Shown: positions 1 to 64,000 of the stretch, piece after piece | Layout: each line of letters begins with the position of its first letter | How positions within the stretch are numbered: position 1 is the first letter of the stretch | Assembly (NCBI RefSeq): GCF_020723905.1 | Contig: NZ_DYHZ01000008.1 | Coordinates: 62,001 to 126,000, forward strand | DNA length: 64,000 nt | Reading direction: 5' to 3' | Source: Anaerolinea thermophila | GTDB lineage: Bacteria > Chloroflexota > Anaerolineae > Anaerolineales > Anaerolineaceae | Program-made: the position numbers and the translations under genes | Notes under the pieces: generated by a model | Databases searched by the model: none | Told to the model about the DNA's origin: nothing | The model's input: the letters and a program-made list of their open reading frames with translations, nothing else

Positions 1-2
1 AT

Positions 3-2027
3 GCGGAAGAAGCCAGAAAACTCTATGAGGACACGGTTCGCTCGCTCAAAGATCCTGGTTTGCTGGAATACGTGGGACGAGGAGCCGTGCAGGCGCGAGT
101 ATTTCCAATAGATCCCGGGGAGGAAAGGCGCATTGCGCTGGAATATCAGCAAGTCCTGGTCACAGATCATGAAGTCATACGGTATGCTTACCCCCTCAAT
201 ACCGAAAAATACTCGGCACTTCCTCTGGAAGATGTGTCCATTGAGGTTCAGATTCGCGATCAACGTCCTGTCCGCACAGTGTATTCCTCTTCTCATGCAG
301 TTCAAATTGAACGAAAGAATGACAACGAGGTCAATGTCCGTTATACAGACAAAAATGTGCTTCCGGATCGAGATTTTGAATTGCTCATCTCACTGGGCGA
401 GGGAGAAGCCCTGCACCTTTTTTCCTATCGTGATCCCGGAGATGTGGACGATGCCGATGGCTTTTTCCTGATGTTGCTTGCACCGCGTATTCAATCCCCT
501 GAAGCAGTGATTCCCAAAGATGTGATATTTGTTCTGGATCGGTCTGGCAGCATGGAGGGGGTAAAATTTCAGCAGGCAAAGCAGGCTCTGGAAGCCATTT
601 TGACCCGTCTTAATTCTCAGGACCGCTTTAACTTAATCAGTTTCAGCAATCAGGTAGAACTGTTAGCACCTGAATTGGCAGGAGTAGATGCCATACCCGC
701 AGCCCGGAGATGGCTCTCAGGTTTGAGCGCTGCGGGTGGAACAAATATCCATAGGGCGTTGCTGGAAGCCGCCGGTATGGTTCAGGCAGGGCGTCCGGCG
801 TATTTGATTTTCCTTACCGACGGCTTGCCAACGGTTGGCATCACCGACCGGGATCAAATTCTGGATGATTTTGCCCGCAAGGCTCCGGAAAATCTCCGTC
901 TCTTTGTCTTTGGGGTGGGATATGACGTGGACACCTTCTTACTGGATCGGCTGGTGTCTGAACACCACGGATTGAGTCTGTATGTGCGCCCGGAAGAGGA
1001 CTTAAACAAAGCCGTTGCCAGTTTTTATGAGAAGATCAGCACGCCGGTTCTGACCGACCTGAGGTTGACGGTCGAAGGTACAGAAATTTACGATGTGTAT
1101 CCTCAACCCATACCCGATTTATTCGCTGGCACGCAGGTGGTGATTACCGGGCGTTACCGCCAGCCGGGCAGGGTAACGGTGGTATTGACTGGCAATGTTT
1201 CCGGTGAACCCCGTACCTACCGGTTTTCTTCGCTCTCGCTGGTGGAGGACAGCCGTTTTCAAATCACTGAAAGCGAAATCCAGTTACCGCGCCTGTGGGC
1301 AACCCGAAAAATCGGCTATCTCCTGGAACAGATTCGCCTGAATGGCGCGGATCCCGAGACAATCGAGCAGATTGTGCGCCTCAGTATTCGATATGGAATC
1401 ATCACCCCATATACATCTTATCTGGTGACCGAATCCATGCCGCTGGGTGCAGAAGCGCAGTCGAAGATCGCCGGGGAGGCTTACCGTCAGTCTCTCTCCC
1501 TGCCCACGGTAGTCAGCGGTGAAGGAGCGTTCAACCGTGCCATGCAGGAAGGCGCCATGCAGCGAGCAGAATCTGTTCCTGCCAGCCCCGCCGGGGTGGG
1601 TGTTTCCCAAACCTCTGCCGTTCGTCTGGCAGGTAATCGCACGTTTGTCTGGAAAGATAACGAATGGGTGGACACTTTGTTTGATCCCAATACCATGAAA
1701 CCGGTTGAAATTCCTTTCCTCTCAGACGCCTATTTCCAGTTAGCGCAGTATGACCCGCAGGTGGCGTCGGCTCTGGCAGTTGGCGATCGGGTACTGGTAG
1801 TCATCGGCGGAAAAGCCTATCGCATCATTCCAGAGGCTGAACCGGGCACGCTTGTGCCTGGGGTGGAACTCCCCACAGTGCCTCCTGCAGAGGAAACGGA
1901 AACTGTTCCTTCCACTCCTTTACCATCCTCAGAATCCTTGCCCGGAATAGGAGTTTGCCCATCCATTGGATTATTCCCCCTTGGAGTGCTTCTGGCGTTT
2001 GCGCTGACCCTGCGAAAACGGAAATAA
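3..2027 (+). CDS. VIT and von Willebrand A domain membrane protein (5' end outside window)
   Basis: The frame is open from the first bases of the window, so the true N-terminus lies upstream; a TTG at 60 is only an internal codon. The first ~110 residues read as the end of a VIT (inter-alpha-trypsin inhibitor) domain. A VWA domain follows, with the MIDAS motif DRSGS near base 540 and a conserved T/D-rich second half (LTDGLPT). A Pro/Thr/Glu-rich stretch near the C-terminus leads to one hydrophobic helix and a basic RKRK tail, so the protein is probably anchored in the membrane with the VWA part outside. VIT-VWA proteins bind other proteins or matrix through a metal ion; the partner here is unknown. 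Family assignment is firm, role is inferred. Confidence 0.9.
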   Translation, partial: AEEARKLYEDTVRSLKDPGLLEYVGRGAVQARVFPIDPGEERRIALEYQQVLVTDHEVIRYAYPLNTEKYSALPLEDVSIEVQIRDQRPVRTVYSSSHAVQIERKNDNEVNVRYTDKNVLPDRDFELLISLGEGEALHLFSYRDPGDVDDADGFFLMLLAPRIQSPEAVIPKDVIFVLDRSGSMEGVKFQQAKQALEAILTRLNSQDRFNLISFSNQVELLAPELAGVDAIPAARRWLSGLSAAGGTNIHRALLEAAGMVQAGRPAYLIFLTDGLPTVGITDRDQILDDFARKAPENLRLFVFGVGYDVDTFLLDRLVSEHHGLSLYVRPEEDLNKAVASFYEKISTPVLTDLRLTVEGTEIYDVYPQPIPDLFAGTQVVITGRYRQPGRVTVVLTGNVSGEPRTYRFSSLSLVEDSRFQITESEIQLPRLWATRKIGYLLEQIRLNGADPETIEQIVRLSIRYGIITPYTSYLVTESMPLGAEAQSKIAGEAYRQSLSLPTVVSGEGAFNRAMQEGAMQRAESVPASPAGVGVSQTSAVRLAGNRTFVWKDNEWVDTLFDPNTMKPVEIPFLSDAYFQLAQYDPQVASALAVGDRVLVVIGGKAYRIIPEAEPGTLVPGVELPTVPPAEETETVPSTPLPSSESLPGIGVCPSIGLFPLGVLLAFALTLRKRK

Positions 2028-2028
2028 A

Positions 2029-2062
2029 AAGCCAGCCCCTGTGGAAACTTGAGGGGCTGGCT
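2029..2062 (-). terminator. Intrinsic terminator of the EamA gene, possibly bidirectional
   Basis: An 11-bp perfect stem (2030-2040 with 2052-2062) separates two convergent genes. Read on the minus strand it is followed by a run of T, so it mainly terminates the minus-strand transporter transcript; on the plus strand only A-rich sequence follows, giving weaker support for use by the VWA gene. Confidence 0.8.
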
Positions 2063-2076
2063 GAAAAAGCGTAGTT

Positions 2077-2952
2077 TTATTCCACAACTTCCTGGCGGCG
2101 AAGGAAGGGAATGTTTTTATATTCGTTGATCATCAAAGCCGCAAGAACAATCAAACCACCCACAATCAGATTGGGGAGATTGGCTTTCTCGCCAAATACC
2201 ACCAGTGAAACCGTGACCGCCAGGGGGATTTTCAAATCATTGAACACAGCCAGCGTACCGGCGTTGACCTTCCGCGCCCCGCGGTTCCACAGGAAGAAGC
2301 CGAGTCCCGAAGCCACTGCTCCAAGGTAGAGAAGGGTGAGCCACTGGGCGCTGGTAGGCTGGATGGTGGAGAGGTTGGTGAAGAGCAGGGTGGCTATGCC
2401 TGCCAGCGCAAATCCGCCCAGGTAGGGATAGAAGAAAATCTGATGATCGCGCAGTTCGGGGTAAGGTTGCAAGATTTTCCGGTAGTACACCTGCCCAAAA
2501 GCAAAGCACAGGTTGGAAATTTGTACAATGATAAATCCCAGCAGAAAGTCGCTTTCCAGTGCGCGCAGTCCCTGGACAATGGCGGTTCCGATTATTGCCA
2601 GGACTGCCGCAAGCCAGTGCAGGCGTTGCCAGCGTTTTTCCAAAACATCGTGAATCAGGGTGACGTAAATAGGGGTGAAAATCGTGAATAGAGCGACCTC
2701 ATAGGCTTTGAGGAATTTGAACGCATTCAGGTAAGCCAGGTACATCGCTCCATATTGCAGTGCGCCCACCAGAATCAGGCGGGGAATGAGGGCTCGGGGG
2801 ATGCGGGAAGGGCGCGCGAACGGCAAAAATACCAGAAACGAAATCAACAACCGGGCAAATGCCACAAAGTTCGAATCGACCCCTGCCAGGCTGACCTTGA
2901 TTAACCCAAAGGAAAATGCCCAGATCAGGGATACCAGCACAAGTTCAAGCAT
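2077..2952 (-). CDS. EamA/DMT-family exporter
   Basis: 291 residues with about ten hydrophobic segments arranged as two similar halves, the pattern of the drug/metabolite transporter (EamA, RhaT-like) family. These inner-membrane proteins export metabolites such as amino acids or their analogues; the substrate cannot be read from sequence. The ATG at 2952 has a good GGAG ribosome site a few bases upstream. It lies just after asd on the same strand (12-base gap), so it could be the last gene of the lysC-asd transcript. That would fit export of an aspartate-family amino acid, but this is inference only. Confidence 0.85.
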   Translation of the reverse strand: MLELVLVSLIWAFSFGLIKVSLAGVDSNFVAFARLLISFLVFLPFARPSRIPRALIPRLILVGALQYGAMYLAYLNAFKFLKAYEVALFTIFTPIYVTLIHDVLEKRWQRLHWLAAVLAIIGTAIVQGLRALESDFLLGFIIVQISNLCFAFGQVYYRKILQPYPELRDHQIFFYPYLGGFALAGIATLLFTNLSTIQPTSAQWLTLLYLGAVASGLGFFLWNRGARKVNAGTLAVFNDLKIPLAVTVSLVVFGEKANLPNLIVGGLIVLAALMINEYKNIPFLRRQEVVE

Positions 2953-2964
2953 GCTTCACTCCTC

Positions 2965-4023
2965 TCAGGATTTTGAAATATAACCCATGCGGTACAGCAA
3001 TTCGGCGTTATAGATTGAGCCTCCTGCCGCACCGCGAATGGTATTGTGAGATAGCACCACCATGCGCACATCGAAGAGTGGATCCGCTCTTACCCGTCCA
3101 ACAACAGTGGTCATACCCTTGCCGGTCAGGCGGTCCAGACGAGGCTGGGGACGGTTTTCTTCTTCTCTGACGAGGATGGGCGGTTGGGGCGCCGAGGGCA
3201 GATCGCGGGAAATCTCTGGCACCTGAGCCTCTCGTAAGGCTTCTTGCACTTCTTCTGCCTGGGCGCGTGTTTCCAGTTCAATGGTCAGGCAGACAGTGTG
3301 CCCATCACTGACGTTGACCCGGTTGGTGTGCGCGGAAATGCCAAAGTTAGCCAACTGGATTTCTCCTGCAACCAGTTTACCCAACATTTTGCGAGGTTCC
3401 CACTCTACTTTATCCTCTTCTCCACTGATGAATGGGATTATATTGTCTATGACATCCATCGCAGGCACACCCGGATACCCGGCTCCCGAAAGGGCTTGCA
3501 TGGAGACGGCAAATACCCGCTTCAACCCAAAGCGATCCTGAAGCGCTTTGAGGACTACCGTCATACCTGTACTGGTGCAGTTAGGATTGGTGACAATCCA
3601 CCCCGTCCAGTGGCGGCGGGACTGCTGAACGGGAATCAATCCGGCATGGTCAGGGTTGACTTCCGGGAGCAGGATGGGGACATCCGGTTCTTTTCGGTAG
3701 GCGGAAGCATTGGAACATACAGCCATGCCTGCCTGAGCAAAGGCTGGTTCCACCTCGCGGGCAATCTCGGTGGGCAAAGCCGAAAACACCAGTGGAGCCT
3801 GCACCGCTTCCGGAGAAGAAGGCAGAACCGGAAGGTTCCTGACTCCTTCAGGCATATCTCCCGGCAACAGCCATCGGCAAACTTCTCCGTAAGGTTTTCC
3901 CATTCCGCGATCCGAACCGGTCACGGCAACCACCTCAAACCAGGGATGTCCATCCAGTAACTGAACAAACCGTTGCCCAACACTGCCTGTAGCGGCAAGA
4001 ACAGCGACGGGAATGCGTTTCAT
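2965..4023 (-). CDS. asd: Aspartate-semialdehyde dehydrogenase
   Basis: Reduces beta-aspartyl phosphate to aspartate semialdehyde with NADPH, the second step towards lysine, threonine, methionine and diaminopimelate. 352 residues from the ATG at 4023. This start sits 6-7 bases after a GGAGGG site; a longer open frame to 4224 runs into lysC and is not the start. The N-terminal nucleotide motif (AATGSVGQRF), the catalytic cysteine in NPNCTST and the downstream His in the SAHTNRV region are all present. The sequence resembles the archaeal/fungal-type branch rather than the E. coli type. lysC is immediately upstream with 16 bases between them, so the two form an operon. Confidence 0.95.
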   Translation of the reverse strand: MKRIPVAVLAATGSVGQRFVQLLDGHPWFEVVAVTGSDRGMGKPYGEVCRWLLPGDMPEGVRNLPVLPSSPEAVQAPLVFSALPTEIAREVEPAFAQAGMAVCSNASAYRKEPDVPILLPEVNPDHAGLIPVQQSRRHWTGWIVTNPNCTSTGMTVVLKALQDRFGLKRVFAVSMQALSGAGYPGVPAMDVIDNIIPFISGEEDKVEWEPRKMLGKLVAGEIQLANFGISAHTNRVNVSDGHTVCLTIELETRAQAEEVQEALREAQVPEISRDLPSAPQPPILVREEENRPQPRLDRLTGKGMTTVVGRVRADPLFDVRMVVLSHNTIRGAAGGSIYNAELLYRMGYISKS

Positions 4024-4039
4024 TGTAAAACCCTCCGTG

Positions 4040-5464
4040 TTATTGAGAGATGACCCGCTCATGCAGCGTTTGAACTGCGGCGCGGATGTCCTCGGCTTTA
4101 AGCACAAAACTGATTGAAACTTCTGAAGATCCCTGAGCAATGGCAATGACGTTGATTTGTCGTTCACCCAGTGCCCCGAATACCTTACCGGCAATTCCAG
4201 GGGTACTGCGCATTCCTTCCCCAACCACGGTGACGATTACCACCTCTCCCGTAGCCCATACCCGGTCTATATCCTTTCCGGCAATCTCGCGGTAAAACTC
4301 ATTCTCAATGGCGGCAATGACCTTTTCGGCAGAGGAGGCGGGCACGGCAAAGCAAATGGCTTGTTCCGAAGAGGCTTGAGAGATCAGGGAGACACTTGTG
4401 CCGGTCGAGGCAATTGCAGAAAAGGTGCGCGCTGCCACGCCGGGAACGTCCAGCATCCCACGTCCTTCCACGGTAATCAATTTCAATCCACGGATGGCGG
4501 TCACCGACTTGACCACGTTTCCGTTGGGGGTAGCCTTTTCGGCTACCAGCCGGGTTCCGGGATGTTCCGGGTTGAAAGTGTTCAGCACCCGCAACCCGAT
4601 ACCGGCTTCAATGACCGGTCGGATCGTCTTGGGGTGCAGGACTTTGGCTCCGGCGTATGCCAGTTCCGATACCTCGCGATAGGTCAGTTCTTCAATGGTG
4701 CGGGCTTCAGGCACAATCCGCGGGTCAGCGGTCATAACGCCATCCACATCTGTCCAGATCCAAACTTCATCAGCGGGTAACACTGCTCCAAGGATTGCGG
4801 CGGTGTAATCTGAACCGCCGCGTCCCAGCGTGGTGGTGACACCCTGCGGGGTTGCTCCAATGAAACCGGTGATAATCGGGACAGTTCCCTGATCAAGAAT
4901 CGGATTCAACGATGCCCGGGCTGCGATTTGAGTGGCGGCAAAATCAGGGTGCGCTGCCTGAAAGTGATCATCCGTGATAATCAGTCGGTTGGCTTCCAGG
5001 TATTGTGCCGGCGTCCCGGCGCTATCTACCACTGCCGCCAGCAGGCGTACTGCCATGCGTTCTCCCAGAGAGGCAACGGCATCGAGTGCGCGGGGAGTGG
5101 CTTCACCCAGAACCGAGATTGCCTGACAGAGATTGGCAAAATCCAAAATCAACAGGGTAATCTCGGCTTTCACTTCTTCCTGGCGGGAGCGATCAGGAAT
5201 GAGGGATTTAATGATGGCTTCGTGCCGGGCTCTCAAAGTCTGGACTGCCTGGTTGTACGTGGTGGTATCTCCATGAGCCGCAGCCGTAGCGCTGGACAGA
5301 AGAATGTCTGTCACACCGGAAAGGGCTGAGGTCACAACAACCAGTCGGGGAGTGAGAGTGCGCTGGCGGTGAATGATTTCAGCCGTTTGCGCCATCGCGT
5401 CGGGGGTACCAACCGAGGTTCCGCCAAACTTCATTACAAGTGTACGGGGAGATAAAACGTTCAT
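4040..5464 (-). CDS. lysC: Aspartate kinase with two ACT domains
   Basis: Phosphorylates L-aspartate, the entry step of the aspartate-family amino-acid pathway. 474 residues from the ATG at 5464, which has a GAGGG site 8 bases upstream; a TTG five codons earlier is also possible. The kinase domain begins with KFGGTSVG. Two C-terminal ACT domains (EGRGMLDVPGVA and GEGMRSTPGIAG regions) indicate feedback control by lysine and/or threonine, as known for the family. The predicted leader is only about 25 nt, so there is no room for a lysine riboswitch; regulation is more likely allosteric. Confidence 0.95.
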   Translation of the reverse strand: MNVLSPRTLVMKFGGTSVGTPDAMAQTAEIIHRQRTLTPRLVVVTSALSGVTDILLSSATAAAHGDTTTYNQAVQTLRARHEAIIKSLIPDRSRQEEVKAEITLLILDFANLCQAISVLGEATPRALDAVASLGERMAVRLLAAVVDSAGTPAQYLEANRLIITDDHFQAAHPDFAATQIAARASLNPILDQGTVPIITGFIGATPQGVTTTLGRGGSDYTAAILGAVLPADEVWIWTDVDGVMTADPRIVPEARTIEELTYREVSELAYAGAKVLHPKTIRPVIEAGIGLRVLNTFNPEHPGTRLVAEKATPNGNVVKSVTAIRGLKLITVEGRGMLDVPGVAARTFSAIASTGTSVSLISQASSEQAICFAVPASSAEKVIAAIENEFYREIAGKDIDRVWATGEVVIVTVVGEGMRSTPGIAGKVFGALGERQINVIAIAQGSSEVSISFVLKAEDIRAAVQTLHERVISQ

Positions 5465-5495
5465 AAAGCAGACCCTCAATGGGAAAATTGGGCAT

Positions 5496-5501
5496 ATTAT
5501 A
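5496..5501 (-). promoter_or_regulatory. -10 box for lysC-asd
   Basis: A perfect TATAAT on the minus strand lies about 31 bases upstream of the lysC ATG. A TTGACA on the same strand (5511-5516) is only 9 bases away, too close to serve as its -35, and the correctly spaced hexamer is poor. Divergent from the ecfA promoter. Confidence 0.6.
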
Positions 5502-5525
5502 ACGGATAGTTGTCAAGTAGAATGA

Positions 5526-5554
5526 TTGACTTTGCCTGATAACCAACTTATAAT
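5526..5554 (+). promoter_or_regulatory. Sigma-70-type promoter of the ECF transporter genes
   Basis: TTGACT (5526-5531), exactly 17 bases, then TATAAT (5549-5554). The expected start of transcription is at about 5561, only 2-3 bases before the ATG at 5564, and no ribosome site is present. This predicts a leaderless or nearly leaderless message. Confidence 0.8.
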
Positions 5555-5563
5555 CCAAACGCC

Positions 5564-7309
5564 ATGCAACCACTGATTACAACCGAAAAGGTCACTTTTC
5601 GTTACGCTACCGAGGGGGGGAAGACGGAGAACGTCCTTCAAGATGTCTCGCTGGCTTTTTATCCGGGTGAATTTGTTGCCATTTTAGGCGCAAACGGCTC
5701 TGGCAAGACCACACTGGCGCGACATTTGAACGCCTTGCTGCTTCCGATTTCAGGGAAAGTATTGGTACGGGGACTGGACACGCGGGATCGTTTTAATTTA
5801 AAACGCATCCGTCAAACCGTTGGCATGGTTTTTCAGCACCCTGAAGATCAGATTGTTGCCACAACTGTTGAAGAAGATATTGCCTTTGGTCCGGAAAACC
5901 TCGGGCTTTCCACCACAGAAATTCGCCGTCGGGTGGATGAAGCCATTGTAGCGGTCGGGCTGGAAGCGCACCGTAAACGCTCACCTCATTTGCTTTCTGC
6001 CGGGCAAATGCAGCGTCTGGCGCTGGCTGGTGTGCTGGCAATGCGACCCGATGTGGTCATCTTTGATGAAGCCACCACCATGCTGGATCCGGCGGGTCGG
6101 CGCATGGCAATGGAACTGATGCAGAGCCTGCGTGCCGATGGAGTTTCTGTCCTGTTTGTCACCCATGATATGGAAGAAGCCGCGCTGGCAGATCGAGTCA
6201 TCGTCCTCAATCGCGGCAAGGTGGTTTTTGAAGGGACACCGGGAGAGATGTTCCGTCATCCCCGGTTGGATGATTGGGGTCTGACGTTACCGCCTGCCAT
6301 GGCGCTGGCTCGAGAATTGCGTATCTTTTTTCCAGAGTTACCCGATGTGCTCACAACTGCAGAATTGCTCCAGCATTTACCGGAGAACAGGCAGGGGGTT
6401 CACTTTCCTGTTGAAGACGAAACTGTCCTAACCCGTCCGCGAGATATTCAAATTGCGGTGGAACATCTGGCGCATACCTATTTGAAAGGGACGCCGCTGG
6501 CTCATCTGGCGTTAGTGGATGTGAATGTGCAGGTGGCTAAGGGGTCGACCCATGCGTTTATTGGCGTGACCGGTTCGGGAAAATCCACGGTCTTACAGCA
6601 CTTAAATGGGATCTTAAGACCTCAGCAAGGCAAGGTTCGCGTAGCCGAATTCGACTTGACCAACCCTGAAATCGAGACTCGCGCGGTGACCCGTGTGGCG
6701 GGTCTGGTGATGCAAAACCCTGAGATGCAATTCTTTGAACAATTCGTGGGAGATGAAATTGCTTTCGGTCCCAGACAGATGGGCGTACGTGAAAACCTGG
6801 CAGAAAGAGTGCGCTGGGCAATGGAAGTCGTGGGGTTGGATTTTGAGGCTTTCAAAGATCGTCTGGTGTTTACCCTCAGCGGGGGAGAAAAGCGCAAAGT
6901 GGCGCTGGCATCGGTGCTGGCGAATCGTCCTGAAATTCTTCTGCTGGATGAGCCTACCGCAGGACTGGACCCGGTTTCCCACCAGCAAATTCTGGAGAAA
7001 TTACAGCGCCTTTCCCGGGAAGATGGCATGACCCTGGTGGTTTCTTCCCATCGTATGGAGGATGTTGCCGCTCTGTCACAGGAAATTACCGCATTTCGGA
7101 AAGGCAGGGATGTCTTGCATGGTACAGCCTCCGAAGTGTTTACCCGGCACGAACACCTGGTCGAGATTGGTCTGGATGCCCCGGTTGCTGCACAGGTAGC
7201 CAGTCGTCTCCGAGAACTGGGGTGGAATCTGCCTCATGGGGTGGTTGCTCCGGAACAACTCATAAATGCCCTCAAACGGCTTCAAGGGGGGGGATATGAG
7301 CCGGTTTGA
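5564..7309 (+). CDS. ecfA: ECF transporter fused ATPase (A and A' in one chain)
   Basis: Supplies ATP hydrolysis for an energy-coupling-factor vitamin or metal importer. 581 residues contain two complete ABC ATPase domains. The first has Walker A GANGSGKTT at ~42-50, signature LSAGQ and Walker B with catalytic Glu (VIFDEATT). The second has GVTGSGKST, signature LSGGE and LLLDEPTAGLD. Most ECF systems encode the two ATPases as separate genes of ~280 residues, so this is a fusion. ecfT overlaps its 3' end by 14 bases. The upstream promoter leaves almost no 5' leader. Confidence 0.92.
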   Translation: MQPLITTEKVTFRYATEGGKTENVLQDVSLAFYPGEFVAILGANGSGKTTLARHLNALLLPISGKVLVRGLDTRDRFNLKRIRQTVGMVFQHPEDQIVATTVEEDIAFGPENLGLSTTEIRRRVDEAIVAVGLEAHRKRSPHLLSAGQMQRLALAGVLAMRPDVVIFDEATTMLDPAGRRMAMELMQSLRADGVSVLFVTHDMEEAALADRVIVLNRGKVVFEGTPGEMFRHPRLDDWGLTLPPAMALARELRIFFPELPDVLTTAELLQHLPENRQGVHFPVEDETVLTRPRDIQIAVEHLAHTYLKGTPLAHLALVDVNVQVAKGSTHAFIGVTGSGKSTVLQHLNGILRPQQGKVRVAEFDLTNPEIETRAVTRVAGLVMQNPEMQFFEQFVGDEIAFGPRQMGVRENLAERVRWAMEVVGLDFEAFKDRLVFTLSGGEKRKVALASVLANRPEILLLDEPTAGLDPVSHQQILEKLQRLSREDGMTLVVSSHRMEDVAALSQEITAFRKGRDVLHGTASEVFTRHEHLVEIGLDAPVAAQVASRLRELGWNLPHGVVAPEQLINALKRLQGGGYEPV

Positions 7310-8117
7310 ATTTTTACGCAGTGTCCCCATCGGACAGTATTTACCGGTGGACTCCCCCCTGCATCGTCTGGACCCACGCGCCCGTCTGTTGGGATATGCC
7401 TGGCTGGTGCTGGCGCTCACCTTCAGTTTTCAGTTCCGCGGGCTATTGTTGGGAATTGGCGCGGGTTTGCTTGGGTTATGGTTAGGGCGCATTCCTTTTC
7501 GTTTTGCCCTGCGGGCAATGGCATCGCCTTTACCGTTGATTTTTATCCTGGCAATATTGCAGGTATTTCTCAACACCAGCCCACTGGATTCACCGGTTCT
7601 GGTTCCTCTGGGGCGTTTTTCTATTACTGAGGCAGATTTACTGGCGGGTTTTCTTCTTTTGTTGCGGTTTACCGGTTTGATCCTGATTCTGTCTTTATTT
7701 TCATTCACTCTTTCCACCAGCGAAATGTCTCATGGGCTGAATGCGTTACTGAAACCCTTTGACCAGTTGGGAATCCCGGCGCAGGATCTGGGGATGATGG
7801 TCCAGGTGACCCTGCGCTTTTTACCTCTGCTGGCGCAAACGGCTGAACGCATCGCCAAGGCGCAGGTCTCGCGGGGGGCGGATTGGGAAGGCAAACGGGG
7901 AGGACTGCTTCAGCGGGTACGTCAGGTGCTTCCGCTCATTGTGCCGCTTTTTTTAGCCAGTTTGCATCGCGCGGAGAACATGGCACTGGCGATGGACGCG
8001 CGCGCCTATGGATGTTCACGGGAGCGAGGTGCTTTTTACGCCTACCGCTTCACCGGCAAAGATCTTCTTGCGCTCGGTTTGATGGTCGTTGTTGGGGTGT
8101 TGATTTTGCGTTTTTAA
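7296..8117 (+). CDS. ecfT: ECF transporter transmembrane protein EcfT
   Basis: Membrane scaffold of an ECF importer that couples the ATPases to the substrate-binding S component. 273 residues from the ATG at 7296, which lies inside the end of ecfA just after a G-rich ribosome site; an earlier in-frame codon at 7266 has no such support. Several hydrophobic helices are followed by the two short coupling-helix motifs typical of EcfT (SRG in QVSRGAD and ARA in MDARAYG). Co-transcribed with the fused ATPase. Confidence 0.92.
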   Translation: MSRFEFLRSVPIGQYLPVDSPLHRLDPRARLLGYAWLVLALTFSFQFRGLLLGIGAGLLGLWLGRIPFRFALRAMASPLPLIFILAILQVFLNTSPLDSPVLVPLGRFSITEADLLAGFLLLLRFTGLILILSLFSFTLSTSEMSHGLNALLKPFDQLGIPAQDLGMMVQVTLRFLPLLAQTAERIAKAQVSRGADWEGKRGGLLQRVRQVLPLIVPLFLASLHRAENMALAMDARAYGCSRERGAFYAYRFTGKDLLALGLMVVVGVLILRF

Positions 8118-8130
8118 TCCCGTGAAAAAA

Positions 8131-8164
8131 TAACATCCCGCAGGGGATTGCCTGCAGGATGTTA
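8131..8164 (-). terminator. Intrinsic terminator of the S-component gene
   Basis: A nearly perfect 14-bp stem (8131-8144 with 8151-8164) with a 6-base loop. On the minus strand it is followed by six T, so it ends the minus-strand S-component message. It may also act on the convergent ecfT message. Confidence 0.85.
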
Positions 8165-8184
8165 TGGTAAAGGTTGGAAGGATA

Positions 8185-8742
8185 TTACAGGTTGGCTCCC
8201 TGTTTCCGTCCAATACGGATGCGCAACCAGGCTCCGACTACCACCAGTACAATCAACGCTGAGCCGACGGCTTCGGGCAAACCGTTGGCAACTACGATGG
8301 GAAGCAACTGGGTGGGGGAGAAGTTCGCCACCATGGCAATCATGGTTAAGACCAGAATGGTATTGGTCAGGCTTCCCAGTGCTCCTGCCACAATCAAACC
8401 TGCTGCAGGAATGTTTTTCAAAGATTTCCACACCAGCCATGCTACTGGACCGATGAACAGGCGGGGCAGAACGGAGATGAGGGGATTGGTAAAGAGGGCA
8501 TCTGCCGGTCCACCCGGTGCCACCGCGGCTTGAATCATGCTGGATACCCCAAAAATCAAGCCAATCACCAGTCCAACCACTGGACCTTCCAGAATTGCTC
8601 CGATAATCACCGGAACATGCATGATGGTCAGGGATGCGCCGGAAAACCAGGTAATGAATCCCAGGCGGGTAACTCCCAGGAAAATCGCAATAGCACTCAT
8701 GATTCCGGCAATGACAATTTTTCGGGTTCTTTCTTCGGGCAT
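8185..8742 (-). CDS. ECF transporter S component, substrate unknown
   Basis: 185-residue membrane protein with about six hydrophobic segments, a short charged N-terminus and the MHVPVIIGAILEGP region characteristic of the general ECF S-component family (ECF_trnsprt, which includes pantothenate, riboflavin and folate binders). It gives substrate specificity to the A-A'-T module encoded convergently next to it. The ATG at 8742 has a GGAG site. No riboswitch is obvious in the ~130 bases upstream, so the vitamin cannot be named. Its own transcript allows it to be regulated separately from the shared module, which is usual for group II ECF systems. Confidence 0.85.
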   Translation of the reverse strand: MPEERTRKIVIAGIMSAIAIFLGVTRLGFITWFSGASLTIMHVPVIIGAILEGPVVGLVIGLIFGVSSMIQAAVAPGGPADALFTNPLISVLPRLFIGPVAWLVWKSLKNIPAAGLIVAGALGSLTNTILVLTMIAMVANFSPTQLLPIVVANGLPEAVGSALIVLVVVGAWLRIRIGRKQGANL

Positions 8743-8858
8743 TTTTTTCTCCAGAAAAAGTTTTGGACACCTATTTTAACCCCAATCCGGACGAAATGGA
8801 TTTGCCTTAATTTTTTGTTATCCTTCAAAATCGTACCTGTATCCTGGGACAAGTTACG

Positions 8859-8864
8859 TATAAT
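8859..8864 (+). promoter_or_regulatory. -10 box of cmk, predicted leaderless start
   Basis: A perfect TATAAT ends 7 bases before the cmk ATG and no Shine-Dalgarno sequence is present. Transcription would begin at or one base from the start codon. The -35 region is weak. Confidence 0.65.
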
Positions 8865-8871
8865 AGAAACC

Positions 8872-9552
8872 ATGAGCAAACCAAAAACCATAGCCATTGA
8901 TGGTCCCGCCGCATCGGGAAAATCTACCATTGCCGAAAAACTGGCAAAGGAATTGGGGTATTTATTCTTTGATACCGGGGTCATGTATCGTGCGGTCACG
9001 CTTGCAGCGCTTCGGCGTTTGGGAAACGTGCAGGATGAGCAGGCGGTCACCCGTCTTGCGGAGAGTGTATGGATTGATGTTCGTCCTCCGAGCCAGTCTG
9101 ATGGCAGAAAAGCCGATGTGCTTCTTGATGGAGAGGATGTAACCTGGGCGATTCGTTCCCCTGAAGTGGATGCCAATGTATCGGTTGTCTCGGCTTATCC
9201 GGGGGTGCGCGCCGCCATGACGCAACAACAGCGGCGCATCGGTGAACGTGGAGAGGTGGTCATGGTGGGCAGAGATATTGGCACAGTAGTTCTTCCGGAT
9301 GCCGAGTTGAAAATTTATCTGGATGCCAGTGTGGAAGAACGCGCCCGCCGTCGCTATCTGGAAAACAAGAATCGGGGTATGGACGCCGATTACGAGCAAA
9401 TTCTGGAAAATCTCAAAAAACGTGATGAGATTGACTCAACTCGAGAAGTTGCTCCTCTACGGATAGCCGAGGATGCCCATGTGGTTTTGACGGATGGACT
9501 GAGTATTGAAGAAGTCATGCAACAGGTGCGGAAGTTAGCGCACATAGAATAA
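8872..9552 (+). CDS. cmk: Cytidylate kinase
   Basis: Phosphorylates CMP and dCMP to the diphosphates with ATP. 226 residues, the normal length for bacterial Cmk. The P-loop GPAASGKST is at residues ~10-18, followed by the DTGVMYRAVT and MVGRDIGTVV motifs that bind the nucleotide and the LID-region arginines (VEERARRRY). The ATG at 8872 is chosen because the family begins a few residues before the P-loop; a longer open frame to 8530 runs antisense over the S-component gene. First gene of a run with the histidine kinase (7-base gap). Confidence 0.95.
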   Translation: MSKPKTIAIDGPAASGKSTIAEKLAKELGYLFFDTGVMYRAVTLAALRRLGNVQDEQAVTRLAESVWIDVRPPSQSDGRKADVLLDGEDVTWAIRSPEVDANVSVVSAYPGVRAAMTQQQRRIGERGEVVMVGRDIGTVVLPDAELKIYLDASVEERARRRYLENKNRGMDADYEQILENLKKRDEIDSTREVAPLRIAEDAHVVLTDGLSIEEVMQQVRKLAHIE

Positions 9553-9559
9553 GCATCCC

Positions 9560-11593
9560 ATGGAAAAGCCTTCTGTTCAGGACTTACAGAGTCGGTTTCT
9601 CAACTATTTGAAATCTCGGGATGTTCTGGAGAACCTGCTGAATACGTTTCAGGGTGTGGTGGTGGTTCTCGATCCAGACTTTCACATCATATTTTTCAAC
9701 CGTGCTGCTGAGGAGGTTACTGGCTACACTCAGGCGAAAGTTCAGGGGATGAATTTAGCCGAATTGTTCCTTCCTTTTGAAGAGAAACAGGCGGTTAAGA
9801 ATATTTTTGAAAACTTAAGAAATCATCGTGCCCCCAATCGCTATCGCAACCCCTGGTTGACTCGATGGGGAGAATATCGTTATTTTGAATGGTCTAACAC
9901 CGTTATTCAGGATGAGTCGGGCAATGTGGCTTTCATCATTGGGATGGGCATGGATGTCACTGACAAAGAGGAGATTTTACGAGCCAATCAGACCATGCGG
10001 GCACGGTTTGAGCGGGTTTTCCGGGCAAATCCCATGGGGCTAGCCCTGGTGTCTGGTGAGTCCTTGACCATCAGTGATTGCAACGAGCGTTTTGCGTCCA
10101 TGCTGGAGATTCCCCGTTCCCAACTGATTGGTAAGGACCTGGTTTCCCTGGGAATTCTGGAAACTCCTTATCGTTTCCAGGAAATTGTTTACCGCCATGC
10201 CCGCTTTGGCAATTCGATGACCGAAGAGCGCCCCATTAAAACCGCTTCGGGGAGCACTTTCCATGGGCGAATTTCTCTGGAGCCTATGGACTTAATGGAA
10301 GAGCCAACTCTGGTGCTTACCCTGCAGGATATCACCACTTACGTACAGATCGAATCACGGTTGAAACAGGTAAGCGCTGACCTGGAACGAAAGATCAAAG
10401 AATCCTCACAGGCATATGAGACGGTGCGCCGGGAATTACAGACAGAAGTAGGACGGCGCAGGGCGCTGGAATTATCCTCCCGCCGCTTGCTGGATATCAT
10501 CTGGGAAGCAGGCGAAGCCATTGCCATCATGGATTCAAAAGGATGGGTGGTTTACCTGAACAAGAGCGCCCGCGCTTTGTTAGGTATGGATGAATACACC
10601 CCCATTGCCCAACACCAGAGTATGCTGTACGAGAAGTATAAGAATTTTCCAGTGGTCGTAGAACAGGTGATACCCGCGCTCCTTCAGGAAGGGATGTGGC
10701 GGGGAGAAATGGAGTGGAATTCTGGTTCTTCTGAGGTTCTGTACCTTTCCGTAACTATTCTTGCGCACCGGGATGAACAAGGTAAGGTGCAAAATTTTTC
10801 CCTGATTGCCCATGACATTACAGAGGAAAAGCGTGTTACCGAAGCCATCAAACGGGAATTCCAGCGTGAAAAGGAAGACGCAACCTTGCGTTCATATCTT
10901 TTCTCGGCAACGTCTCATCAATTTCGTACCCCGCTCAGTACCATTCTTTCCTCTACCGAATTACTGGAGACGTATGGTCAGAAATGGGGCTGGGAGAAGT
11001 CGCTTCAGCATCTTCAGCGTATCAAGACTGCTGCTCAGCAGATGAATACCCTGCTGGGAGATATTCTCAAAGTTCTGCGGCTGGAAGCCGAACAGGATCC
11101 TCTGCACATTCAACCGGTAGACGTGCGCAAACTCCTTCGAGAATGTGCCGAGGTGGTAAAAAATGCCCTGGATCCCAACCGGAAAATTTTCCTGGAATGT
11201 GAGGCAGATCATCCCGTTCTTTCCACAGATCCAGACCTGCTCTGGCAGGTGCTGGAGAATCTCCTCACCAACGCAATCAAGTATTCTCCATCGGATACAT
11301 GGATTTATGCGTATATCCGTTCAGCAGATTCGGGTATCCAGATTGAAATCCGCGATGAAGGCATGGGGGTACCTCAGGATGAACTTCCTTTGCTTTTTGA
11401 ACCGTTTTATCGTGCCAGTAACACCAGTGGAATATCCGGAAGCGGTCTGGGGTTGATGATAGTGCGGAAAGCACTGGAACGCCTCCGGGGAACGATAGAT
11501 TTTTCCAGTGAACTACATCACGGTTCGGTGGTTACCGTGACGTTGACAGATTTGAGCCATTTCCAGGAAGCGAAGGGAGAACCGGGAAATTGA
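9560..11593 (+). CDS. Cytoplasmic PAS-domain sensor histidine kinase
   Basis: 677 residues, no membrane segment or signal peptide. Three PAS-type sensor regions lie at about 20-135, 145-265 and 305-430, with a short coiled coil before the third. A HisKA domain follows with phospho-acceptor His453 in SHQFRTPL, then an HATPase domain with N-box (NLLTNAIKYSP), G1 (DEGMGVP) and G2 (GSGLGLMIV). The residue after the histidine is Gln rather than the usual Glu/Asp. The next gene, a receiver protein, overlaps by four bases, so they are the likely signalling pair. The signal is unknown; the PAS domains suggest an intracellular small molecule or redox cue. Confidence 0.92.
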   Translation: MEKPSVQDLQSRFLNYLKSRDVLENLLNTFQGVVVVLDPDFHIIFFNRAAEEVTGYTQAKVQGMNLAELFLPFEEKQAVKNIFENLRNHRAPNRYRNPWLTRWGEYRYFEWSNTVIQDESGNVAFIIGMGMDVTDKEEILRANQTMRARFERVFRANPMGLALVSGESLTISDCNERFASMLEIPRSQLIGKDLVSLGILETPYRFQEIVYRHARFGNSMTEERPIKTASGSTFHGRISLEPMDLMEEPTLVLTLQDITTYVQIESRLKQVSADLERKIKESSQAYETVRRELQTEVGRRRALELSSRRLLDIIWEAGEAIAIMDSKGWVVYLNKSARALLGMDEYTPIAQHQSMLYEKYKNFPVVVEQVIPALLQEGMWRGEMEWNSGSSEVLYLSVTILAHRDEQGKVQNFSLIAHDITEEKRVTEAIKREFQREKEDATLRSYLFSATSHQFRTPLSTILSSTELLETYGQKWGWEKSLQHLQRIKTAAQQMNTLLGDILKVLRLEAEQDPLHIQPVDVRKLLRECAEVVKNALDPNRKIFLECEADHPVLSTDPDLLWQVLENLLTNAIKYSPSDTWIYAYIRSADSGIQIEIRDEGMGVPQDELPLLFEPFYRASNTSGISGSGLGLMIVRKALERLRGTIDFSSELHHGSVVTVTLTDLSHFQEAKGEPGN

Positions 11594-12681
11594 CACGGAT
11601 TCTGGTTGTGGAAGATGAGGAACTGGTTCGCGCCAACATCGTAGACCTGCTGGAAGCCGAGGGTTACGAAACACAGGAAGCCAGCGATGGGGAGCAAGCC
11701 CTTCATTTGCTCTGGCAGAATCCGCCAGATCTGATTTTGTGCGATGTGCGTATGCCAAAACTGGATGGGTTTGCCTTGCTTTCCCGTCTCAGTCAGGAGC
11801 CGCGTCTGCGGGTGATTCCATTTATCTTTCTCACGGCTCGTGTGGAGCGGGAGGATCAGCGTCTTGGGATGAACCTTGGAGCGGATGATTACATCACCAA
11901 GCCTTTTAGCCGCAAGGACTTACTCACTGCAGTGCAGCGCCGACTGGAAAAACGCCGTCATATCAGCGAAACGGCTGTTCATCATCACGCTCATACCGTT
12001 GAACAAATTCTTAATGATTTACCGGATGACCTGATGACTCCCCTTCAGCGTTTACTGGCGTTTTCCCAGTCTATGATGAATATGACGGAGTTGCCCGCCC
12101 GGATTGGAGAGATACGAGACCTGGGACGCCAGTTGCATAAAACCACCCGTCAGTTGCTCAACCTGGTCCGCCAGTACGTTCTTTTGAACCGTTTGCTTCA
12201 ACTGGGAAAAGATCTGGAGCAGGTTCAAGCCCTCCGGATGCTGGTTACTCTCACTGCCCATGAGGTGATTCAGGATGTCGCCCTTTCATTTGCAGAGCAG
12301 GGAGGGCGAAAGAATGATCTTGAGATAGAACTGGAACCGGTCTCTCTGGCAATGGGTGAAGAATGGCTGGTGAATCTGCTGGAATGCGGACTGGATTGGG
12401 CGCTTTCTCACTCCCTGTATGGAGAAAGAATTATCCTGACCGGAAAGGTACTTTCTGCCAGCAGTTATGAATTACGCCTGTCCTATTCGCCCATCCATCC
12501 ACTGGTTGAGGAAATTTATCCTTCCCCGATTCCAGAGAAAAAGCCCTTAACCTTTCGCTTGATGGAAGGAATTCTTGAATTGCATGATGGCAGTTTGGGT
12601 TTTACCTCTAATGCTGCCAGATCTGAATTTCGTTTTTCCCTCAAAAGCCAGAATGGCGAAAGGAGACTTTTGCATGTGTGA
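11590..12681 (+). CDS. Receiver domain fused to a degenerate histidine-kinase-like module
   Basis: 363 residues starting with TTG at 11590, whose TTGA overlaps the stop of the kinase gene; a GGGA site precedes it. Residues 1-125 form a receiver domain with the acidic pair EDE, phospho-acceptor Asp52 (LCDVRMP), Thr in FLTAR and Lys in ITKPF. The rest is not a DNA-binding domain. Residues ~135-200 look like a HisKA hairpin in which the His-containing box is replaced by DDLMTPLQ. Residues ~250-360 resemble an ATPase fold in which the N-box is replaced by LLECGLDWALS. It is therefore probably a non-catalytic output or adaptor. The 3' end overlaps the dipeptidase start by 8 bases. Confidence 0.85.
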   Translation: MTRILVVEDEELVRANIVDLLEAEGYETQEASDGEQALHLLWQNPPDLILCDVRMPKLDGFALLSRLSQEPRLRVIPFIFLTARVEREDQRLGMNLGADDYITKPFSRKDLLTAVQRRLEKRRHISETAVHHHAHTVEQILNDLPDDLMTPLQRLLAFSQSMMNMTELPARIGEIRDLGRQLHKTTRQLLNLVRQYVLLNRLLQLGKDLEQVQALRMLVTLTAHEVIQDVALSFAEQGGRKNDLEIELEPVSLAMGEEWLVNLLECGLDWALSHSLYGERIILTGKVLSASSYELRLSYSPIHPLVEEIYPSPIPEKKPLTFRLMEGILELHDGSLGFTSNAARSEFRFSLKSQNGERRLLHV

Positions 12682-14005
12682 CACCTTTGTGGTCTTGCCT
12701 GAACGTACTGGCGGCTGGGGCACCCTTCTGGGAAAAAACTCTGACCGCGAACCCAATGAAGCCCATCAGGTGGTGTACATCCCGGCACAGGATTTTCCGG
12801 AAGGAGCAACCGTGCACTGCACCTATCGGGAAATTCCGCAGGTCCGGCATACGTTTGCCGTGCTCCTGATGAAGCCCTTCTGGATCTGGGGAGCGGAGAT
12901 GGGGGTGAATGAACATGGGGTGGCGATTGGCAATGAAGCCGTATTTACCCGCATTCCTTACCAGAAAGATGCCCGATTAACAGGAATGGATTTGCTTCGT
13001 CTGGCTTTGGAGCGTTCTGCGTCGGCGGAAGAAGCCTTAAATGTGATTGTGGAATTGCTGGAACAGTATGGACAGGGTGGAAATTGTGGATTGACGCACG
13101 GCTTTTACTATCACAACAGTTACCTGATTGCTGATCCCCGATCGGCATGGGTGCTGGAAACGGCGGGAGAGCACTGGGTAGCGGAGAAGGTTCAAGGAAT
13201 TCGCACCATTTCTAATGCATTGACGATTGGGGAAACGTGGGACCGGATTTCTCCTCAGGCTATTTCTTTTGCCCGCCAGCAGGGATGGTTGCCACAAGGA
13301 AAAGCATTCTCCTTTTCCGGGGTATATTCGGACTTTTTATACACTACCTTTGGCGCGGGACGTTTCCGTCAGTCCTGTACAACACGGTTATTGCTGGAGT
13401 CTCAACAACCGGTGGACGTGCATCGGGCTTTTCAAGTGTTGAGGGCGCATGGTACTGGAGAAAATGAAGAAAACTGGCGTCCAGATGTGGCTGTTCACGG
13501 TGCAGATGTATGCATGCATGCGGGGTGGGGTCCCATTCGTGTCAGTCAGACAACGGGCTCGGCAGTATTTGAATTGCGCGAAGATGGGGTGCGGGTGTGG
13601 GTAACGGCTACTGCCGCACCCTGTACTTCCATCTACAAACCGCTCTGGATGGACACATCTATCCCCTGGCAATCTGAGCCGGAACCGACGGCGGTTTATA
13701 ACCCTGCCTGTCTCTGGTGGCGGCATGAGCGTTTGCATCGCCAGACTCTGGAGAACTATCCTCAGCGTATTCAGTTGTATCGTGCAGAACGGGATGCTTT
13801 AGAGGCACGTTTCTTGCAAGGAATACCGGCAATGCAGGCATCGGTTGCCGAGCGAAGCCGCTATGCTCAGACCTGCTTTGAGATGGCTGAACAGGCTGAA
13901 GCCCACTGGCTGGAATTGATCCGTGGGGCAGGCAGGGAGAATCGGCGTTTTTATACACGCTGGGCATGGAAGAAATTCAATCAACAGGCAAAAATGCCCG
14001 CCTGA
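12674..14005 (+). CDS. C69-family dipeptidase (secernin-like Ntn hydrolase)
   Basis: 443 residues. The start at 12674 is fixed by a strong AAGGAG site and by Cys2 (MCDTF), which in this N-terminal nucleophile family becomes the catalytic residue after removal of Met. The following GKNSDREPNE and GVNEHGVAIGNEA motifs are typical of peptidase family C69 and the related secernins. The known activity is hydrolysis of dipeptides, but some members have other amidohydrolase or even non-enzymatic roles. It overlaps the end of the receiver gene, so it belongs to the cmk-kinase-receiver transcript; a functional link to that signalling pair is not evident. Confidence 0.88.
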   Translation: MCDTFVVLPERTGGWGTLLGKNSDREPNEAHQVVYIPAQDFPEGATVHCTYREIPQVRHTFAVLLMKPFWIWGAEMGVNEHGVAIGNEAVFTRIPYQKDARLTGMDLLRLALERSASAEEALNVIVELLEQYGQGGNCGLTHGFYYHNSYLIADPRSAWVLETAGEHWVAEKVQGIRTISNALTIGETWDRISPQAISFARQQGWLPQGKAFSFSGVYSDFLYTTFGAGRFRQSCTTRLLLESQQPVDVHRAFQVLRAHGTGENEENWRPDVAVHGADVCMHAGWGPIRVSQTTGSAVFELREDGVRVWVTATAAPCTSIYKPLWMDTSIPWQSEPEPTAVYNPACLWWRHERLHRQTLENYPQRIQLYRAERDALEARFLQGIPAMQASVAERSRYAQTCFEMAEQAEAHWLELIRGAGRENRRFYTRWAWKKFNQQAKMPA

Positions 14006-14030
14006 ACAGGGCTGGACAACAGATAAATGC

Positions 14031-14036
14031 TATAAT
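14031..14036 (+). promoter_or_regulatory. -10 box of the large histidine kinase gene
   Basis: A perfect TATAAT about 20 bases before the ATG at 14057, leaving a predicted leader near 14 nt. The -35 region is not convincing. Confidence 0.5.
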
Positions 14037-14056
14037 CGAGCCAGAACCTGAGTGCT

Positions 14057-17000
14057 ATGGAATTTATACCCGGTTTCGTTGTAACCCAACCCCAGATGAT
14101 TCTCCCTAACCATGTTGTTGGGTGGTTAGGCTGGTTGCTCTTTGTGGGATTGATTCTACTGGGATTGAAAGTTACCTGGGAAAACCCCACGGGTGTCTTA
14201 AGACGGCGCTGGTGGTTCTGGGTGCTTTTGTTTGTTCTGGTACCGGTGACCACCTTAACTATGGCAATCCGGTTGCCGGGGCAGAGCATGCCTTTGCCCG
14301 GTGTTCCGCAGTCTATCCCGCCGATGATGTTGATCTTCAGCGCTTTCCCGTGGGTTCTGGCGGCGGGAATCCTGGGTCCATTTCCTGCTGTGGTCACCGG
14401 GGCTTTTACCGGGCTGATGCTGGGACTTTTCCACACCAACAGCCTCTTTGCACCCCTGGAAATAGCCGGGTTGGCTCTGGCGTATAGTTTTGCAATTCGG
14501 CAACGTTACCGCACGCAGTTTTTCCATGTGTTACGTCATCCTCTGGGGGCGGCATTGGTGCTGGCTGTGGCTTATGCGCCGGTGTACATGCTTTCCATGC
14601 TGTTTGCTGCCAATGGTTCGCTGGCGGTGCGTCTGGACTATGCTATTACGCAGACCTGGTGGATTATGCTTGCCCGGGCAGGGGAGATGCTCCTCGCCAG
14701 TGTGGTGGGCGAAATCCTGTACCTGACCCGCCCACTCTGGTGGGGGTGTATGGGGCCACTCCTGCCCACACCCATTGAGAGCAGTTTAAAGACTCGCTTT
14801 TACGCGGGTACTATTCCTCTCGTGGCTGTGCTCTTTATCACTCTCACTGTGGGTGATTGGCTGGTTGCTGGCAACGCGGCTCGTCAACTGGTGCAGGATC
14901 AACTGGCAAACACCGCCCAAATGGCGGCGGAAAGCATTCCCTACTTTCTGGAGGCTGGACAGAGCCTGATCCTTACGCTGGCGACTCCGGATCTGTTAAA
15001 TTTTCCCCCTGATGCGCTGGAAGGGCAACTGTCCACACGTTTGCGTTCGGTGCCATTTTTCCGGGAGATGGTTTTCTTAAACCAGGAAGGCAAAATCCTG
15101 GCTGCCTATCCTCAAAACAACATCCAGGTTGTGAGTTTAAGCGAAGAAGAACTGGCTGGCGTCGATCTGGCCTTGAAGGGTGTGCCTTCGCAAATGTACA
15201 CCGTTCCGGCAGTAAATGGAGAATCGTCAGCGCAAATTTCTTTCCTTGCGGGTGTAAAGGATAGTGATGGCATGGTCAGGGGTGTCTTGCTGGGGCGCAC
15301 CGATTTAATTTCCAATCCCTTCACTCAGGCGACTGTCCATGCCATTCAACAAATCCAGGAAAAATTCGGCGGCACAGGATTGTTCCTGGATGAATACGGG
15401 ACGGTGATCTATCCGGTGGGAGAGGATGGCACGGCGGAATATACCGGGACAATTCCTCAAAAGCCTTTTGAGGAAGCCCTCTTGCCCGATGGACGGCGGG
15501 GTTACATCTACGCCCGCCAGACCATTGGCAGACCGTGGAGCATTATCCTTTTTGTGCCTGCGGAATACACTCAACAACTGGCGCTCCGCATTGCCATTCC
15601 TTTACTGCTTATCCTCATTCTGGTCTCTGCACTGGCATTTGTCCTGCTTCGTCTTGGCTTGACTCCGGTTGTCTATTTGCTGCAGGAACTGGCAGGTCAA
15701 GCCAATCTGATTGCCCGGGGCGATCTGGATCGTCCATTACCCATTCGTGGAGAGGATGAGATTGCTCGACTGGGGTTTGCCTTCGAGCAAATGCGGAAGA
15801 GCCTCAAAGCCCGTCTGGATGAACTGAACCGCCTGCTGGTGGTTTCTCAGGGTGTTGCTCAGAACCTTGAGATTCACAAAGCCGTTCAACCCGTCCTGGA
15901 GGCGGCTTTGCAAGACGGCGCCTGTCTGGCGCGGGTTGTTCTGATTCGTGATGTGGTTCTGGAAGCCCCGGAAAGTAACACCGTTTCTTTTGGGGAAGGC
16001 AGGCTCTCGCTGGGTTTTGCTTATCTGGATGAGCCTCTGTTTGATTTTGCTGAACAGCATGGCATGGCAAGTTTTCCCAATCCAGCCCGAATGCGGCGTT
16101 TGACCATGCCTTCTGGAAAAGCCCTGCCCGGCGCGCTGGCGGTTGTTGCCATCCGTTATGAAGGGGAGTATTTTGGGGTACTCTGGGTGGCATACGAACA
16201 ACCACACACTTTTTCGGACGAAGAAATGCGTTTCCTCTCCACGCTGGCGGGACAGGTGGCAGTAGCCGCCGCCAGCGCTCGTCTGTATGCCATGGCAGAA
16301 ATCGGACGTCAGCGCCTGGAAGCCGTTTTAGCCTCTTCGCCGGAACCGGTGCTGGTTGTGGATGAAAAAGAGCATTTGTTGTTGCTCAACCAGGCGGCAT
16401 TGCAGGTGCCCGGGTTGTTGCTCATGGCGGAACCCAACAAACCGATTCACGAGGTGGTGGCACAACCCGATTTGGTGGCGCTGTTGAAGTCTCCGCTGGA
16501 TAAACGGGTGCTTTCCCGCGAAATTACCTTCCCGAATAACCGGGTGTATTACGCCAGCGTATCAGCCGTGATGGCTGAAGGCAAGCCGGTTGGGCGCATT
16601 TGCACCTTGAGAGACATTACCCACTTCAAAGAACTGGATCAGATCAAGTCTGATTTCGTCGCTACTGTGAGCCATGGCCTCCGCTCGCCACTGACCCTGA
16701 TGAAAGGGTACACGACCATGCTCCAGATGGTCGGTGAACTCAACGATCAGCAAAAAACCTACGTACAGAAAATTATTAGCAGTGTCGAGACCATGTCTCG
16801 ACTGGTCAATAATCTGCTGGATCTGGGGCGTATTGAAGCCGGCATTGGTTTGCAGATTGAAAAAGTCATGATTACTCAAGTGGTGGATGAAGTCCTCAAT
16901 GCTCTTCAACCACAGGCAACCCAGAAACAGATTGAACTGGAAAAAGAGTGGACTTCGAATACCCCCCTGGCTGTTGTGGAAGGTGACCGGGCTCTGCTTC

Positions 17001-17347
17001 AGCAAGCCCTGTACAATCTGGTAGAAAATGCCATCAAATATACGCCAGCAGGAGGGAAGGTGAGCGTTCGCCTGGAAGAACGCCATGAAAGCCTGGTAGT
17101 GCGAGTCATTGATACTGGGATTGGGATTGCCCCCCTCGATTTGCCGCGTCTCTTCGAAAAATTTTACCGCAGTGGGCGTCGGGAGTCCTATCAACAACGC
17201 GGTTCCGGTTTAGGACTGGCAATTGTAAAATCCATTGTCGATCGCCATCATGGGCGTGTGTGGGTGGAAAGCCAGTTGGGCAAGGGCAGTACCTTCTCGA
17301 TGGAACTTCCCTTCCGACAACCGGTTCCTCAACCGGTTAGGGGGTAA
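14057..17347 (+). CDS. Large membrane sensor histidine kinase (TM - extracytoplasmic sensor - HAMP - GAF - PAS - HisKA - HATPase)
   Basis: 1096 residues. The first ~240 residues hold about six hydrophobic helices (MASE-like). A further helix, an extracytoplasmic region of ~230 residues (~280-510) and another helix lead to a HAMP linker (~530-590). A GAF-like region (~600-745), a PAS domain (~755-865), a HisKA domain with His873 (SHGLRSPL) and an ATPase domain (ENAIKYTP, DTGIGIAP, GSGLGLAIV) follow. The residue after the phospho-histidine is Gly, not Glu/Asp. No response regulator is adjacent downstream; the receiver-pseudokinase at 11590 is the nearest candidate. The stimulus is unknown. Confidence 0.9.
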   Translation: MEFIPGFVVTQPQMILPNHVVGWLGWLLFVGLILLGLKVTWENPTGVLRRRWWFWVLLFVLVPVTTLTMAIRLPGQSMPLPGVPQSIPPMMLIFSAFPWVLAAGILGPFPAVVTGAFTGLMLGLFHTNSLFAPLEIAGLALAYSFAIRQRYRTQFFHVLRHPLGAALVLAVAYAPVYMLSMLFAANGSLAVRLDYAITQTWWIMLARAGEMLLASVVGEILYLTRPLWWGCMGPLLPTPIESSLKTRFYAGTIPLVAVLFITLTVGDWLVAGNAARQLVQDQLANTAQMAAESIPYFLEAGQSLILTLATPDLLNFPPDALEGQLSTRLRSVPFFREMVFLNQEGKILAAYPQNNIQVVSLSEEELAGVDLALKGVPSQMYTVPAVNGESSAQISFLAGVKDSDGMVRGVLLGRTDLISNPFTQATVHAIQQIQEKFGGTGLFLDEYGTVIYPVGEDGTAEYTGTIPQKPFEEALLPDGRRGYIYARQTIGRPWSIILFVPAEYTQQLALRIAIPLLLILILVSALAFVLLRLGLTPVVYLLQELAGQANLIARGDLDRPLPIRGEDEIARLGFAFEQMRKSLKARLDELNRLLVVSQGVAQNLEIHKAVQPVLEAALQDGACLARVVLIRDVVLEAPESNTVSFGEGRLSLGFAYLDEPLFDFAEQHGMASFPNPARMRRLTMPSGKALPGALAVVAIRYEGEYFGVLWVAYEQPHTFSDEEMRFLSTLAGQVAVAAASARLYAMAEIGRQRLEAVLASSPEPVLVVDEKEHLLLLNQAALQVPGLLLMAEPNKPIHEVVAQPDLVALLKSPLDKRVLSREITFPNNRVYYASVSAVMAEGKPVGRICTLRDITHFKELDQIKSDFVATVSHGLRSPLTLMKGYTTMLQMVGELNDQQKTYVQKIISSVETMSRLVNNLLDLGRIEAGIGLQIEKVMITQVVDEVLNALQPQATQKQIELEKEWTSNTPLAVVEGDRALLQQALYNLVENAIKYTPAGGKVSVRLEERHESLVVRVIDTGIGIAPLDLPRLFEKFYRSGRRESYQQRGSGLGLAIVKSIVDRHHGRVWVESQLGKGSTFSMELPFRQPVPQPVRG

Positions 17348-17368
17348 TTTTTGTGGTAAAATTACCCC
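17341..17368 (+). terminator. Hairpin overlapping the kinase stop codon
   Basis: An 11-bp perfect stem (17341-17351 with 17358-17368) contains the TAA stop codon in its first arm. No T-run follows, so it is either a weak or factor-assisted terminator or an mRNA end-stabilising hairpin. Confidence 0.5.
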
Positions 17369-17414
17369 TCAGGAGGGGGATCTCAAAAAACCGGATACAA
17401 AATCTTAAAAAAAG

Positions 17415-17442
17415 TTGCAATTGAGAAGAAGCGTGATATAAT
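17415..17442 (+). promoter_or_regulatory. rpoC promoter
   Basis: TTGCAA (17415-17420), 16 bases, TATAAT (17437-17442). The predicted leader is about 118 nt. rpoC therefore appears to have its own promoter rather than depending on an upstream rpoB. Confidence 0.7.
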
Positions 17443-17485
17443 TGCAGATTGCATGCTTTCTATGGTTTTGCGTTTTTTGATCGTT

Positions 17486-17523
17486 GAGCCAGCGCCTTTA
17501 CTTGATTTTAAGGCGCGTGGCTC
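17486..17523 (+). promoter_or_regulatory. Attenuator-like hairpin in the rpoC leader
   Basis: Stem 17486-17498 with 17510-17523 (12 pairs, one small bulge), GC-rich and followed by TGTTTTG. It lies between the rpoC promoter and the AGGAGG ribosome site (17554-17559), the position of a transcription attenuator. No other promoter is visible between it and the gene. Confidence 0.55.
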
Positions 17524-17566
17524 TGTTTTGTAGTGTTCCATCAGGTTTCGAACAGGAGGCTTTTTA

Positions 17567-20500
17567 GTGGAAACCAAGGGTCTCACCGCACTGCGTATTA
17601 GTCTGGCTTCGCCGGAACACATTCGTTCGTGGTCATATGGCGAAGTGTTGAAGCCGGAAACGATTAACTACCGGCGTTTGCGCCCTGAAAAAGATGGGCT
17701 GTTTTGTGAAGCCATTTTTGGTCCCACGCGTGACTATCAGTGTTATTGTGGGAAATACAAGAATCCCCGCTACAAAGGCATCGTTTGCGATAAATGCGGT
17801 GTAGAAGTTACCCGTTCCTCTGTCCGTCGGGAACGGATGGGGCACATCGAACTGGCAACGCCGGTGGCGCATATCTGGTACACTCGCCGCATCCCTTCCT
17901 ACTTGGGGCTTCTGCTGGATATCTCCCGCCGCAATCTGGACCGGGTTCTGTATTTTGCGCAGTACGTGGTCACTCACGTGGATGAGGATGCCCGTCAGAA
18001 AGCCCTGAAGCGCCTTGAGGATGAAATCAGCGTTTCAGAACGGGAACAAGCCAACCAGATCAACGAAAAAATCAAAGAGATCAAACTGGATCGCGATCGC
18101 AAACTTAACGAACTGAGCCAGCAAAAGAGCGAGTTGCAAGCCCGTGCGGATGAGCAAATCGCCATGCGGCTTGAACCGGTAATCAAAGAAGGACAGCGTC
18201 TAGAAGCCTCCCTCCAGGAACGCATGGGGCAGACGGTTTCCAAGCCCATTGTGTTTGAAGCCGCTGGAATCACAATTGTGGATGCGGGACAGACTGTCAC
18301 ATCGGCGCACCTTTCCATGATTCAACGCACCGTAAAACAGCGCCTGGATGAACTGGAAAGCGAAGTGCGCGATCAACTGCGCCGTGACCAGGAACAGATC
18401 GCTATGGAAATGGAGCGCATTCGCGCGGAAGCCAACGAAGCCATGGAAGCCCTGCGAAACCAGTTGGAAGATCAGGCGGTAGTCTCTCAGAATCAAAATT
18501 CTCGTCTGCGCGATGAGTTGATTGAACTGCGTCCCTTCACCTTCCTTACAGAAAGCCGCTACCGCGAACTGAAACAACGCTGGGGGCAGGTCTTCCGTGC
18601 GGATATGGGTGCAGAAGCCTTCTATGATATTCTCCGCCGTCTGGACCTGGATAAACTGGCGGAAGATTTATGGCACGAGGTACGCACCTCCAAGAGCAAG
18701 CAAAAGCGCAAGAAAGCCACCATTCGCCTGAAAGTGGTGGAAGCCTTCCGCCGATCGGGTAACCGTCCCGAATGGATGATTCTGACAGTTCTGCCTGTCA
18801 TTCCGCCTGATCTGCGCCCAATGGTGCAACTGGATGGCGGTCGCTTTGCCACCTCCGACTTGAATGACCTTTACCGCCGCGTGATCAACCGCAATAACCG
18901 CCTGAAGCGCCTGCTGGAACTCGGCGCGCCCGATGTGATTGTGCGCAACGAAAAACGCATGCTGCAGGAAGCGGTTGATTCCCTGATTGACAATTCTCAG
19001 CGCGGCAAAGCCCTTTCCCGCCGCGGACGCCGCGAACTCAAATCGCTCAGCGATATGTTGAAGGGCAAGAAAGGACGCTTCCGCCGCAACCTGTTAGGAA
19101 AGCGCGTGGACTACTCCGGTCGCTCGGTGATTGTAGTGGGTCCCAAACTGAAACTGCATCAGTGCGGCTTGCCCAAGACCATGGCGCTGGAACTCTACCG
19201 CCCCTTCGTGATTGCAAAACTGGTGGCACACAACTATGCCGCCAATGTGAAAGGCGCCCGTCGCTTTATCGAGCGCAATCGTCCCGAGGTGTGGGAAGTA
19301 CTGGAAGAAGCCATCAAAGAGCGCCCGGTGTTGCTCAACCGTGCGCCGACCCTGCACCGTTTGGGTATCCAGGCTTTTGAACCGGTGCTGATTGAAGGAA
19401 GCGCTATTCAACTGCATCCGCTGGTGACCACAGCGTTCAACGCGGACTTTGATGGCGACCAGATGGCAGTACACGTGCCGCTGTCAGAAAAAGCCGTTTG
19501 GGAAGCCCGCCACCTTATGCTGGCTTCCAAGAACCTGCTCAAACCCGCCGATGGAGAGCCCATCATCAGCCCGTCTAAAGACATGGTTCTGGGTGTGTAC
19601 TACCTGACCATGGATGATGGCTTGACCAATCACAAGGGTGAGGGACGCTACTTCGCCGACATGGATGAAGTGGAAATGGCTTACCAGTTAGGTCAGGTTG
19701 AGGTGCATACGCACATCCACCTGCGCACCCAGACCTGGTACGAAGAGTACGAAAAGAAAGATCGCCGCTTGCCCAAACCGGAAAAGCGCATCATCAAGAC
19801 CACTGTAGGACGGGTGCTCTTCAACCGCATTCTGCCTGAAGAAGTACGCTTCCGCAATATCGTTTTGGATAAAGGCGGTGTGAAAGACCTGATTGCTGAT
19901 GTGCTGGAAGTGTGCGGTCAGGAAAAGACCACCCTTGTGGCGGATGAGATTAAGGATATTGGTTTCGAGTATGCCATGAAGTCTGGCGCAACCATTGCGG
20001 TCTCGGATATCAGCATCCCCGAAGAGAAGAATGTTATTCTCGCAAAAGCCCAGGCAGAGGTGGATCAGGTTCAACGGGCGTATCGCCGTGGCTTGCTTAC
20101 GGAACAGGAACGCAACGAACGCATTATCGAAATCTGGCAGCAGACGACCAAGGTTGTTGCCGATACGGTCAAGCGCAACATGGACCCCAATGGCAACCTG
20201 TCCACCATGGCACTTTCCGGCGCCACCAAAGGTGGTTTTGGTCCCATTGCTCAGCTGGCGGGTATGCGCGGTTTGATGGCTGACCCGGCAGGACGCATCA
20301 TTCGCCTGCCGATTACCTCCAACTTCCGCGAAGGCTTGACTACCCTGGAATACTTCATCTCCACGCACGGAGCGCGCAAAGGTCTGGCAGATACTGCTCT
20401 GCGTACTGCCGATGCGGGCTACCTGACCCGTCGTCTGGTGGATGTTGCCCAGGATATCATCATCAACGAAATTGATTGCGGCACCAGAGAAGGCATTTTC

Positions 20501-21790
20501 ATCCGTAAAGCCGATGATGTGGCTGGACAGTCTTTCAAGGAACGTCTGTTTGGGCGGTTGACCGCTGAGCGTGTTATTGATCCGCGCACCGGTGAAATTC
20601 TGGCAGAGCGCGATCAGATGCTCGATCATGAACTGTGCCGCCGAATTGTTGCCGCAGGGGTTGATGAGGTCAAAGTGCGCTCGCCCATGACCTGTGAACT
20701 GGTGCATGGCATTTGTGCCAAATGTTATGGGATGGACCTCGGGCGTGGTACCATGGTGGAACTGGGCGCAGCGGTGGGTATTGTTGCCGCTCAGTCTATT
20801 GGCGAGCCGGGTACGCAGTTGACCCTGCGCACCTTCCATACCGGTGGTGTGGCGGCTGGCGGTGATATTACTACCGGTCTCCCCCGCGTGGAAGAACTCT
20901 TTGAAGCCCGCCGTACTCCCAAAGGCGAAGCCATTGTCTCCGAAATCTCCGGCACGGTACGCATCCTGCAGTCCGATCGGTACTCTGATCAACGGCTGGT
21001 GCGCGTCGAGCGCAGTGAACTGGTCAGCGATGAGTACGAAATTCCTGAAGGATGGCAGGTGGTGGTCAAGGATGAAGGCACCGTTTCTCTGGGCGATCCT
21101 GTTGCCGTTCTTGGAGAAGCCAGCATTACCGCTCAACATGCCGGACGGGTTCGCATTGAAGAAAACCGTGTGATTGTGGCTTACGAACAGCGCGAAAGCG
21201 AGGAATACGAAATTCCCAGCACGGCGCGCATTGTTGTGAAGGACGGCGAGCACATCGAAGCAGGCACCCCGCTTACCGAGGGTTCGCTCAACCCGCACAT
21301 GATCCTCAAGATCAAAGGTCGCGAAGCCTGCCAGATGTATCTGCTGACCGAAATTCAGAAGGTGTACCGCTCTCAAGGGCAGAACATCAATGACAAGCAC
21401 TTTGAGGTCATCATTCGCAAGATGATGGGCAAGGTTCAGGTCATTCGCCCCGGCGACACCAACTACCTGCCTTCGGATTATGTGGACCGCCTTGAGATTC
21501 GTAAGGTCAACGAAGAACTGATCGCCATGGGCAAACAACCTGCCCGCTTTGCTGAAGTCCTGCTGGGCGTCACCAAAGCCTCGCTGAACACGGATTCGTT
21601 CCTCTCGGCTTCGTCCTTCCAGCACACCATTAAGGTTCTGGCTGGTGCCGCCATTGCAGGTATGAAGGACAACCTGTACGGTTTGAAGGAAAACGTCATC
21701 ATCGGTAAACTCATTCCGGCAGGCACAGGATTTGTCCACGGGCGTTTTGCCCCCAAAGAGGAAAAAGCCGAAGCACCCTCGCAGGATTAA
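17567..21790 (+). CDS. rpoC: RNA polymerase subunit beta'
   Basis: 1407 residues starting with GTG, 7 bases after a perfect AGGAGG. The N-terminal zinc ribbon has Cys59, Cys61, Cys74 and Cys77. The catalytic Mg-binding loop NADFDGD is at residues 625-631 and the second half includes the expected bridge-helix/trigger-loop regions. Between residues ~140 and ~322 there is a highly charged, coiled-coil-like insertion of about 180 residues that is absent from enzymes such as that of Bacillus. The gene stands alone: no rpoB or ribosomal protein gene is upstream. The leader carries a hairpin that could attenuate transcription, and a strong terminator follows. Confidence 0.97.
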
Positions 21791-21809
21791 ATCGCTGAAT
21801 ATGAACGGA

Positions 21810-21849
21810 AAACCGGGGAGAGGGACATAACCTTACCCCGGTTTTTTTA
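21810..21849 (+). terminator. rpoC intrinsic terminator
   Basis: An 8-bp GC-rich stem (21811-21818 with 21836-21843), reinforced by inner pairing, followed directly by a run of seven T. Confidence 0.9.
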
Positions 21850-22007
21850 TTTAAGAGAAATTAGAGAGAGGTTCTGTTTTTCTCAGAAGTCCAGTTGAGT
21901 TTTTGGACCGGTCTCAACAATATTTAATCTAGTGTTTCGTGGTTGTAATATCGGTTGTGATGGCCTTTTTATCTTCGCCGCTGGTGATGACCGGCTTTTT
22001 ATCGCAA

Positions 22008-22046
22008 ACCACCGATGGAAAAATAGAACAAATTTCCATCTGTGGT
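22008..22046 (+). repeat. Imperfect inverted repeat upstream of gyrA
   Basis: Arms 22008-22021 and 22033-22046 pair over 14 positions with one mismatch around an 11-base loop, ending 38 bases before the ATG. It could be an operator or a leader hairpin. The rest of the 293-base gap between rpoC and gyrA holds the rpoC terminator and no gene. Confidence 0.55.
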
Positions 22047-22083
22047 AAGATAAAGGAGAAGTTGAATCGCAGGAGAGTGTTTC

Positions 22084-25005
22084 ATGGAAGTTGGGCTGGT
22101 CAAGCGGGTGGATATCGATCAGGAGATGCAACAGTCCTATCTGGACTATGCCATGAGTGTGATCGTGGCGAGGGCTTTGCCCGATGCTCGCGATGGACTC
22201 AAGCCAGTCCAGCGGCGTATTCTCTACGCCATGCACGATATGAGTCTGGGTCCTGATTCGGGGTACCGTAAATCGGCAAGAATTGTCGGTGAAGTGTTGG
22301 GTAAGTACCATCCCCATGGAGATGTGGCTGTCTATGAAGCCATGGCGCGTCTGGCGCAGGATTTCACCATGCGCTACCCGCTGGTAGATGGACAGGGCAA
22401 TTTTGGCTCAATTGACGGCGACCCGCCTGCCGCAATGCGCTATACCGAAGCCCGCCTGACCCGCTTTGCTACCGAACTGCTCTCCCAGATTGACCGCAAT
22501 ACAGTAGATTTCGCCGATAACTTTGATGGCACCCTGCGCGAGCCGCAGGTGCTGCCCGCCGCCATTCCAAATTTACTGGTTAATGGAGCCAATGGCATTG
22601 CTGTGGGCATGGCGACCAACATCCCTCCGCACAACCTCTGCGAGGTGGTGGATGCGCTGGCGTTCATGCTCGATGAATGGGAGCGTCTGGACGAAATTGG
22701 TGTTCCTGATTTGATGCGCTTCATTAAAGGTCCAGATTTCCCCACGGGTGGGATTTTGCTTCAGAATGTAGAAGAGGGTGGTTTGCTTGCCGCTTACGGA
22801 TCGGGAAAAGGGCGTATCCTCATCCGTGGAAAGGTGCACGCCGAGGATTTGGGGCGGGGACGCACCCGTCTGATCATTACCGAACTGCCTTATCAAACCA
22901 ATAAAACCAGCCTCATCGAACGCATTGCCGAACTGGTTCGTGAGGGAGTACTGGAGAGCATCGCCGATTTGAGGGATGAATCGGACCGCCAGGGGATGCG
23001 GATTGTCATCGAACTTAAGCAGGGTGCTGAGGTGGAGACCACCATCCGCACACTGTATCAGCGCACGCCTTTGCAGAGCACCTTTGGCATCATTTTGCTG
23101 GCGCTTGTGGATGGCGAACCCCGCTTGCTGACTCTCAAGCAAGCCTTACGGGTATTCCTGGAGCATCGCATTGAGGTAGTGCGTCGCCGCAGTGAGTATG
23201 ATCTGGCGCGCGCCCGTCATCGCGCTCACATTCTGGAGGGCTTGCGGGTAGCCCTGAAAAATCTCGATGAGGTAATTCAATTAATCCGCAATGCGCCGGA
23301 CGCTGAACAAGCCCGCACGCGCCTGATGAAACGGTTTAAATTGAGCGAGATCCAGGCTCAGGCGATTCTGGACATGCAGTTACGACGGCTGGCTTCCCTG
23401 GAACGGAAAAAGATAGAAGAAGAATACCGTGAAGTCACTGCGCAAATTAAAGCCCTTGAATCCCTGCTCGGTTCTACCAGGAAAATTCGCCTTGCTGTCA
23501 AAGAGGAACTTGTTAAGATAAAAGAGCAGTACGGCGATCGTCGGCGGACTCAGATTGTGACCCTGGAAGGGGAGAAAACCATCCACCAATTCCTCACCGC
23601 CGATGAAGTGGCGCCCGCCGATAAAGTCTGGGTGGGGGTAACTGCCGATGGAAAGATTGCCCGCACCCCTGGAGAAGGATTGCCGCGCTTTCCTGCCCGA
23701 CACTGTCTGCGTGCCTCTACCCGCGCAGTGCTGATTTTGGCAAATGCGCAGGGGCAGGCGTCGGCGCTTTCGGTGGGATCTTTGCCCGTGGTAGAACAAT
23801 GGGAGGACGGTATCCCCCTCCATAAAGCCAGCGCCCTTTCTGAAGGGGATCGGGTGATGTATGTGCTGGCGCTGGAACCTGATGAACCCAAAGCCGATCG
23901 TTACCTGGTGACTGTAACCAGAAATGCCATGGTCAAAAAGAGCAGTCTGGAAGATTTACCCGGACCTTCGGCACAAAAGTTCACTCTGGTCAAGGTCAAT
24001 CCGGAGGATGAACTGCTCACCGGGACGGTGACAGGAGGACAGTATGAATTGCTTTTGCTCACCTCAGGAGGCATGGCAATTCGCTTTTCAGAGAGTGAAG
24101 TACGCCCAATGGGACTGGTTGCCGCCGGTGTGCTGGGAATGAAACTGGCTGAGGGAGATCAGGTGGCGGGACTGGTGGTGAACCCACAGGATAAAGACAT
24201 CCTTTTTGTCTGTTCGGATGGCGTGATTGGGCGCATCACCGGCGCAGATTTCCCATTACAGGGACGCTACGGGCAGGGGGTGCTCGCGACCCGTGTTTCG
24301 CACGGCGCTGAGATTGTGGGCGCATTAGGGGTGCAGAAACAGAAGGATATTGTGCTTCATCTTTCCCCTGAGGGTTTTCTTGTTCTGCCGGTTTCCGATA
24401 TTCACCGCATCAAACGCGGCGACAGAGGGACACGCCTGAAACTGGTGTCGAATCAAGAAGTTCTTGCCCTGACCTGGATGCCTGCGGTAGAAATTCCTGA
24501 AAATACAGAAGGTTCCTCCTCTTCTTCAGGCAAGCCAACCCGCAGAAAAAAGACGGCTGAGTCCGAGCCTGGTCCTGCGGCTCGAGCAGTGTCTCCCAGA
24601 GCGACGAACAAACCCTCATCAACAGGGGAAACTTCTCCCGCTAAAGCCTCGGTTCGGAAGCGTTCCTCAGCAAAGGCAAAAGAGGAACCTGTCAAGTCCA
24701 CCTCTCGCAGGCGTTCCACTGTTGAGGTGGAAGCGGAGACAACCGGGACGACAACCAGATCCCGCCGGTCGAGAAAAACGGATGAGGAGAAAACGCCTGC
24801 TCCAGCCGCGTCTTCACGGAAAAAAGTCTCTCAGTCCCCGGAAACAGGGCAAAGCGCTACCAAAAAGTCGGGTGTTCAAAAGGCTGAAAAACCGGCAAAG
24901 ACTGCAGGAAAAAAGCGTTCTGCCCCCGTCCCAGAGCAAAGACCTCTTCCCAACCTTGAGGAGACTTCTAAGCCTCGACGGCGGCAGAAACCGTCGGATG
25001 AGTGA
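22084..25005 (+). CDS. gyrA: DNA gyrase/topoisomerase IV subunit A with basic tail
   Basis: Type IIA topoisomerase breakage-rejoining subunit, 973 residues. The ATG at 22084 follows an AGGAG site. Catalytic Tyr120 is in the AMRYTEARL motif and the preceding HPHGD motif is intact. The C-terminal beta-pinwheel (~500-805) is recognisable, but its first blade has no QRRGGKG-type GyrA box (the aligned part reads LPRFPARHC). Residues ~805-973 form an extra tail rich in Lys, Arg, Ser, Thr and Pro, predicted disordered and DNA-binding. It could be gyrase or a topoisomerase-IV-like enzyme; no gyrB/parE is adjacent. The 3' end overlaps the convergent gene by 38 bases. Confidence 0.9.
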
Positions 25006-26107
25006 TCTGGAACTGACTGGCATGATAAAGAATACGGTCATTGAGTAAATGCACCGTATCGTTTCCTTCCTGAACCGTACCGTAAGGGGAAGCGGCTCTC
25101 CATTTAAAAAACCGTTGATTCCCCTGATGATGTTGAGAGATTAGCGTGAACCGACCTTGCGGGAGCAGATTTTCCAGCAAATGTCTGTACCAGCGCTCAA
25201 TGGCAGGATGTCCCTGATCGGTGCGCAGGGCTTTGACGTGCACAGCCGCAGGATGATACAACAGGATCAATCGGTGCAGGTCACGTTGATTGAGTGCCTC
25301 AAACAGGGATTGGATGATGTCCTGTGGTCGAGGATCGGGTTGCGGGGCTGGGGTTCGTTTATAGTGGGCAATTGTCTCCCACAACTCCGGTAAATCGCGG
25401 CGGCAAAACTCCCATCCCCAAAAGTTACACGCATGCAACTCGTGTTCATCCACAGCCTGGAGAAATTCGAGAATGTCCTGGGGAGTAGGGCGCCAGCCTC
25501 CCCACTTATACGCCGCTCCTGTGGGGACAATGGGAGTAGAGGGCTGCATGCTACGATATTCCATTAAGCAGCGGCGCAATTGAGCAGCGGGGTTATGGGC
25601 TTGTTCCCAGTACACCTGTGGCATGATGACCTGCACGTGTGGCAGGAAGACCTCCCAGGGCAAACTGGCATGCAGTTTTGGAAAACGGTACGAACTGAAT
25701 CCCAGCGGCAGATCGGGAAAGCGATTGCGCAACTCTCCCAGGTATTTCTGTGCCGCAAGTTTTCGCCCGGGCAGTTTGTACTGTTCTTCAGCATCAATGA
25801 CAAATCCGTCCAGATGCAGTTGAGTCAGCCTGCGAATGGCGACTTGCGCTTCGGGAACTGGTTCAAAGCCATAAACATACTGCCAGCCCCAGGCTTGAAT
25901 TCCCCGAGCATGCAGGGCTTCAACCAGTGGGGGAACGTAATCCACCTTGCCGTCTTTACTCACGTTGTGAGCATAAAAACGGTCTGCAATTTTAATGAGC
26001 ACATGAGTCAAGCCTGCTTTCTGGGCTTCTTCAGCAATGGCTTGGACATTGCCTTTCTCACAGTTGGGGATGTTCCACAGGTAGAACCCTTTGCCGTGCA
26101 GATTCAT
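24968..26107 (-). CDS. TIM-barrel glycosidase-like protein with NTF2/SnoaL-like C-terminal domain
   Basis: 379 residues from the ATG at 26107, which has a GGAG site; an in-frame extension to 26173 would overlap the upstream gene. The first ~255 residues show the features of a (beta/alpha)8 barrel of the DUF4015/glycoside-hydrolase-like superfamily ([10 protein letters not shown] start, [26 protein letters not shown] with acidic residues at strand ends). Residues ~265-379 resemble an NTF2/SnoaL-like cone fold ([18 protein letters not shown], a nuclear-transport-factor-like start). There is no signal peptide, so it acts in the cytoplasm. Function is unknown. It follows the HD gene with 16 bases between. 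Confidence 0.65.
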
Positions 26108-26123
26108 GAATTCGTCTCCAGGA

Positions 26124-26705
26124 CTAGGATGCTGGAGATTCGATGTTGCCCTCCAAACCCAGTTGAGGGGCAATGCGCCGCATTGCCAGAATCACGTTGT
26201 CCACATGTTCCCAGAGGTCAATGCCCAGTTCCTGTGCCCCGGCGGCAATTTCCTCCCGGTTTGCTCCTGCCGCAAACGCACGGTCTTTCCACTTTTTCTT
26301 AACCGAAGAGGCGGTCAGGTCATACAGCGAGCGGGATGGACGCACCAGTGCCACTGCAGTAATCAGTCCGGTGATTTCATCGCAGGCGTACAGGGCTCTT
26401 TCCATCAGAGTGGTTCGGGGAATGCCTGTGTGGTCGGCATGGGAGAGAATCGCCCGCACGATGATTTCAGGAACCCCGTGTTCGCGCAGAATGGGAGCCC
26501 CGGCAGTGGGGTGTTCTTCCAGGGTGGGATGGATTTCCCAGTCGAAATCGTGGAGCAGCCCCACCACGCCCCACAGATCGGCATCCTCGCCAAATTTTTC
26601 GGCGTAAAAGCGCATGGCGGCTTCCACCGAAAGCATGTGGTTGATGAGATTGGGGTTTTTGACATAGGTGTGGACAATCTTCAATGCGTCTTCTCGGTTC
26701 ATCAT
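26124..26705 (-). CDS. HD-domain phosphohydrolase-like protein
   Basis: 193 residues. The HD superfamily metal ligands are visible: an early His in INHMLSVE, HD in GLLHDFDWE, and a later Asp in ACDEITG. It belongs to the small HDIG-type proteins often described as metal-dependent phosphohydrolases; the substrate is unknown. Two ATG codons in tandem (26705 and 26702) follow an AGGAGG site. It is likely co-transcribed with the TIM-barrel gene downstream. Confidence 0.85.
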   Translation of the reverse strand: MMNREDALKIVHTYVKNPNLINHMLSVEAAMRFYAEKFGEDADLWGVVGLLHDFDWEIHPTLEEHPTAGAPILREHGVPEIIVRAILSHADHTGIPRTTLMERALYACDEITGLITAVALVRPSRSLYDLTASSVKKKWKDRAFAAGANREEIAAGAQELGIDLWEHVDNVILAMRRIAPQLGLEGNIESPAS

Positions 26706-26759
26706 CGAACTCCTCCTTGATAGGGTGCAAGAATTGAGCCAGCGATTTTATTCAGAAGG

Positions 26760-27416
26760 TTAATCCTCAGGGAAGATGGGTTCATACGGTCCAAGCACAG
26801 GCACGGGGTGAGACACCCATACTTCCCATAACGCCACAGCAGTGGCAAGGGTTTCTCGAAGGTTCCACCATAACTGTGACCGGCGCAGATAGTACCGGTT
26901 ATCGGCTGGAACGCCAATGGCTTTCACGCCCAGTTGATTGCACAGGTACAGAGCCCGGGGAAGATGAAACGGTTGCGTGACCAGAATGGCTTCGGTTACC
27001 CCAAAAATGGCTTTGGCGCGGTAACATGTATCGTAGGTGCGTCTGCCGGCGTAATCCAGCACGATATCTTCGGAAGGCACCCCCAGATCCAGGGCATATT
27101 GCCTCATGGCTCCCGGCTCATTGTAATCGATAAAACGATTATCGCCGCTCATCAGTAGTTTCTTGACCTTGCCCTGAAAATACAGGTTTGCGGCAGTCTC
27201 AACACGATCCCTGAGAACCGGGCTGGGGGTCCCGTCTCGAGATAACCCTGCCCCAAAGACAATTGCAACCGGCATGGCTGGCGCTTCGGCAAGGGAAACC
27301 GTACGAGGTCGTGCGTATAGCGCGGTCAAACCCCGCGCGGCAAGCAAAATCGTTACCGCAAGCAAAATCAACGCAATCAACACACGAATCATCTTGTCCA
27401 GGAATTGACGAAACAT
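26760..27416 (-). CDS. SanA/YdcF-like DUF218 membrane protein
   Basis: 218 residues with one N-terminal membrane helix (~10-30) and a DUF218 domain outside it ([47 protein letters not shown]). The family includes SanA, which affects envelope permeability to vancomycin in enteric bacteria; the biochemical function is unknown. The end of the PhnD-like gene is 12 bases upstream, so they may share a transcript. Confidence 0.85.
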
Positions 27417-27428
27417 TTGAAGGTAATA

Positions 27429-28496
27429 TTATTTTCCAATGAATTCAGCATAATGGATACCCAGCGCTGCAATAATTTCGCGGAGAGGGTCGTAGAGGGA
27501 ATCCTCAACCGGGCGGATATCCTCAATTTCATAATCCGCAAACAATGAGAGGTTGGAACGCCCTTCAGGGTCTTTCACCAGGTCTTGAAAGGCTTGTTCG
27601 AGGGAAAGCCGGGTTTCTGCAGGCATGCCTGCTGCAAACACCAGGGCTAAATTGGGAATAATCGGGTTGCTCCGCCAGATCACTGGAATGCGCTCCAGCG
27701 CATCCGGAAGGTCTTGCAAAACGGCAGAAGCGGTGCGGGGATCGCCGGAGATGGCAAAGGTTGCGCCAAAGTCGCATACTCCCTGCACATAAAGCGTCCG
27801 CACGACACCGCTGTGGGTCTGAGTAAAAGCAGGTTCGGCAGTCTGGATACCATTTTGGGCGAGCAAGCCTGCCGGTACAAGATAACCCGCTGCAGAAGTT
27901 GGCTCAACATAACAGGGGCGTTTCCCTTCAAACTGACGGAGTGCAGTCGCGGCATCGGCGCTGTTTTGCCCGCTCAGTGGATCAAAATACAGTTGAAAAC
28001 CACTGCTGGCATTGACCAGGAACTGCACCCCATACCGGTACACCCCAAAGTGATTGCTGAGCAATCCCACCTCGGCTATCCCACGCTGGCTGGCGTACAG
28101 ATACGTCAGCGGCGGCATCCATGCCAGATGAACGTCGGTTTTCTCCATTGCTTCCAGCAACTGCCGGTATGTGCTGAAGGATTCTGCCCGGATTGCCAGT
28201 CCCGTCTGCCCGGCGATCTGTTGAATGACCCGGTCTGCTGCCGGGGGTTGCTCCACACTGCTCGCATCAATGTACCCAAATACGATGGGGTTTTCCACTT
28301 CACCCAGTGGAACAGGCGTGGTGGTGGAAGTTGGTTGCGGAGTGGGGGTTTCGGTAGGAATGGGACCGGGAGCAAGGGTGGGAGTGGCGCTCAGACATCC
28401 TGAAAGCCAGATGCCCACCCAGGCAAGCATCAGCACGCCTGGCCATGTCCGAAGCAGGCGCACAGGAAACCCGAGAAAATTAACCGGGGAGCGCAT
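27429..28496 (-). CDS. PhnD-like periplasmic-binding lipoprotein
   Basis: 355 residues. A hydrophobic signal ends in a lipobox (LSGC), followed by a Pro/Thr linker typical of Chloroflexota lipoproteins. The remainder matches the phosphate/phosphonate (PhnD) type-2 periplasmic-binding fold (IVFGYIDASS start, DVHLAWMPPLTYLYA, CYVEPTSAAGYLVPAG, DFGATF). No ABC permease or ATPase gene is adjacent, so it may serve a transporter elsewhere or act as a sensor. A TATAAT lies 10 bases before the ATG with no Shine-Dalgarno sequence, suggesting a very short leader. Confidence 0.85.
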   Translation of the reverse strand: MRSPVNFLGFPVRLLRTWPGVLMLAWVGIWLSGCLSATPTLAPGPIPTETPTPQPTSTTTPVPLGEVENPIVFGYIDASSVEQPPAADRVIQQIAGQTGLAIRAESFSTYRQLLEAMEKTDVHLAWMPPLTYLYASQRGIAEVGLLSNHFGVYRYGVQFLVNASSGFQLYFDPLSGQNSADAATALRQFEGKRPCYVEPTSAAGYLVPAGLLAQNGIQTAEPAFTQTHSGVVRTLYVQGVCDFGATFAISGDPRTASAVLQDLPDALERIPVIWRSNPIIPNLALVFAAGMPAETRLSLEQAFQDLVKDPEGRSNLSLFADYEIEDIRPVEDSLYDPLREIIAALGIHYAEFIGK

Positions 28497-28506
28497 GATA
28501 CAGCGG

Positions 28507-28512
28507 ATTATA
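28507..28512 (-). promoter_or_regulatory. -10 box of the PhnD-like gene, near-leaderless
   Basis: TATAAT on the minus strand just after the end of the upstream lipM gene, with TGGACA 19 bases further upstream. The predicted transcript begins about 4 bases before the ATG. Confidence 0.5.
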
Positions 28513-28519
28513 CCTGAAG

Positions 28520-29341
28520 TTACACGCGCTCTGTCCAGGACGGATGAGCATATTTTTCTTCTTCCAGTTGAGCAACGCGCGCCAGTTCATCAGAGGTGAG
28601 GGGACGGATTTCCCAGGTGACGCCGAACGTTTCTGCAAAGGCTTGTATGAAGGCATCAGCGGCTTCCTGCCAGGTGACAATGCGCCCCAGCGCCTGTTCA
28701 AGCGTGATTGCTCGTTCCAGCAAACGGGTGGCGCTTTGCTGGCGTTGTTCCTCGTCGGTGTGGTTGAGCGCGAGGGTGATGCGGGTTAAATCCCCATAAA
28801 GCGGTAAACTGCCGTGTTGCAAAACGCTCTCTTTCCGCCGAAATTGAGCGCTGCCGATCAGTTTCTTCCCGTTAACGGTAATTTCGTAATTTGAGGGCAC
28901 TTCAAAACAAACCGGTCCTTTTGGATTTGCGCCTTCCGGCAGAGGATACTCCTTTTGAGAGACCGCCGGAACAGCCAGATGATCCAGCGCCATCAACAGG
29001 AAGCGGGAGATGCGCATGTAACTTTCCAGCAGTCCCCCGCCCATGATTTCATGGGTAGCCGGTGCAATGACAGCATACGTGAGTTCATCGGTATGCAGGA
29101 TCGCCCGTCCACCGGTAGGGCGGCGGACGAGGTCCCAGCCTTTTTCAGTAAGCCTGGTGCGGTGGACATCGCCAACGGGTTGGGCTTGTCCCAGCGAAAG
29201 ACAGGGCGGTTCCCAGGCGTACAACCGCAGAACGGGATGAGACTCGCCCCGGGCGCAAAATTCCATCAGTGCTTCGTCCACAGCCATATTCCAGGCACCG
29301 CGTGCGGGAGGAGAAATCAACAATCGCCAGATATTCGTCAT
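28520..29341 (-). CDS. lipM: Octanoyltransferase/lipoate-protein ligase family protein (LipM type)
   Basis: 273 residues from the ATG at 29341. It belongs to the BPL/LPL fold (NMAVDEALMEF, RRPTGGRAILH, LTYAV). A cysteine in PVCFEVPSNYE, just before the lysine-bearing GKKLIGSAQ motif, sits where LipM octanoyltransferases have their catalytic Cys. So transfer of octanoate from acyl carrier protein to GcvH or E2 domains is more likely than ATP-dependent lipoate ligation. A longer frame to 29374 is rejected because the -10 box lies inside it. No lipA is in the window. Confidence 0.85.
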   Translation of the reverse strand: MTNIWRLLISPPARGAWNMAVDEALMEFCARGESHPVLRLYAWEPPCLSLGQAQPVGDVHRTRLTEKGWDLVRRPTGGRAILHTDELTYAVIAPATHEIMGGGLLESYMRISRFLLMALDHLAVPAVSQKEYPLPEGANPKGPVCFEVPSNYEITVNGKKLIGSAQFRRKESVLQHGSLPLYGDLTRITLALNHTDEEQRQQSATRLLERAITLEQALGRIVTWQEAADAFIQAFAETFGVTWEIRPLTSDELARVAQLEEEKYAHPSWTERV

Positions 29342-29823
29342 GCCCCAATTATAGTAAAAAAATGCACGATGCACTTTGTTAACTTTTTTAGCATTTTTTC
29401 ACCTTATCGATGATGTTTTCGGATATTCCCGGTTCGAGAAAAATGAATACCGGAAATGACCGGATAAATTGCTGAAATTCTCGCCGGTTCTGGCAATTCA
29501 TTTGCAGTTTTGTGGTGGAAAAATTGGTGAACGCTCACATTTTATTCATTCATTTGAAAGAGGTTAAGAGGTAAGTTAAATCTATTGACAAAAGATAGGA
29601 ATTGTTATAGGATATTGAAAAGTCAGCGGTGAGTGATGTTCAATTGGATGAGAAAAACCCGGAAACCCTGAAAGACAGGGGCATTGTCTTGTCCAATCCA
29701 AAAAGGAGGTGAGGGAGAGGAAGCATATCGCTGGACGGTCTAATTTTTTTCTGTGTAAGCACTACCCGGTGACGGGTGTGTATTCAAAAAATCCCAAGTT
29801 TCCAAATCGGAGGAACACAAAAA
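29342..29823 (+). promoter_or_regulatory. 480-base intergenic region: promoter and long leader of the ABC importer
   Basis: No gene is seen here. TTGACA (29585-29590), 17 bases, TAGGAT (29608-29613) form a plausible promoter with a ~200-nt leader. The leader can form CCCTG/CAGGG (29666-29670 with 29676-29680) or, exclusive of it, AAGACA/TGTCTT (29672-29677 with 29685-29690), both inside an ATTGGA/TCCAAT pair (29643-29648 with 29692-29697). A perfect 10-base anti-Shine-Dalgarno match (AAGGAGGTGA) follows near 29702, far from the gene. A CACCCG-type hairpin is at 29758-29780. The used ribosome site GGAGGA is just before the ATG at 29824. Upstream, ACCGGA is repeated at 10-base spacing near 29449-29464. 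Confidence 0.6.
29348..29353 (-). promoter_or_regulatory. -10 box of lipM, predicted leaderless start
   Basis: TATAAT on the minus strand ends 6 bases before the lipM ATG and no Shine-Dalgarno site is present, so transcription should begin at or next to the A of the ATG. The -35 region is poor. Confidence 0.65.
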
Positions 29824-31905
29824 ATGAAGAGTTTGAATCGCCGTGAATTCTTGAAGGTTGCCGGTCTGGCAGGATTGGGCGTTGCCGCTGTGGCATGCCA
29901 GCCAGCCAAGACCCCCGAAGCGACCCAGCCGGCTGCAGAACAGCCGACTGCAACTTCCGAGGTGATCCAGGCCAAGGAAGCCACCCCCACGCCCGTTCAG
30001 GTGGAAAAGATGACCTACAAGCAGGCGCCCATGCTGGATGGCATGAACCTGCCCCCCGTTGAAGAGCGCATTTCGCAGAACCCGCTGGTGACCGTCCCGC
30101 GCGAGAAGGTGGGGCGCTATGGCGGCACTCTGCGCACCGCTTCCTGGTGGCCCGAGGCGGGCAATGTGCAACTGTATGTCTCTGAACCGCCGATCAAGTG
30201 GAAAGAGGATTTGACCGGCTACGAACCCGCGCTGGCTGAATCCTATGAGTGGTCCGATGATGGCTTGACCTTCACCATGAAACTGCGCAAGGGCGTGCGC
30301 TGGTCCGATGGCGAGCCCTACACCACCGAAGACTGGCGCTTCTGGTGGGAGGATATGGCGAAGAACGATGACGTGAAATGGCGCAATGTGCCCGGTTACA
30401 TGCGCAAGAAGAATGGTGAGCCCATTGACCTGGAATTCCCCGATGAGCAGACGGTAGTGTGGAAGTCCGACCAGCCCCTGTGGATCGCCCCGTACTATCT
30501 GGCGCAGGGCTACTGGGAGTTCATGCTGCCCATGATGAAACCCGCCCACTACCTGAAGAAATTCCACCCCAAATACGACCCCTCCAAGACCTATGAAGAT
30601 CTGGAGAAGGTGGATAAGTGGTACATGAACCCCGACTTCCCCACCGTTGCGGCGTACCACTGCGTGGAAGTTTCTGAGGACGGCAAGCGCTATAAGTGGG
30701 GACGCAACCCCTACTACTGGCGTGTGGACACTGAGGGCAATCAGTTGCCTTACATTGATTACATTGAAATCGAAATCATCGAGGACGAGGAAGCCCGCAA
30801 ACTGGCAATCCTCTCCGGAAAGTACGATGCTTCCTTCCGCGTGGGCGGAAGCCCGAACGACATTCCTCTCTTCCAGGAAAACGCCGAGAAGGCTGGCTTT
30901 GTGATGCTCAAGGGCTGGAAGAACGGTGCCGGCGCCTGGCCTGGCTATATGGTCAACCAGTACTATGTGGAAGGCGCCAAGTGGTACGATGACGATACGC
31001 CCGAGCGTGCTGCGGAAATTCGCGCTATCCTGCGCGACAAGCGCTTCCGCAAAGCCCTGTCCTGGGGTGTGGATCGCCAGCGCGTGATTGACGTGGCATG
31101 GAACGGTATCGGCGAGCCCAAAGCCGCCACCATCAGCCCGCAGTCCTGGCACTTTGCCGGTCCCGAAGGGCAGGCGGTGTACCAGAAGTGGGCGCAGGCG
31201 GATGCTGAGTTCGATGTCGAGAAAGCCAATGCTGCCCTCGATGAACTCGGTATGAAGAAAGGCGCTGATGGCTTCCGCACCCTGCCCAGCGGCAAACCCT
31301 TCACCCTCGTTCTGATCGTCTCCGACTGGGGCGGCAGTCTCAAGGTTCAGGTGGATGCTGCCAACGAAGTCAAGGATCAGTGGGAAAAGAACCTGGGTAT
31401 CAAGGTGGATGTTCAGAACCTGCAGGGGCAACCCAACCTGGATACCATCACCAATGGCGGTCAGTACATGCTGCGCGGTGCGCACATCTCCGAGATCGAC
31501 ATCTGGACCTATCCGGACTGGATCTTCCCGATTGTGAACCGCTACATGTTCCCGCTGGAAGGGAAGTGGTGGTCCAAGGGTAAGGACTCCTGCAAAGCCG
31601 ATCCCAATATCCCCTATGATTGCGGCGTCAAGCCCGAACCCGGCAGCCCCGCGGAGAAACTGCAAATGCTGTACGAGAAGGGCCTTGCTACCAAGTCGGT
31701 GGAGGATCGCCACAAGGTCGTGTGGGAAGCCATCGATGTCATCATCGAGGAAGGTCCCTTCGTGATCGGTATCTCGGGCGATCAGCAGATGCCGGTGGTC
31801 ATTAACAAGAAACTGCGCAACGTCCTCGACTACGGCGTGGTTGGACCGTGGGCTCCGTGCACCCCGGGCAACCAGGTTCCGGCGCAGTGGTTCTTCGAGG
31901 AGTAA
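29824..31905 (+). CDS. ABC importer substrate-binding lipoprotein, family 5 (peptide/oligosaccharide)
   Basis: 693 residues from the ATG at 29824 with a GGAGGA site; an upstream in-frame codon at 29776 is not supported. A twin-arginine motif (NRREFLK) is followed by a hydrophobic stretch and a lipobox Cys (AVAC), so it is probably Tat-exported and lipid-anchored. A Thr/Pro-rich linker precedes a solute-binding family 5 domain (YEWSDDGLTFTMKLRKGVRWSDG). It is longer than typical DppA/OppA (~540), as is common for the oligosaccharide binders of Thermotoga and Chloroflexota, so a sugar ligand is as likely as a peptide. Strong codon bias suggests high expression. First gene of a five-gene transporter operon. 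Confidence 0.9.
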   Translation: MKSLNRREFLKVAGLAGLGVAAVACQPAKTPEATQPAAEQPTATSEVIQAKEATPTPVQVEKMTYKQAPMLDGMNLPPVEERISQNPLVTVPREKVGRYGGTLRTASWWPEAGNVQLYVSEPPIKWKEDLTGYEPALAESYEWSDDGLTFTMKLRKGVRWSDGEPYTTEDWRFWWEDMAKNDDVKWRNVPGYMRKKNGEPIDLEFPDEQTVVWKSDQPLWIAPYYLAQGYWEFMLPMMKPAHYLKKFHPKYDPSKTYEDLEKVDKWYMNPDFPTVAAYHCVEVSEDGKRYKWGRNPYYWRVDTEGNQLPYIDYIEIEIIEDEEARKLAILSGKYDASFRVGGSPNDIPLFQENAEKAGFVMLKGWKNGAGAWPGYMVNQYYVEGAKWYDDDTPERAAEIRAILRDKRFRKALSWGVDRQRVIDVAWNGIGEPKAATISPQSWHFAGPEGQAVYQKWAQADAEFDVEKANAALDELGMKKGADGFRTLPSGKPFTLVLIVSDWGGSLKVQVDAANEVKDQWEKNLGIKVDVQNLQGQPNLDTITNGGQYMLRGAHISEIDIWTYPDWIFPIVNRYMFPLEGKWWSKGKDSCKADPNIPYDCGVKPEPGSPAEKLQMLYEKGLATKSVEDRHKVVWEAIDVIIEEGPFVIGISGDQQMPVVINKKLRNVLDYGVVGPWAPCTPGNQVPAQWFFEE

Positions 31906-31926
31906 GCCCGGCTTTTGATGGCTGAA

Positions 31927-31956
31927 ATGTGGCGGGCGGGTATCCGCCCGCCACAT
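31927..31956 (+). terminator. Strong intercistronic hairpin after the binding-protein gene
   Basis: A perfect 13-bp GC-rich stem (31927-31939 with 31944-31956) with a 4-base loop and no T-run. Its position between the binding protein and the first permease is typical of an mRNA-stabilising or partial-termination element that gives more binding protein than permease. Confidence 0.65.
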
Positions 31957-31982
31957 AAAGTATTTATTCAAGGAGCGGTTGT

Positions 31983-32969
31983 ATGGTCAACTACATTCTT
32001 CGCAGGCTGGGCTATGCGGTAATCCTGACCGTTCTGGTGTCGTTTGTCGGTTTTGTCATCATCAAACTCCCTCCGGGTGATTTTCTGACCCAAAAACTGG
32101 AACAATTGCGTGCGCGCGGCGACCGCAGCGCCGAAGCCCAAATCGAAGCCCTGCGCGCCAAGTATGGGCTGGACAAGCCCTTCATGGAACAGTACACCAC
32201 CTGGGCGGTGGGGTTCCTGAAGGGTGATTTTGGCGAGTCCTTTGCGTATGAGCGCCCGGTTCGAGATTTGCTCGGCGAACGCCTCTGGCTGACGGTCATT
32301 CTCTCGGTTGCCACCCTGATTGTTGTGTGGGCGCTCGCCATCCCGCTGGGTGTGTATTCTGCCGTCCGGCAGTATTCGTTGGGGGATCAAATCATCACTA
32401 CTATTTCCTTTATTGGTTTGGGGATGCCGGGTTTCCTCCTGGCATTGCTTATTCTGTATTTTGCCATTGTGGTTTTGAATCAGGATGTACTCGGGTTGTT
32501 CTCGCCTCAGTATCAGGATGCTCCCTGGAGTATCGGTAAGGTTTTGGATCTTCTCCAGCACCTCTGGGTTCCGGCAATCATCAGCGCAGTGACCGGTGCA
32601 GGGGGCTTGATTCGCATTATGCGCGGCAACCTGCTGGATACGCTGGGTCAACCGTTCATTGAAGCCGCCCGTGCGCGCGGGTTAAAGAATCGCGATGTCA
32701 TCTGGAAACACGGCGTCCGCATGGCGATCAACCCGTTAATTGTGATTTTAGGTTCTGAAGCCCTGCCTGGGATTATCAGTGGAAATGCGCTGGTTTCCAT
32801 CGTCTTAAATTTGCCAACCATCGGCCCTTTGTTTGTGCAGGCACTTCGCCAACTGGATATGTACCTTGCAGGTACCTGCCTGGTGATCTTTACGATTTTG
32901 CTCATGCTGGGCAATCTGCTCTCTGACTTGATGCTCGCCTGGCTTGACCCGCGCATTCGACTGGAATGA
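31983..32969 (+). CDS. ABC importer permease, DppB/OppB type
   Basis: 328 residues with six predicted membrane helices. The N-terminal helix plus an extracytoplasmic loop (PPGDFLTQKL ... YGLDKPFMEQYTTW) is typical of DppB-like permeases. The EAA-type cytoplasmic loop is at FIEAARARGLKNRDVIWKH. Forms the membrane channel with the DppC-like protein encoded next. AAGGAG precedes the ATG. Confidence 0.93.
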   Translation: MVNYILRRLGYAVILTVLVSFVGFVIIKLPPGDFLTQKLEQLRARGDRSAEAQIEALRAKYGLDKPFMEQYTTWAVGFLKGDFGESFAYERPVRDLLGERLWLTVILSVATLIVVWALAIPLGVYSAVRQYSLGDQIITTISFIGLGMPGFLLALLILYFAIVVLNQDVLGLFSPQYQDAPWSIGKVLDLLQHLWVPAIISAVTGAGGLIRIMRGNLLDTLGQPFIEAARARGLKNRDVIWKHGVRMAINPLIVILGSEALPGIISGNALVSIVLNLPTIGPLFVQALRQLDMYLAGTCLVIFTILLMLGNLLSDLMLAWLDPRIRLE

Positions 32970-32987
32970 GAGGAGGAGGACGTAAAA

Positions 32988-34121
32988 ATGACCGCCGCAA
33001 CGCTTCCTACCAAAAAATCTCAAGCCCGACAGGTCAGCCAGAGTTACTGGAGCCTGGTCTGGTGGAAATTTAAAAAGAACCGCATTGCTGTCATTGGGGG
33101 CATTATTCTCATCCTTATGTACTTTTGCATGGCAGTCATCCCTGAATTTATTGCCCCTTATGCTTTGGAGAGAAAAAGCAGTTTCACCGAAGCCCGTCCG
33201 CAAACCATACGATTCATTGACGCTCAGGGCAATTTCTCTCTGCGTCCGTTTGTATATGGTCTCGAACGCAAAATTGATGAACAACTTCGCCGCCGCACCT
33301 ATGTGGAAAATCCACAGGTGAAATACTATATCTACTTCTTTGTTAAGGGAGATCCGTATAAATTGCTGGGGTTTATCCCCTGGGATCGACATCTGTTTGG
33401 GGTGGATCCCAGTATCAAGGATGCCCATATTTACATCATGGGAACGGATTCGAACGGACGGGATTTCTTCTCCCGCATCATCTATGGGGGGCGTCTCTCG
33501 CTGCTGATCGGTTTGATTGGACAGCTCCTTACCATTATTTTGGGTAGCATTTTGGGGGCTATTTCCGGGTACTACGGAGGGGCGATTGACATGTTTGTCC
33601 AGCGCTTCACCGAGTTCCTCAATGCTTTCCCGGATATTCCTCTATTCATGGCACTTGCCGCTGCCATTCCCAAGTACTGGTCGCCCATCACCGTGTACTT
33701 CATGCTTACCCTCATTCTGGCATTTGTTCGCTGGGGCGGTCTGGCTCGCCAGGTGCGCGGGTTGATCCTCTCTCTGCGGGAGCGGGAGTATGTGCTGGCG
33801 GCAAAAAGTGCCGGGGCATCCGATTCGCGCATCATGTTCCGCCATCTGCTCCCCGGCACCATGAGTCACGTCATCGTCATTGCCACGCTTTCCATTCCCG
33901 GAATGATCCTTTCGGAGACCGCTCTTTCCTGGCTGGGGTTGGGGTTGCGTCCGCCGCTGACTTCCTGGGGTGTACTTTTACAGGAGGCGGGTACCGTATA
34001 TGCCATTCGCTTTGCCGCGTGGCAATTGTGGACGATACCTTTCATTCTGGCAACCATCATGGCATACAACATGCTGGGCGATGGCTTGCGCGATGCCATG
34101 GATCCCTACAGCGCACGGTAA
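32988..34121 (+). CDS. ABC importer permease, DppC/OppC type, with enlarged loop
   Basis: 377 residues, against about 300 for usual DppC. After the first membrane helix an extracytoplasmic segment of ~130 residues precedes the conserved MGTDSNGRDFFSRIIYG motif, so there is an insertion of roughly 80 residues. The core has the remaining helices and the EAA loop (EYVLAAKSAGASD). Partner of the DppB-like permease 18 bases upstream. The ATG follows an AGGAGGA site. Confidence 0.92.
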   Translation: MTAATLPTKKSQARQVSQSYWSLVWWKFKKNRIAVIGGIILILMYFCMAVIPEFIAPYALERKSSFTEARPQTIRFIDAQGNFSLRPFVYGLERKIDEQLRRRTYVENPQVKYYIYFFVKGDPYKLLGFIPWDRHLFGVDPSIKDAHIYIMGTDSNGRDFFSRIIYGGRLSLLIGLIGQLLTIILGSILGAISGYYGGAIDMFVQRFTEFLNAFPDIPLFMALAAAIPKYWSPITVYFMLTLILAFVRWGGLARQVRGLILSLREREYVLAAKSAGASDSRIMFRHLLPGTMSHVIVIATLSIPGMILSETALSWLGLGLRPPLTSWGVLLQEAGTVYAIRFAAWQLWTIPFILATIMAYNMLGDGLRDAMDPYSAR

Positions 34122-34133
34122 ATGGAGGAGAAC

Positions 34134-35222
34134 ATGGAAAGCATAAGCAAAGACCTGTTCATTGAGGTAAAGGATTTACACGTTGAGTTTGACGTGCGCG
34201 CGGGCATTGTCAAAGCCGTGGATGGCATGTTCCTCGAAATCCGCCGCGGGCAGACCGTAGGGGTCATCGGGGAATCGGGTTGTGGAAAGTCGGTCACTGC
34301 CCGAGCCATCATGAATATGATTCCCAAGCCCGGCAAGATTACCGGTGGTGAAATCCTTTATCATCGCAGAAACCGCGAGACGGGTGAAGTTCAGACTATT
34401 GACATCACCAAACTGGATCCGGATGGCGAAATCATTCGTCAGATTCGCGGCGGTGAAATTGGCATGATTTTTCAAGAGCCCATGTCCTCTCTGACGCCGG
34501 TGTACACCGCCGGACAGCACATCTACGAAGCCGTCTCCCTTCACCGTTTGATCCCGGTCAAGAAACTGGGCGATCAAATGGTAGAAACCATTGTTGCGCA
34601 TCGCAAAGTGACCAAAGAGGAAGCCCGTGAAATTGCTGTTGAAATGCTCCGCAAGGTGGGTATTCCCAAGCCCGAACAGCGCGTGGATAGTTATCCGCAT
34701 CAGTTGTCGGGTGGTCAGCGCCAGCGGGTAATGATTGCCATCGCTCTTTCCTGCCAGCCGGAGATGTTGATTGCCGACGAACCCACCACTGCGCTGGATG
34801 TATCCATCGAAGCCCAGATTCTGGATGTGATGCGTGACTTGCAGAACACCGTGAATATGGCCATTATGTTCATCACCCATAACCTGGGTGTGGTGGCGGA
34901 AATGGCTGAGGAAATTGTGGTCATGTACATGGGTAAGCAGGTGGAACGTGCCAGAGTGGTTGACCTGTTCTACAAACCCAAGCATCCATACACCCAGGCT
35001 TTGTTGCGCTCCATCCCGCGTATCGGTAAGAAGTCGGATGTGCGTCTAGCAACCATTGAGGGCATGGTTCCGGATCCTTTCCATCTGCCCACTGGATGTG
35101 TCTTCCATCCGCGCTGTCCAATGTTCATGCCGGGTAAATGTGACAAAATTGAACCATCCAATATTCAGGTGGATGATCATCATTGGGCTCGCTGTCTGCT
35201 TTATGAGGAGGTGAAGGTATGA
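34134..35222 (+). CDS. ABC importer ATPase, DppD/OppD type
   Basis: 362 residues from the ATG at 34134, which has GGAGGAGA in front of it; an ATG at 34122 would lack a ribosome site. Walker [11 protein letters not shown]-loop ([12 protein letters not shown]), signature LSGGQRQRV and Walker B ([11 protein letters not shown]) are intact. The C-terminal oligopeptide-permease domain ([21 protein letters not shown]) is present. Powers the importer with the DppF-like protein, whose ATG overlaps its stop. Confidence 0.95.
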
Positions 35223-36289
35223 GCGAAGCGGCAACTGTAGCAACTCCGTCAACCTATAACCCACCGAAGGATGGCAACCTCCTGCTGGATGTCAGAGGGT
35301 TAAAGAAGTACTTCCCCATTCAAAAAGGGTTGCTGCGCCGGGTGGTCGGTTATGTCAAAGCCGTAGATGACGTGACCTTTTTTGTCCGTGAAGGGGAGAC
35401 CCTTGGGCTGGTGGGAGAAAGTGGTTGTGGAAAGACGACTGCCGGGCGTACCATTATCCGCCTGTATGAACCCACCGGCGGCGAAGTGTACTTTAAGAGC
35501 CGGGTGCTTTCTCCCAGCGGCGAGCCTCAATGGGTGAACATGGCAGCGCTGGATCGTGCCCAGATGAAACTGGTACGCCAGGAAATTGCCATGATTTTCC
35601 AGGACCCCATTAACTCTCTGAACCCCCGCATGTCGGTTGGCGATATCGTGGCGGAACCGATGGTCATTCATGGAAAATATGGTCCGGACAGCGAGCAGGT
35701 GATTATCTCGTTGCTGGAACGGGTGGGATTACGCGCCGATCATCTCCGCCGCTACCCTCATGAGTTCTCGGGTGGGCAGCGTCAGCGTATCGGCATTGCC
35801 CGTGCCCTGTCCATGAACCCCCGCCTGGTCATCTGCGATGAGCCGGTATCGGCGCTGGATGTATCCATTCAAGCCCAGACACTCAATCTGCTTCAGGATC
35901 TGCAGAAAGATTTTAACCTCTCCTACATCTTTGTTGCTCACGACCTCAGTGTGGTTCAGCATATCTCTGACCGTGTGGCAGTCATGTATGTAGGAAAGAT
36001 GGTTGAAATGGCAGATGCGGAGGAACTCTACACTGCTCCCCTGCACCCTTACACCGAGGCACTCATGTCTGCGGTACCGAAACCCGATCCGCTCTACAAA
36101 TCGGAACGCATCATCATGCAGGGCGACGTGGCTGACCCCTCTAACCCGCCGAGCGGTTGTTACTTCCATCCTCGCTGCCGCTATGCCGTGGATATCTGCA
36201 AAACCAAGACGCCCGAGTTTCGTGAGTTGAAACCGGACCACTACGTGGCTTGTCATCGTGCAGAGGAGTTGAAACTGCGCGGAGTCTAA
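35219..36289 (+). CDS. ABC importer ATPase, DppF/OppF type
   Basis: 356 residues, start overlapping the previous stop as ATGA. Walker [11 protein letters not shown]-loop ([13 protein letters not shown]), signature [10 protein letters not shown] and Walker B ([11 protein letters not shown]) are intact. The C-terminal oligopeptide extension ([20 protein letters not shown]) is present. Last core gene of the importer operon. Confidence 0.95.
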
Positions 36290-36294
36290 GAGCA

Positions 36295-36636
36295 ATGAAT
36301 GAACCGCCTTTGACCGGCTGGAAAATGGTGAGATCTGTTCTGCTCAGTCTGCTGGCTTTTCTGGTCTGGCTGGCGACGGCGGCATTGGGGCTGGTAGAGA
36401 TCTTCCTGACCCGTCAAACGGCTTTGCGCATTTACGCCCGTTTCTCTGAGGATACGGCTGTGGGCACTGCGCTGGGCAATTGGGTGGCATTCTTTATGGC
36501 GGGAGTCTGGCTGGCTTATGTGATATTCTCGGCAGAGACGCAATTCAGGAAGAAAAGCCCCGCGGAAGGCTGGAATCTGTTCGCGTGGGGTGCGGCAATT
36601 GAACTGTTGATTCTGGTTCTATATTTCACTGTATAG
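36295..36636 (+). CDS. Small membrane protein, unknown function
   Basis: 113 residues from the ATG at 36295 (the open frame from 36250 overlaps the ATPase gene). It has three hydrophobic helices (~13-35, ~58-80, ~95-113) and no recognised domain. It starts five bases after the importer ATPase stop, so it is probably the last gene of that transcript. Role in the transporter is unproven. Confidence 0.7.
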   Translation: MNEPPLTGWKMVRSVLLSLLAFLVWLATAALGLVEIFLTRQTALRIYARFSEDTAVGTALGNWVAFFMAGVWLAYVIFSAETQFRKKSPAEGWNLFAWGAAIELLILVLYFTV

Positions 36637-36681
36637 ACTACAATAATACAGGGAATTGTCTGCCAATCAAGGAGTTATCAA

Positions 36682-37116
36682 ATGGCTACAATGGAAGAGA
36701 TCGTCACGTTTTTTTCACGAGTGCCGTTGTTTCGCTCGTTGAATAAACGCCAACTGGAAGTTCTTGCCAAACGCACTGTTGAGCGAGATTATGCTGCAGG
36801 CACCGCCATAATCACCCAGGGCAAAGGCGGAGAGGGATTTTTTGTGGTTTATAAGGGCAGAGTGGAGATCCAGCGCATGCGATCGGATGGTACGACTGTT
36901 GTGGTCAATACTCTTGCGCCCGGTGATTTTTTTGGCGAAATGGCATTACTCGATGATGGTCCCCGCACGGCAACGGCTATTGCCATAGAGCCGACGGTTT
37001 GCCTGGTCTTACCGCGCTGGGATTTTCTGGCGGTACTGCGTGATGATCCCGAAATGGCGATTGTCATTCTCGAGGAGATGGCGAAGCGCTTCCGCATTGC
37101 CCTCGACTCACTGTGA
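36682..37116 (+). CDS. Cyclic-nucleotide-binding domain protein
   Basis: 144 residues, a single cNMP-binding (Crp-type) beta-roll with no DNA-binding domain. The phosphate-binding cassette PGDFFGEMALLDDGPRTATAIA is complete apart from small variations and keeps the Glu and Arg that bind the cyclic nucleotide. AAGGAG precedes the ATG. It lies just before a protein with a class III cyclase-like domain, so the two may act together, though that cyclase looks altered at catalytic positions. It may instead bind to a partner protein as a regulatory module. Confidence 0.88.
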   Translation: MATMEEIVTFFSRVPLFRSLNKRQLEVLAKRTVERDYAAGTAIITQGKGGEGFFVVYKGRVEIQRMRSDGTTVVVNTLAPGDFFGEMALLDDGPRTATAIAIEPTVCLVLPRWDFLAVLRDDPEMAIVILEEMAKRFRIALDSL

Positions 37117-37138
37117 TCTGAAAAGGAACGGAGATGGC

Positions 37139-37172
37139 AGGGCGCTTTTGGAAATCAGAAGCGCCCTTCTTT
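37139..37172 (+). terminator. Terminator-like hairpin directly before the cyclase-like gene
   Basis: A 9-bp stem (37139-37147 with 37159-37167), GC-rich, followed by TCTTT. It fits the end of the cNMP-protein message, but the next ATG is only 9 bases after the stem and has no ribosome site of its own. Confidence 0.65.
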
Positions 37173-37176
37173 AATC

Positions 37177-40100
37177 ATGATGATCTGTCCAAACTGCGGT
37201 TTCCAGTCTCCTCCGGGAATGCGCTTTTGCGGGATGTGCGGGAGCGAAATTGCCCGCGTGTGCCCCAAATGTGGCTTTTCCAATCCGCTGGACTTTCGGT
37301 TCTGCGGAATGTGCGGGTTTTCTCTTGCTCCCATTCAGGATCAGGCAGGACTGGAACCTGTTCGCCATACCCTGTTCGAATCTGTACAACAACCTGTTCG
37401 CCCTGCCCTTGAAGGAGAACGCCGGGTGGTCACGGTCATTGTCGCAGATGTGACCGGCTCTACCCGCTTGCTGGAAGAAATTGGCAATGAGGCGTGGGTC
37501 GAACTGATGAATAAATTGCTCCTTCAACTGGAAGGCGAGATTTATCGTTTTGGGGGAGAAGTGGATCAGTTCCGTGGCGATGGGCTGGTAGCCTTTTTCG
37601 GGGCTTCGTATGCCCGCGAAGACGATCCAGAACGGGCGGTGATGGCAGGACTGGAGATGCAGGCGGTGGTGAAGCGTTTTGCTGAATCCTATCCTGCTGA
37701 AGCGGCACGCTCTATTCGCCTGCGGGTGGGGATTAACACCGGTGAGGTCATCGTTGCCAGCATTGGCGAGAGCGGCCAGCACCGCGAAGATACTGCCATG
37801 GGAATTGCCATTGCCGTTGCCGCCCGCCTGGAAAATCTGGCTGAGCCGGGTACCGTACTGGTGAGCGAATCCACGTATCATCAGGCAGAAGAGCGCTTTG
37901 TCTGGACACCGCTTGGAGAAGTACAGGTTAAGGGAATCAGCCAGCCGCTCCGGGTATATCGCCCGGAAGCCCCCCGTGGAACAGAGGAATTTCTCTCCGA
38001 TGTAGAAGTGTTTGGCACCACTGCTCCGCTGGTTGGTAGAGAAACAGAGTTTTCTCGTTTACATGCCTGCCTGGATCGACTGCGCGCGGGACAGGGGGGG
38101 ACGATTTTGCTCACCGGAGAGGTGGGAATCGGCAAACATGCGCTGGTGAATGAGTTGCGTCAACTCACCATGCGGGAACAGGCGCTCCTTGACGAAGCCG
38201 GATCCGGACAACCTTATATCCTCTGGCTTTCCAGCCGCACTCATATTTACGATCGTGACTGGCCCTACTCGTTGTGGATTGTATTGTTGCGCAACTGGCT
38301 GTCTAAATCCGGAACAGGTGAGGGCGAAGACACGCTTCAGATTCTCCGCCGCGAATGCCAGCGTTTGTGGGGAGAGGAATTTTTAAGTTATTACCCGTAT
38401 CTGGCAAGGATTCTTTCTCTTCCATTAGAAGAGGAATTTCAGCATTTTGTTCAGTATCTGGATGCAGAAGCCTTGCGGTTTCAGTTCACTCATTCGATCC
38501 GGGGGTGGCTTGAAGCGCTCTCCCGGCAGCAACCGCTTGTGGTTTGCCTTACCGACCTTGAATGGGCAGATTTTGGTTCGGTGGATATTCTGGAAGCCTG
38601 TCTTTCCCTGTCTGCCCGTGAGTCTCTTTTATGGATGCTGGTATTCCGCCCCTGTATGGAGCAATCGCCCATTTGCCACCTGATTGAGAATCTTGAGGAA
38701 CTTGACCCTGGCCCGGTGGAAAAGGTGGAACTGGGCCCGCTTACCCCGGAAGATGTGGCTCGTCTGATCGAAGCCTTGATTGGAAAAGATGTCTTGCCTG
38801 TTCGTCTGGTTGATCAAATTGTGCGCAACTCAGAAGGTATCCCCAGTTATGTCATTGAAATGCTGCGCTCACTCATCGAACGCCGTATTCTCGTCCGTGA
38901 TGGAGCAACCGGAGAGTGGCGATTAAATCAAACGGTGCAGACACTTGATTTCACCGAGAGTATGCAGCGTCTGATTCAGGCGCGCATTGACCGCCTGGAC
39001 GATGTGGAGCGCGATTTGCTTCAAAAAGCCGCAGTCATCGGGTATGTCTTTTGGGTAAACCTCCTGCGAGGATTGGTAGAGGAAACCATCCCCGTGCGCC
39101 AGCATTTGCGCGTATTGCAGGATGCGCAGTTGATTGAGCAACGCGGATGGGAAAAAGATTTAGGCACAGAATTCGCTTTCAAAACCGAACTGATTCATGA
39201 AACTGTCTATGAAAGCCTTCTCTCCAGCCAGAGGGAAGCCCTGCACATTCAGGTAGCCCAGTTGCTGGAAGAGATAGTAGACCTTGAAATACGTACCCAG
39301 TTCCATGCGTTAATCGCCTATCACTACCGCCAGGGGGGAGCCAAACGTCAGGAACTCTTCTATACCCTTTGGGCGGCGCAAAAAGCGGAAGAACTTTCGG
39401 CTCCCGAAGAGGCTGTGGAACTATACTCCCGGGTGCTGGAATTGTTGAATCAGATTGAGCATGAAACCACGGATGCAGGGCAAATTCGCAGTATTTTCAA
39501 TCAGCGCTTTGAGGCGTACAGTGGCAGAATTAAACTCTATTATCGTTTGAACGAACCGGAGAAAGCCGCTCAGGATGCGCATGCTTTGCTCGCGCTGGCG
39601 CAGCAAATGGCAGATCAACCTGCCTGGAAGGTGGATGCCCTCTTCCTTCAACCAGAGGTTGTCCTTGCAGATACCCGTGAAATGGTCAATGCTGGGCTGG
39701 ATATGGTAGGGCAGGCTCTGGAGATTGCCCGGAGCATTGGAGATGTAAACCGCGAACTCAAAGCCCTGATGGAGCGCACCCGGTTGTTGTTGAGAATCGG
39801 TGACTTACAAGCCTTTGAGAGCGCCCGGCGCGGTTTGGAACTGGCGCGGACTCTGGGCGATGTGGAAACTGAAGTTTCATTGTTGATTGATATTTCCAAT
39901 GCGTATGGCATGGAAAATGTCGTTGAATCGCGCCGATATCTCCAGCAGGCAATGGCGCTGAAGGATCGGGTTCAGAATCGGAAAATTCTTTCGCGCCTGT
40001 ACAGCGCTCTGTGTGGAGAACTGGAACGTCAGGGGGATTATGTGCGCATGCTGGAAGAATATGTCCAGAAGCGCCTTGAAATTGCCCGAGAGATTGGCGA

Positions 40101-40860
40101 TCGCCTTGAAGAGGGTATGGTTTTGATGTTCTATGGACAGGTGCAGGGATTATATCTGGGCGATCTGGAACCGGCTTTGAAAAAATCCGAAGAAGCCTAT
40201 ATTCGCGCGGAAAAATACAGCCAGAAACTTTATCCATTGCTTCGCCTGGCTCAATTACATGCTCAGTTGGGCAATCTAACCCGGGCGCGCCATTACTTGA
40301 AGAAAGCCGAGCCGCTGAGTCAGAGCGCTCTTTACCTGTTGGGACGGGCAGGATACCTGCTGGTGTTCATTCATCTTCTGGAAGTCAGCGGGAAACAGGA
40401 AGATTTTGAGAAGGTGCTTGAACTGGTTGAGGAAATTCGTGGGCTGTACGGGAAGGGATTTCTTTCCCGTCAGTACTGGATGGCGGCTTGCTGTAAAGCG
40501 GCGTATGCCTGTCTACGTCTGGCTGAGATGACTCGCAAACCCAAACAAAAAGCGCAAACTTACCGTACAAGGGCGCTGGAGTTTGCGCAGGAAGCATATC
40601 AGATTTATCAGGAATATGGATTTGTCCAGATTATTGAAGTGTATTCGGAAGAAATTCTGTTTCGGTACGCCCAGGCATTGATGGCTAATGGGCGTATGGA
40701 AGAAGGACAACAAATGCTCGTCCAATCCCTCCAGGAGTTGCGCCGGAAATGGGAACTCATCCCGGAAGATAGCTTGTATCGGCGCACCTTCTTGAAAAAC
40801 CTGAGAATCCATCGGGAAATGATTGCCATGGCTCCTGAGTGGTTTCCGGAGGAGGTATGA
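37177..40860 (+). CDS. Zinc-ribbon, class III cyclase-like, ATPase and TPR regulatory protein
   Basis: 1227 residues. Two zinc ribbons open the protein (Cys4/7/18/21 and Cys29/32/43/46). A class III adenylate/guanylate cyclase-like domain spans ~82-265, an AAA/STAND-type ATPase ~285-650 and TPR-like helices ~690-1200. The cyclase domain keeps both metal Asp (91 and 135) and Arg217. However, the base-selecting Lys is Gln131 and the transition-state Asn is Ala213, so catalysis is doubtful. The ATPase P-loop reads GEVGIGKH (314-321), with His instead of Ser/Thr. Such proteins are abundant in Chloroflexota and usually annotated as cyclases; a signalling scaffold role is equally plausible. Tandem ATG codons at 37177/37180. 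Confidence 0.85.
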   Translation: MMICPNCGFQSPPGMRFCGMCGSEIARVCPKCGFSNPLDFRFCGMCGFSLAPIQDQAGLEPVRHTLFESVQQPVRPALEGERRVVTVIVADVTGSTRLLEEIGNEAWVELMNKLLLQLEGEIYRFGGEVDQFRGDGLVAFFGASYAREDDPERAVMAGLEMQAVVKRFAESYPAEAARSIRLRVGINTGEVIVASIGESGQHREDTAMGIAIAVAARLENLAEPGTVLVSESTYHQAEERFVWTPLGEVQVKGISQPLRVYRPEAPRGTEEFLSDVEVFGTTAPLVGRETEFSRLHACLDRLRAGQGGTILLTGEVGIGKHALVNELRQLTMREQALLDEAGSGQPYILWLSSRTHIYDRDWPYSLWIVLLRNWLSKSGTGEGEDTLQILRRECQRLWGEEFLSYYPYLARILSLPLEEEFQHFVQYLDAEALRFQFTHSIRGWLEALSRQQPLVVCLTDLEWADFGSVDILEACLSLSARESLLWMLVFRPCMEQSPICHLIENLEELDPGPVEKVELGPLTPEDVARLIEALIGKDVLPVRLVDQIVRNSEGIPSYVIEMLRSLIERRILVRDGATGEWRLNQTVQTLDFTESMQRLIQARIDRLDDVERDLLQKAAVIGYVFWVNLLRGLVEETIPVRQHLRVLQDAQLIEQRGWEKDLGTEFAFKTELIHETVYESLLSSQREALHIQVAQLLEEIVDLEIRTQFHALIAYHYRQGGAKRQELFYTLWAAQKAEELSAPEEAVELYSRVLELLNQIEHETTDAGQIRSIFNQRFEAYSGRIKLYYRLNEPEKAAQDAHALLALAQQMADQPAWKVDALFLQPEVVLADTREMVNAGLDMVGQALEIARSIGDVNRELKALMERTRLLLRIGDLQAFESARRGLELARTLGDVETEVSLLIDISNAYGMENVVESRRYLQQAMALKDRVQNRKILSRLYSALCGELERQGDYVRMLEEYVQKRLEIAREIGDRLEEGMVLMFYGQVQGLYLGDLEPALKKSEEAYIRAEKYSQKLYPLLRLAQLHAQLGNLTRARHYLKKAEPLSQSALYLLGRAGYLLVFIHLLEVSGKQEDFEKVLELVEEIRGLYGKGFLSRQYWMAACCKAAYACLRLAEMTRKPKQKAQTYRTRALEFAQEAYQIYQEYGFVQIIEVYSEEILFRYAQALMANGRMEEGQQMLVQSLQELRRKWELIPEDSLYRRTFLKNLRIHREMIAMAPEWFPEEV

Positions 40861-42377
40861 ATCTTCAGCGATGGGAAACCTTTTTGCAAGCCTTCCATCC
40901 GTTGAAAGAGGTATATTTCAAGGTGGATGGTTTTTTTCGTAAAGCCTTTGTGCCTCTTGCCTCTCGTTTGATGATGGGGATGATGGTTTTCGGGGCGCTG
41001 GTGACGCTTTTGATCCAGGTGCTGGCAATCCAGCATCGCTACCCGCTGGATTATGGTGAAGCCCCTCTGGTAGATCAAGCCATGCGCCTCTCCAGGGGTA
41101 TCCCCATCTACCGCAACAACCTGGATACGCCGCCCTTCACCATTTCAAATTATCCACCACTGTATATCCTCTCTCTGGTACCGTGGGTAAGCCTGTTTGG
41201 TCCCAATTTCTGGGCGGGGCGTTTGATTTCTACTCTGTGCGCATGGTGGACGGCATGGATGATTTACCGCCTGGTGTTTCGCTTGAGTGGAGATCGCGCG
41301 GCGGCCCTGGCAGGTGGGCTGTTGTTCATTGCGAACCCGTTCGTCAGCCACTGGTCTGCCCTGTTACGGATTGATTTACTGGCACTGGCATTCTGTGTGA
41401 GCGGGCTGGAATTGCTAACCCGGAAGCCGTTATCTCCGCGTGCCTTCTGGGGTGGGGCGTTATGTCTGATTGCGGCAATCTTTACCCGTCAGTCTTACGC
41501 ATTGGCGGCTCCGTTTGCGGCGTTTGTCTGGTTTCTGTTTGAAGATAAAGGCAAAGCCTTTCGTCTGGCTCTGGTTGTTGGCGGAATTTCCCTTGCTCTG
41601 GCAGGATTGTTAAATATCATGACACAGGGCGGCTTTTTCTTCAACATCGTTACCGCCAATGTTAATGATTTTGGTCTGGATCGGTTGCGCTGGAATTTTC
41701 AACATCTCTGGATGGTATTGAAGTACTTGCTGGTTCTGGCTGGATTTTCTCTGCTCCAGCATCCGCTGCATTCCTCTTCGTGGCGCCTTACAGCGCCTTT
41801 TCTGGTTGGAGCCTTTCTATCTTCTCTCACAATTGGAAAGATTGGCTCGAATGTAAATTACTTTCTGGAGTTATGTGCCGCTCTGGCGCTATGTGGAGGG
41901 GTGATGCTGGCAAAACTCAGGCAACAGCCGCGTCTGGCATGGTTACAGGTTGTACTTCTTTTGGTTTTGACGGTACAGGGAAGTGATATGATGCGTGCTT
42001 CCTTTAACGAATTTGGTGCTGATCTTGGGGGAAGGATGAAACGCATCAACGAACTGCGCCGGCTAGAGGCGCTGGTTTCGGCGGTAGACGGTCCCGTACT
42101 TGCTGATGAGTATATGGGCATGATCACACTGAACGGGCGTTACCTTTACCTTCAGCCCTTTGAAATGACTCAACTGGCGAATGCTGGCATCTGGGATGAA
42201 ACCCCTCTGGCAGAAAGCATTCGCAATAAAGAGTTTGATTTGATACTGATTCACTACTTCCCTTTTTTTGATGTCTATAAAGAGCGCTGGACGCCGGTCA
42301 TGCTGGCAATGATTGAGCGGAATTATAAAGAGTTTGAAACTCTTGCCGATACAAAAGTGTACATTCCCATCAGGTAA
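40857..42377 (+). CDS. GT-C/GT39-like membrane glycosyltransferase
   Basis: 506 residues from the ATG at 40857, which overlaps the previous stop as ATGA behind a GGAGGAGG site. About ten membrane helices follow a short cytoplasmic N-terminus. The first extracytoplasmic loop has the acidic motif DYGEAPLVDQA expected of lipid-phosphate-sugar-dependent (PMT/GT39, ArnT-like) enzymes. It probably transfers a sugar from a polyprenyl carrier to a surface acceptor; donor and acceptor are unknown. Confidence 0.75.
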   Translation: MNLQRWETFLQAFHPLKEVYFKVDGFFRKAFVPLASRLMMGMMVFGALVTLLIQVLAIQHRYPLDYGEAPLVDQAMRLSRGIPIYRNNLDTPPFTISNYPPLYILSLVPWVSLFGPNFWAGRLISTLCAWWTAWMIYRLVFRLSGDRAAALAGGLLFIANPFVSHWSALLRIDLLALAFCVSGLELLTRKPLSPRAFWGGALCLIAAIFTRQSYALAAPFAAFVWFLFEDKGKAFRLALVVGGISLALAGLLNIMTQGGFFFNIVTANVNDFGLDRLRWNFQHLWMVLKYLLVLAGFSLLQHPLHSSSWRLTAPFLVGAFLSSLTIGKIGSNVNYFLELCAALALCGGVMLAKLRQQPRLAWLQVVLLLVLTVQGSDMMRASFNEFGADLGGRMKRINELRRLEALVSAVDGPVLADEYMGMITLNGRYLYLQPFEMTQLANAGIWDETPLAESIRNKEFDLILIHYFPFFDVYKERWTPVMLAMIERNYKEFETLADTKVYIPIR

Positions 42378-42437
42378 AGGATACGATCATTTCGCATTTG
42401 ATTATGTTAATTAAGTTTTCAAAAAAAATCTTTGCGT

Positions 42438-42443
42438 TATAAT
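42438..42443 (+). promoter_or_regulatory. -10 box of the ROK regulator gene
   Basis: TATAAT about 28 bases before the GTG start, in an AT-rich stretch. Predicted leader about 20 nt, with a GGAG site. The -35 hexamer is poor. Confidence 0.55.
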
Positions 42444-42471
42444 TTATACATGTCCCTCTGGAGATGTGCGT

Positions 42472-43695
42472 GTGAGTACAACATTCTGGTCCGTCCCCAC
42501 CCAAAACCTGAAAAACTTGAATAAGCATGCCATCATTGACCTGATTCGCTTCAGTTCAGGCGGCATTTCGCGGGTAGAACTGGCGCGCCGGATGGGCTTG
42601 ACCCGTGCAGCGGTCAGTGCCATCATCAACGATTTGCTGGATGTCGGGCTGGTTCGAGAGTCGGAAGGTACCTACCCCAGCGGCAGAAAGCCCATTGTTC
42701 TGGAAATCAACCCCATGCTGGGACATGTGGTAGGCGTGGATATGGGGGCCTCGCACGTCATGCTGATTCTGGCTGACTTTTCCGGCCGACAGATTCACGA
42801 AATGGAAGCCCCTCTGGATATCAACGAAGGACCGGTAGTCTGTCTGGATAAGGTGGCGCGTCTTGTTGACCGGTTGCTTGCCGAAGCCCATATGACGATC
42901 AAAGATATTTCTGCTTTTGGGGTGGGCGTACCTGGTCCCATAGTGGCAAAAGAAGGAATGGTCAGCGGTCCTCCCATCATGCCTGGCTGGGATCGGTATC
43001 CTATTCGGGATCATCTTCAGGAATTATGGGGCAAACCGGTTTCTCTCAATAACGATGCCGAATTAGGCGCTGTGGGGGAATGGGCATACGGTGCGGGACG
43101 CGGGGAGCGCTACCTGTGCTATATCAAAGTGGGTACAGGTATTGGTGCCGGTTTGTTGCTGGATGGACAAATCTACCGCGGGGCAACCGGATGTGCCGGT
43201 GAAATTGGACATATTACCATTGATGAGAATGGACCCATTTGTACCTGCGGGAATCGAGGTTGTCTGGAAGCAATAGCCGGAGGAAATGCCATCATTCGCA
43301 AGGTGAAGGAATCGGTACGACTGGGACAGCGTACCATCCTTGCCGATCTGGTCCATCAGGATAAGTTGGGGGTAGGTGATGTGATGAACGCTGCCCGTCA
43401 TGGCGATCATCTTGCCCAGCGCATCACCGCTGAAGCCGGTATGCACCTGGGGACAGCCATTGCCAATGTGATTAACCTGTTTAACCCCAGCATGGTCATT
43501 GTGGGGGGCAGTGTCGGGCAGATTGGTGATTTGCTCCTGGAGCCAGTGCGTTTGACGGTTCAACGGCGCAGTCTTTCAGTGGCGTCTAAAAATGTCCGAA
43601 TTACAGCCGCTTTACTTGGACCTCACTCGTGCGCCATTGGAGCAGTTGTTCAAGCCCTCTCGATTGTTCTTCATCAGATTGCTGATAAATCATAA
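42472..43695 (+). CDS. ROK-family transcriptional regulator
   Basis: 407 residues. GTG at 42472 is chosen because GGAG lies 8 bases before it; a GTG two codons earlier is too close. A winged helix-turn-helix occupies ~15-70 (GISRVELARRMGLTRAAVSAI), followed by a ROK sugar-kinase-like domain. The ATP-site glycines (GVDMGASHV), an Asp in NNDAELG and the zinc site CTCGNRGCLE are all present. Members repress sugar genes and are released by sugars (NagC/XylR type). GH57 starts 9 bases downstream, so they are co-transcribed and GH57 is the obvious target. Confidence 0.92.
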   Translation: MSTTFWSVPTQNLKNLNKHAIIDLIRFSSGGISRVELARRMGLTRAAVSAIINDLLDVGLVRESEGTYPSGRKPIVLEINPMLGHVVGVDMGASHVMLILADFSGRQIHEMEAPLDINEGPVVCLDKVARLVDRLLAEAHMTIKDISAFGVGVPGPIVAKEGMVSGPPIMPGWDRYPIRDHLQELWGKPVSLNNDAELGAVGEWAYGAGRGERYLCYIKVGTGIGAGLLLDGQIYRGATGCAGEIGHITIDENGPICTCGNRGCLEAIAGGNAIIRKVKESVRLGQRTILADLVHQDKLGVGDVMNAARHGDHLAQRITAEAGMHLGTAIANVINLFNPSMVIVGGSVGQIGDLLLEPVRLTVQRRSLSVASKNVRITAALLGPHSCAIGAVVQALSIVLHQIADKS

Positions 43696-43704
43696 GGAGA
43701 GAAA

Positions 43705-46700
43705 ATGAAATTGCTGGCTCGCTTCCTTTCTATTTTTATCATTTTCAGTTTTATCCTTACCGCCTGCCAGGCGACTCCAACCCCCGCGCCAACGGCAACC
43801 GAAGCGCCTGTGCCAACGCCTGTGGAAACTGTTTCTCAGCCAACACCACAAGAACCAGAAGAAGAGCCTCTCTATCTGGCAATCATCTGGCATCAACACC
43901 AGCCTTTGTACTATAAAGACGAAGAAGGTATTTACACCCGTCCCTGGGTGCGAGTGCATGCCACCAAAGATTATTACGATATGGCGGCAATGCTCAAGGA
44001 CTATCCCTCGGTCAAGGTCACGTTTAACCTGACCCCGGTTTTGATTCGCCAGTTGAATGATTTTGTGCAAAATGGCGCTAAAGACCGTTACTGGGTACTG
44101 GCTGAAAAACCAGCCGCAGAACTGACAACCGCAGAAAAAGACTTTATCCTGCGTCGCTTTTTCGATGCGAACTGGGATCGTATCATCAAGGTATATCCCG
44201 GTTACAAAGCCTTGCTGGACAAGCGGGCTGGCACCGATGATGCCGCCATCGCCAGAGCCCTGGAGATATTTACCGAGCAGGATTTTCGTGATTTGCAAAT
44301 CTGGTTTAACCTTGCCTGGATAGACCCGGATGAACTGGCAAAAGAACCCCTGAAGACGCTGGTGGAGAAAGATCATAACTTTACCGAAGAAGATAAGCAG
44401 GTGCTCTTTTCCGAGATTAAGCGCATCATGGCACAGGTGTTGCCGGTTCACAGGGAACTGCAGGATGCCGGTCAAATTGAGGTGATTACCACCCCTTATG
44501 CGCATCCTATTCTGCCCTTAATTTACGATACCAACCTTGCGCTGGCAGGGAATTCCTCGGCAGAATTGCCCGAAGGACGGTTCTTCTATCCACAGGATGT
44601 TCAGGCACATTTGGAGAAGGCGGTTGAAATTTATACCCAGACCTTTGGCAAACCACCACGCGGGATGTGGCCCGGAGAAGGCGCAGTGGCTCAGGAAATC
44701 GTTCCCTTTGTTGCCAATGCCGGTTTCCAGTGGATGGCAACGGGTGAGTATGTACTGGCAAAGTCACTGGACATGGAATCCTTTACCCGCGATGCGACCG
44801 AGACAGTTCAGCAAGCCGATGTCCTTTATCGTCCCTATATTGTGCAGGGAAAAACCGGTGGTCCGGTTGAGGGCGGTCCGGTGGCAATCATTTTCCGTGA
44901 TCTGGTGATCTCCGATAAGATTGGCTTCACCTATTCAGGTATGGATGGTGAAGCCGCAGCAAAAGACTTCATGAACCGGTTGGAGAACATCCGCGCTCGA
45001 CTGCAGAAAGAAGGGGCAAAAGGTCCACACCTCGTGAGTGTGATTCTGGATGGCGAAAACGCCTGGGAATACTATGATCGCGATGGAAAAGCCTTCCTGA
45101 ATGCGCTCTATCGCAATCTGTCTGAAAGCAAAACCATCCAGACCATTACACCTTCAGAATTTTTAGAAAAATATCCCGAGCAAAAGAAACTGGACAGGTT
45201 GTTTCCCTCAGCCTGGTTCAGCCCCAACTTTGACACCTGGATTGGAGAACCCGAAGAGCGTGAGGCTTGGAATTATCTGCTCCGTACCCGCCAGGCGTTG
45301 GATGGCGCCATTCGCAGTGGCAAATTAACCGATGAGCAACTGGCTACTGCAAAGGACTTCATGTACCTTGCTGAAGGCTCTGACTGGTTCTGGTGGTACG
45401 GCGCTGACCAGAATTCTGGAAATGACGATTACTTTGATGTGGGCTATCGTGCGCTTCTTGCGGAAGTGTATAAAGCCATTGGCAAGGAAATTCCAGAGTT
45501 TGTACAGGTTCCAATTATTCAGCCCAACCCTGTCCCTGCCGCCACACCGCTGGTAGGGCTCTCCAGCCCCACGGTAGATGGCAGAGAAACTTCAGATGAA
45601 TGGGCAAAAGCAGCACTTTTCCCTGCAGAAGGACAATCTCCCGTGCAGGGGTTTGCACTGGCATTGGATAAACAAAATCTGTATGTCAAAGTGAATCTGG
45701 TGCCCTCGGCGCAACCGGTCGAGCGTATTGGGGTGTATCTCTCCTCTCCTCGTCTGAAAGGGTCGTATGCTTTCACCCGTGTATCTGGAGATGAAGAAAA
45801 GGTGCTTTTGCCTGTGCTGGCAAACCGCCTGATGGAGTGGGAAGGCGGAAAGGCGCTCAAATCCTACAAAGCCGGCACCAACCGCTGGGATTACGAAGAA
45901 GAAACGGGAACCGCCGCGAGTGGGCAGGTGGTGGAATTTTCCATCCCTCTGTCTAAGTTAGGGGAGTTGGAAGCAGGAGATGAACTTCGCGTAGCCGTGG
46001 TGGCAATGCCTGCCGGTCAACGTTTACCGCAGAGTGGCCCTGCACAACTTATCCTCCCGGAGATTTCATCCGCAGAGGTATTGTTTGAGGTATCAGACCC
46101 GGAGAAGGACGATCACGGGCCCGGTACGTACACCTATCCTACCAATGGCGTGTTTTTGCCTCAGGTATTTGACTTGAAATCCTTCAGCGTCTCGGCGGAT
46201 GAGAAGAATGTCATCTTTAAGTTCGCTTTCTACGGGGCAATTCCCAATCCGTGGGGTTCGGGGTTGAATCTCTCTCTGCAAACGCTGGATGTTTACATTG
46301 ATAAAGACCCCGGCAAGGGTACCGGTGCGCGCTTAATGCTCCCGGGACGCAATGCTGCCCTAGCAAGCGGGAATGGCTGGGAGTATGTGGTATGGGCAGA
46401 GGGCTGGACGCCCGGCATCTTTGCTCCTGATCCGCAAACACTGGAACCAAAGCCGGTACCCGATTCGAGTTACAAGATCATCGTGGACCCGGTAGCCCAG
46501 ACCGTGACCCTGCGAGTTCCACGCCAGATTTTTGGTGAGGGCGACCCGGCAACCTGGGGTTATGTTGCGGCAGTTCTCAGCCAGGAAGGTTATCCCAGCA
46601 CAGGGGTGTGGCGCGTGCGAGATGTGCAGTCCAGTTCTGCGGAGTGGCGCTTTGGAGGCGCTCCGGATGATACCAATCACACACGCATTATTGACTTGAT

Positions 46701-46824
46701 CTGGCCTCCCGATGTCTCGCCCACTCAGGAAGAGATGCTTTCTCAGTATCCTCCCAGTAAAGCGCGCATAGATGAACTCACGGCGGACGATTTCCCGCAG
46801 GTGCAATTGCTGATGAAGCGCTGA
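43705..46824 (+). CDS. Extracellular GH57 glycosidase lipoprotein
   Basis: 1039 residues. A signal peptide ends in lipobox LTAC, followed by a Pro/Thr linker, so the enzyme is lipid-anchored outside the cell. A GH57 barrel follows (IIWHQHQPLYY start), with the conserved MWPGEGAV region carrying the nucleophile Glu and DGENAWEYY carrying the acid Asp. The C-terminal ~250 residues resemble the glucodextranase C-terminal beta domain (FEVSDPEKDDHGPG). GH57 enzymes act on alpha-linked glucans or galactosides; the exact substrate is not clear. Controlled by the ROK gene just upstream; AAGGAG at the start. Confidence 0.9.
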   Translation: MKLLARFLSIFIIFSFILTACQATPTPAPTATEAPVPTPVETVSQPTPQEPEEEPLYLAIIWHQHQPLYYKDEEGIYTRPWVRVHATKDYYDMAAMLKDYPSVKVTFNLTPVLIRQLNDFVQNGAKDRYWVLAEKPAAELTTAEKDFILRRFFDANWDRIIKVYPGYKALLDKRAGTDDAAIARALEIFTEQDFRDLQIWFNLAWIDPDELAKEPLKTLVEKDHNFTEEDKQVLFSEIKRIMAQVLPVHRELQDAGQIEVITTPYAHPILPLIYDTNLALAGNSSAELPEGRFFYPQDVQAHLEKAVEIYTQTFGKPPRGMWPGEGAVAQEIVPFVANAGFQWMATGEYVLAKSLDMESFTRDATETVQQADVLYRPYIVQGKTGGPVEGGPVAIIFRDLVISDKIGFTYSGMDGEAAAKDFMNRLENIRARLQKEGAKGPHLVSVILDGENAWEYYDRDGKAFLNALYRNLSESKTIQTITPSEFLEKYPEQKKLDRLFPSAWFSPNFDTWIGEPEEREAWNYLLRTRQALDGAIRSGKLTDEQLATAKDFMYLAEGSDWFWWYGADQNSGNDDYFDVGYRALLAEVYKAIGKEIPEFVQVPIIQPNPVPAATPLVGLSSPTVDGRETSDEWAKAALFPAEGQSPVQGFALALDKQNLYVKVNLVPSAQPVERIGVYLSSPRLKGSYAFTRVSGDEEKVLLPVLANRLMEWEGGKALKSYKAGTNRWDYEEETGTAASGQVVEFSIPLSKLGELEAGDELRVAVVAMPAGQRLPQSGPAQLILPEISSAEVLFEVSDPEKDDHGPGTYTYPTNGVFLPQVFDLKSFSVSADEKNVIFKFAFYGAIPNPWGSGLNLSLQTLDVYIDKDPGKGTGARLMLPGRNAALASGNGWEYVVWAEGWTPGIFAPDPQTLEPKPVPDSSYKIIVDPVAQTVTLRVPRQIFGEGDPATWGYVAAVLSQEGYPSTGVWRVRDVQSSSAEWRFGGAPDDTNHTRIIDLIWPPDVSPTQEEMLSQYPPSKARIDELTADDFPQVQLLMKR

Positions 46825-46841
46825 CCTTTCGAGGGCAGTAA

Positions 46842-46882
46842 AACAGCCCGATGGGGTTAGCCTCCGTCGGGCTGTTGTCTTT
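46842..46882 (+). terminator. Terminator after the GH57 gene
   Basis: Perfect 10-bp stem (46842-46851 with 46867-46876) extended inward by GGGG/CCTC pairing, followed by TGTCTTTC, a modest T-rich tail. Confidence 0.75.
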
Positions 46883-46892
46883 CAGTGCGGAG

Positions 46893-46898
46893 TATAAT
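46893..46898 (+). promoter_or_regulatory. -10 box of the TGS-uridine kinase gene
   Basis: TATAAT 39 bases before the ATG at 46938, just after the GH57 terminator. The expected -35 position has no good match. Confidence 0.5.
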
Positions 46899-46937
46899 AA
46901 GTGTCCATTTCAATGTCTTAAAGAGGGGAGTTGTGTT

Positions 46938-48662
46938 ATGACAGAGAAGAGCATGGATGTTCGCTTTGTAGATCCTTCCGATGAAGTGTTCGTTCACTTG
47001 CCTGATGGACGTGTGCTTGCAGGGAAGAGAGGCACGGAACTGGAAGCCTTCATGCAGAAACTGGAAAACTGGCGGGATCCTCTCATTGTAGGCGCTATTG
47101 TGAACCGGGAGTTGCGGGAACTGTCCTACAAAATCTGGCGGGAGTCCGATGTCATTCCCGTTACCCTCAAGGATACCGACGGAGCAAGGATTTATCGGCG
47201 TTCGCTGGTTTTTTTACTGGAAACCGCCTTTGAAGAGCAATTCCCCAACGTTCACCTCACGGTAGATCATTCTGTGGTTTCAGGAGGGTATTTCTGTCAG
47301 GTTCGCGGTCGAGAACCATTAACTACAGAGGAATTGAAACGCTTGAAACAACGCATGAAAGAACTGGTCAGGCAAGATTTGAGATTTGAGCGTTCCATTG
47401 TTTCCAAGCAGGAAGCCATTGAACTGTTTGAACGCCAGAATAAATCGGACAAAGTCCGGTTGTTGAAATATCGTCCCAAAGATCAACTCGTTTTGTATGC
47501 TTTGGGTGCTCATAAAGATTATCATCATGGTTACATGGTGCCCTCCACAGGGTATTTACAGTGGTTTGATTTGAAACCCCAACCGGGTGGTTTTGTGCTA
47601 CAGTTCCCTCGAAGACATTCGCCGGATGTACTGCTTCCCATGCCGGAACACTCCAAACTTCTACAGAGTTTTCGCCAGTACGGTTCCTGGCTGGAGCGAT
47701 TAGGGGTGGATCATGTGGGCGCCTTGAATGAAGTGATTAAGAATGGGCGCATTCAGGACGTCATTCTCGTCTCTGAGGCACTCCATGAACACCAGGTAGC
47801 TGAAATTGCCGAGCAGATTCTCAATCGCCGGGATCAGGTTCGGATTGTCCTGCTGGCAGGTCCCTCTTCTTCGGGGAAAACCACCACTGCCAAACGGATT
47901 GCCGTGCAGATGATTTCTCAAGGCATCGAGCCTTTACCCATTGAAATGGATAATTACTTCCTCGATCGGGAACATACGCCCCGGGATGAACACGGGAATT
48001 TCGATTTTGAGTGCCTGGAGGCACTGGATACTGCCCGATTAAATCAGGATTTGAAGCGTTTAATCGCCGGGGAAGAGGTACAACTCCCGAAATTTGATTT
48101 CCGTGAGGGGCGCAGTTATCCGGGTGAAGTGGTGAAACTGCGCAAGGACCAGATGATTATCCTGGAAGGCATTCATGGGTTGAACCCGCGTTTGTTGCCA
48201 GAGATTCCATCCCGGCAAACCTTCCGGGTTTATGTATCCTGCCTCACGCAGTTGAACCTGGATCGGTACAACCGAATTTCCACCACCGATACCCGTTTGC
48301 TCCGGCGCATTGTTCGGGATGACCGCGAACGAGGGTACACAGCCCAGGAGACCATTGGACGCTGGGAGTCGGTGCGACGCGGAGAAAAAAGACATATTTT
48401 CCCCTATCAGGAAAATGCAGATGTGATGTTCAACACAGCTCTGGTTTATGAACTGGCGGCCCTGAAGCCGCGGGTAGAACCCTTGCTACGGCAGGTGCCG
48501 TTTGGCACCCCCGAACACATTGAAGCCAAGCGCTTGCTTGCCTTCCTGGACTGGTTCCTTCCCATTGATGAATTGAGCGTACCGGATAATTCAATTCTCA
48601 GAGAATTTATCGGGGGATCTATATTGAAAGACTTTAAATTGTGGACGCGGGTCAGCGATTAG
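46938..48662 (+). CDS. Nucleoside (uridine) kinase with TGS and ThrRS-like SAD domains
   Basis: 574 residues from the ATG at 46938, behind a GGGGAG site; an extension to 46851 runs through the terminator and is rejected. The N-terminus is a TGS domain (~8-70) followed by a region like the second additional domain of threonyl-tRNA synthetase (~75-230). A P-loop kinase of the uridine kinase/phosphoribulokinase type follows (GPSSSGKTT, DNYFLDRE, LEGIHGLN). This three-part layout is known in several anaerobes, but its biological role is not settled. The kinase should phosphorylate a nucleoside; the ThrRS-like half lacks an aminoacylation core. Confidence 0.9.
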   Translation: MTEKSMDVRFVDPSDEVFVHLPDGRVLAGKRGTELEAFMQKLENWRDPLIVGAIVNRELRELSYKIWRESDVIPVTLKDTDGARIYRRSLVFLLETAFEEQFPNVHLTVDHSVVSGGYFCQVRGREPLTTEELKRLKQRMKELVRQDLRFERSIVSKQEAIELFERQNKSDKVRLLKYRPKDQLVLYALGAHKDYHHGYMVPSTGYLQWFDLKPQPGGFVLQFPRRHSPDVLLPMPEHSKLLQSFRQYGSWLERLGVDHVGALNEVIKNGRIQDVILVSEALHEHQVAEIAEQILNRRDQVRIVLLAGPSSSGKTTTAKRIAVQMISQGIEPLPIEMDNYFLDREHTPRDEHGNFDFECLEALDTARLNQDLKRLIAGEEVQLPKFDFREGRSYPGEVVKLRKDQMIILEGIHGLNPRLLPEIPSRQTFRVYVSCLTQLNLDRYNRISTTDTRLLRRIVRDDRERGYTAQETIGRWESVRRGEKRHIFPYQENADVMFNTALVYELAALKPRVEPLLRQVPFGTPEHIEAKRLLAFLDWFLPIDELSVPDNSILREFIGGSILKDFKLWTRVSD

Positions 48663-48671
48663 TCTGAACAA

Positions 48672-48698
48672 GAAGCCCCTCCGGTGTAGAGGGGCTTC
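48672..48698. terminator. Bidirectional terminator between the kinase gene and murA
   Basis: Perfect 10-bp stem (48672-48681 with 48689-48698) with a 7-base loop, between two convergent genes. T-rich sequence is moderate on the minus side (TTCTTGTTC). Confidence 0.7.
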
Positions 48699-48720
48699 GC
48701 ACATCTTAATGGTCTGGATT

Positions 48721-50007
48721 TTAGTTCTCGCTTTGCCGTTCGATGGAAGCGCCCAGCGATTTGAGTTTCACATCCACCTTCTCATATCCCCGATCAATCT
48801 GTCCTACGTTACGAATCACGGACCGCCCTTGAGCAGAGAGCGCCGCTAACAGCAGTGCCATGCCAGCGCGGATATCGGGGCTTTCCATTTTTTCACCGTA
48901 CAACTGACTGGGACCCTGAACGATACACCGATGAGGATCGCATAACACAATTTGCGCGCCCATCCCCACCAGTTTATCGGTGAAGAACATCCGACTGGGG
49001 TACATCCAGTCATGGAACAGGATGGAACCGCGTGCCTGTGTGGCAACGACGATGGCAATGCTCATCAGGTCGGTCGGGAAGGCAGGCCAGGGCATCACGC
49101 TGATTTCAGGAATGGCTCCACCCAGATCGGGCTCTACTTCCAGGCGTTGTTCGGCGGGGACAATGATGTCCTGTCCTTCGACTTCCCATTCCACCCCCAT
49201 GCGTCCCATCACGTAGCGGATCATGTCCAGATATTCGGGACCGGCGTTGCGAATGCGAATAGAACCATGTGTCACTGCCGCGGCGCCAATGAAACTGACC
49301 ACTTCCAGATAATCGGGACCGATGGTGAACTCTCCGCCGCTCAGGGAAGAAACTCCCTCAATGTGCAGCGTGTTCGAGCCGATGTTCTCAATTTTTGCGC
49401 CCAGTTTGTTCAGGAAATGACACAGTTCCTGAACGTGCGGTTCAGATGCCGCGTTGCGTATAATGGTGTGTCCTTTTGCCAGCACTGCTGCCATGATGGC
49501 GTTCTCCGTTCCGGTAACGCTGGCTTGATCCAGAAGGATATCTGCACCTCTTAATCCATTCATGGCACGGAAATGGAAGGTGCGGTCATAATTCACTTCT
49601 GCTCCCAGACGGGTCAGTGCCAGCATGTGAGTATCCACTCTTCGGCGTCCGATGACATCCCCTCCAGGTGGGGGGAGATGCAGTTCACCGGTGCGGGCAG
49701 TCATGGGTCCAGCCAGCAGAATGGAGGCGCGAATCTTCCGGCATAAATCGGGATCCAGATCTGCCGGACGGACTTCACTGGCTTGAATTTTCCAGGTATG
49801 TGAGTCCAGTTCGGTAAATTCTACTCCCAGACTTTGCAGAAGCCGCCTCATGTGAATGACATCAAGAATCGAAGGGACATTGTGGAGGATAACGGGTTCT
49901 GTGGTGAGCAAACAGGCGGCAAGCAGGGGAAGAGCGGCATTTTTATTCCCACCAGGAGTGACCTCGCCATGGAGAGGGATTCCGCCATCAATGATGAATT
50001 TTTCCAT
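48721..50007 (-). CDS. murA: UDP-N-acetylglucosamine 1-carboxyvinyltransferase, Asp117 type
   Basis: First committed step of peptidoglycan synthesis: transfers enolpyruvate from PEP to UDP-GlcNAc. 428 residues, normal length. Lys22 (GGNKNAA) and the usual substrate loops are present. The mobile-loop position that is Cys115 in E. coli is Asp117 here ([11 protein letters not shown]). The same change gives natural fosfomycin resistance in mycobacterial MurA. It lies 11 bases after a small membrane-protein gene and downstream of a sugar kinase and GH4, all on one strand. Confidence 0.96.
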
Positions 50008-50018
50008 ACTTCCTTCCT

Positions 50019-50588
50019 TTAACGTAGAGATCGGATAAAAGCATCAACTCCCACCTGATCCCAGGTGTCGGAGTTTCCCATCACCATCAGCCAGGCAGTT
50101 CCGTTTTTCCCTTCAAAGATTCCCATCATCTGACGAACGAGTTCACCCTGATCGGATGTCCCTTCATAGATGAACATTTCAGTGCCTTGACCGCGAATTG
50201 TGACATTTTGAGAGCCGACGTATTTCAAATCGTAACTTCTTCCCGTTTGGGCTTCAATGGCTCTTTGTATTTGTTCTTTCATTTGTTCAGAAGAAAGCCC
50301 GGAGTTGACAGGCATCTGGAGCATGAAAATGGTCATGGTGCTGTCTTCACGGGTAAATCCTACCATGGTGGTATTGAAGATGCTCAAGGCAACCGCTTCT
50401 TTGTATCCTTGAGGCAGGGTGTAGTCGGCAATTTCACTGGCTGTCTGAGCAATTTGTACGGGATCGGTTGAGGTGGATTGCCTGATCCAGTTCCCTGCGC
50501 GGTTGAGGGCAAACAACCCCACTCCCACAATACACAGACATACCACCGCCAGCACTCCCACGATGATCAGGATGGTTTTTCGATTCAT
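50019..50588 (-). CDS. Membrane-anchored protein of unknown function
   Basis: 189 residues with one N-terminal membrane helix (~5-28) and a predicted extracytoplasmic domain of ~150 residues. No motif is recognised; the alternating beta/alpha pattern and the pair of short TIFMLQMP and MFIYEGTSD strands suggest a compact alpha/beta fold. AGGAG-type ribosome site. It sits between the sugar kinase and murA and may be co-transcribed with murA. Confidence 0.75.
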
Positions 50589-50650
50589 GCTCTCTCCTCT
50601 TTATTCGCATAATTCACACAATGACTTTATACTGTGAAAGGGGTGAGCCG

Positions 50651-51658
50651 TCAATTACCAGAGAAGATTTCTGGCTCCATTGATACTTTCATCAGCGTGG
50701 AAGTTGATTCCATTAACCGGGTTCTCACTTTCTGAGAGGCGATGATTCCGCTTTGTTCCATGCCTAAGAGGACTGCCCCTGCAACAGGAGGCGTTTGTAA
50801 AGGGTGAAACGTTGCCAGAGGGGCGAACGTTCGAATGGTTTGAATGAGAGGTTCGGTAAAGAGCGCCCCGCCTTTGAATACACTGCCAATCAGCACGACT
50901 TCAAAGGCTTGATCTTGCAGGTTGACCTGTCGAATGACGGCTTTGGTGGTCTCACCCAGTTCCTGCGCTACCCACCGGATGACTTCCCGTGCAACTTCAT
51001 CCCCCTGATAGGCAACTTCGAAAACCAGCCGTGCCAGTTCGGCCGAGAGAGCATAAGTCCCCAAGGCAATTCCCTCGATCAGGGTAGTTAAATCGGGCGC
51101 ACTAAAGGCATTCATGAAGGCTTCGGAGAGTTTCGTGGTAGGCCCGCGGGTGGACCAGTGATGAGATACCGCCTGGACGGCGCGATAAACAATATCCACT
51201 GCCCCGCCGTATTCTCCAAACAATCCTCCACACCCGGTCACCCATCCTTCCCGTCCATCGCGGGTGCGGGCGCGGACATTATTGCCTGTGCCTGCATCCA
51301 CCACAACCCCCCAGCCCTCGCGGGTGCCGGCGATCAATCCAATGACGACATCATTGACGGCTTCCACAGGGCAGGAAAGTCCAAGCGCGGCGATGCTTTC
51401 CAGGGTGGGGCGACGTTCAGAGGGAAAATCATAACCGGCAATGCCAAAACCAGCGCCGCAAATATCTTCTTTGCGTTTTCCACTTTGCTCCAGCGCACCC
51501 TGGAGGGCTTCCTCCATTGCCCGGATGAGTCCATCATACCCCACACTTTCGTGATTGCCCGCACCTGCGCATCCGAATCCCAGGGCATTGCCGTTTTCAT
51601 CTGCTAAAAGGGCATGCGTTTTGGTTCCACCCACGTCAATACCAAGGTAAACAGGCAT
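50651..51658 (-). CDS. BadF/BadG-type sugar kinase (N-acetylglucosamine kinase-like)
   Basis: 335 residues of the ASKHA fold: phosphate-1 loop GIDVGGTKTH, phosphate-2 loop VVDAGTGNN, and the adenosine motif VVLIGSVFKGG. The family includes eukaryotic-type GlcNAc kinase and the clostridial MurNAc/GlcNAc kinase MurK, so an amino sugar is a reasonable substrate, but glucose-like sugars are possible. It is 12 bases downstream of GH4 and probably in the same LacI-controlled unit, so it may phosphorylate the sugar that GH4 or a related enzyme releases. Confidence 0.85.
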   Translation of the reverse strand: MPVYLGIDVGGTKTHALLADENGNALGFGCAGAGNHESVGYDGLIRAMEEALQGALEQSGKRKEDICGAGFGIAGYDFPSERRPTLESIAALGLSCPVEAVNDVVIGLIAGTREGWGVVVDAGTGNNVRARTRDGREGWVTGCGGLFGEYGGAVDIVYRAVQAVSHHWSTRGPTTKLSEAFMNAFSAPDLTTLIEGIALGTYALSAELARLVFEVAYQGDEVAREVIRWVAQELGETTKAVIRQVNLQDQAFEVVLIGSVFKGGALFTEPLIQTIRTFAPLATFHPLQTPPVAGAVLLGMEQSGIIASQKVRTRLMESTSTLMKVSMEPEIFSGN

Positions 51659-51670
51659 GGTATTCCCCTT

Positions 51671-52960
51671 TTAGAAGAACTGCGGCAGGTAAGCCCGGTT
51701 GGTGCGTAACAGGTCATCTATGACCGTATCCATCATGGAAACATCTGGACCAAGCGGGTGTACCAGTAAAGCCTCGTACAATGCCTTGCGATCTCCATGC
51801 ACGGCGGCTTCTACCGTGAGCAGTTCGTACATTTTGACCGGTGCAAGCAAACCGTAACAGGCTTCCGGTAAGGGACGAGCCGGAAGAGGATGAATGCCGC
51901 TGGAGTCAATGCGGCAGGGTAATTCCATGACCCAATCCGCCGGATATTCTCTAACTGCGCCGTTTTGGCGCACATTGACGGTTTCAATCATTCCGGTAGA
52001 ACAGGCATGTGCATGGATAACGCGGGTAGCGAGGGTGGAGTAGTAGGCTCCGCCTCGTTGCATCAAGTCTTCGGGCACGCTGACCAGTTTGGGGTTTGCA
52101 TATTCCTCAAGCAATTTTGCTTCAATTTTCATCACCTGTTCTGCACGCGATGGCGGCCATTTTTCCTGCGCCGCAAGCATGGTTCGAGTATTGTAGTAAT
52201 ACTGGAGATAATAGTTTGGAAGCATGCCCAATGCTTCGATGAGTTGGGGCGGCCACTCCGGGTGTTCAGATTGACGCAGTTCTTCAAGGTAAAGCCGTAA
52301 TATTTCCGCCCAGCGGTCCTCGCCGCGGATGTTCACCCCCCGGTACCAGGTCAGATGGTTTAATCCCAATGAGTCCAGCACGACTTCTTCTGGAGTGACA
52401 TTCTCGCCGGTGAGGGCGTTCCAGCGGGCAAGCAGGTTCATTTTCGTGGTAATAGGGGAATTGCACAGCCCCACACTGAGAATGTCTGGCGCGTACCGGG
52501 TCAGTGCTTCCATCACCAGTCCGGAGGGATTGGTAAAGTTAACCAGCATTGCCTTCGGGGCAATTTTCTGCATTTCCCGAGCAATATCCAGCAGAACGGG
52601 TATGGTGCGCAGGGCTTTTGCCATTCCTCCAATGCCGGTGGTTTCCTGTCCAATCAATCCATACCGTTTGCCCAGATATTCATCCTCCCTCCGGGCGGGA
52701 ATGAATCCTACCCGGAATTGTGTCAGGACATACGCTGAACCCTGAATGGCTTCGCGGCGACTGTCGGTCAGGGTAACACGGAACCGTGCCCCCTGATGTT
52801 CCGCGATACGCTGACAAAAATCCCCGACAATTTCCAACCGCTGGGGCTGGATATCCATGAGCATCAGTTCATCCAGCTGGAGTGAATCCTGCACTTCCAG
52901 GAAACCTTTAATCAATTCAGGGGTGTACGTAGATCCCCCACCAATTACAGCAATTTTCAT
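51671..52960 (-). CDS. Family 4 glycoside hydrolase (NAD and Mn dependent)
   Basis: 429 residues. The NAD-binding loop VIGGGSTYTPE opens the protein. Cys166 (GLCNSP) and His202 (GLNHLTW) are the expected metal ligands, and tyrosines in the LPNYYLQYYYN region supply the base. GH4 enzymes cleave alpha or beta glycosides, often phosphorylated ones, by transient oxidation at C3 of the sugar. It resembles the 6-phospho-beta-glucosidase branch, although no PTS is visible in the window. The regulator gene is 24 bases upstream and the kinase 12 bases downstream. Confidence 0.92.
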   Translation of the reverse strand: MKIAVIGGGSTYTPELIKGFLEVQDSLQLDELMLMDIQPQRLEIVGDFCQRIAEHQGARFRVTLTDSRREAIQGSAYVLTQFRVGFIPARREDEYLGKRYGLIGQETTGIGGMAKALRTIPVLLDIAREMQKIAPKAMLVNFTNPSGLVMEALTRYAPDILSVGLCNSPITTKMNLLARWNALTGENVTPEEVVLDSLGLNHLTWYRGVNIRGEDRWAEILRLYLEELRQSEHPEWPPQLIEALGMLPNYYLQYYYNTRTMLAAQEKWPPSRAEQVMKIEAKLLEEYANPKLVSVPEDLMQRGGAYYSTLATRVIHAHACSTGMIETVNVRQNGAVREYPADWVMELPCRIDSSGIHPLPARPLPEACYGLLAPVKMYELLTVEAAVHGDRKALYEALLVHPLGPDVSMMDTVIDDLLRTNRAYLPQFF

Positions 52961-52984
52961 GTTTATTTCCTTTCTACCAGATGG

Positions 52985-54007
52985 TCAGGTGGAATGTGAC
53001 GCAATACATCCACAGGAACGCCGGATCACCAGATGGGTCGGGAGTACCAGCGATTCCACCTTTTCTCCACGAATTTGCTGGATCAGGAGACGCGCTGCCC
53101 TGTATCCCGCTTCCTCAATGGGAGAATGGACAGTAGTCAAGGGCACTGGCAAATAAGGTGCCAGAAAATCATCATCAAAGCCGACAATGGCAATGTCATC
53201 CGGAATCGATATGCCCATTTCGATCAGGGTTTTCATGACCGCTGCGGCGGAGGCATCATCGCCGGTAAAGATGGCTTGAGGGCGTTTCCCACTGGAGAGG
53301 ATGAGCCGAACTGCCTCGGCAGCCGTCTCAGGGTGGAAGTTGCCTACCCCAAAGAACGTTTCATCAGGTTCGATTCCATGTTTCTGCAGAGATGCCCGAA
53401 AACCCTGTTCGCGCTCGTATGAATCCTCATTGCCTGCGGGACCCCTCAGGAAACCTATTTGCGTGTAGCCGTGAACTTCAATGAGGTGATCGATGAGTTG
53501 TTCTGTGCCCAGACGGTTTTCAACGGTTACGTAAGGAATCTCGCATTCTCTGGGTGAGGAACGATGCAAAAGCACCAGGGGAAAGCCTTTGGCGTGCAGA
53601 GCGCTCAGGTCTTCGTCAGACATCCCTTCTGTGAAAACGATCAAACCATCCGTGTTTTGCGGTCCGATGGGCGGGGTCAGTGGTCGGTTGGGAACCGGAT
53701 GACAGGGAGACACGTACACCAGCAGTTCAAAACCTCCTTCATAGACACCACGCTCGATGCCTGAAAACATCAGCGGAAAAAAGGTACCTCCAATCATGGG
53801 GACGATGAGTCCGATGGTGTTGGTACGTTTGCTCGCCAGTTTTCTGGCGGCGGCATTGGGATTGAATTGCAGACGTTCAATGACTTCCCACACCCGTTGG
53901 GCTGTTTCTGCCGCAACGGGTGTGTTCTGGTTGATCACCCGGCTTACCGTAGAGATGGATACCCCTGCCTCTCTGGCTACATCAACAATGGTGATTTTTC
54001 TCATCAT
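52985..54007 (-). CDS. LacI-family transcriptional regulator
   Basis: 340 residues from 54007 (tandem ATG at 54007 and 54004); an ATG at 54019 is also possible and no start has a clear ribosome site. The helix-turn-helix TIVDVAREAGVSISTVSRVIN is typical, followed by the hinge with AARKLASKRTN and a sugar-binding periplasmic-protein-like domain. It heads the GH4-sugar kinase unit and is its likely repressor, released by a sugar. A TATTAT -10 candidate is at 54035-54040 on the minus strand. Confidence 0.92.
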   Translation of the reverse strand: MMRKITIVDVAREAGVSISTVSRVINQNTPVAAETAQRVWEVIERLQFNPNAAARKLASKRTNTIGLIVPMIGGTFFPLMFSGIERGVYEGGFELLVYVSPCHPVPNRPLTPPIGPQNTDGLIVFTEGMSDEDLSALHAKGFPLVLLHRSSPRECEIPYVTVENRLGTEQLIDHLIEVHGYTQIGFLRGPAGNEDSYEREQGFRASLQKHGIEPDETFFGVGNFHPETAAEAVRLILSSGKRPQAIFTGDDASAAAVMKTLIEMGISIPDDIAIVGFDDDFLAPYLPVPLTTVHSPIEEAGYRAARLLIQQIRGEKVESLVLPTHLVIRRSCGCIASHST

Positions 54008-54129
54008 CCTTGTGGTCATCCCTTTGCTTAACAAATAATATCCAAAGAGGGAAGATTTTCCCTCGGGTGTTGAAACTCCGTTCTCAAAGAGGGGAGATGG
54101 TTTAATTTTCTCCAATTTTTTCGAAACGG

Positions 54130-54141
54130 CAAGTTAACTTG
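54130..54141. promoter_or_regulatory. 12-base perfect palindrome upstream of the LacI gene
   Basis: CAAGTTAACTTG lies ~90 bases upstream of the LacI-family -10 candidate and below the terminator of the next operon. It could be an operator, but most LacI-family sites are centred on CG, so the identity of the binding protein is uncertain. Confidence 0.35.
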
Positions 54142-54183
54142 TTCCAGCGCTAGAGGGTGTAGAAAATCTCCTCCAATGAAGAA

Positions 54184-54223
54184 AAAGCCGGAACGGAATC
54201 CATGCAATCTCCGTTCCGGCTTT
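54184..54223 (-). terminator. Terminator of the GH1-dehydrogenase operon
   Basis: A perfect 14-bp stem (54184-54197 with 54210-54223), followed on the minus strand by TTC after a run of T. It separates this operon from the LacI-GH4 unit downstream. Confidence 0.92.
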
Positions 54224-54229
54224 CATTTT

Positions 54230-55420
54230 TTAGTAACGGATGGTAATGGTTCTTTCCTGTTCTGCCGAATCCAGAATGGCGTCGCAGATCACTGCGTTTT
54301 TATAGCCATCTTCAAATGTAGCCCCAAATGGAGCCACGGATTTGTGATGGACGATGCAATCCAGTAGATGGGCAATTTCGTGTACAAAGGTATGTTCCCA
54401 TCCAATGATGTGTCCCTGTGGCCACCAGTGTTTCCAGAAGGGGTGATAACTTTCGCTTACCAGAACATTGTGGAAGCCCTGGGTTTCGCGAGGTTGTTCA
54501 TCTTTCCAGAATACTTCCAGTTCATTGAAACGTTCCAGGTTGAACACCAGCGTTCCCCTGGAGCCGTTGATCTCAATGACCTGATGATTTTTTCGTCCTG
54601 CGCAAAAACGTGAGGCTTCCAGCGTCCCGATGGCGCCATTTTCAAATTCTACTGTGGCAACGAAAGCATCATCCACGGTCACTTCTCCCGTACCACCGCC
54701 GGGGATGGGGCGCTGCTTGATAAACGTCTTTGCCAGTGCAGAAACTTTGCGCGGTTCTCCTACCAGGAAACGAGCCAGGTCAATGATATGAGAGCCTAAA
54801 TCTCCCAGTGCGCCAGACCCGGAGATGTTCCTGTCCAACCGCCAGACGAAGGGGAAATTGGGATCCATAATCCACTCTTGCAGGTACACAGCGCGGAAGT
54901 GATAAATTTCCCCTAACTGCCCGGAGCGGATGAGATCGTACGCCAGCCGGATTGCCGGTACAAACCGGTAGTTGTGCGCCACCATGTGCACCACGCCAGC
55001 CTTTTCAACGGCTTCCAGCATTTGGGCGGCTTCTTTTGCGTTCCGCGCCAGTGGCTTTTCGCAAAGGATGTGTTTCCCGGCTTGCGCCGCTGCTATACTG
55101 GGTTCAGCATGAGCGTCATTTGGGCCGCCATTGTCAAACAGTTGAATGTTCTCGTCACGGATCAAATCTTTCCAGTCTGTGGTGTAGCGCTGATACCCGT
55201 ATCGCTTTGCGGCTTCACGCACGGCTTCTTCATTTCGCCCGCAAATTGCTACCAGTCTGGGAATGGCTGGTGGTGGATATACCATATAGGGAATTTTCTT
55301 GAAGGCGTTGGTGTGGGCTTTGCCCATGAAGGCGTACCCCAACATCCCGATTCCAATTTCGGGGGCTTCGCCCGTAGCGCGCTCTCCCGCCATGGTAATG
55401 AAACCAACTTCATCGGACAT
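54230..55420 (-). CDS. Gfo/Idh/MocA-family dehydrogenase 1
   Basis: 396 residues. The Rossmann motif is GMLGYAFMGKAH, the catalytic lysine is in CEKPLARN, and the conserved His in DLGSHIIDLARF completes the site. Members oxidise or reduce sugar hydroxyls with NAD(P); some form 3-keto-glycosides. AGGAGG precedes the ATG. Last gene of the operon, 38 bases after the isomerase-like gene. Confidence 0.9.
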   Translation of the reverse strand: MSDEVGFITMAGERATGEAPEIGIGMLGYAFMGKAHTNAFKKIPYMVYPPPAIPRLVAICGRNEEAVREAAKRYGYQRYTTDWKDLIRDENIQLFDNGGPNDAHAEPSIAAAQAGKHILCEKPLARNAKEAAQMLEAVEKAGVVHMVAHNYRFVPAIRLAYDLIRSGQLGEIYHFRAVYLQEWIMDPNFPFVWRLDRNISGSGALGDLGSHIIDLARFLVGEPRKVSALAKTFIKQRPIPGGGTGEVTVDDAFVATVEFENGAIGTLEASRFCAGRKNHQVIEINGSRGTLVFNLERFNELEVFWKDEQPRETQGFHNVLVSESYHPFWKHWWPQGHIIGWEHTFVHEIAHLLDCIVHHKSVAPFGATFEDGYKNAVICDAILDSAEQERTITIRY

Positions 55421-55458
55421 AACAACCTCCTGAACAAAAGGGGGCAGGTGAGAAGAGT

Positions 55459-56460
55459 TTATTTGCGCTCAAATGCGGCATCAAATGCAACTTGAGAGGG
55501 AGCAAAGTCCAGTTTCCGTACAAAGGCACAGGCTTCGGTTGCGCCAAATTCACGGTCCATGCCGCTGTCTTCCCACTCTACCGACAACGGTCCCTGATAT
55601 TGAATTGCATTCAACGCGCGGATGATCTCCTCGAAATTAATTTTCCCCCGCCCCAGAGAACGGAAGTCCCAGAAGCGGCGGCGGTCGCCAAAGTTGAGAT
55701 GACCTCCGAATACCCCGGCTTCCGTAGGCTTATCCGACCAGTACACGTCTTTCATATGTACGTGGTAAATGCGTTCCCCAAAGCGCAGGATGAATGCAAC
55801 ATAATCCACCCCTTGATAGCCAAAATGGCTGGGGTCGAAGTTGAAGCCGAAGGCTTTACGCCCGCCTACGGCTTGAACCGCTCTTTCTGCTGAAGCAATG
55901 TCAAAGGCGATTTCTGTAGGATGCGCCTCCAGAGCAAAACGCACCCCGACCTCGTCGAACACGTCCAGAATCGGGTTCCACATTTCCGCAAAGAAAGCAT
56001 ACCCTTTGTCAATCAAGTCAGGCGGATTGGGTGGAAAGGAATAGATATACTGCCAGATGGGTGAACCGGTGAACCCCGGAACAACGCTGACGCCCATCTT
56101 TGCCGCCGCGCGAGCGGTCATTTTCATCTCCTCGGCTGCTCGCTGGCGCACACCATCCTCTTTTCCATCACCCCATACCCGCGGTGGGAGAATGCTCTTA
56201 TGCCGTTCGTCAATGCGGTCGCAGACCGCCTGCCCGACCAGATGGTTGCTGATGGCAAAGCACTTCAGCCCGTATTTCTCCAGGATATCCCACCGCGATT
56301 GAATGTAGCCGTCCTCACTCAGGGCGCGTTCCACATCAAAATGATCGCCCCAGCAGGCAATTTCAATGCCGTCATAGCCAAAGGATTTGGCTTTTGCACA
56401 AAGGGTCTCGAAGGGCAAATCTGCCCATTGACCGGTGAAAAGAGTTACAGGTCTTGGCAT
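55459..56460 (-). CDS. Sugar isomerase/epimerase-like protein (AP endonuclease 2 fold)
   Basis: 333 residues, a TIM barrel of the xylose-isomerase-like superfamily. The metal ligands of the family are in place: Glu178 (LEAHP), Asp209 and His212 (FDPSH), His235 (VHMKD) and Glu295 (VEWED). Members act as isomerases, epimerases, 2-keto-myo-inositol dehydratases or, beside Gfo/Idh partners, as lyases that split 3-keto-glycosides. AGGAGG-type ribosome site. 21 bases after the ThuA-like gene. Confidence 0.88.
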
Positions 56461-56481
56461 ACAGTCCTCCTGAAGAGAAAA

Positions 56482-57207
56482 TCACAATTCTTCCAACGGA
56501 TCGGGTTTGTGCCAGTAGGTAATGGCTGGGAGGGCGCCGGGCGCTGCCCACTTCACCGCGTTGATGAGCACCTGCTGGACTTCCTTCTGATAATAAGTTG
56601 GGTAGGTTTCATGTCCGGGGCGGAAGTAGAATATTTTCCCTGCACCCCGTGTCCAGCAACATCCGGATCGAAATACTTCCCCGCCTTTAAACCAGGAAAT
56701 AAAAACCAGTTCATCCGGGGCGGGGATGTCGAAATGTTCGCCATACATCTCTTCGTGGGGAATCTCAATGCATTCGGGCAATCCAGCGGCAATGGGGTGG
56801 GCAGGCTGGACAACCCACAGCCGCTCTTTTTCTCCTGCTTCACGCCATTTGAGGGCTCCCGTAGTGCCCATCAGACGCAGGAAGGGCTTGGACATGTGAC
56901 CGGAATGGAGCACAATCAGTCCCATTCCTTCCAGAACTCTCTTAACCACGCGTTCTACGATGGCATCTTGAACGGCGTGGTGCGCCATATGTCCCCACCA
57001 TGTCAACACATCTGTCTGGGCGAGCACTTCCTCGGTCAGCCCGTGCTCCGGATCGTCAAGGGTGGCGGTCTTTATGGCAAAACCTGCCTGTTGAAAGGCG
57101 TTGGCTAATACGGCGTGGATTCCATCTGGATAGACCTGTTTAACTTCCTCGTGGGTCTTTTCGTGGATTCCTTCATTCCATACAGTAACTCGGATTGGTT
57201 GTTTCAT
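56482..57207 (-). CDS. ThuA-like protein
   Basis: 241 residues with the class-I-glutamine-amidotransferase-like ThuA fold ([10 protein letters not shown] start, [36 protein letters not shown]). In rhizobia ThuA works with the dehydrogenase ThuB in oxidation of trehalose, sucrose and related disaccharides to 3-keto forms. The presence of two Gfo/Idh proteins in the same operon makes a similar role likely, but the substrate is unknown. Confidence 0.85.
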
Positions 57208-57225
57208 TTCTGTTTCCTTTCTAGC

Positions 57226-58221
57226 CTAACAGTACACTACCTGCCCGTTGCGGGCTGCGGATTCACGGATGGCGTCATACAGGCGAGCCATTCTCAATCC
57301 CACCTCAGGAGGACAGGGATTGGGAAGATTTCCCTGCCGCACGGCTAAAAATTGTTCCCATACCCCGGACGATGTGGGTACACGTACTTTATGGAAACGC
57401 TCTTCCTTTTCTCGCTGAATTTCAAGGAATTCTCCCCAGATGCCGGTTCGCAGGATGGCTTTCTGGCTGAAGACGTAAATATTTGAGGCACATGAAGGGA
57501 TGGCTTCCCCACAGGCATGCAAACTGACCAGCGCTCCCGATTTCAATTTGCCAATGATCACTCCCAGGGTTTCCACTGGCCTGCCGTGATTCTCCAGAAA
57601 AGCCGCCACCTCGCTGAATTCCTCCCCCGCGAGGTCTACTACGGTGTTCAACATATGGGCACCCGTATCGAACAGGAACCCTCCACCCGACAGTGAAGGT
57701 TCCTGTCGCCATGTTCCTGCTGTCGCGGGTCCCCAGTTTTGCCATACCGTTGCGCTGATAGAAAGCAGATTCCCCAGTTGACCCGATCGCAGCCATGCGC
57801 TGGCTTGCCGAATTTGTGGGGAGAGACTGCCGGGGAACGCCACCACCAGCAGTTTGCCAGTACGATTGCGTACCTCAATCAACGCCTGGGCTTCCTGAGC
57901 GTTCATCACCATGGGCTTTTCCAGCAACACATCCAGCCCGGCTTCCAGACAGGCTTTGGTTTGCTCAAAATGGAAAGCATGCGGGGTGATAATAAAAGCC
58001 GTGTCCAGTTCAAAGGTTTCCAGCAGTTTTTTCAGGTCAGGCTGATTGGGTGGAACAGGTAGCCCTGCCTCTTCAAATAGCCTTGAGGTAGCGGCGAATT
58101 GTTCCGTAGATGGTTCGCACAAAGCCACAATCTGAGTGGTGTGCGGTTCACGAAGCATTTGACGGAGATGGTAACGTGCCATTCCACCACACCCAATCAT
58201 GACAACCCGTACTGGCGCCAT
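57226..58221 (-). CDS. Gfo/Idh/MocA-family dehydrogenase 2
   Basis: 331 residues with Rossmann motif [12 protein letters not shown], catalytic Lys in LEKPMVMN and [14 protein letters not shown]. It is clearly different from the second dehydrogenase of the operon, so the two probably act on different substrates or opposite directions of one step. AGGAGG site. Between GH1 (12 bases) and the ThuA gene (18 bases). Confidence 0.9.
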
Positions 58222-58233
58222 TAAGTCCTCCTT

Positions 58234-59589
<1,356 letters not shown>

Positions 59590-59612
59590 TCAATGAAAAA
59601 ATTGATGTTGAG

Positions 59613-59659
59613 ACTCTGAGATGCCCAGAGTGAAAAGTGATGCTTCACATTGGATTATA
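59613..59659 (-). promoter_or_regulatory. GH1 operon promoter region with inverted repeat
   Basis: TATAAT on the minus strand at 59654-59659, predicted leader about 66 nt. Within the leader ACTCTG (59613-59618) and CAGAGT (59626-59631) form a perfect inverted repeat that may be an operator or a hairpin. The 81-base gap holds no gene. Confidence 0.5.
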
Positions 59660-59661
59660 TA

Positions 59662-60291
59662 TCATTCTTTGGAACGGAGAGTTTGAATCCACCGGCGGAA
59701 ATGGGGTATACGGATGATCAGCAATACCGCAAGAACCAGTGCGGCGATAAAAGGGCGCAGAATTTCCCCGCTCAGTCGAAGCAGGTCACCCTTACTTGCC
59801 CAGGCAAAGTGTAAAATTACCAGAACCCCTGCCAGATATACCAGCCGGTGCAGGAGTTTCCAGGCTTTCCCCAACCAGCGTGGTGAGAAGTCAAAGGAGG
59901 TCAAAGCCAGTAACAAAAGGATAAACAGTGCCGAAGCCCCCGCCAGGATAAAAGGTTTTTCTCTGAGAGAGGGCAGGATATATTCCCAGTCCCAGCCGTA
60001 ATCAATCCATACATAAATCAGGAAGTGAATGCTGGCATAAAGAAAAGCATATAACCCCAGAGGGCGGCGAAATTTCAGGGGGATGCGCCATTTGAAGAGA
60101 ATGTAAAGGGGGGTGCAGGCAAGGGAAAGTAACAGGAAAATAAGCGCCCAGTCTCCGGTAAAGCGCGTTGCTGCCTGAATGGGGTTGACGGTGAGGTTAT
60201 CTGTTTGCCATTGAAGAATGAGGATGATAAAAGGCAACCATCCGAAGAAATGAAGCCAGAAGCGCACCAACCTGTCCCGTTTCAACGACAT
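59662..60291 (-). CDS. msrQ: MsrQ-like heme-binding membrane protein
   Basis: 209 residues with six membrane helices. The pattern RRPLGLYAFLYASIHFLIYV plus LLHRLVYLAGVLVILHFAW has the paired histidines expected for heme ligation in MsrQ/YedZ, the electron donor for the periplasmic methionine sulfoxide reductase MsrP. No msrP is in the window. It could serve another ferric-reductase-like partner. Confidence 0.85.
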   Translation of the reverse strand: MSLKRDRLVRFWLHFFGWLPFIILILQWQTDNLTVNPIQAATRFTGDWALIFLLLSLACTPLYILFKWRIPLKFRRPLGLYAFLYASIHFLIYVWIDYGWDWEYILPSLREKPFILAGASALFILLLLALTSFDFSPRWLGKAWKLLHRLVYLAGVLVILHFAWASKGDLLRLSGEILRPFIAALVLAVLLIIRIPHFRRWIQTLRSKE

Positions 60292-60334
60292 AAGGTGATT
60301 TTAATCCTCATGGGGATGAATGGCAATTTGCCAG

Positions 60335-60340
60335 TATAAT
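60335..60340 (+). promoter_or_regulatory. -10 box of the membrane protein gene at 60355
   Basis: TATAAT ends 14 bases before the ATG. The predicted leader is about 8 bases with no clear ribosome site. It lies divergent to the MsrQ gene. Confidence 0.5.
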
Positions 60341-60354
60341 CCAATAAACTGGAC

Positions 60355-60873
60355 ATGGAGATGGGAGTGCTACCATACGGGGTGGTTTTCATTGCACTGC
60401 TGGGACTTTCATTGCTGGTGCGCAGTTTGGGGGTGTTGCGCTCGTTCCGGCAACAGATTCGACATCTGTTCAGCCAGGCGCGCATTCAATCCCTTACCTG
60501 GGGCATGCTTTTTGTTCCCATTGTGATCAGTATTGTGGTATGGGTATGGCTTTCCTCCCGGTCAGGTTTGACCATACTGGTAAAGTGGGCATATCTTACA
60601 TTCATGCTGGGAACATGGTTGACGCTTTTGCTTGCCATGTTCCTGTTGTATTTACTTTATCGTTTGGAGCAAAAGCCCAGTGTTGCGATGCTGTCCTCGC
60701 CAGTGCTGATTGTCCCACTGGCGGCTTATTTGTCGCCTTTTCAGCGTTTCATTGAAGTTTTTGGAACCCACCCTGTTGTAGCAATGCCATGCGGGGTTGT
60801 CATGTTCCTTGTTGGGGTACTGGTTATTTTTGAAATTCGGCGCGAACTGATCTCGTCCTCTCCGGAGCATTAA
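60355..60873 (+). CDS. Four-helix membrane protein, unknown function
   Basis: 172 residues with about four or five membrane helices (~5-25, ~48-66, ~77-103, ~110-125 and ~140-162) and a basic cytoplasmic segment between the first two. I do not recognise the family. It stands alone and its 3' end overlaps the convergent NUDIX gene by four bases. Confidence 0.7.
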
Positions 60874-61490
60874 TCAAATTCAGCCGGAAGGTCAGGATGT
60901 TCATCATGTCGGAAAAGCATTTCAATGTGGCGCGGCAATGTCCGTGCCAGTGAAAGTTCCGGAATTTCATCCCGACTGAAAAAGCGCGATTCGCCTGTTT
61001 CAATGCTTTCTCTGGGCGTTCCACCGGTCAATTTGCACAGGAAGTACAGTTTGAAAATGCTGAACAAATAAGGTGGATGACCTTGATGATCGCGGTCAAA
61101 AACGGCTACCAGTTTCACTGCTCTGGCTTCATAGCCTGTCTCTTCCCGCACCTCACGTTCTACGGCAGAAGATGGAGTATCCCCGGGGTCAACCCATCCG
61201 CCGGGAAGCGTCCAGCGTCCGCCATCTAACATCTCCCGTACCAGTAAAATTCGCCCGTCCTGAATAACACCTGCCCGCACATCCACTTTGGGGGTGAGAT
61301 AACCGGCTTCGGCTCTCAGGACGGCTTGAAAATTTTCTGGCGGGTCTTGGCTCTGCAGGGCGAACAGTTGCGAGGCAATTTCCATCAGTTTTTCATACCG
61401 CTCGCGGTCGAAAGGATTCTGAGCATAGGTCAGACCAGCCTGTGCAATAGATTGAATTTGTCTTGCCCAGTCAAGCAGTGAAGCGTTCAT
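60870..61490 (-). CDS. NUDIX hydrolase with N-terminal NUDIX-associated domain
   Basis: 206 residues. The NUDIX box [24 protein letters not shown] has the full G..E..REUxEE pattern. The N-terminal ~65 residues form the hydrolase-associated helical domain seen in some ADP-ribose pyrophosphatases. It hydrolyses a nucleoside-diphosphate-linked compound; the substrate is not readable. Its ATGA start overlaps the stop of the dCTP deaminase gene, so the two form one unit. Confidence 0.9.
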
Positions 61491-62041
61491 ACTTTGGGCA
61501 GGATGATGGATTGCTGTTTTTGGTATTTGCCTTTTTTATCGGCATAGGAGATTTCACAGGGTTCATCGGCTTCGAAGAACAGCACCTGGGCAATTCCTTC
61601 ATTCGCGTAAATTCGGGCAGGCAGAGGGGTTGTATTGCTGATTTCCAGCGTGACGAAACCTTCCCATTCTGGTTCAAAGGGGGTGACGTTTACAATAATG
61701 CCACAGCGGGCGTAGGTGGATTTACCGACACAAATGGTGAGAACGTTCCGGGGGATGCGGAAGTATTCGATGGTGCGGGCTAACGCGAATGAATTGGGTG
61801 GAATTACACATACATCGCCCTTGAAATCTACCATAGAGGCGCGGTCAAAGTTTTTCGGATCTACAATGGCTGAGTAAACGTTGGTAAAAATTTTGAATTC
61901 ATCGGCTACGCGGATATCGTACCCGTAAGAGGATACCCCATAAGAAATTACCCCGTCGCGCACCTGATGGTCCACGAAAGGCTCAATCATACCGTGTTCC
62001 AGCGCCATTTTGCGTATCCAGTGATCGGGTTTGATACTCAT
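61487..62041 (-). CDS. dcd: dCTP deaminase
   Basis: Converts dCTP to dUTP, a source of dTMP precursor. 184 residues, normal length. The motifs [19 protein letters not shown] and VTLEISNTT carry the nucleotide and catalytic residues. Because the NUDIX gene overlaps its end, nucleotide-pool cleaning by both is a possible link. Confidence 0.95.
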
Positions 62042-62072
62042 AAATCAGATTACCCTGCCTTTCCAGATGAGA

Positions 62073-63752
62073 TTATGGAATATTTTCCATTTTACTCCAA
62101 CCGCTGGCGTCAAAGACCTTTTGTAGAAGATCGCGACGTTCCTGCAACGTGGAAGGACGCGCCCGCGCATAATCCACAAAGGTGATGGTGAGCACTTCGG
62201 TGGATATGTGTTGACCACCATAAAAGATGTGGCGGTCAATCATGGCAGTGCGGGTGGACTCCATGGAATTGACCTGATCAAAGAACAAATTCCCCAGTCC
62301 GTAATGGAGAAAAGCCCCCTGATAAAACTCCATGGCGTGGGGTTGGTGTGCCTGACTCCCGCTGACAATCACAGCCCCGGCATCGGCAACTGCGCGAAAA
62401 TCCTCTTGCAGTTTGGGGCGGGCAATATACTCGTAGTATTCCTGATGCTGAAAAGTCACAACAGGTAAATAGCCATCCGATTTGACTTCCCGGATTAATG
62501 GGATGAGCCATTCCGGATCGCAGTGAACCGCCCCCGGTGTGGTGGGGCTGGCACTGGCGTACCCTTTTTCCTTGTAATTACACCCGATAAGGGCAATGCG
62601 ATTCCCATGATGTTCAAAAAGAGCAGGGCGTCTGGCTTCTTCTTCGTTGGCTCCGCCACCGTAAATTTTCCATCCCCTCTGTCGGTACAGGTCCAGGGTA
62701 AAGAGCATGGCTTCCGGACCCCAGTCTGCAAAATGATCGCCCGAAAGTTCAACCACATCGGTTCCTATCGATTCCAGTAAACGGATGTACCGTTCCTGAC
62801 TGCAGAAGACAAGTCCCTGCCAGTTATAGGGTGCAGGACAATTTTTTGCAAAAGGCACCTCATTGTTGATATGAAGGATATCAGCATCTCGAAGCCAGTC
62901 GCCAATATCTTGAGCCGGGTATTCCATCCCGTTGCGTTCCATCAGTGCCGCTGTACCCCGTACCAGAGCGGTCACACCGGTAAGCATCAGCGTGGTGAGC
63001 AGGTTTTCGTCACGATTGGTAATCCCAGGGGAATCAGGACGTGTTGGTTCCCATGCCTGAAGAAAGAGGGGAAGAACCTCAGGATCACCAGCCCATCCAA
63101 AAGATATCTGGAGTGGGTAATTCTCCACGTCCAGACTCTTTTGAATGGGCGACATCCCATCCAGAGATAACACTTTCCATCGGGGTTCCAGATCCTCAAA
63201 AGGCACAATTGCCCAGGTTTTGTCCTGTTCCCATGCCTGAGGGAGTAAATCCTGTTCCGAAACAATCTTTACTGCTTCAGAAGGTGATCCGAAAAGAGTG
63301 CTCAACGCTGCCGCGGTTGAGGAGGAGACGAGGATTCGGCTGGGACCCACTTCCAAAGCCTCGCCTTTTTGCCACAAGTCTTTCAACCGGGTCGTGGAAA
63401 AATCATCTTCCACGGTAGGGAAAGGAGCCACCAGTGCATAAATCCACCGGCTGATGGATGGCTTCGCACCGGCAATCAGATGAACCGGGGATTCTTCTTC
63501 ATTGCTCCATTCCCAGCCAGCGGGCAGGGAGATTTGCTCTCTCAACTGTGCCGGGACTGCCGCATCTGCCCAGACCTTTTGAATGATCGGGGTAAGTGAA
63601 GGCGTCGGTGAGGTCTCCGCGAAGGGTTTTTCTGCTGTTGGCGAGGATTGCTGCTGTGTACTGGACAGGAAATCCGGGGTGATTTCCACCCCGGAGGTGC
63701 AGGCTGTTAAAACAAAAATGCTGATGACTACAAGTAAGAAAAGTTTTCTCAT
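62073..63752 (-). CDS. CapA-like lipoprotein with extended N-terminus
   Basis: 559 residues. The signal peptide has a lipobox (LTAC) followed by a Ser/Thr/Pro linker. The C-terminal half is a PGA-synthesis CapA metallophosphoesterase-like domain (LTGVTALVRG, HINNEVPF, ELSGDHFADWG, VTFQHQEYYEY, GSQAHQPH, GLGNLFFDQ). Between the linker and that domain lie ~200 residues with a periplasmic-binding-like feel but no firm family. Function outside the cell may be cell-wall polymer turnover. It begins 13 bases after the cyclodeaminase stop. Confidence 0.85.
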   Translation of the reverse strand: MRKLFLLVVISIFVLTACTSGVEITPDFLSSTQQQSSPTAEKPFAETSPTPSLTPIIQKVWADAAVPAQLREQISLPAGWEWSNEEESPVHLIAGAKPSISRWIYALVAPFPTVEDDFSTTRLKDLWQKGEALEVGPSRILVSSSTAAALSTLFGSPSEAVKIVSEQDLLPQAWEQDKTWAIVPFEDLEPRWKVLSLDGMSPIQKSLDVENYPLQISFGWAGDPEVLPLFLQAWEPTRPDSPGITNRDENLLTTLMLTGVTALVRGTAALMERNGMEYPAQDIGDWLRDADILHINNEVPFAKNCPAPYNWQGLVFCSQERYIRLLESIGTDVVELSGDHFADWGPEAMLFTLDLYRQRGWKIYGGGANEEEARRPALFEHHGNRIALIGCNYKEKGYASASPTTPGAVHCDPEWLIPLIREVKSDGYLPVVTFQHQEYYEYIARPKLQEDFRAVADAGAVIVSGSQAHQPHAMEFYQGAFLHYGLGNLFFDQVNSMESTRTAMIDRHIFYGGQHISTEVLTITFVDYARARPSTLQERRDLLQKVFDASGWSKMENIP

Positions 63753-63765
63753 AAATATGAACCGA

Positions 63766-64000
63766 CTAGAAAGGGAGTTTGCCCCTTTGAATCAGGATGT
63801 CTCTCATCTGAGTTTCAAATGTTGCGGCTTGTTCTTCTAACTGACGCAATTCAGACACAAATGTCTCCACCAGAGAAGGATCAGATAATCCCAGGCAGTT
63901 AATGCGCACGTTTAAACCAGCGCCGGTAAGCGCCGCTCGGGCTTGTGCCAGAGCGCTCCCGGCATCTGAAATGGCATTCAGGTTACCAAGTGTGGCGACC
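63766..64000 (-). CDS. Cyclodeaminase/methenyl-THF cyclohydrolase family protein (C-terminal end only)
   Basis: The last 77 residues of a minus-strand gene that begins beyond the window. The sequence GNLNAISDAG ... GAGLNVRIN is the conserved C-terminal helix region of the FTCD/FchA cyclodeaminase family, which acts on formimino- or methenyl-tetrahydrofolate. The TAG stop is at 63766-63768. Which reaction it performs cannot be told from this part. Confidence 0.85.
   Translation of the reverse strand, partial: VATLGNLNAISDAGSALAQARAALTGAGLNVRINCLGLSDPSLVETFVSELRQLEEQAATFETQMRDILIQRGKLPF

Follow-up and report, generated by a model that had tools for sequence, protein, structure and literature searches.

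The locus described here raises the question of what a protein can do when a receiver domain is joined to a histidine kinase half that has lost the residues of its chemistry. It lies in a 64-kb stretch of Anaerolinea thermophila DNA (64,000 nucleotides, hereafter the window), and all features given below are on the plus strand. The gene (11590..12681, delimited by the ORF list, Pfam and orthologues) starts with TTG and encodes 363 aa. The role of its product is probably that of a phosphate-controlled scaffold, neither an enzyme nor a gene regulator; we lean towards a kinase-derived protein without kinase chemistry that has been maintained as a phosphorylation-switched scaffold.

The start of this ORF shares 4 nt with the stop of a gene for a PAS histidine kinase (9560..11593; 677 aa; Pfam PAS, HisKA 1e-10, HATPase_c 3e-26), which bears out the tight overlap pointed out in an earlier reading of the DNA alone (the sequence-only reading). 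Its stop overlaps by 8 nt a C69-type peptidase gene (12674..14005; Peptidase_C69 E 1.7e-9), which adjoins it in most operon loci. The PAS kinase is a candidate partner; an alternative candidate is a second, large operon kinase (14057..17347; 1096 aa; Cache, HAMP, GAF, HisKA and HATPase_c domains, no receiver).

The receiver and the kinase half

The receiver (REC) domain covers residues 1-120 (11590..11949), with a Pfam Response_reg match over residues 4-116 (E 1.2e-30). All phosphorylation residues are present (E8, D9, D52, T82, Y101, K104), as the sequence-only reading had claimed, and across 71 aligned REC-kinase proteins the phosphoacceptor D52 (11743..11745) and K104 are found in 71/71 and D9 in 70/71, while the T82 column holds T in 67 proteins, S in three and A in one. 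The receiver part of the full model matched RR468 (4ja2) with a VIA-align Z of 23.2 over 121 residues. Judged by these residues, the phosphate-receiving half of the protein looks fully working. No second receiver match was found inside the window when its own genome was searched with the whole protein.

In the kinase half, the phosphoacceptor column holds His in all 34 canonical relatives, chosen by possession of the motif itself, and in none of the six degenerate operon members; the window protein has Asp146 there (12025..12027; DDLMTPLQ). At the N-box column, occupied by Asn in 34/34 of the same selected relatives, it has Trp270 (12397..12399), the G1 region (DxGxG) reads YSPIHP and the G2 region (GxG) PLT, and the lid region in between is shortened. 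The aligned columns agree with the earlier claims that a HisKA-like helix carries Asp-Asp instead of His and that the N-box Asn and clear G boxes are lacking. The protein has neither the H-box His nor the ATP-site N, G1 and G2 of a REC-controlled histidine kinase of the LvrB type.

Response_reg is the sole Pfam match above cut-off in the window protein, and a PAS input domain of the DivL type is absent. Neither HisKA nor HATPase_c matched at E<=10, with HMMER filters dropping most matches above about 0.1. A RhoGAP match (E 0.064), far below cut-off, was attributed to chance. No DNA-binding output domain (OmpR/PhoB, NarL, NtrC) was matched by Pfam, and the 25 NCBIfam matches listed end by residue 145, far below their cut-offs (PhoB 102.6 vs 296.2 bits).

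Structure prediction might have revealed an unrelated output fold; instead both models, of the full length and of the kinase part alone, adopted the DHp/CA histidine kinase fold, having been built on an alignment dominated by intact kinases. The predicted kinase fold and the lack of a Pfam DNA-binding output speak for the earlier view that the protein is not a transcription factor. Residues 108-165 form one continuous predicted helix, leading from receiver helix 5 through alphaS (residues 108-141, 11911..12012, placed by the model and the spacing) into DHp helix 1, with the CA domain after it. A DHp-like helical hairpin without the phosphoacceptor His (residues 142-207, 12013..12210) is assigned from the models and the DivL and HK853 matches, and a CA/HATPase-like domain without ATP-site motifs (residues 218-353, 12241..12648) from the models and hhalign. 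The R240-x-x-D243 signature (12307..12318) is retained by 6/6 degenerate members (R in 32 and D in 33 of the 34 canonical relatives).

When the full-length model was compared with the PDB, LvrB ranked first (Foldseek E 2.3e-18), at 17-19% identity and with a poor whole-chain superposition (TM about 0.3). The VIA-align list of the full model was filled by receivers, and therefore the kinase part was predicted alone; DivL was then the best match (Z 19.3 over 216 residues), with HK853 entries reaching up to 18.0. Profile A2, built from all ten operon members and hence including the four intact ones, matched the partner kinase of L020 with an hhalign probability of 98.7 (E 2.5e-16). The C-terminal part (residues ~121-353) is a degenerate histidine kinase core, and the ancestor of the window protein is a REC-controlled histidine kinase, because LvrB is the best full-length match and DivL the best for the kinase part alone. 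Lost His and ATP motifs, an intact receiver and models that predict a DHp/CA fold around a missing catalytic His uphold the initial description of a pseudo-histidine kinase under a live receiver.

Orthologues and stages of decay

Orthologues are located between cmk and the large kinase gene in nine related genomes, which gives ten loci including the window. Four of the ten members, all of one genus (g3), retain every catalytic motif (H, N, G1, G2), and six, the window protein included, have lost the His, its site being occupied by D in the window, G in L019, E in L023, D in L025 and I in both L026 and L027. The His is lost but N and G1 are kept in L023 and L025 (genomes G003 and G059), and both the His and the N-box Asn are gone in the window, G053, G004 and G005. 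The HATPase_c cut-off was passed by the four g3 members, three of which also passed that of HisKA (L021 reached 26.5 vs 26.9 bits); L023, L025 and L027 were above the HATPase_c cut-off only, L026 and L019 under both, and the window protein gave no match. The HisKA score was rejected as a marker of decay: L021, with its His intact, and L023, with its His lost, miss the cut-off by the same 0.4 bits.

Nine other genomes carry the same union of receiver and kinase-like half in syntenic position, with a gradation up to intact members, so it is not due to chance. The alignments and gene order establish that the receiver is intact, that the His and the ATP-site residues are missing, that the operon includes an intact PAS kinase, and that intact and half-decayed orthologues support a kinase ancestry. 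The ancestry proposed earlier thus stands on orthologues and predicted fold, but it cannot be read by Pfam in this lone sequence. L023 and L025, with their N and G1 motifs, may still bind ATP, which would fit a cryptic activity, with phosphorylation of a non-canonical residue or binding of a different nucleotide; for the window protein, with N, G1 and G2 lost and Trp in the N-box, and with a His-site residue that varies from member to member, such activity is extremely improbable.

The search for the same gene pair in other genomes, suggested by the sequence-only reading, found an adjacent histidine kinase in nine of the ten loci, window included, with H, N, G1 and G2 intact in 9/9 aligned kinases; the two genes overlap by up to 11 nt or stand up to 20 nt apart. 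The tenth, L025 of G059, has the REC-pseudokinase gene without the PAS kinase gene beside it, and no match to that kinase was found in this genome (92% complete) at E<=1e-40 (G004 1.5e-141, G011 6.5e-51). A pseudo-receiver at the N-terminus of the partner kinase, which would have meant reciprocal degeneracy, was considered for G003, G004 and G005 and rejected (no Pfam receiver match, hhalign probability 0.3 against the receiver profile). The kinase of L019 shows a weak OKR_DC_1_N match (E 0.01), below cut-off.

A C-terminal search with a single sequence located the gene in 10 of 147 family genomes; it was in none of 39 other cmk regions judged (40 were hand-picked among 135 genomes in which cmk was matched, L158 being too short to judge), and four g3 genomes (G007, G009, G010, G012) lack the module. 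This patchy distribution, together with the loss of the PAS kinase from G059, would suit a whole module under relaxed constraint and on its way to loss. We consider this very unlikely, since none of the ten genomes has a stop within the match, kinase spacing is close or overlapping in 9/9 pairs, and the window receiver is 59-61% identical to those of the other three members of genus g1 vs 39-43% for the partner kinase core. As a separate observation, G036 and G037 carry right after cmk a kinase-like ORF of ~460 aa with a weak best match to the large kinase (1e-21, 6e-11), and neither genome yielded a PAS kinase match at E<=1e-40.

Constraint and the proposed switch

Within g1, identity is 56-65% for the receiver, 57-65% for the large kinase, 39-47% for the partner kinase core and 17-27% for the kinase part. 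Mean identity among degenerate vs active relatives is 54% in both for the receiver and 22% vs 38% for the kinase part, and in the intact g3 members the kinase half reaches 71-82% vs 92-97% for the receiver. Nevertheless, all six degenerate members have a full-length C-terminal half, the window protein is still hydrophobic at 53 of 60 hydrophobic core columns (15 of 86 polar columns have turned hydrophobic), and the spacing of 42 residues from Lys104 to the His site holds in 58 of 71 proteins, all ten operon members included. A conserved receiver and a diverged kinase part that kept its core, length and spacing point to a REC-gated kinase turned REC-gated pseudokinase. Judged from these retained features, the dead kinase half is not junk, and it has apparently preserved its shape. 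A constrained receiver above a fast-evolving kinase half would also be expected if the receiver alone mattered, draining phosphate from the PAS or the large kinase with the C-terminal half as ballast. Such a sink is decidedly unlikely, as its 240 residues would be freely losable, whereas length, core and spacing persist in all six degenerate members.

Ten residues (P145, L152, Y196, L202, R240, D243, E265, L268, A271, G334) are kept in 6/6 degenerate members. As P145, R-x-x-D and the fold residues are common to intact relatives, no retained residue marks a new function, and no constant partner surface is visible in the degenerate kinase halves, whose divergence within the genus is too fast. 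The E/DxxT sequence after the His site is a conserved phosphatase motif; it was rejected as a retained function, being present in the window (D147xxT150) and L023, partial in L026 and lost in L019, L025 and L027.

The sequence-only reading had offered two options, a mixed dimer and a phosphorylation-dependent adaptor. In the former, the dead DHp would pair with the DHp of the PAS kinase, and the receiver state would tune the activity/phosphatase balance of that kinase. The closely spaced gene pair in 9/10 loci argues for it, as does the PAS kinase never being the best match of any ORF in the 39 judged cmk regions without the REC-pseudokinase, and RetS/GacS is reportedly a known kinase heterodimer. 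According to excerpts of the respective papers, native ChrS and HrrS form kinase heterodimers (PMC9491836), and the response-regulator-like Osp binds the transmitter domain of CckA and inhibits CckA (PMC9430884). On the other hand, the excerpts give no significant heterodimer signal for the truncated ChrS pseudokinase itself (PMC9491836) and describe LvrB, the nearest solved relative, as a homodimer (PMC13269768). G059 retains the pseudokinase with no PAS kinase recognised in that genome, and the gap between the DHp (mean identity 22% among the four g1 members) and the partner kinase core is larger than one common interface predicts. A mixed dimer is therefore unlikely, and the adaptor is the better supported option.

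For the phosphorylation-switched scaffold that we prefer, the PAS kinase (in G059 perhaps the large one) would phosphorylate Asp52. By analogy with LvrB, this would rearrange the receiver dimer and the alphaS/DHp coiled coil, so that the dead DHp/CA body would expose or hide a binding surface, in place of a catalytic domain freed to phosphorylate His. The pseudokinase would then hold or release a protein partner, for which a response regulator and either of the two kinases of the operon are candidates. A homodimer and a LvrB-like switch are attributed to the window protein by analogy; partner, direction of signalling and dimer type are those that we infer.

Wider relatives and known systems

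REC-HK proteins with an LPHE-type H-box occur in Cyanobacteria, Bacteroidota, Chloroflexota, Verrucomicrobiota and others, and resemble the window protein in architecture, mostly in the 42-residue spacing, in P145 and in the R-x-x-D signature; where matches span at least about 200 residues, identity is 31-38% (best 80 of 580 relatives). His and Asn are present in 34 of 38 full-length relatives drawn from these best 80 of 580; the His is lost in L064, L074, L085 and L095. A separate, class-level sample comprises the best-scoring 30 loci for a mostly-intact-kinase profile and leans to intact members. Four further, more distant REC-HK proteins, all with His (L062_14949, L062_3986, L067_5049, L080_1924), are outside the 38 and the tree but inside the 71-row alignment. 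The neighbourhoods of the His-less non-operon relatives are mixed (a kinase upstream in L085, one overlapping downstream in L095, a receiver gene upstream in L074, no kinase within 250 nt in L064), and intact relatives have a kinase core directly upstream in 11/33 cases (12 of 37 rows in total; four of the 37 are His-less). We claim no association between kinase adjacency and His loss outside the operon.

It is possible, and we suggest it tentatively, that REC-gated pseudokinases form a recurrent class that has arisen several times from REC-controlled kinases, using a LvrB-type shape switch without phosphotransfer so that the phosphate of one kinase is read as binding to another signalling protein. 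In such proteins, mechanical switching and phosphotransfer of REC-controlled histidine kinases are separated by natural loss of the latter. The same operon slot spans intact (four g3 genomes), half-decayed and decayed members, which makes the order of decay and the retained selection testable. Proteins annotated only as response regulators may hide pseudokinase outputs invisible to Pfam.

We found no published account in which a receiver is joined to a kinase core that lacks the His, which does not prove its absence in print; in the LvrB paper (PMC13269768), the words pseudokinase, degenerate and lack do not occur. PhcR of Ralstonia (PMC8578825) and ExsG of Agrobacterium (PMC3899027) likewise combine a receiver and a kinase half with no DNA-binding domain, and phcR shares one operon with the histidine kinase gene phcS; the excerpts of both papers do not mention loss of catalytic residues. 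Unlike the window protein, ExsG is described there as an active HWE kinase, a hexamer whose kinase half is controlled by receiver phosphorylation. LvrB of Leptospira (PDB 8vc9), according to PMC13269768 the prototype REC-controlled histidine kinase, shares with the window protein the REC-alphaS-DHp-CA order, a receiver continuous with the DHp helix (here in the predicted model), a similar length (LvrB chains of 376-379 residues) and an upstream partner kinase, LvrA, by which LvrB is activated, switching via alphaS. Both His161 and the ATP site of LvrB are functional, and its phosphorylation target is LvrC, whereas the window protein is without the His or ATP-site motifs. In this it resembles DivL of Caulobacter (PDB 4q20), which, according to excerpts of PMC4211667, has a kinase fold without the phosphoacceptor His and no kinase activity and is used as a signalling module. 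However, DivL carries PAS domains and Tyr at the His site and senses the receiver of another protein (DivK~P), while the window protein carries its receiver in the same chain as the pseudokinase.

A receiver joined to a degenerate kinase half

The ORF at 11590-12681 (+) has a TTG start and encodes 363 amino acids. Its first 4 nt are shared with the end of the gene for a PAS histidine kinase of 677 aa (9560-11593; PAS, HisKA and HATPase_c domains in Pfam), and its 3' end reaches 8 nt into the next gene. Response_reg (E 1.2e-30, residues 4-116) is the only domain of the 363-aa protein above the Pfam cut-off; at max_evalue 10 it shows neither a HisKA nor a HATPase_c match. E8, D9, D52, T82 and K104 are all present in the receiver. 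The sequence-only reading had reported a tight overlap with the kinase, a complete set of phosphorylation residues, Asp in place of the phosphoacceptor His and a missing N-box Asn, and each of these observations was confirmed.

Among the ten operon members, the HELLTPL H-box, N-box Asn, DxGxG and GLGL motifs are kept in four orthologues, every one from a single genus, g3. In the six degenerate members, the His site is occupied by Asp (window protein and L025), Gly (L019), Glu (L023) or Ile (L026 and L027), and the N-box Asn is kept in L023 and L025 and gone from the other four. The Pfam scores broadly parallel this loss: the four g3 members exceed the HATPase_c cut-off and three also that of HisKA (L021 lies narrowly under it), L023, L025 and L027 clear the HATPase_c cut-off alone, L026 and L019 reach neither, and the window protein has no match. 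A profile of all ten kinase halves, the four intact ones included, aligned with the CA domain of one partner kinase at an hhalign probability of 98.7. The partner kinase motifs are intact at all nine loci. In genomes G003, G005 and G004, the partner is extended at its N-terminus by about 150 residues (L023:10076-10525, L026:4261-4710, L027:10140-10589), a region missing from the window's kinase, for which no Pfam family and no receiver match by hhalign were found.

Mean pairwise identity is 53.8% for the receiver and 38.3% for the kinase part among 34 active relatives (561 pairs), and 53.7% and 21.8%, respectively, among the six degenerate members (15 pairs). Within the window's genus, g1, identity reaches 56-65% for the receiver, 39-47% for the partner kinase core, 57-65% for the operon's large kinase and 17-27% for the kinase part; the g3 values are 92-97% (receiver), 71-82% (kinase part) and 81-87% (large kinase). 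Because receiver identity is held while the kinase part has diverged, the sequences indicate that selection in the degenerate members acts on the receiver and not on catalysis. The dead half spans 221-238 aligned residues, versus 239 in two g3 members, and retains 51-57 of 58-63 hydrophobic core columns; the 42 residues from Lys104 to the His site are unchanged.

An unrelated output fold would have spoken against the earlier proposal, and the prediction instead returned a kinase-like CA fold. The full-length AlphaFold2 model (pLDDT 89.2), built from 36 rows comprising the window protein and proteins of related loci, contains the receiver, helices 108-165 and 172-207 and the CA fold. Its top six Foldseek chains in the PDB are LvrB (8vc9), followed by DivL (4q20_B). 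Superposed over their whole chains, the model and LvrB agree poorly (rmsd 19-20, TM about 0.3), which we read as a different placement of domains. Modelled alone (pLDDT 87.0), the kinase part finds its best match in DivL (Foldseek E 1.4e-11; VIA-align Z 19.3 over 216 residues at rmsd 4.3), and HK853 entries follow closely (up to Z 18.0). Since intact kinases dominate the alignment, the models show a compatible fold rather than an independently derived one.

Operon context and distribution

Searching with the C-terminal 241 residues detected the gene in 10 of 147 family-level genomes, the window's own included (weakest match E 1.1e-5; more diverged copies could escape). Across 400 genomes from the order, searching with a profile recovered nine of the ten loci at E<=1e-136, the next locus following at 2.5e-76. 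Around the other nine copies, the common order is cmk, PAS kinase, orthologue, C69-type peptidase, a kinase of about 1100 aa and rpoC. Exceptions are G053 (no peptidase; the contig stops within the large kinase), G008 (the PAS kinase starts the contig) and G059 (neither PAS kinase nor peptidase at the locus). The pair thus recurs in other genomes, and across its nine occurrences, the window's included, the two genes overlap by up to 11 nt or lie up to 20 nt apart.

A cmk match was present in 135 genomes, and 40 further cmk regions were hand-picked from among them; in the 39 that could be judged, neither the pseudokinase gene nor any ORF with the PAS kinase as best match was found. Judged by these regions, the two genes are thus mostly present or absent as a pair. 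The G059 genome holds only the receiver protein of the pair, with no PAS kinase match at E<=1e-40 (compare 1.5e-141 in G004 and 6.5e-51 in G011). In G036 and G037, cmk is followed by a kinase-like ORF of unclear kinship.

Other features of the neighbourhood were also observed. The order cmk, C69-type peptidase, large kinase, rpoC (window 8872-9552 and 12674-21790; L138-L177) recurs in many of 49 other regions, the peptidase missing at times. The large kinase contains Cache, HAMP, GAF, HisKA and HATPase_c domains without a receiver and stays beside rpoC as an orphan kinase. A 356-aa ORF separates it from rpoC in G009 and G007 (L154:4677-5747, L156:4733-5803), g3 members without the pair. Upstream of cmk, genes named by reading as ECF-type transporter components (5564-8117 and 8185-8742 (-)) comprise a double ATPase, a membrane component and, on the opposite strand, a possible substrate-binding component; in most of the orthologous operons this position is taken by large ORFs of different types.

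Loss of the histidine in the wider family

A GTDB scan with the orthologue profile yielded, from the best 80 of 580 relatives, 38 full-length proteins (mostly 363-400 aa) with a receiver, an LPHE-type H-box region and a CA domain, from Cyanobacteria, Bacteroidota, Kapaibacteria, Ignavibacteria, Chloroflexota and Verrucomicrobiota. The His is kept in 34 of these 38 and replaced in L064 (D), L074 (Q), L085 (Q) and L095 (P). The four (L064:6983-8086, L074:7864-8955, L085:4215-5396, L095:734-2161), from Acaryochloridaceae, Bacteroidales, Verrucomicrobia and Thermoflexus genomes, respectively, retain Asp52. In a class-level sample of best-scoring loci, which is skewed to intact kinases, all 29 relatives other than the window's copy and one g3 orthologue have the His.

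A 67-row tree, made by a quick method with 23 of 64 inner branches weak, requires at least five changes of His-site state, and recurrent loss in the wider family, resting on this weaker tree, is suggested. The large-kinase tree unites the four g1 genomes in one clade (SH-aLRT 99) and requires four changes for presence or absence of the gene and one for the His among operon members; because one change suffices, repeated loss within the operon group is not proven.

Proposed role and relation to known systems

According to the respective reports, the LvrB receiver is phosphorylated by the upstream kinase LvrA, whereupon the alphaS coiled coil forms and the CA domain is freed (PMC13269768), receiver phosphorylation inhibits the kinase half of ExsG (PMC3899027), and the inactive kinase fold of DivL is a binding module in a pathway controlling another kinase (PMC4211667). 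Taking these behaviours together, the most likely reading of the window protein is a phosphorylation-switched scaffold. The PAS kinase would transfer phosphate to Asp52, the resulting shape change would pass through alphaS, and binding by the dead DHp/CA body would be altered. The sequence-only reading, which offered a mixed dimer with the PAS kinase or a phosphorylation-dependent adaptor, is upheld in its observation and in part in its interpretation; we regard the mixed dimer as unlikely and the scaffold as the likeliest reading. Unlike the receiver-controlled kinases of the LvrB type, the window protein was found to lack both the His and the ATP motifs, and it is therefore a pseudokinase descended from that family and not itself such a kinase.
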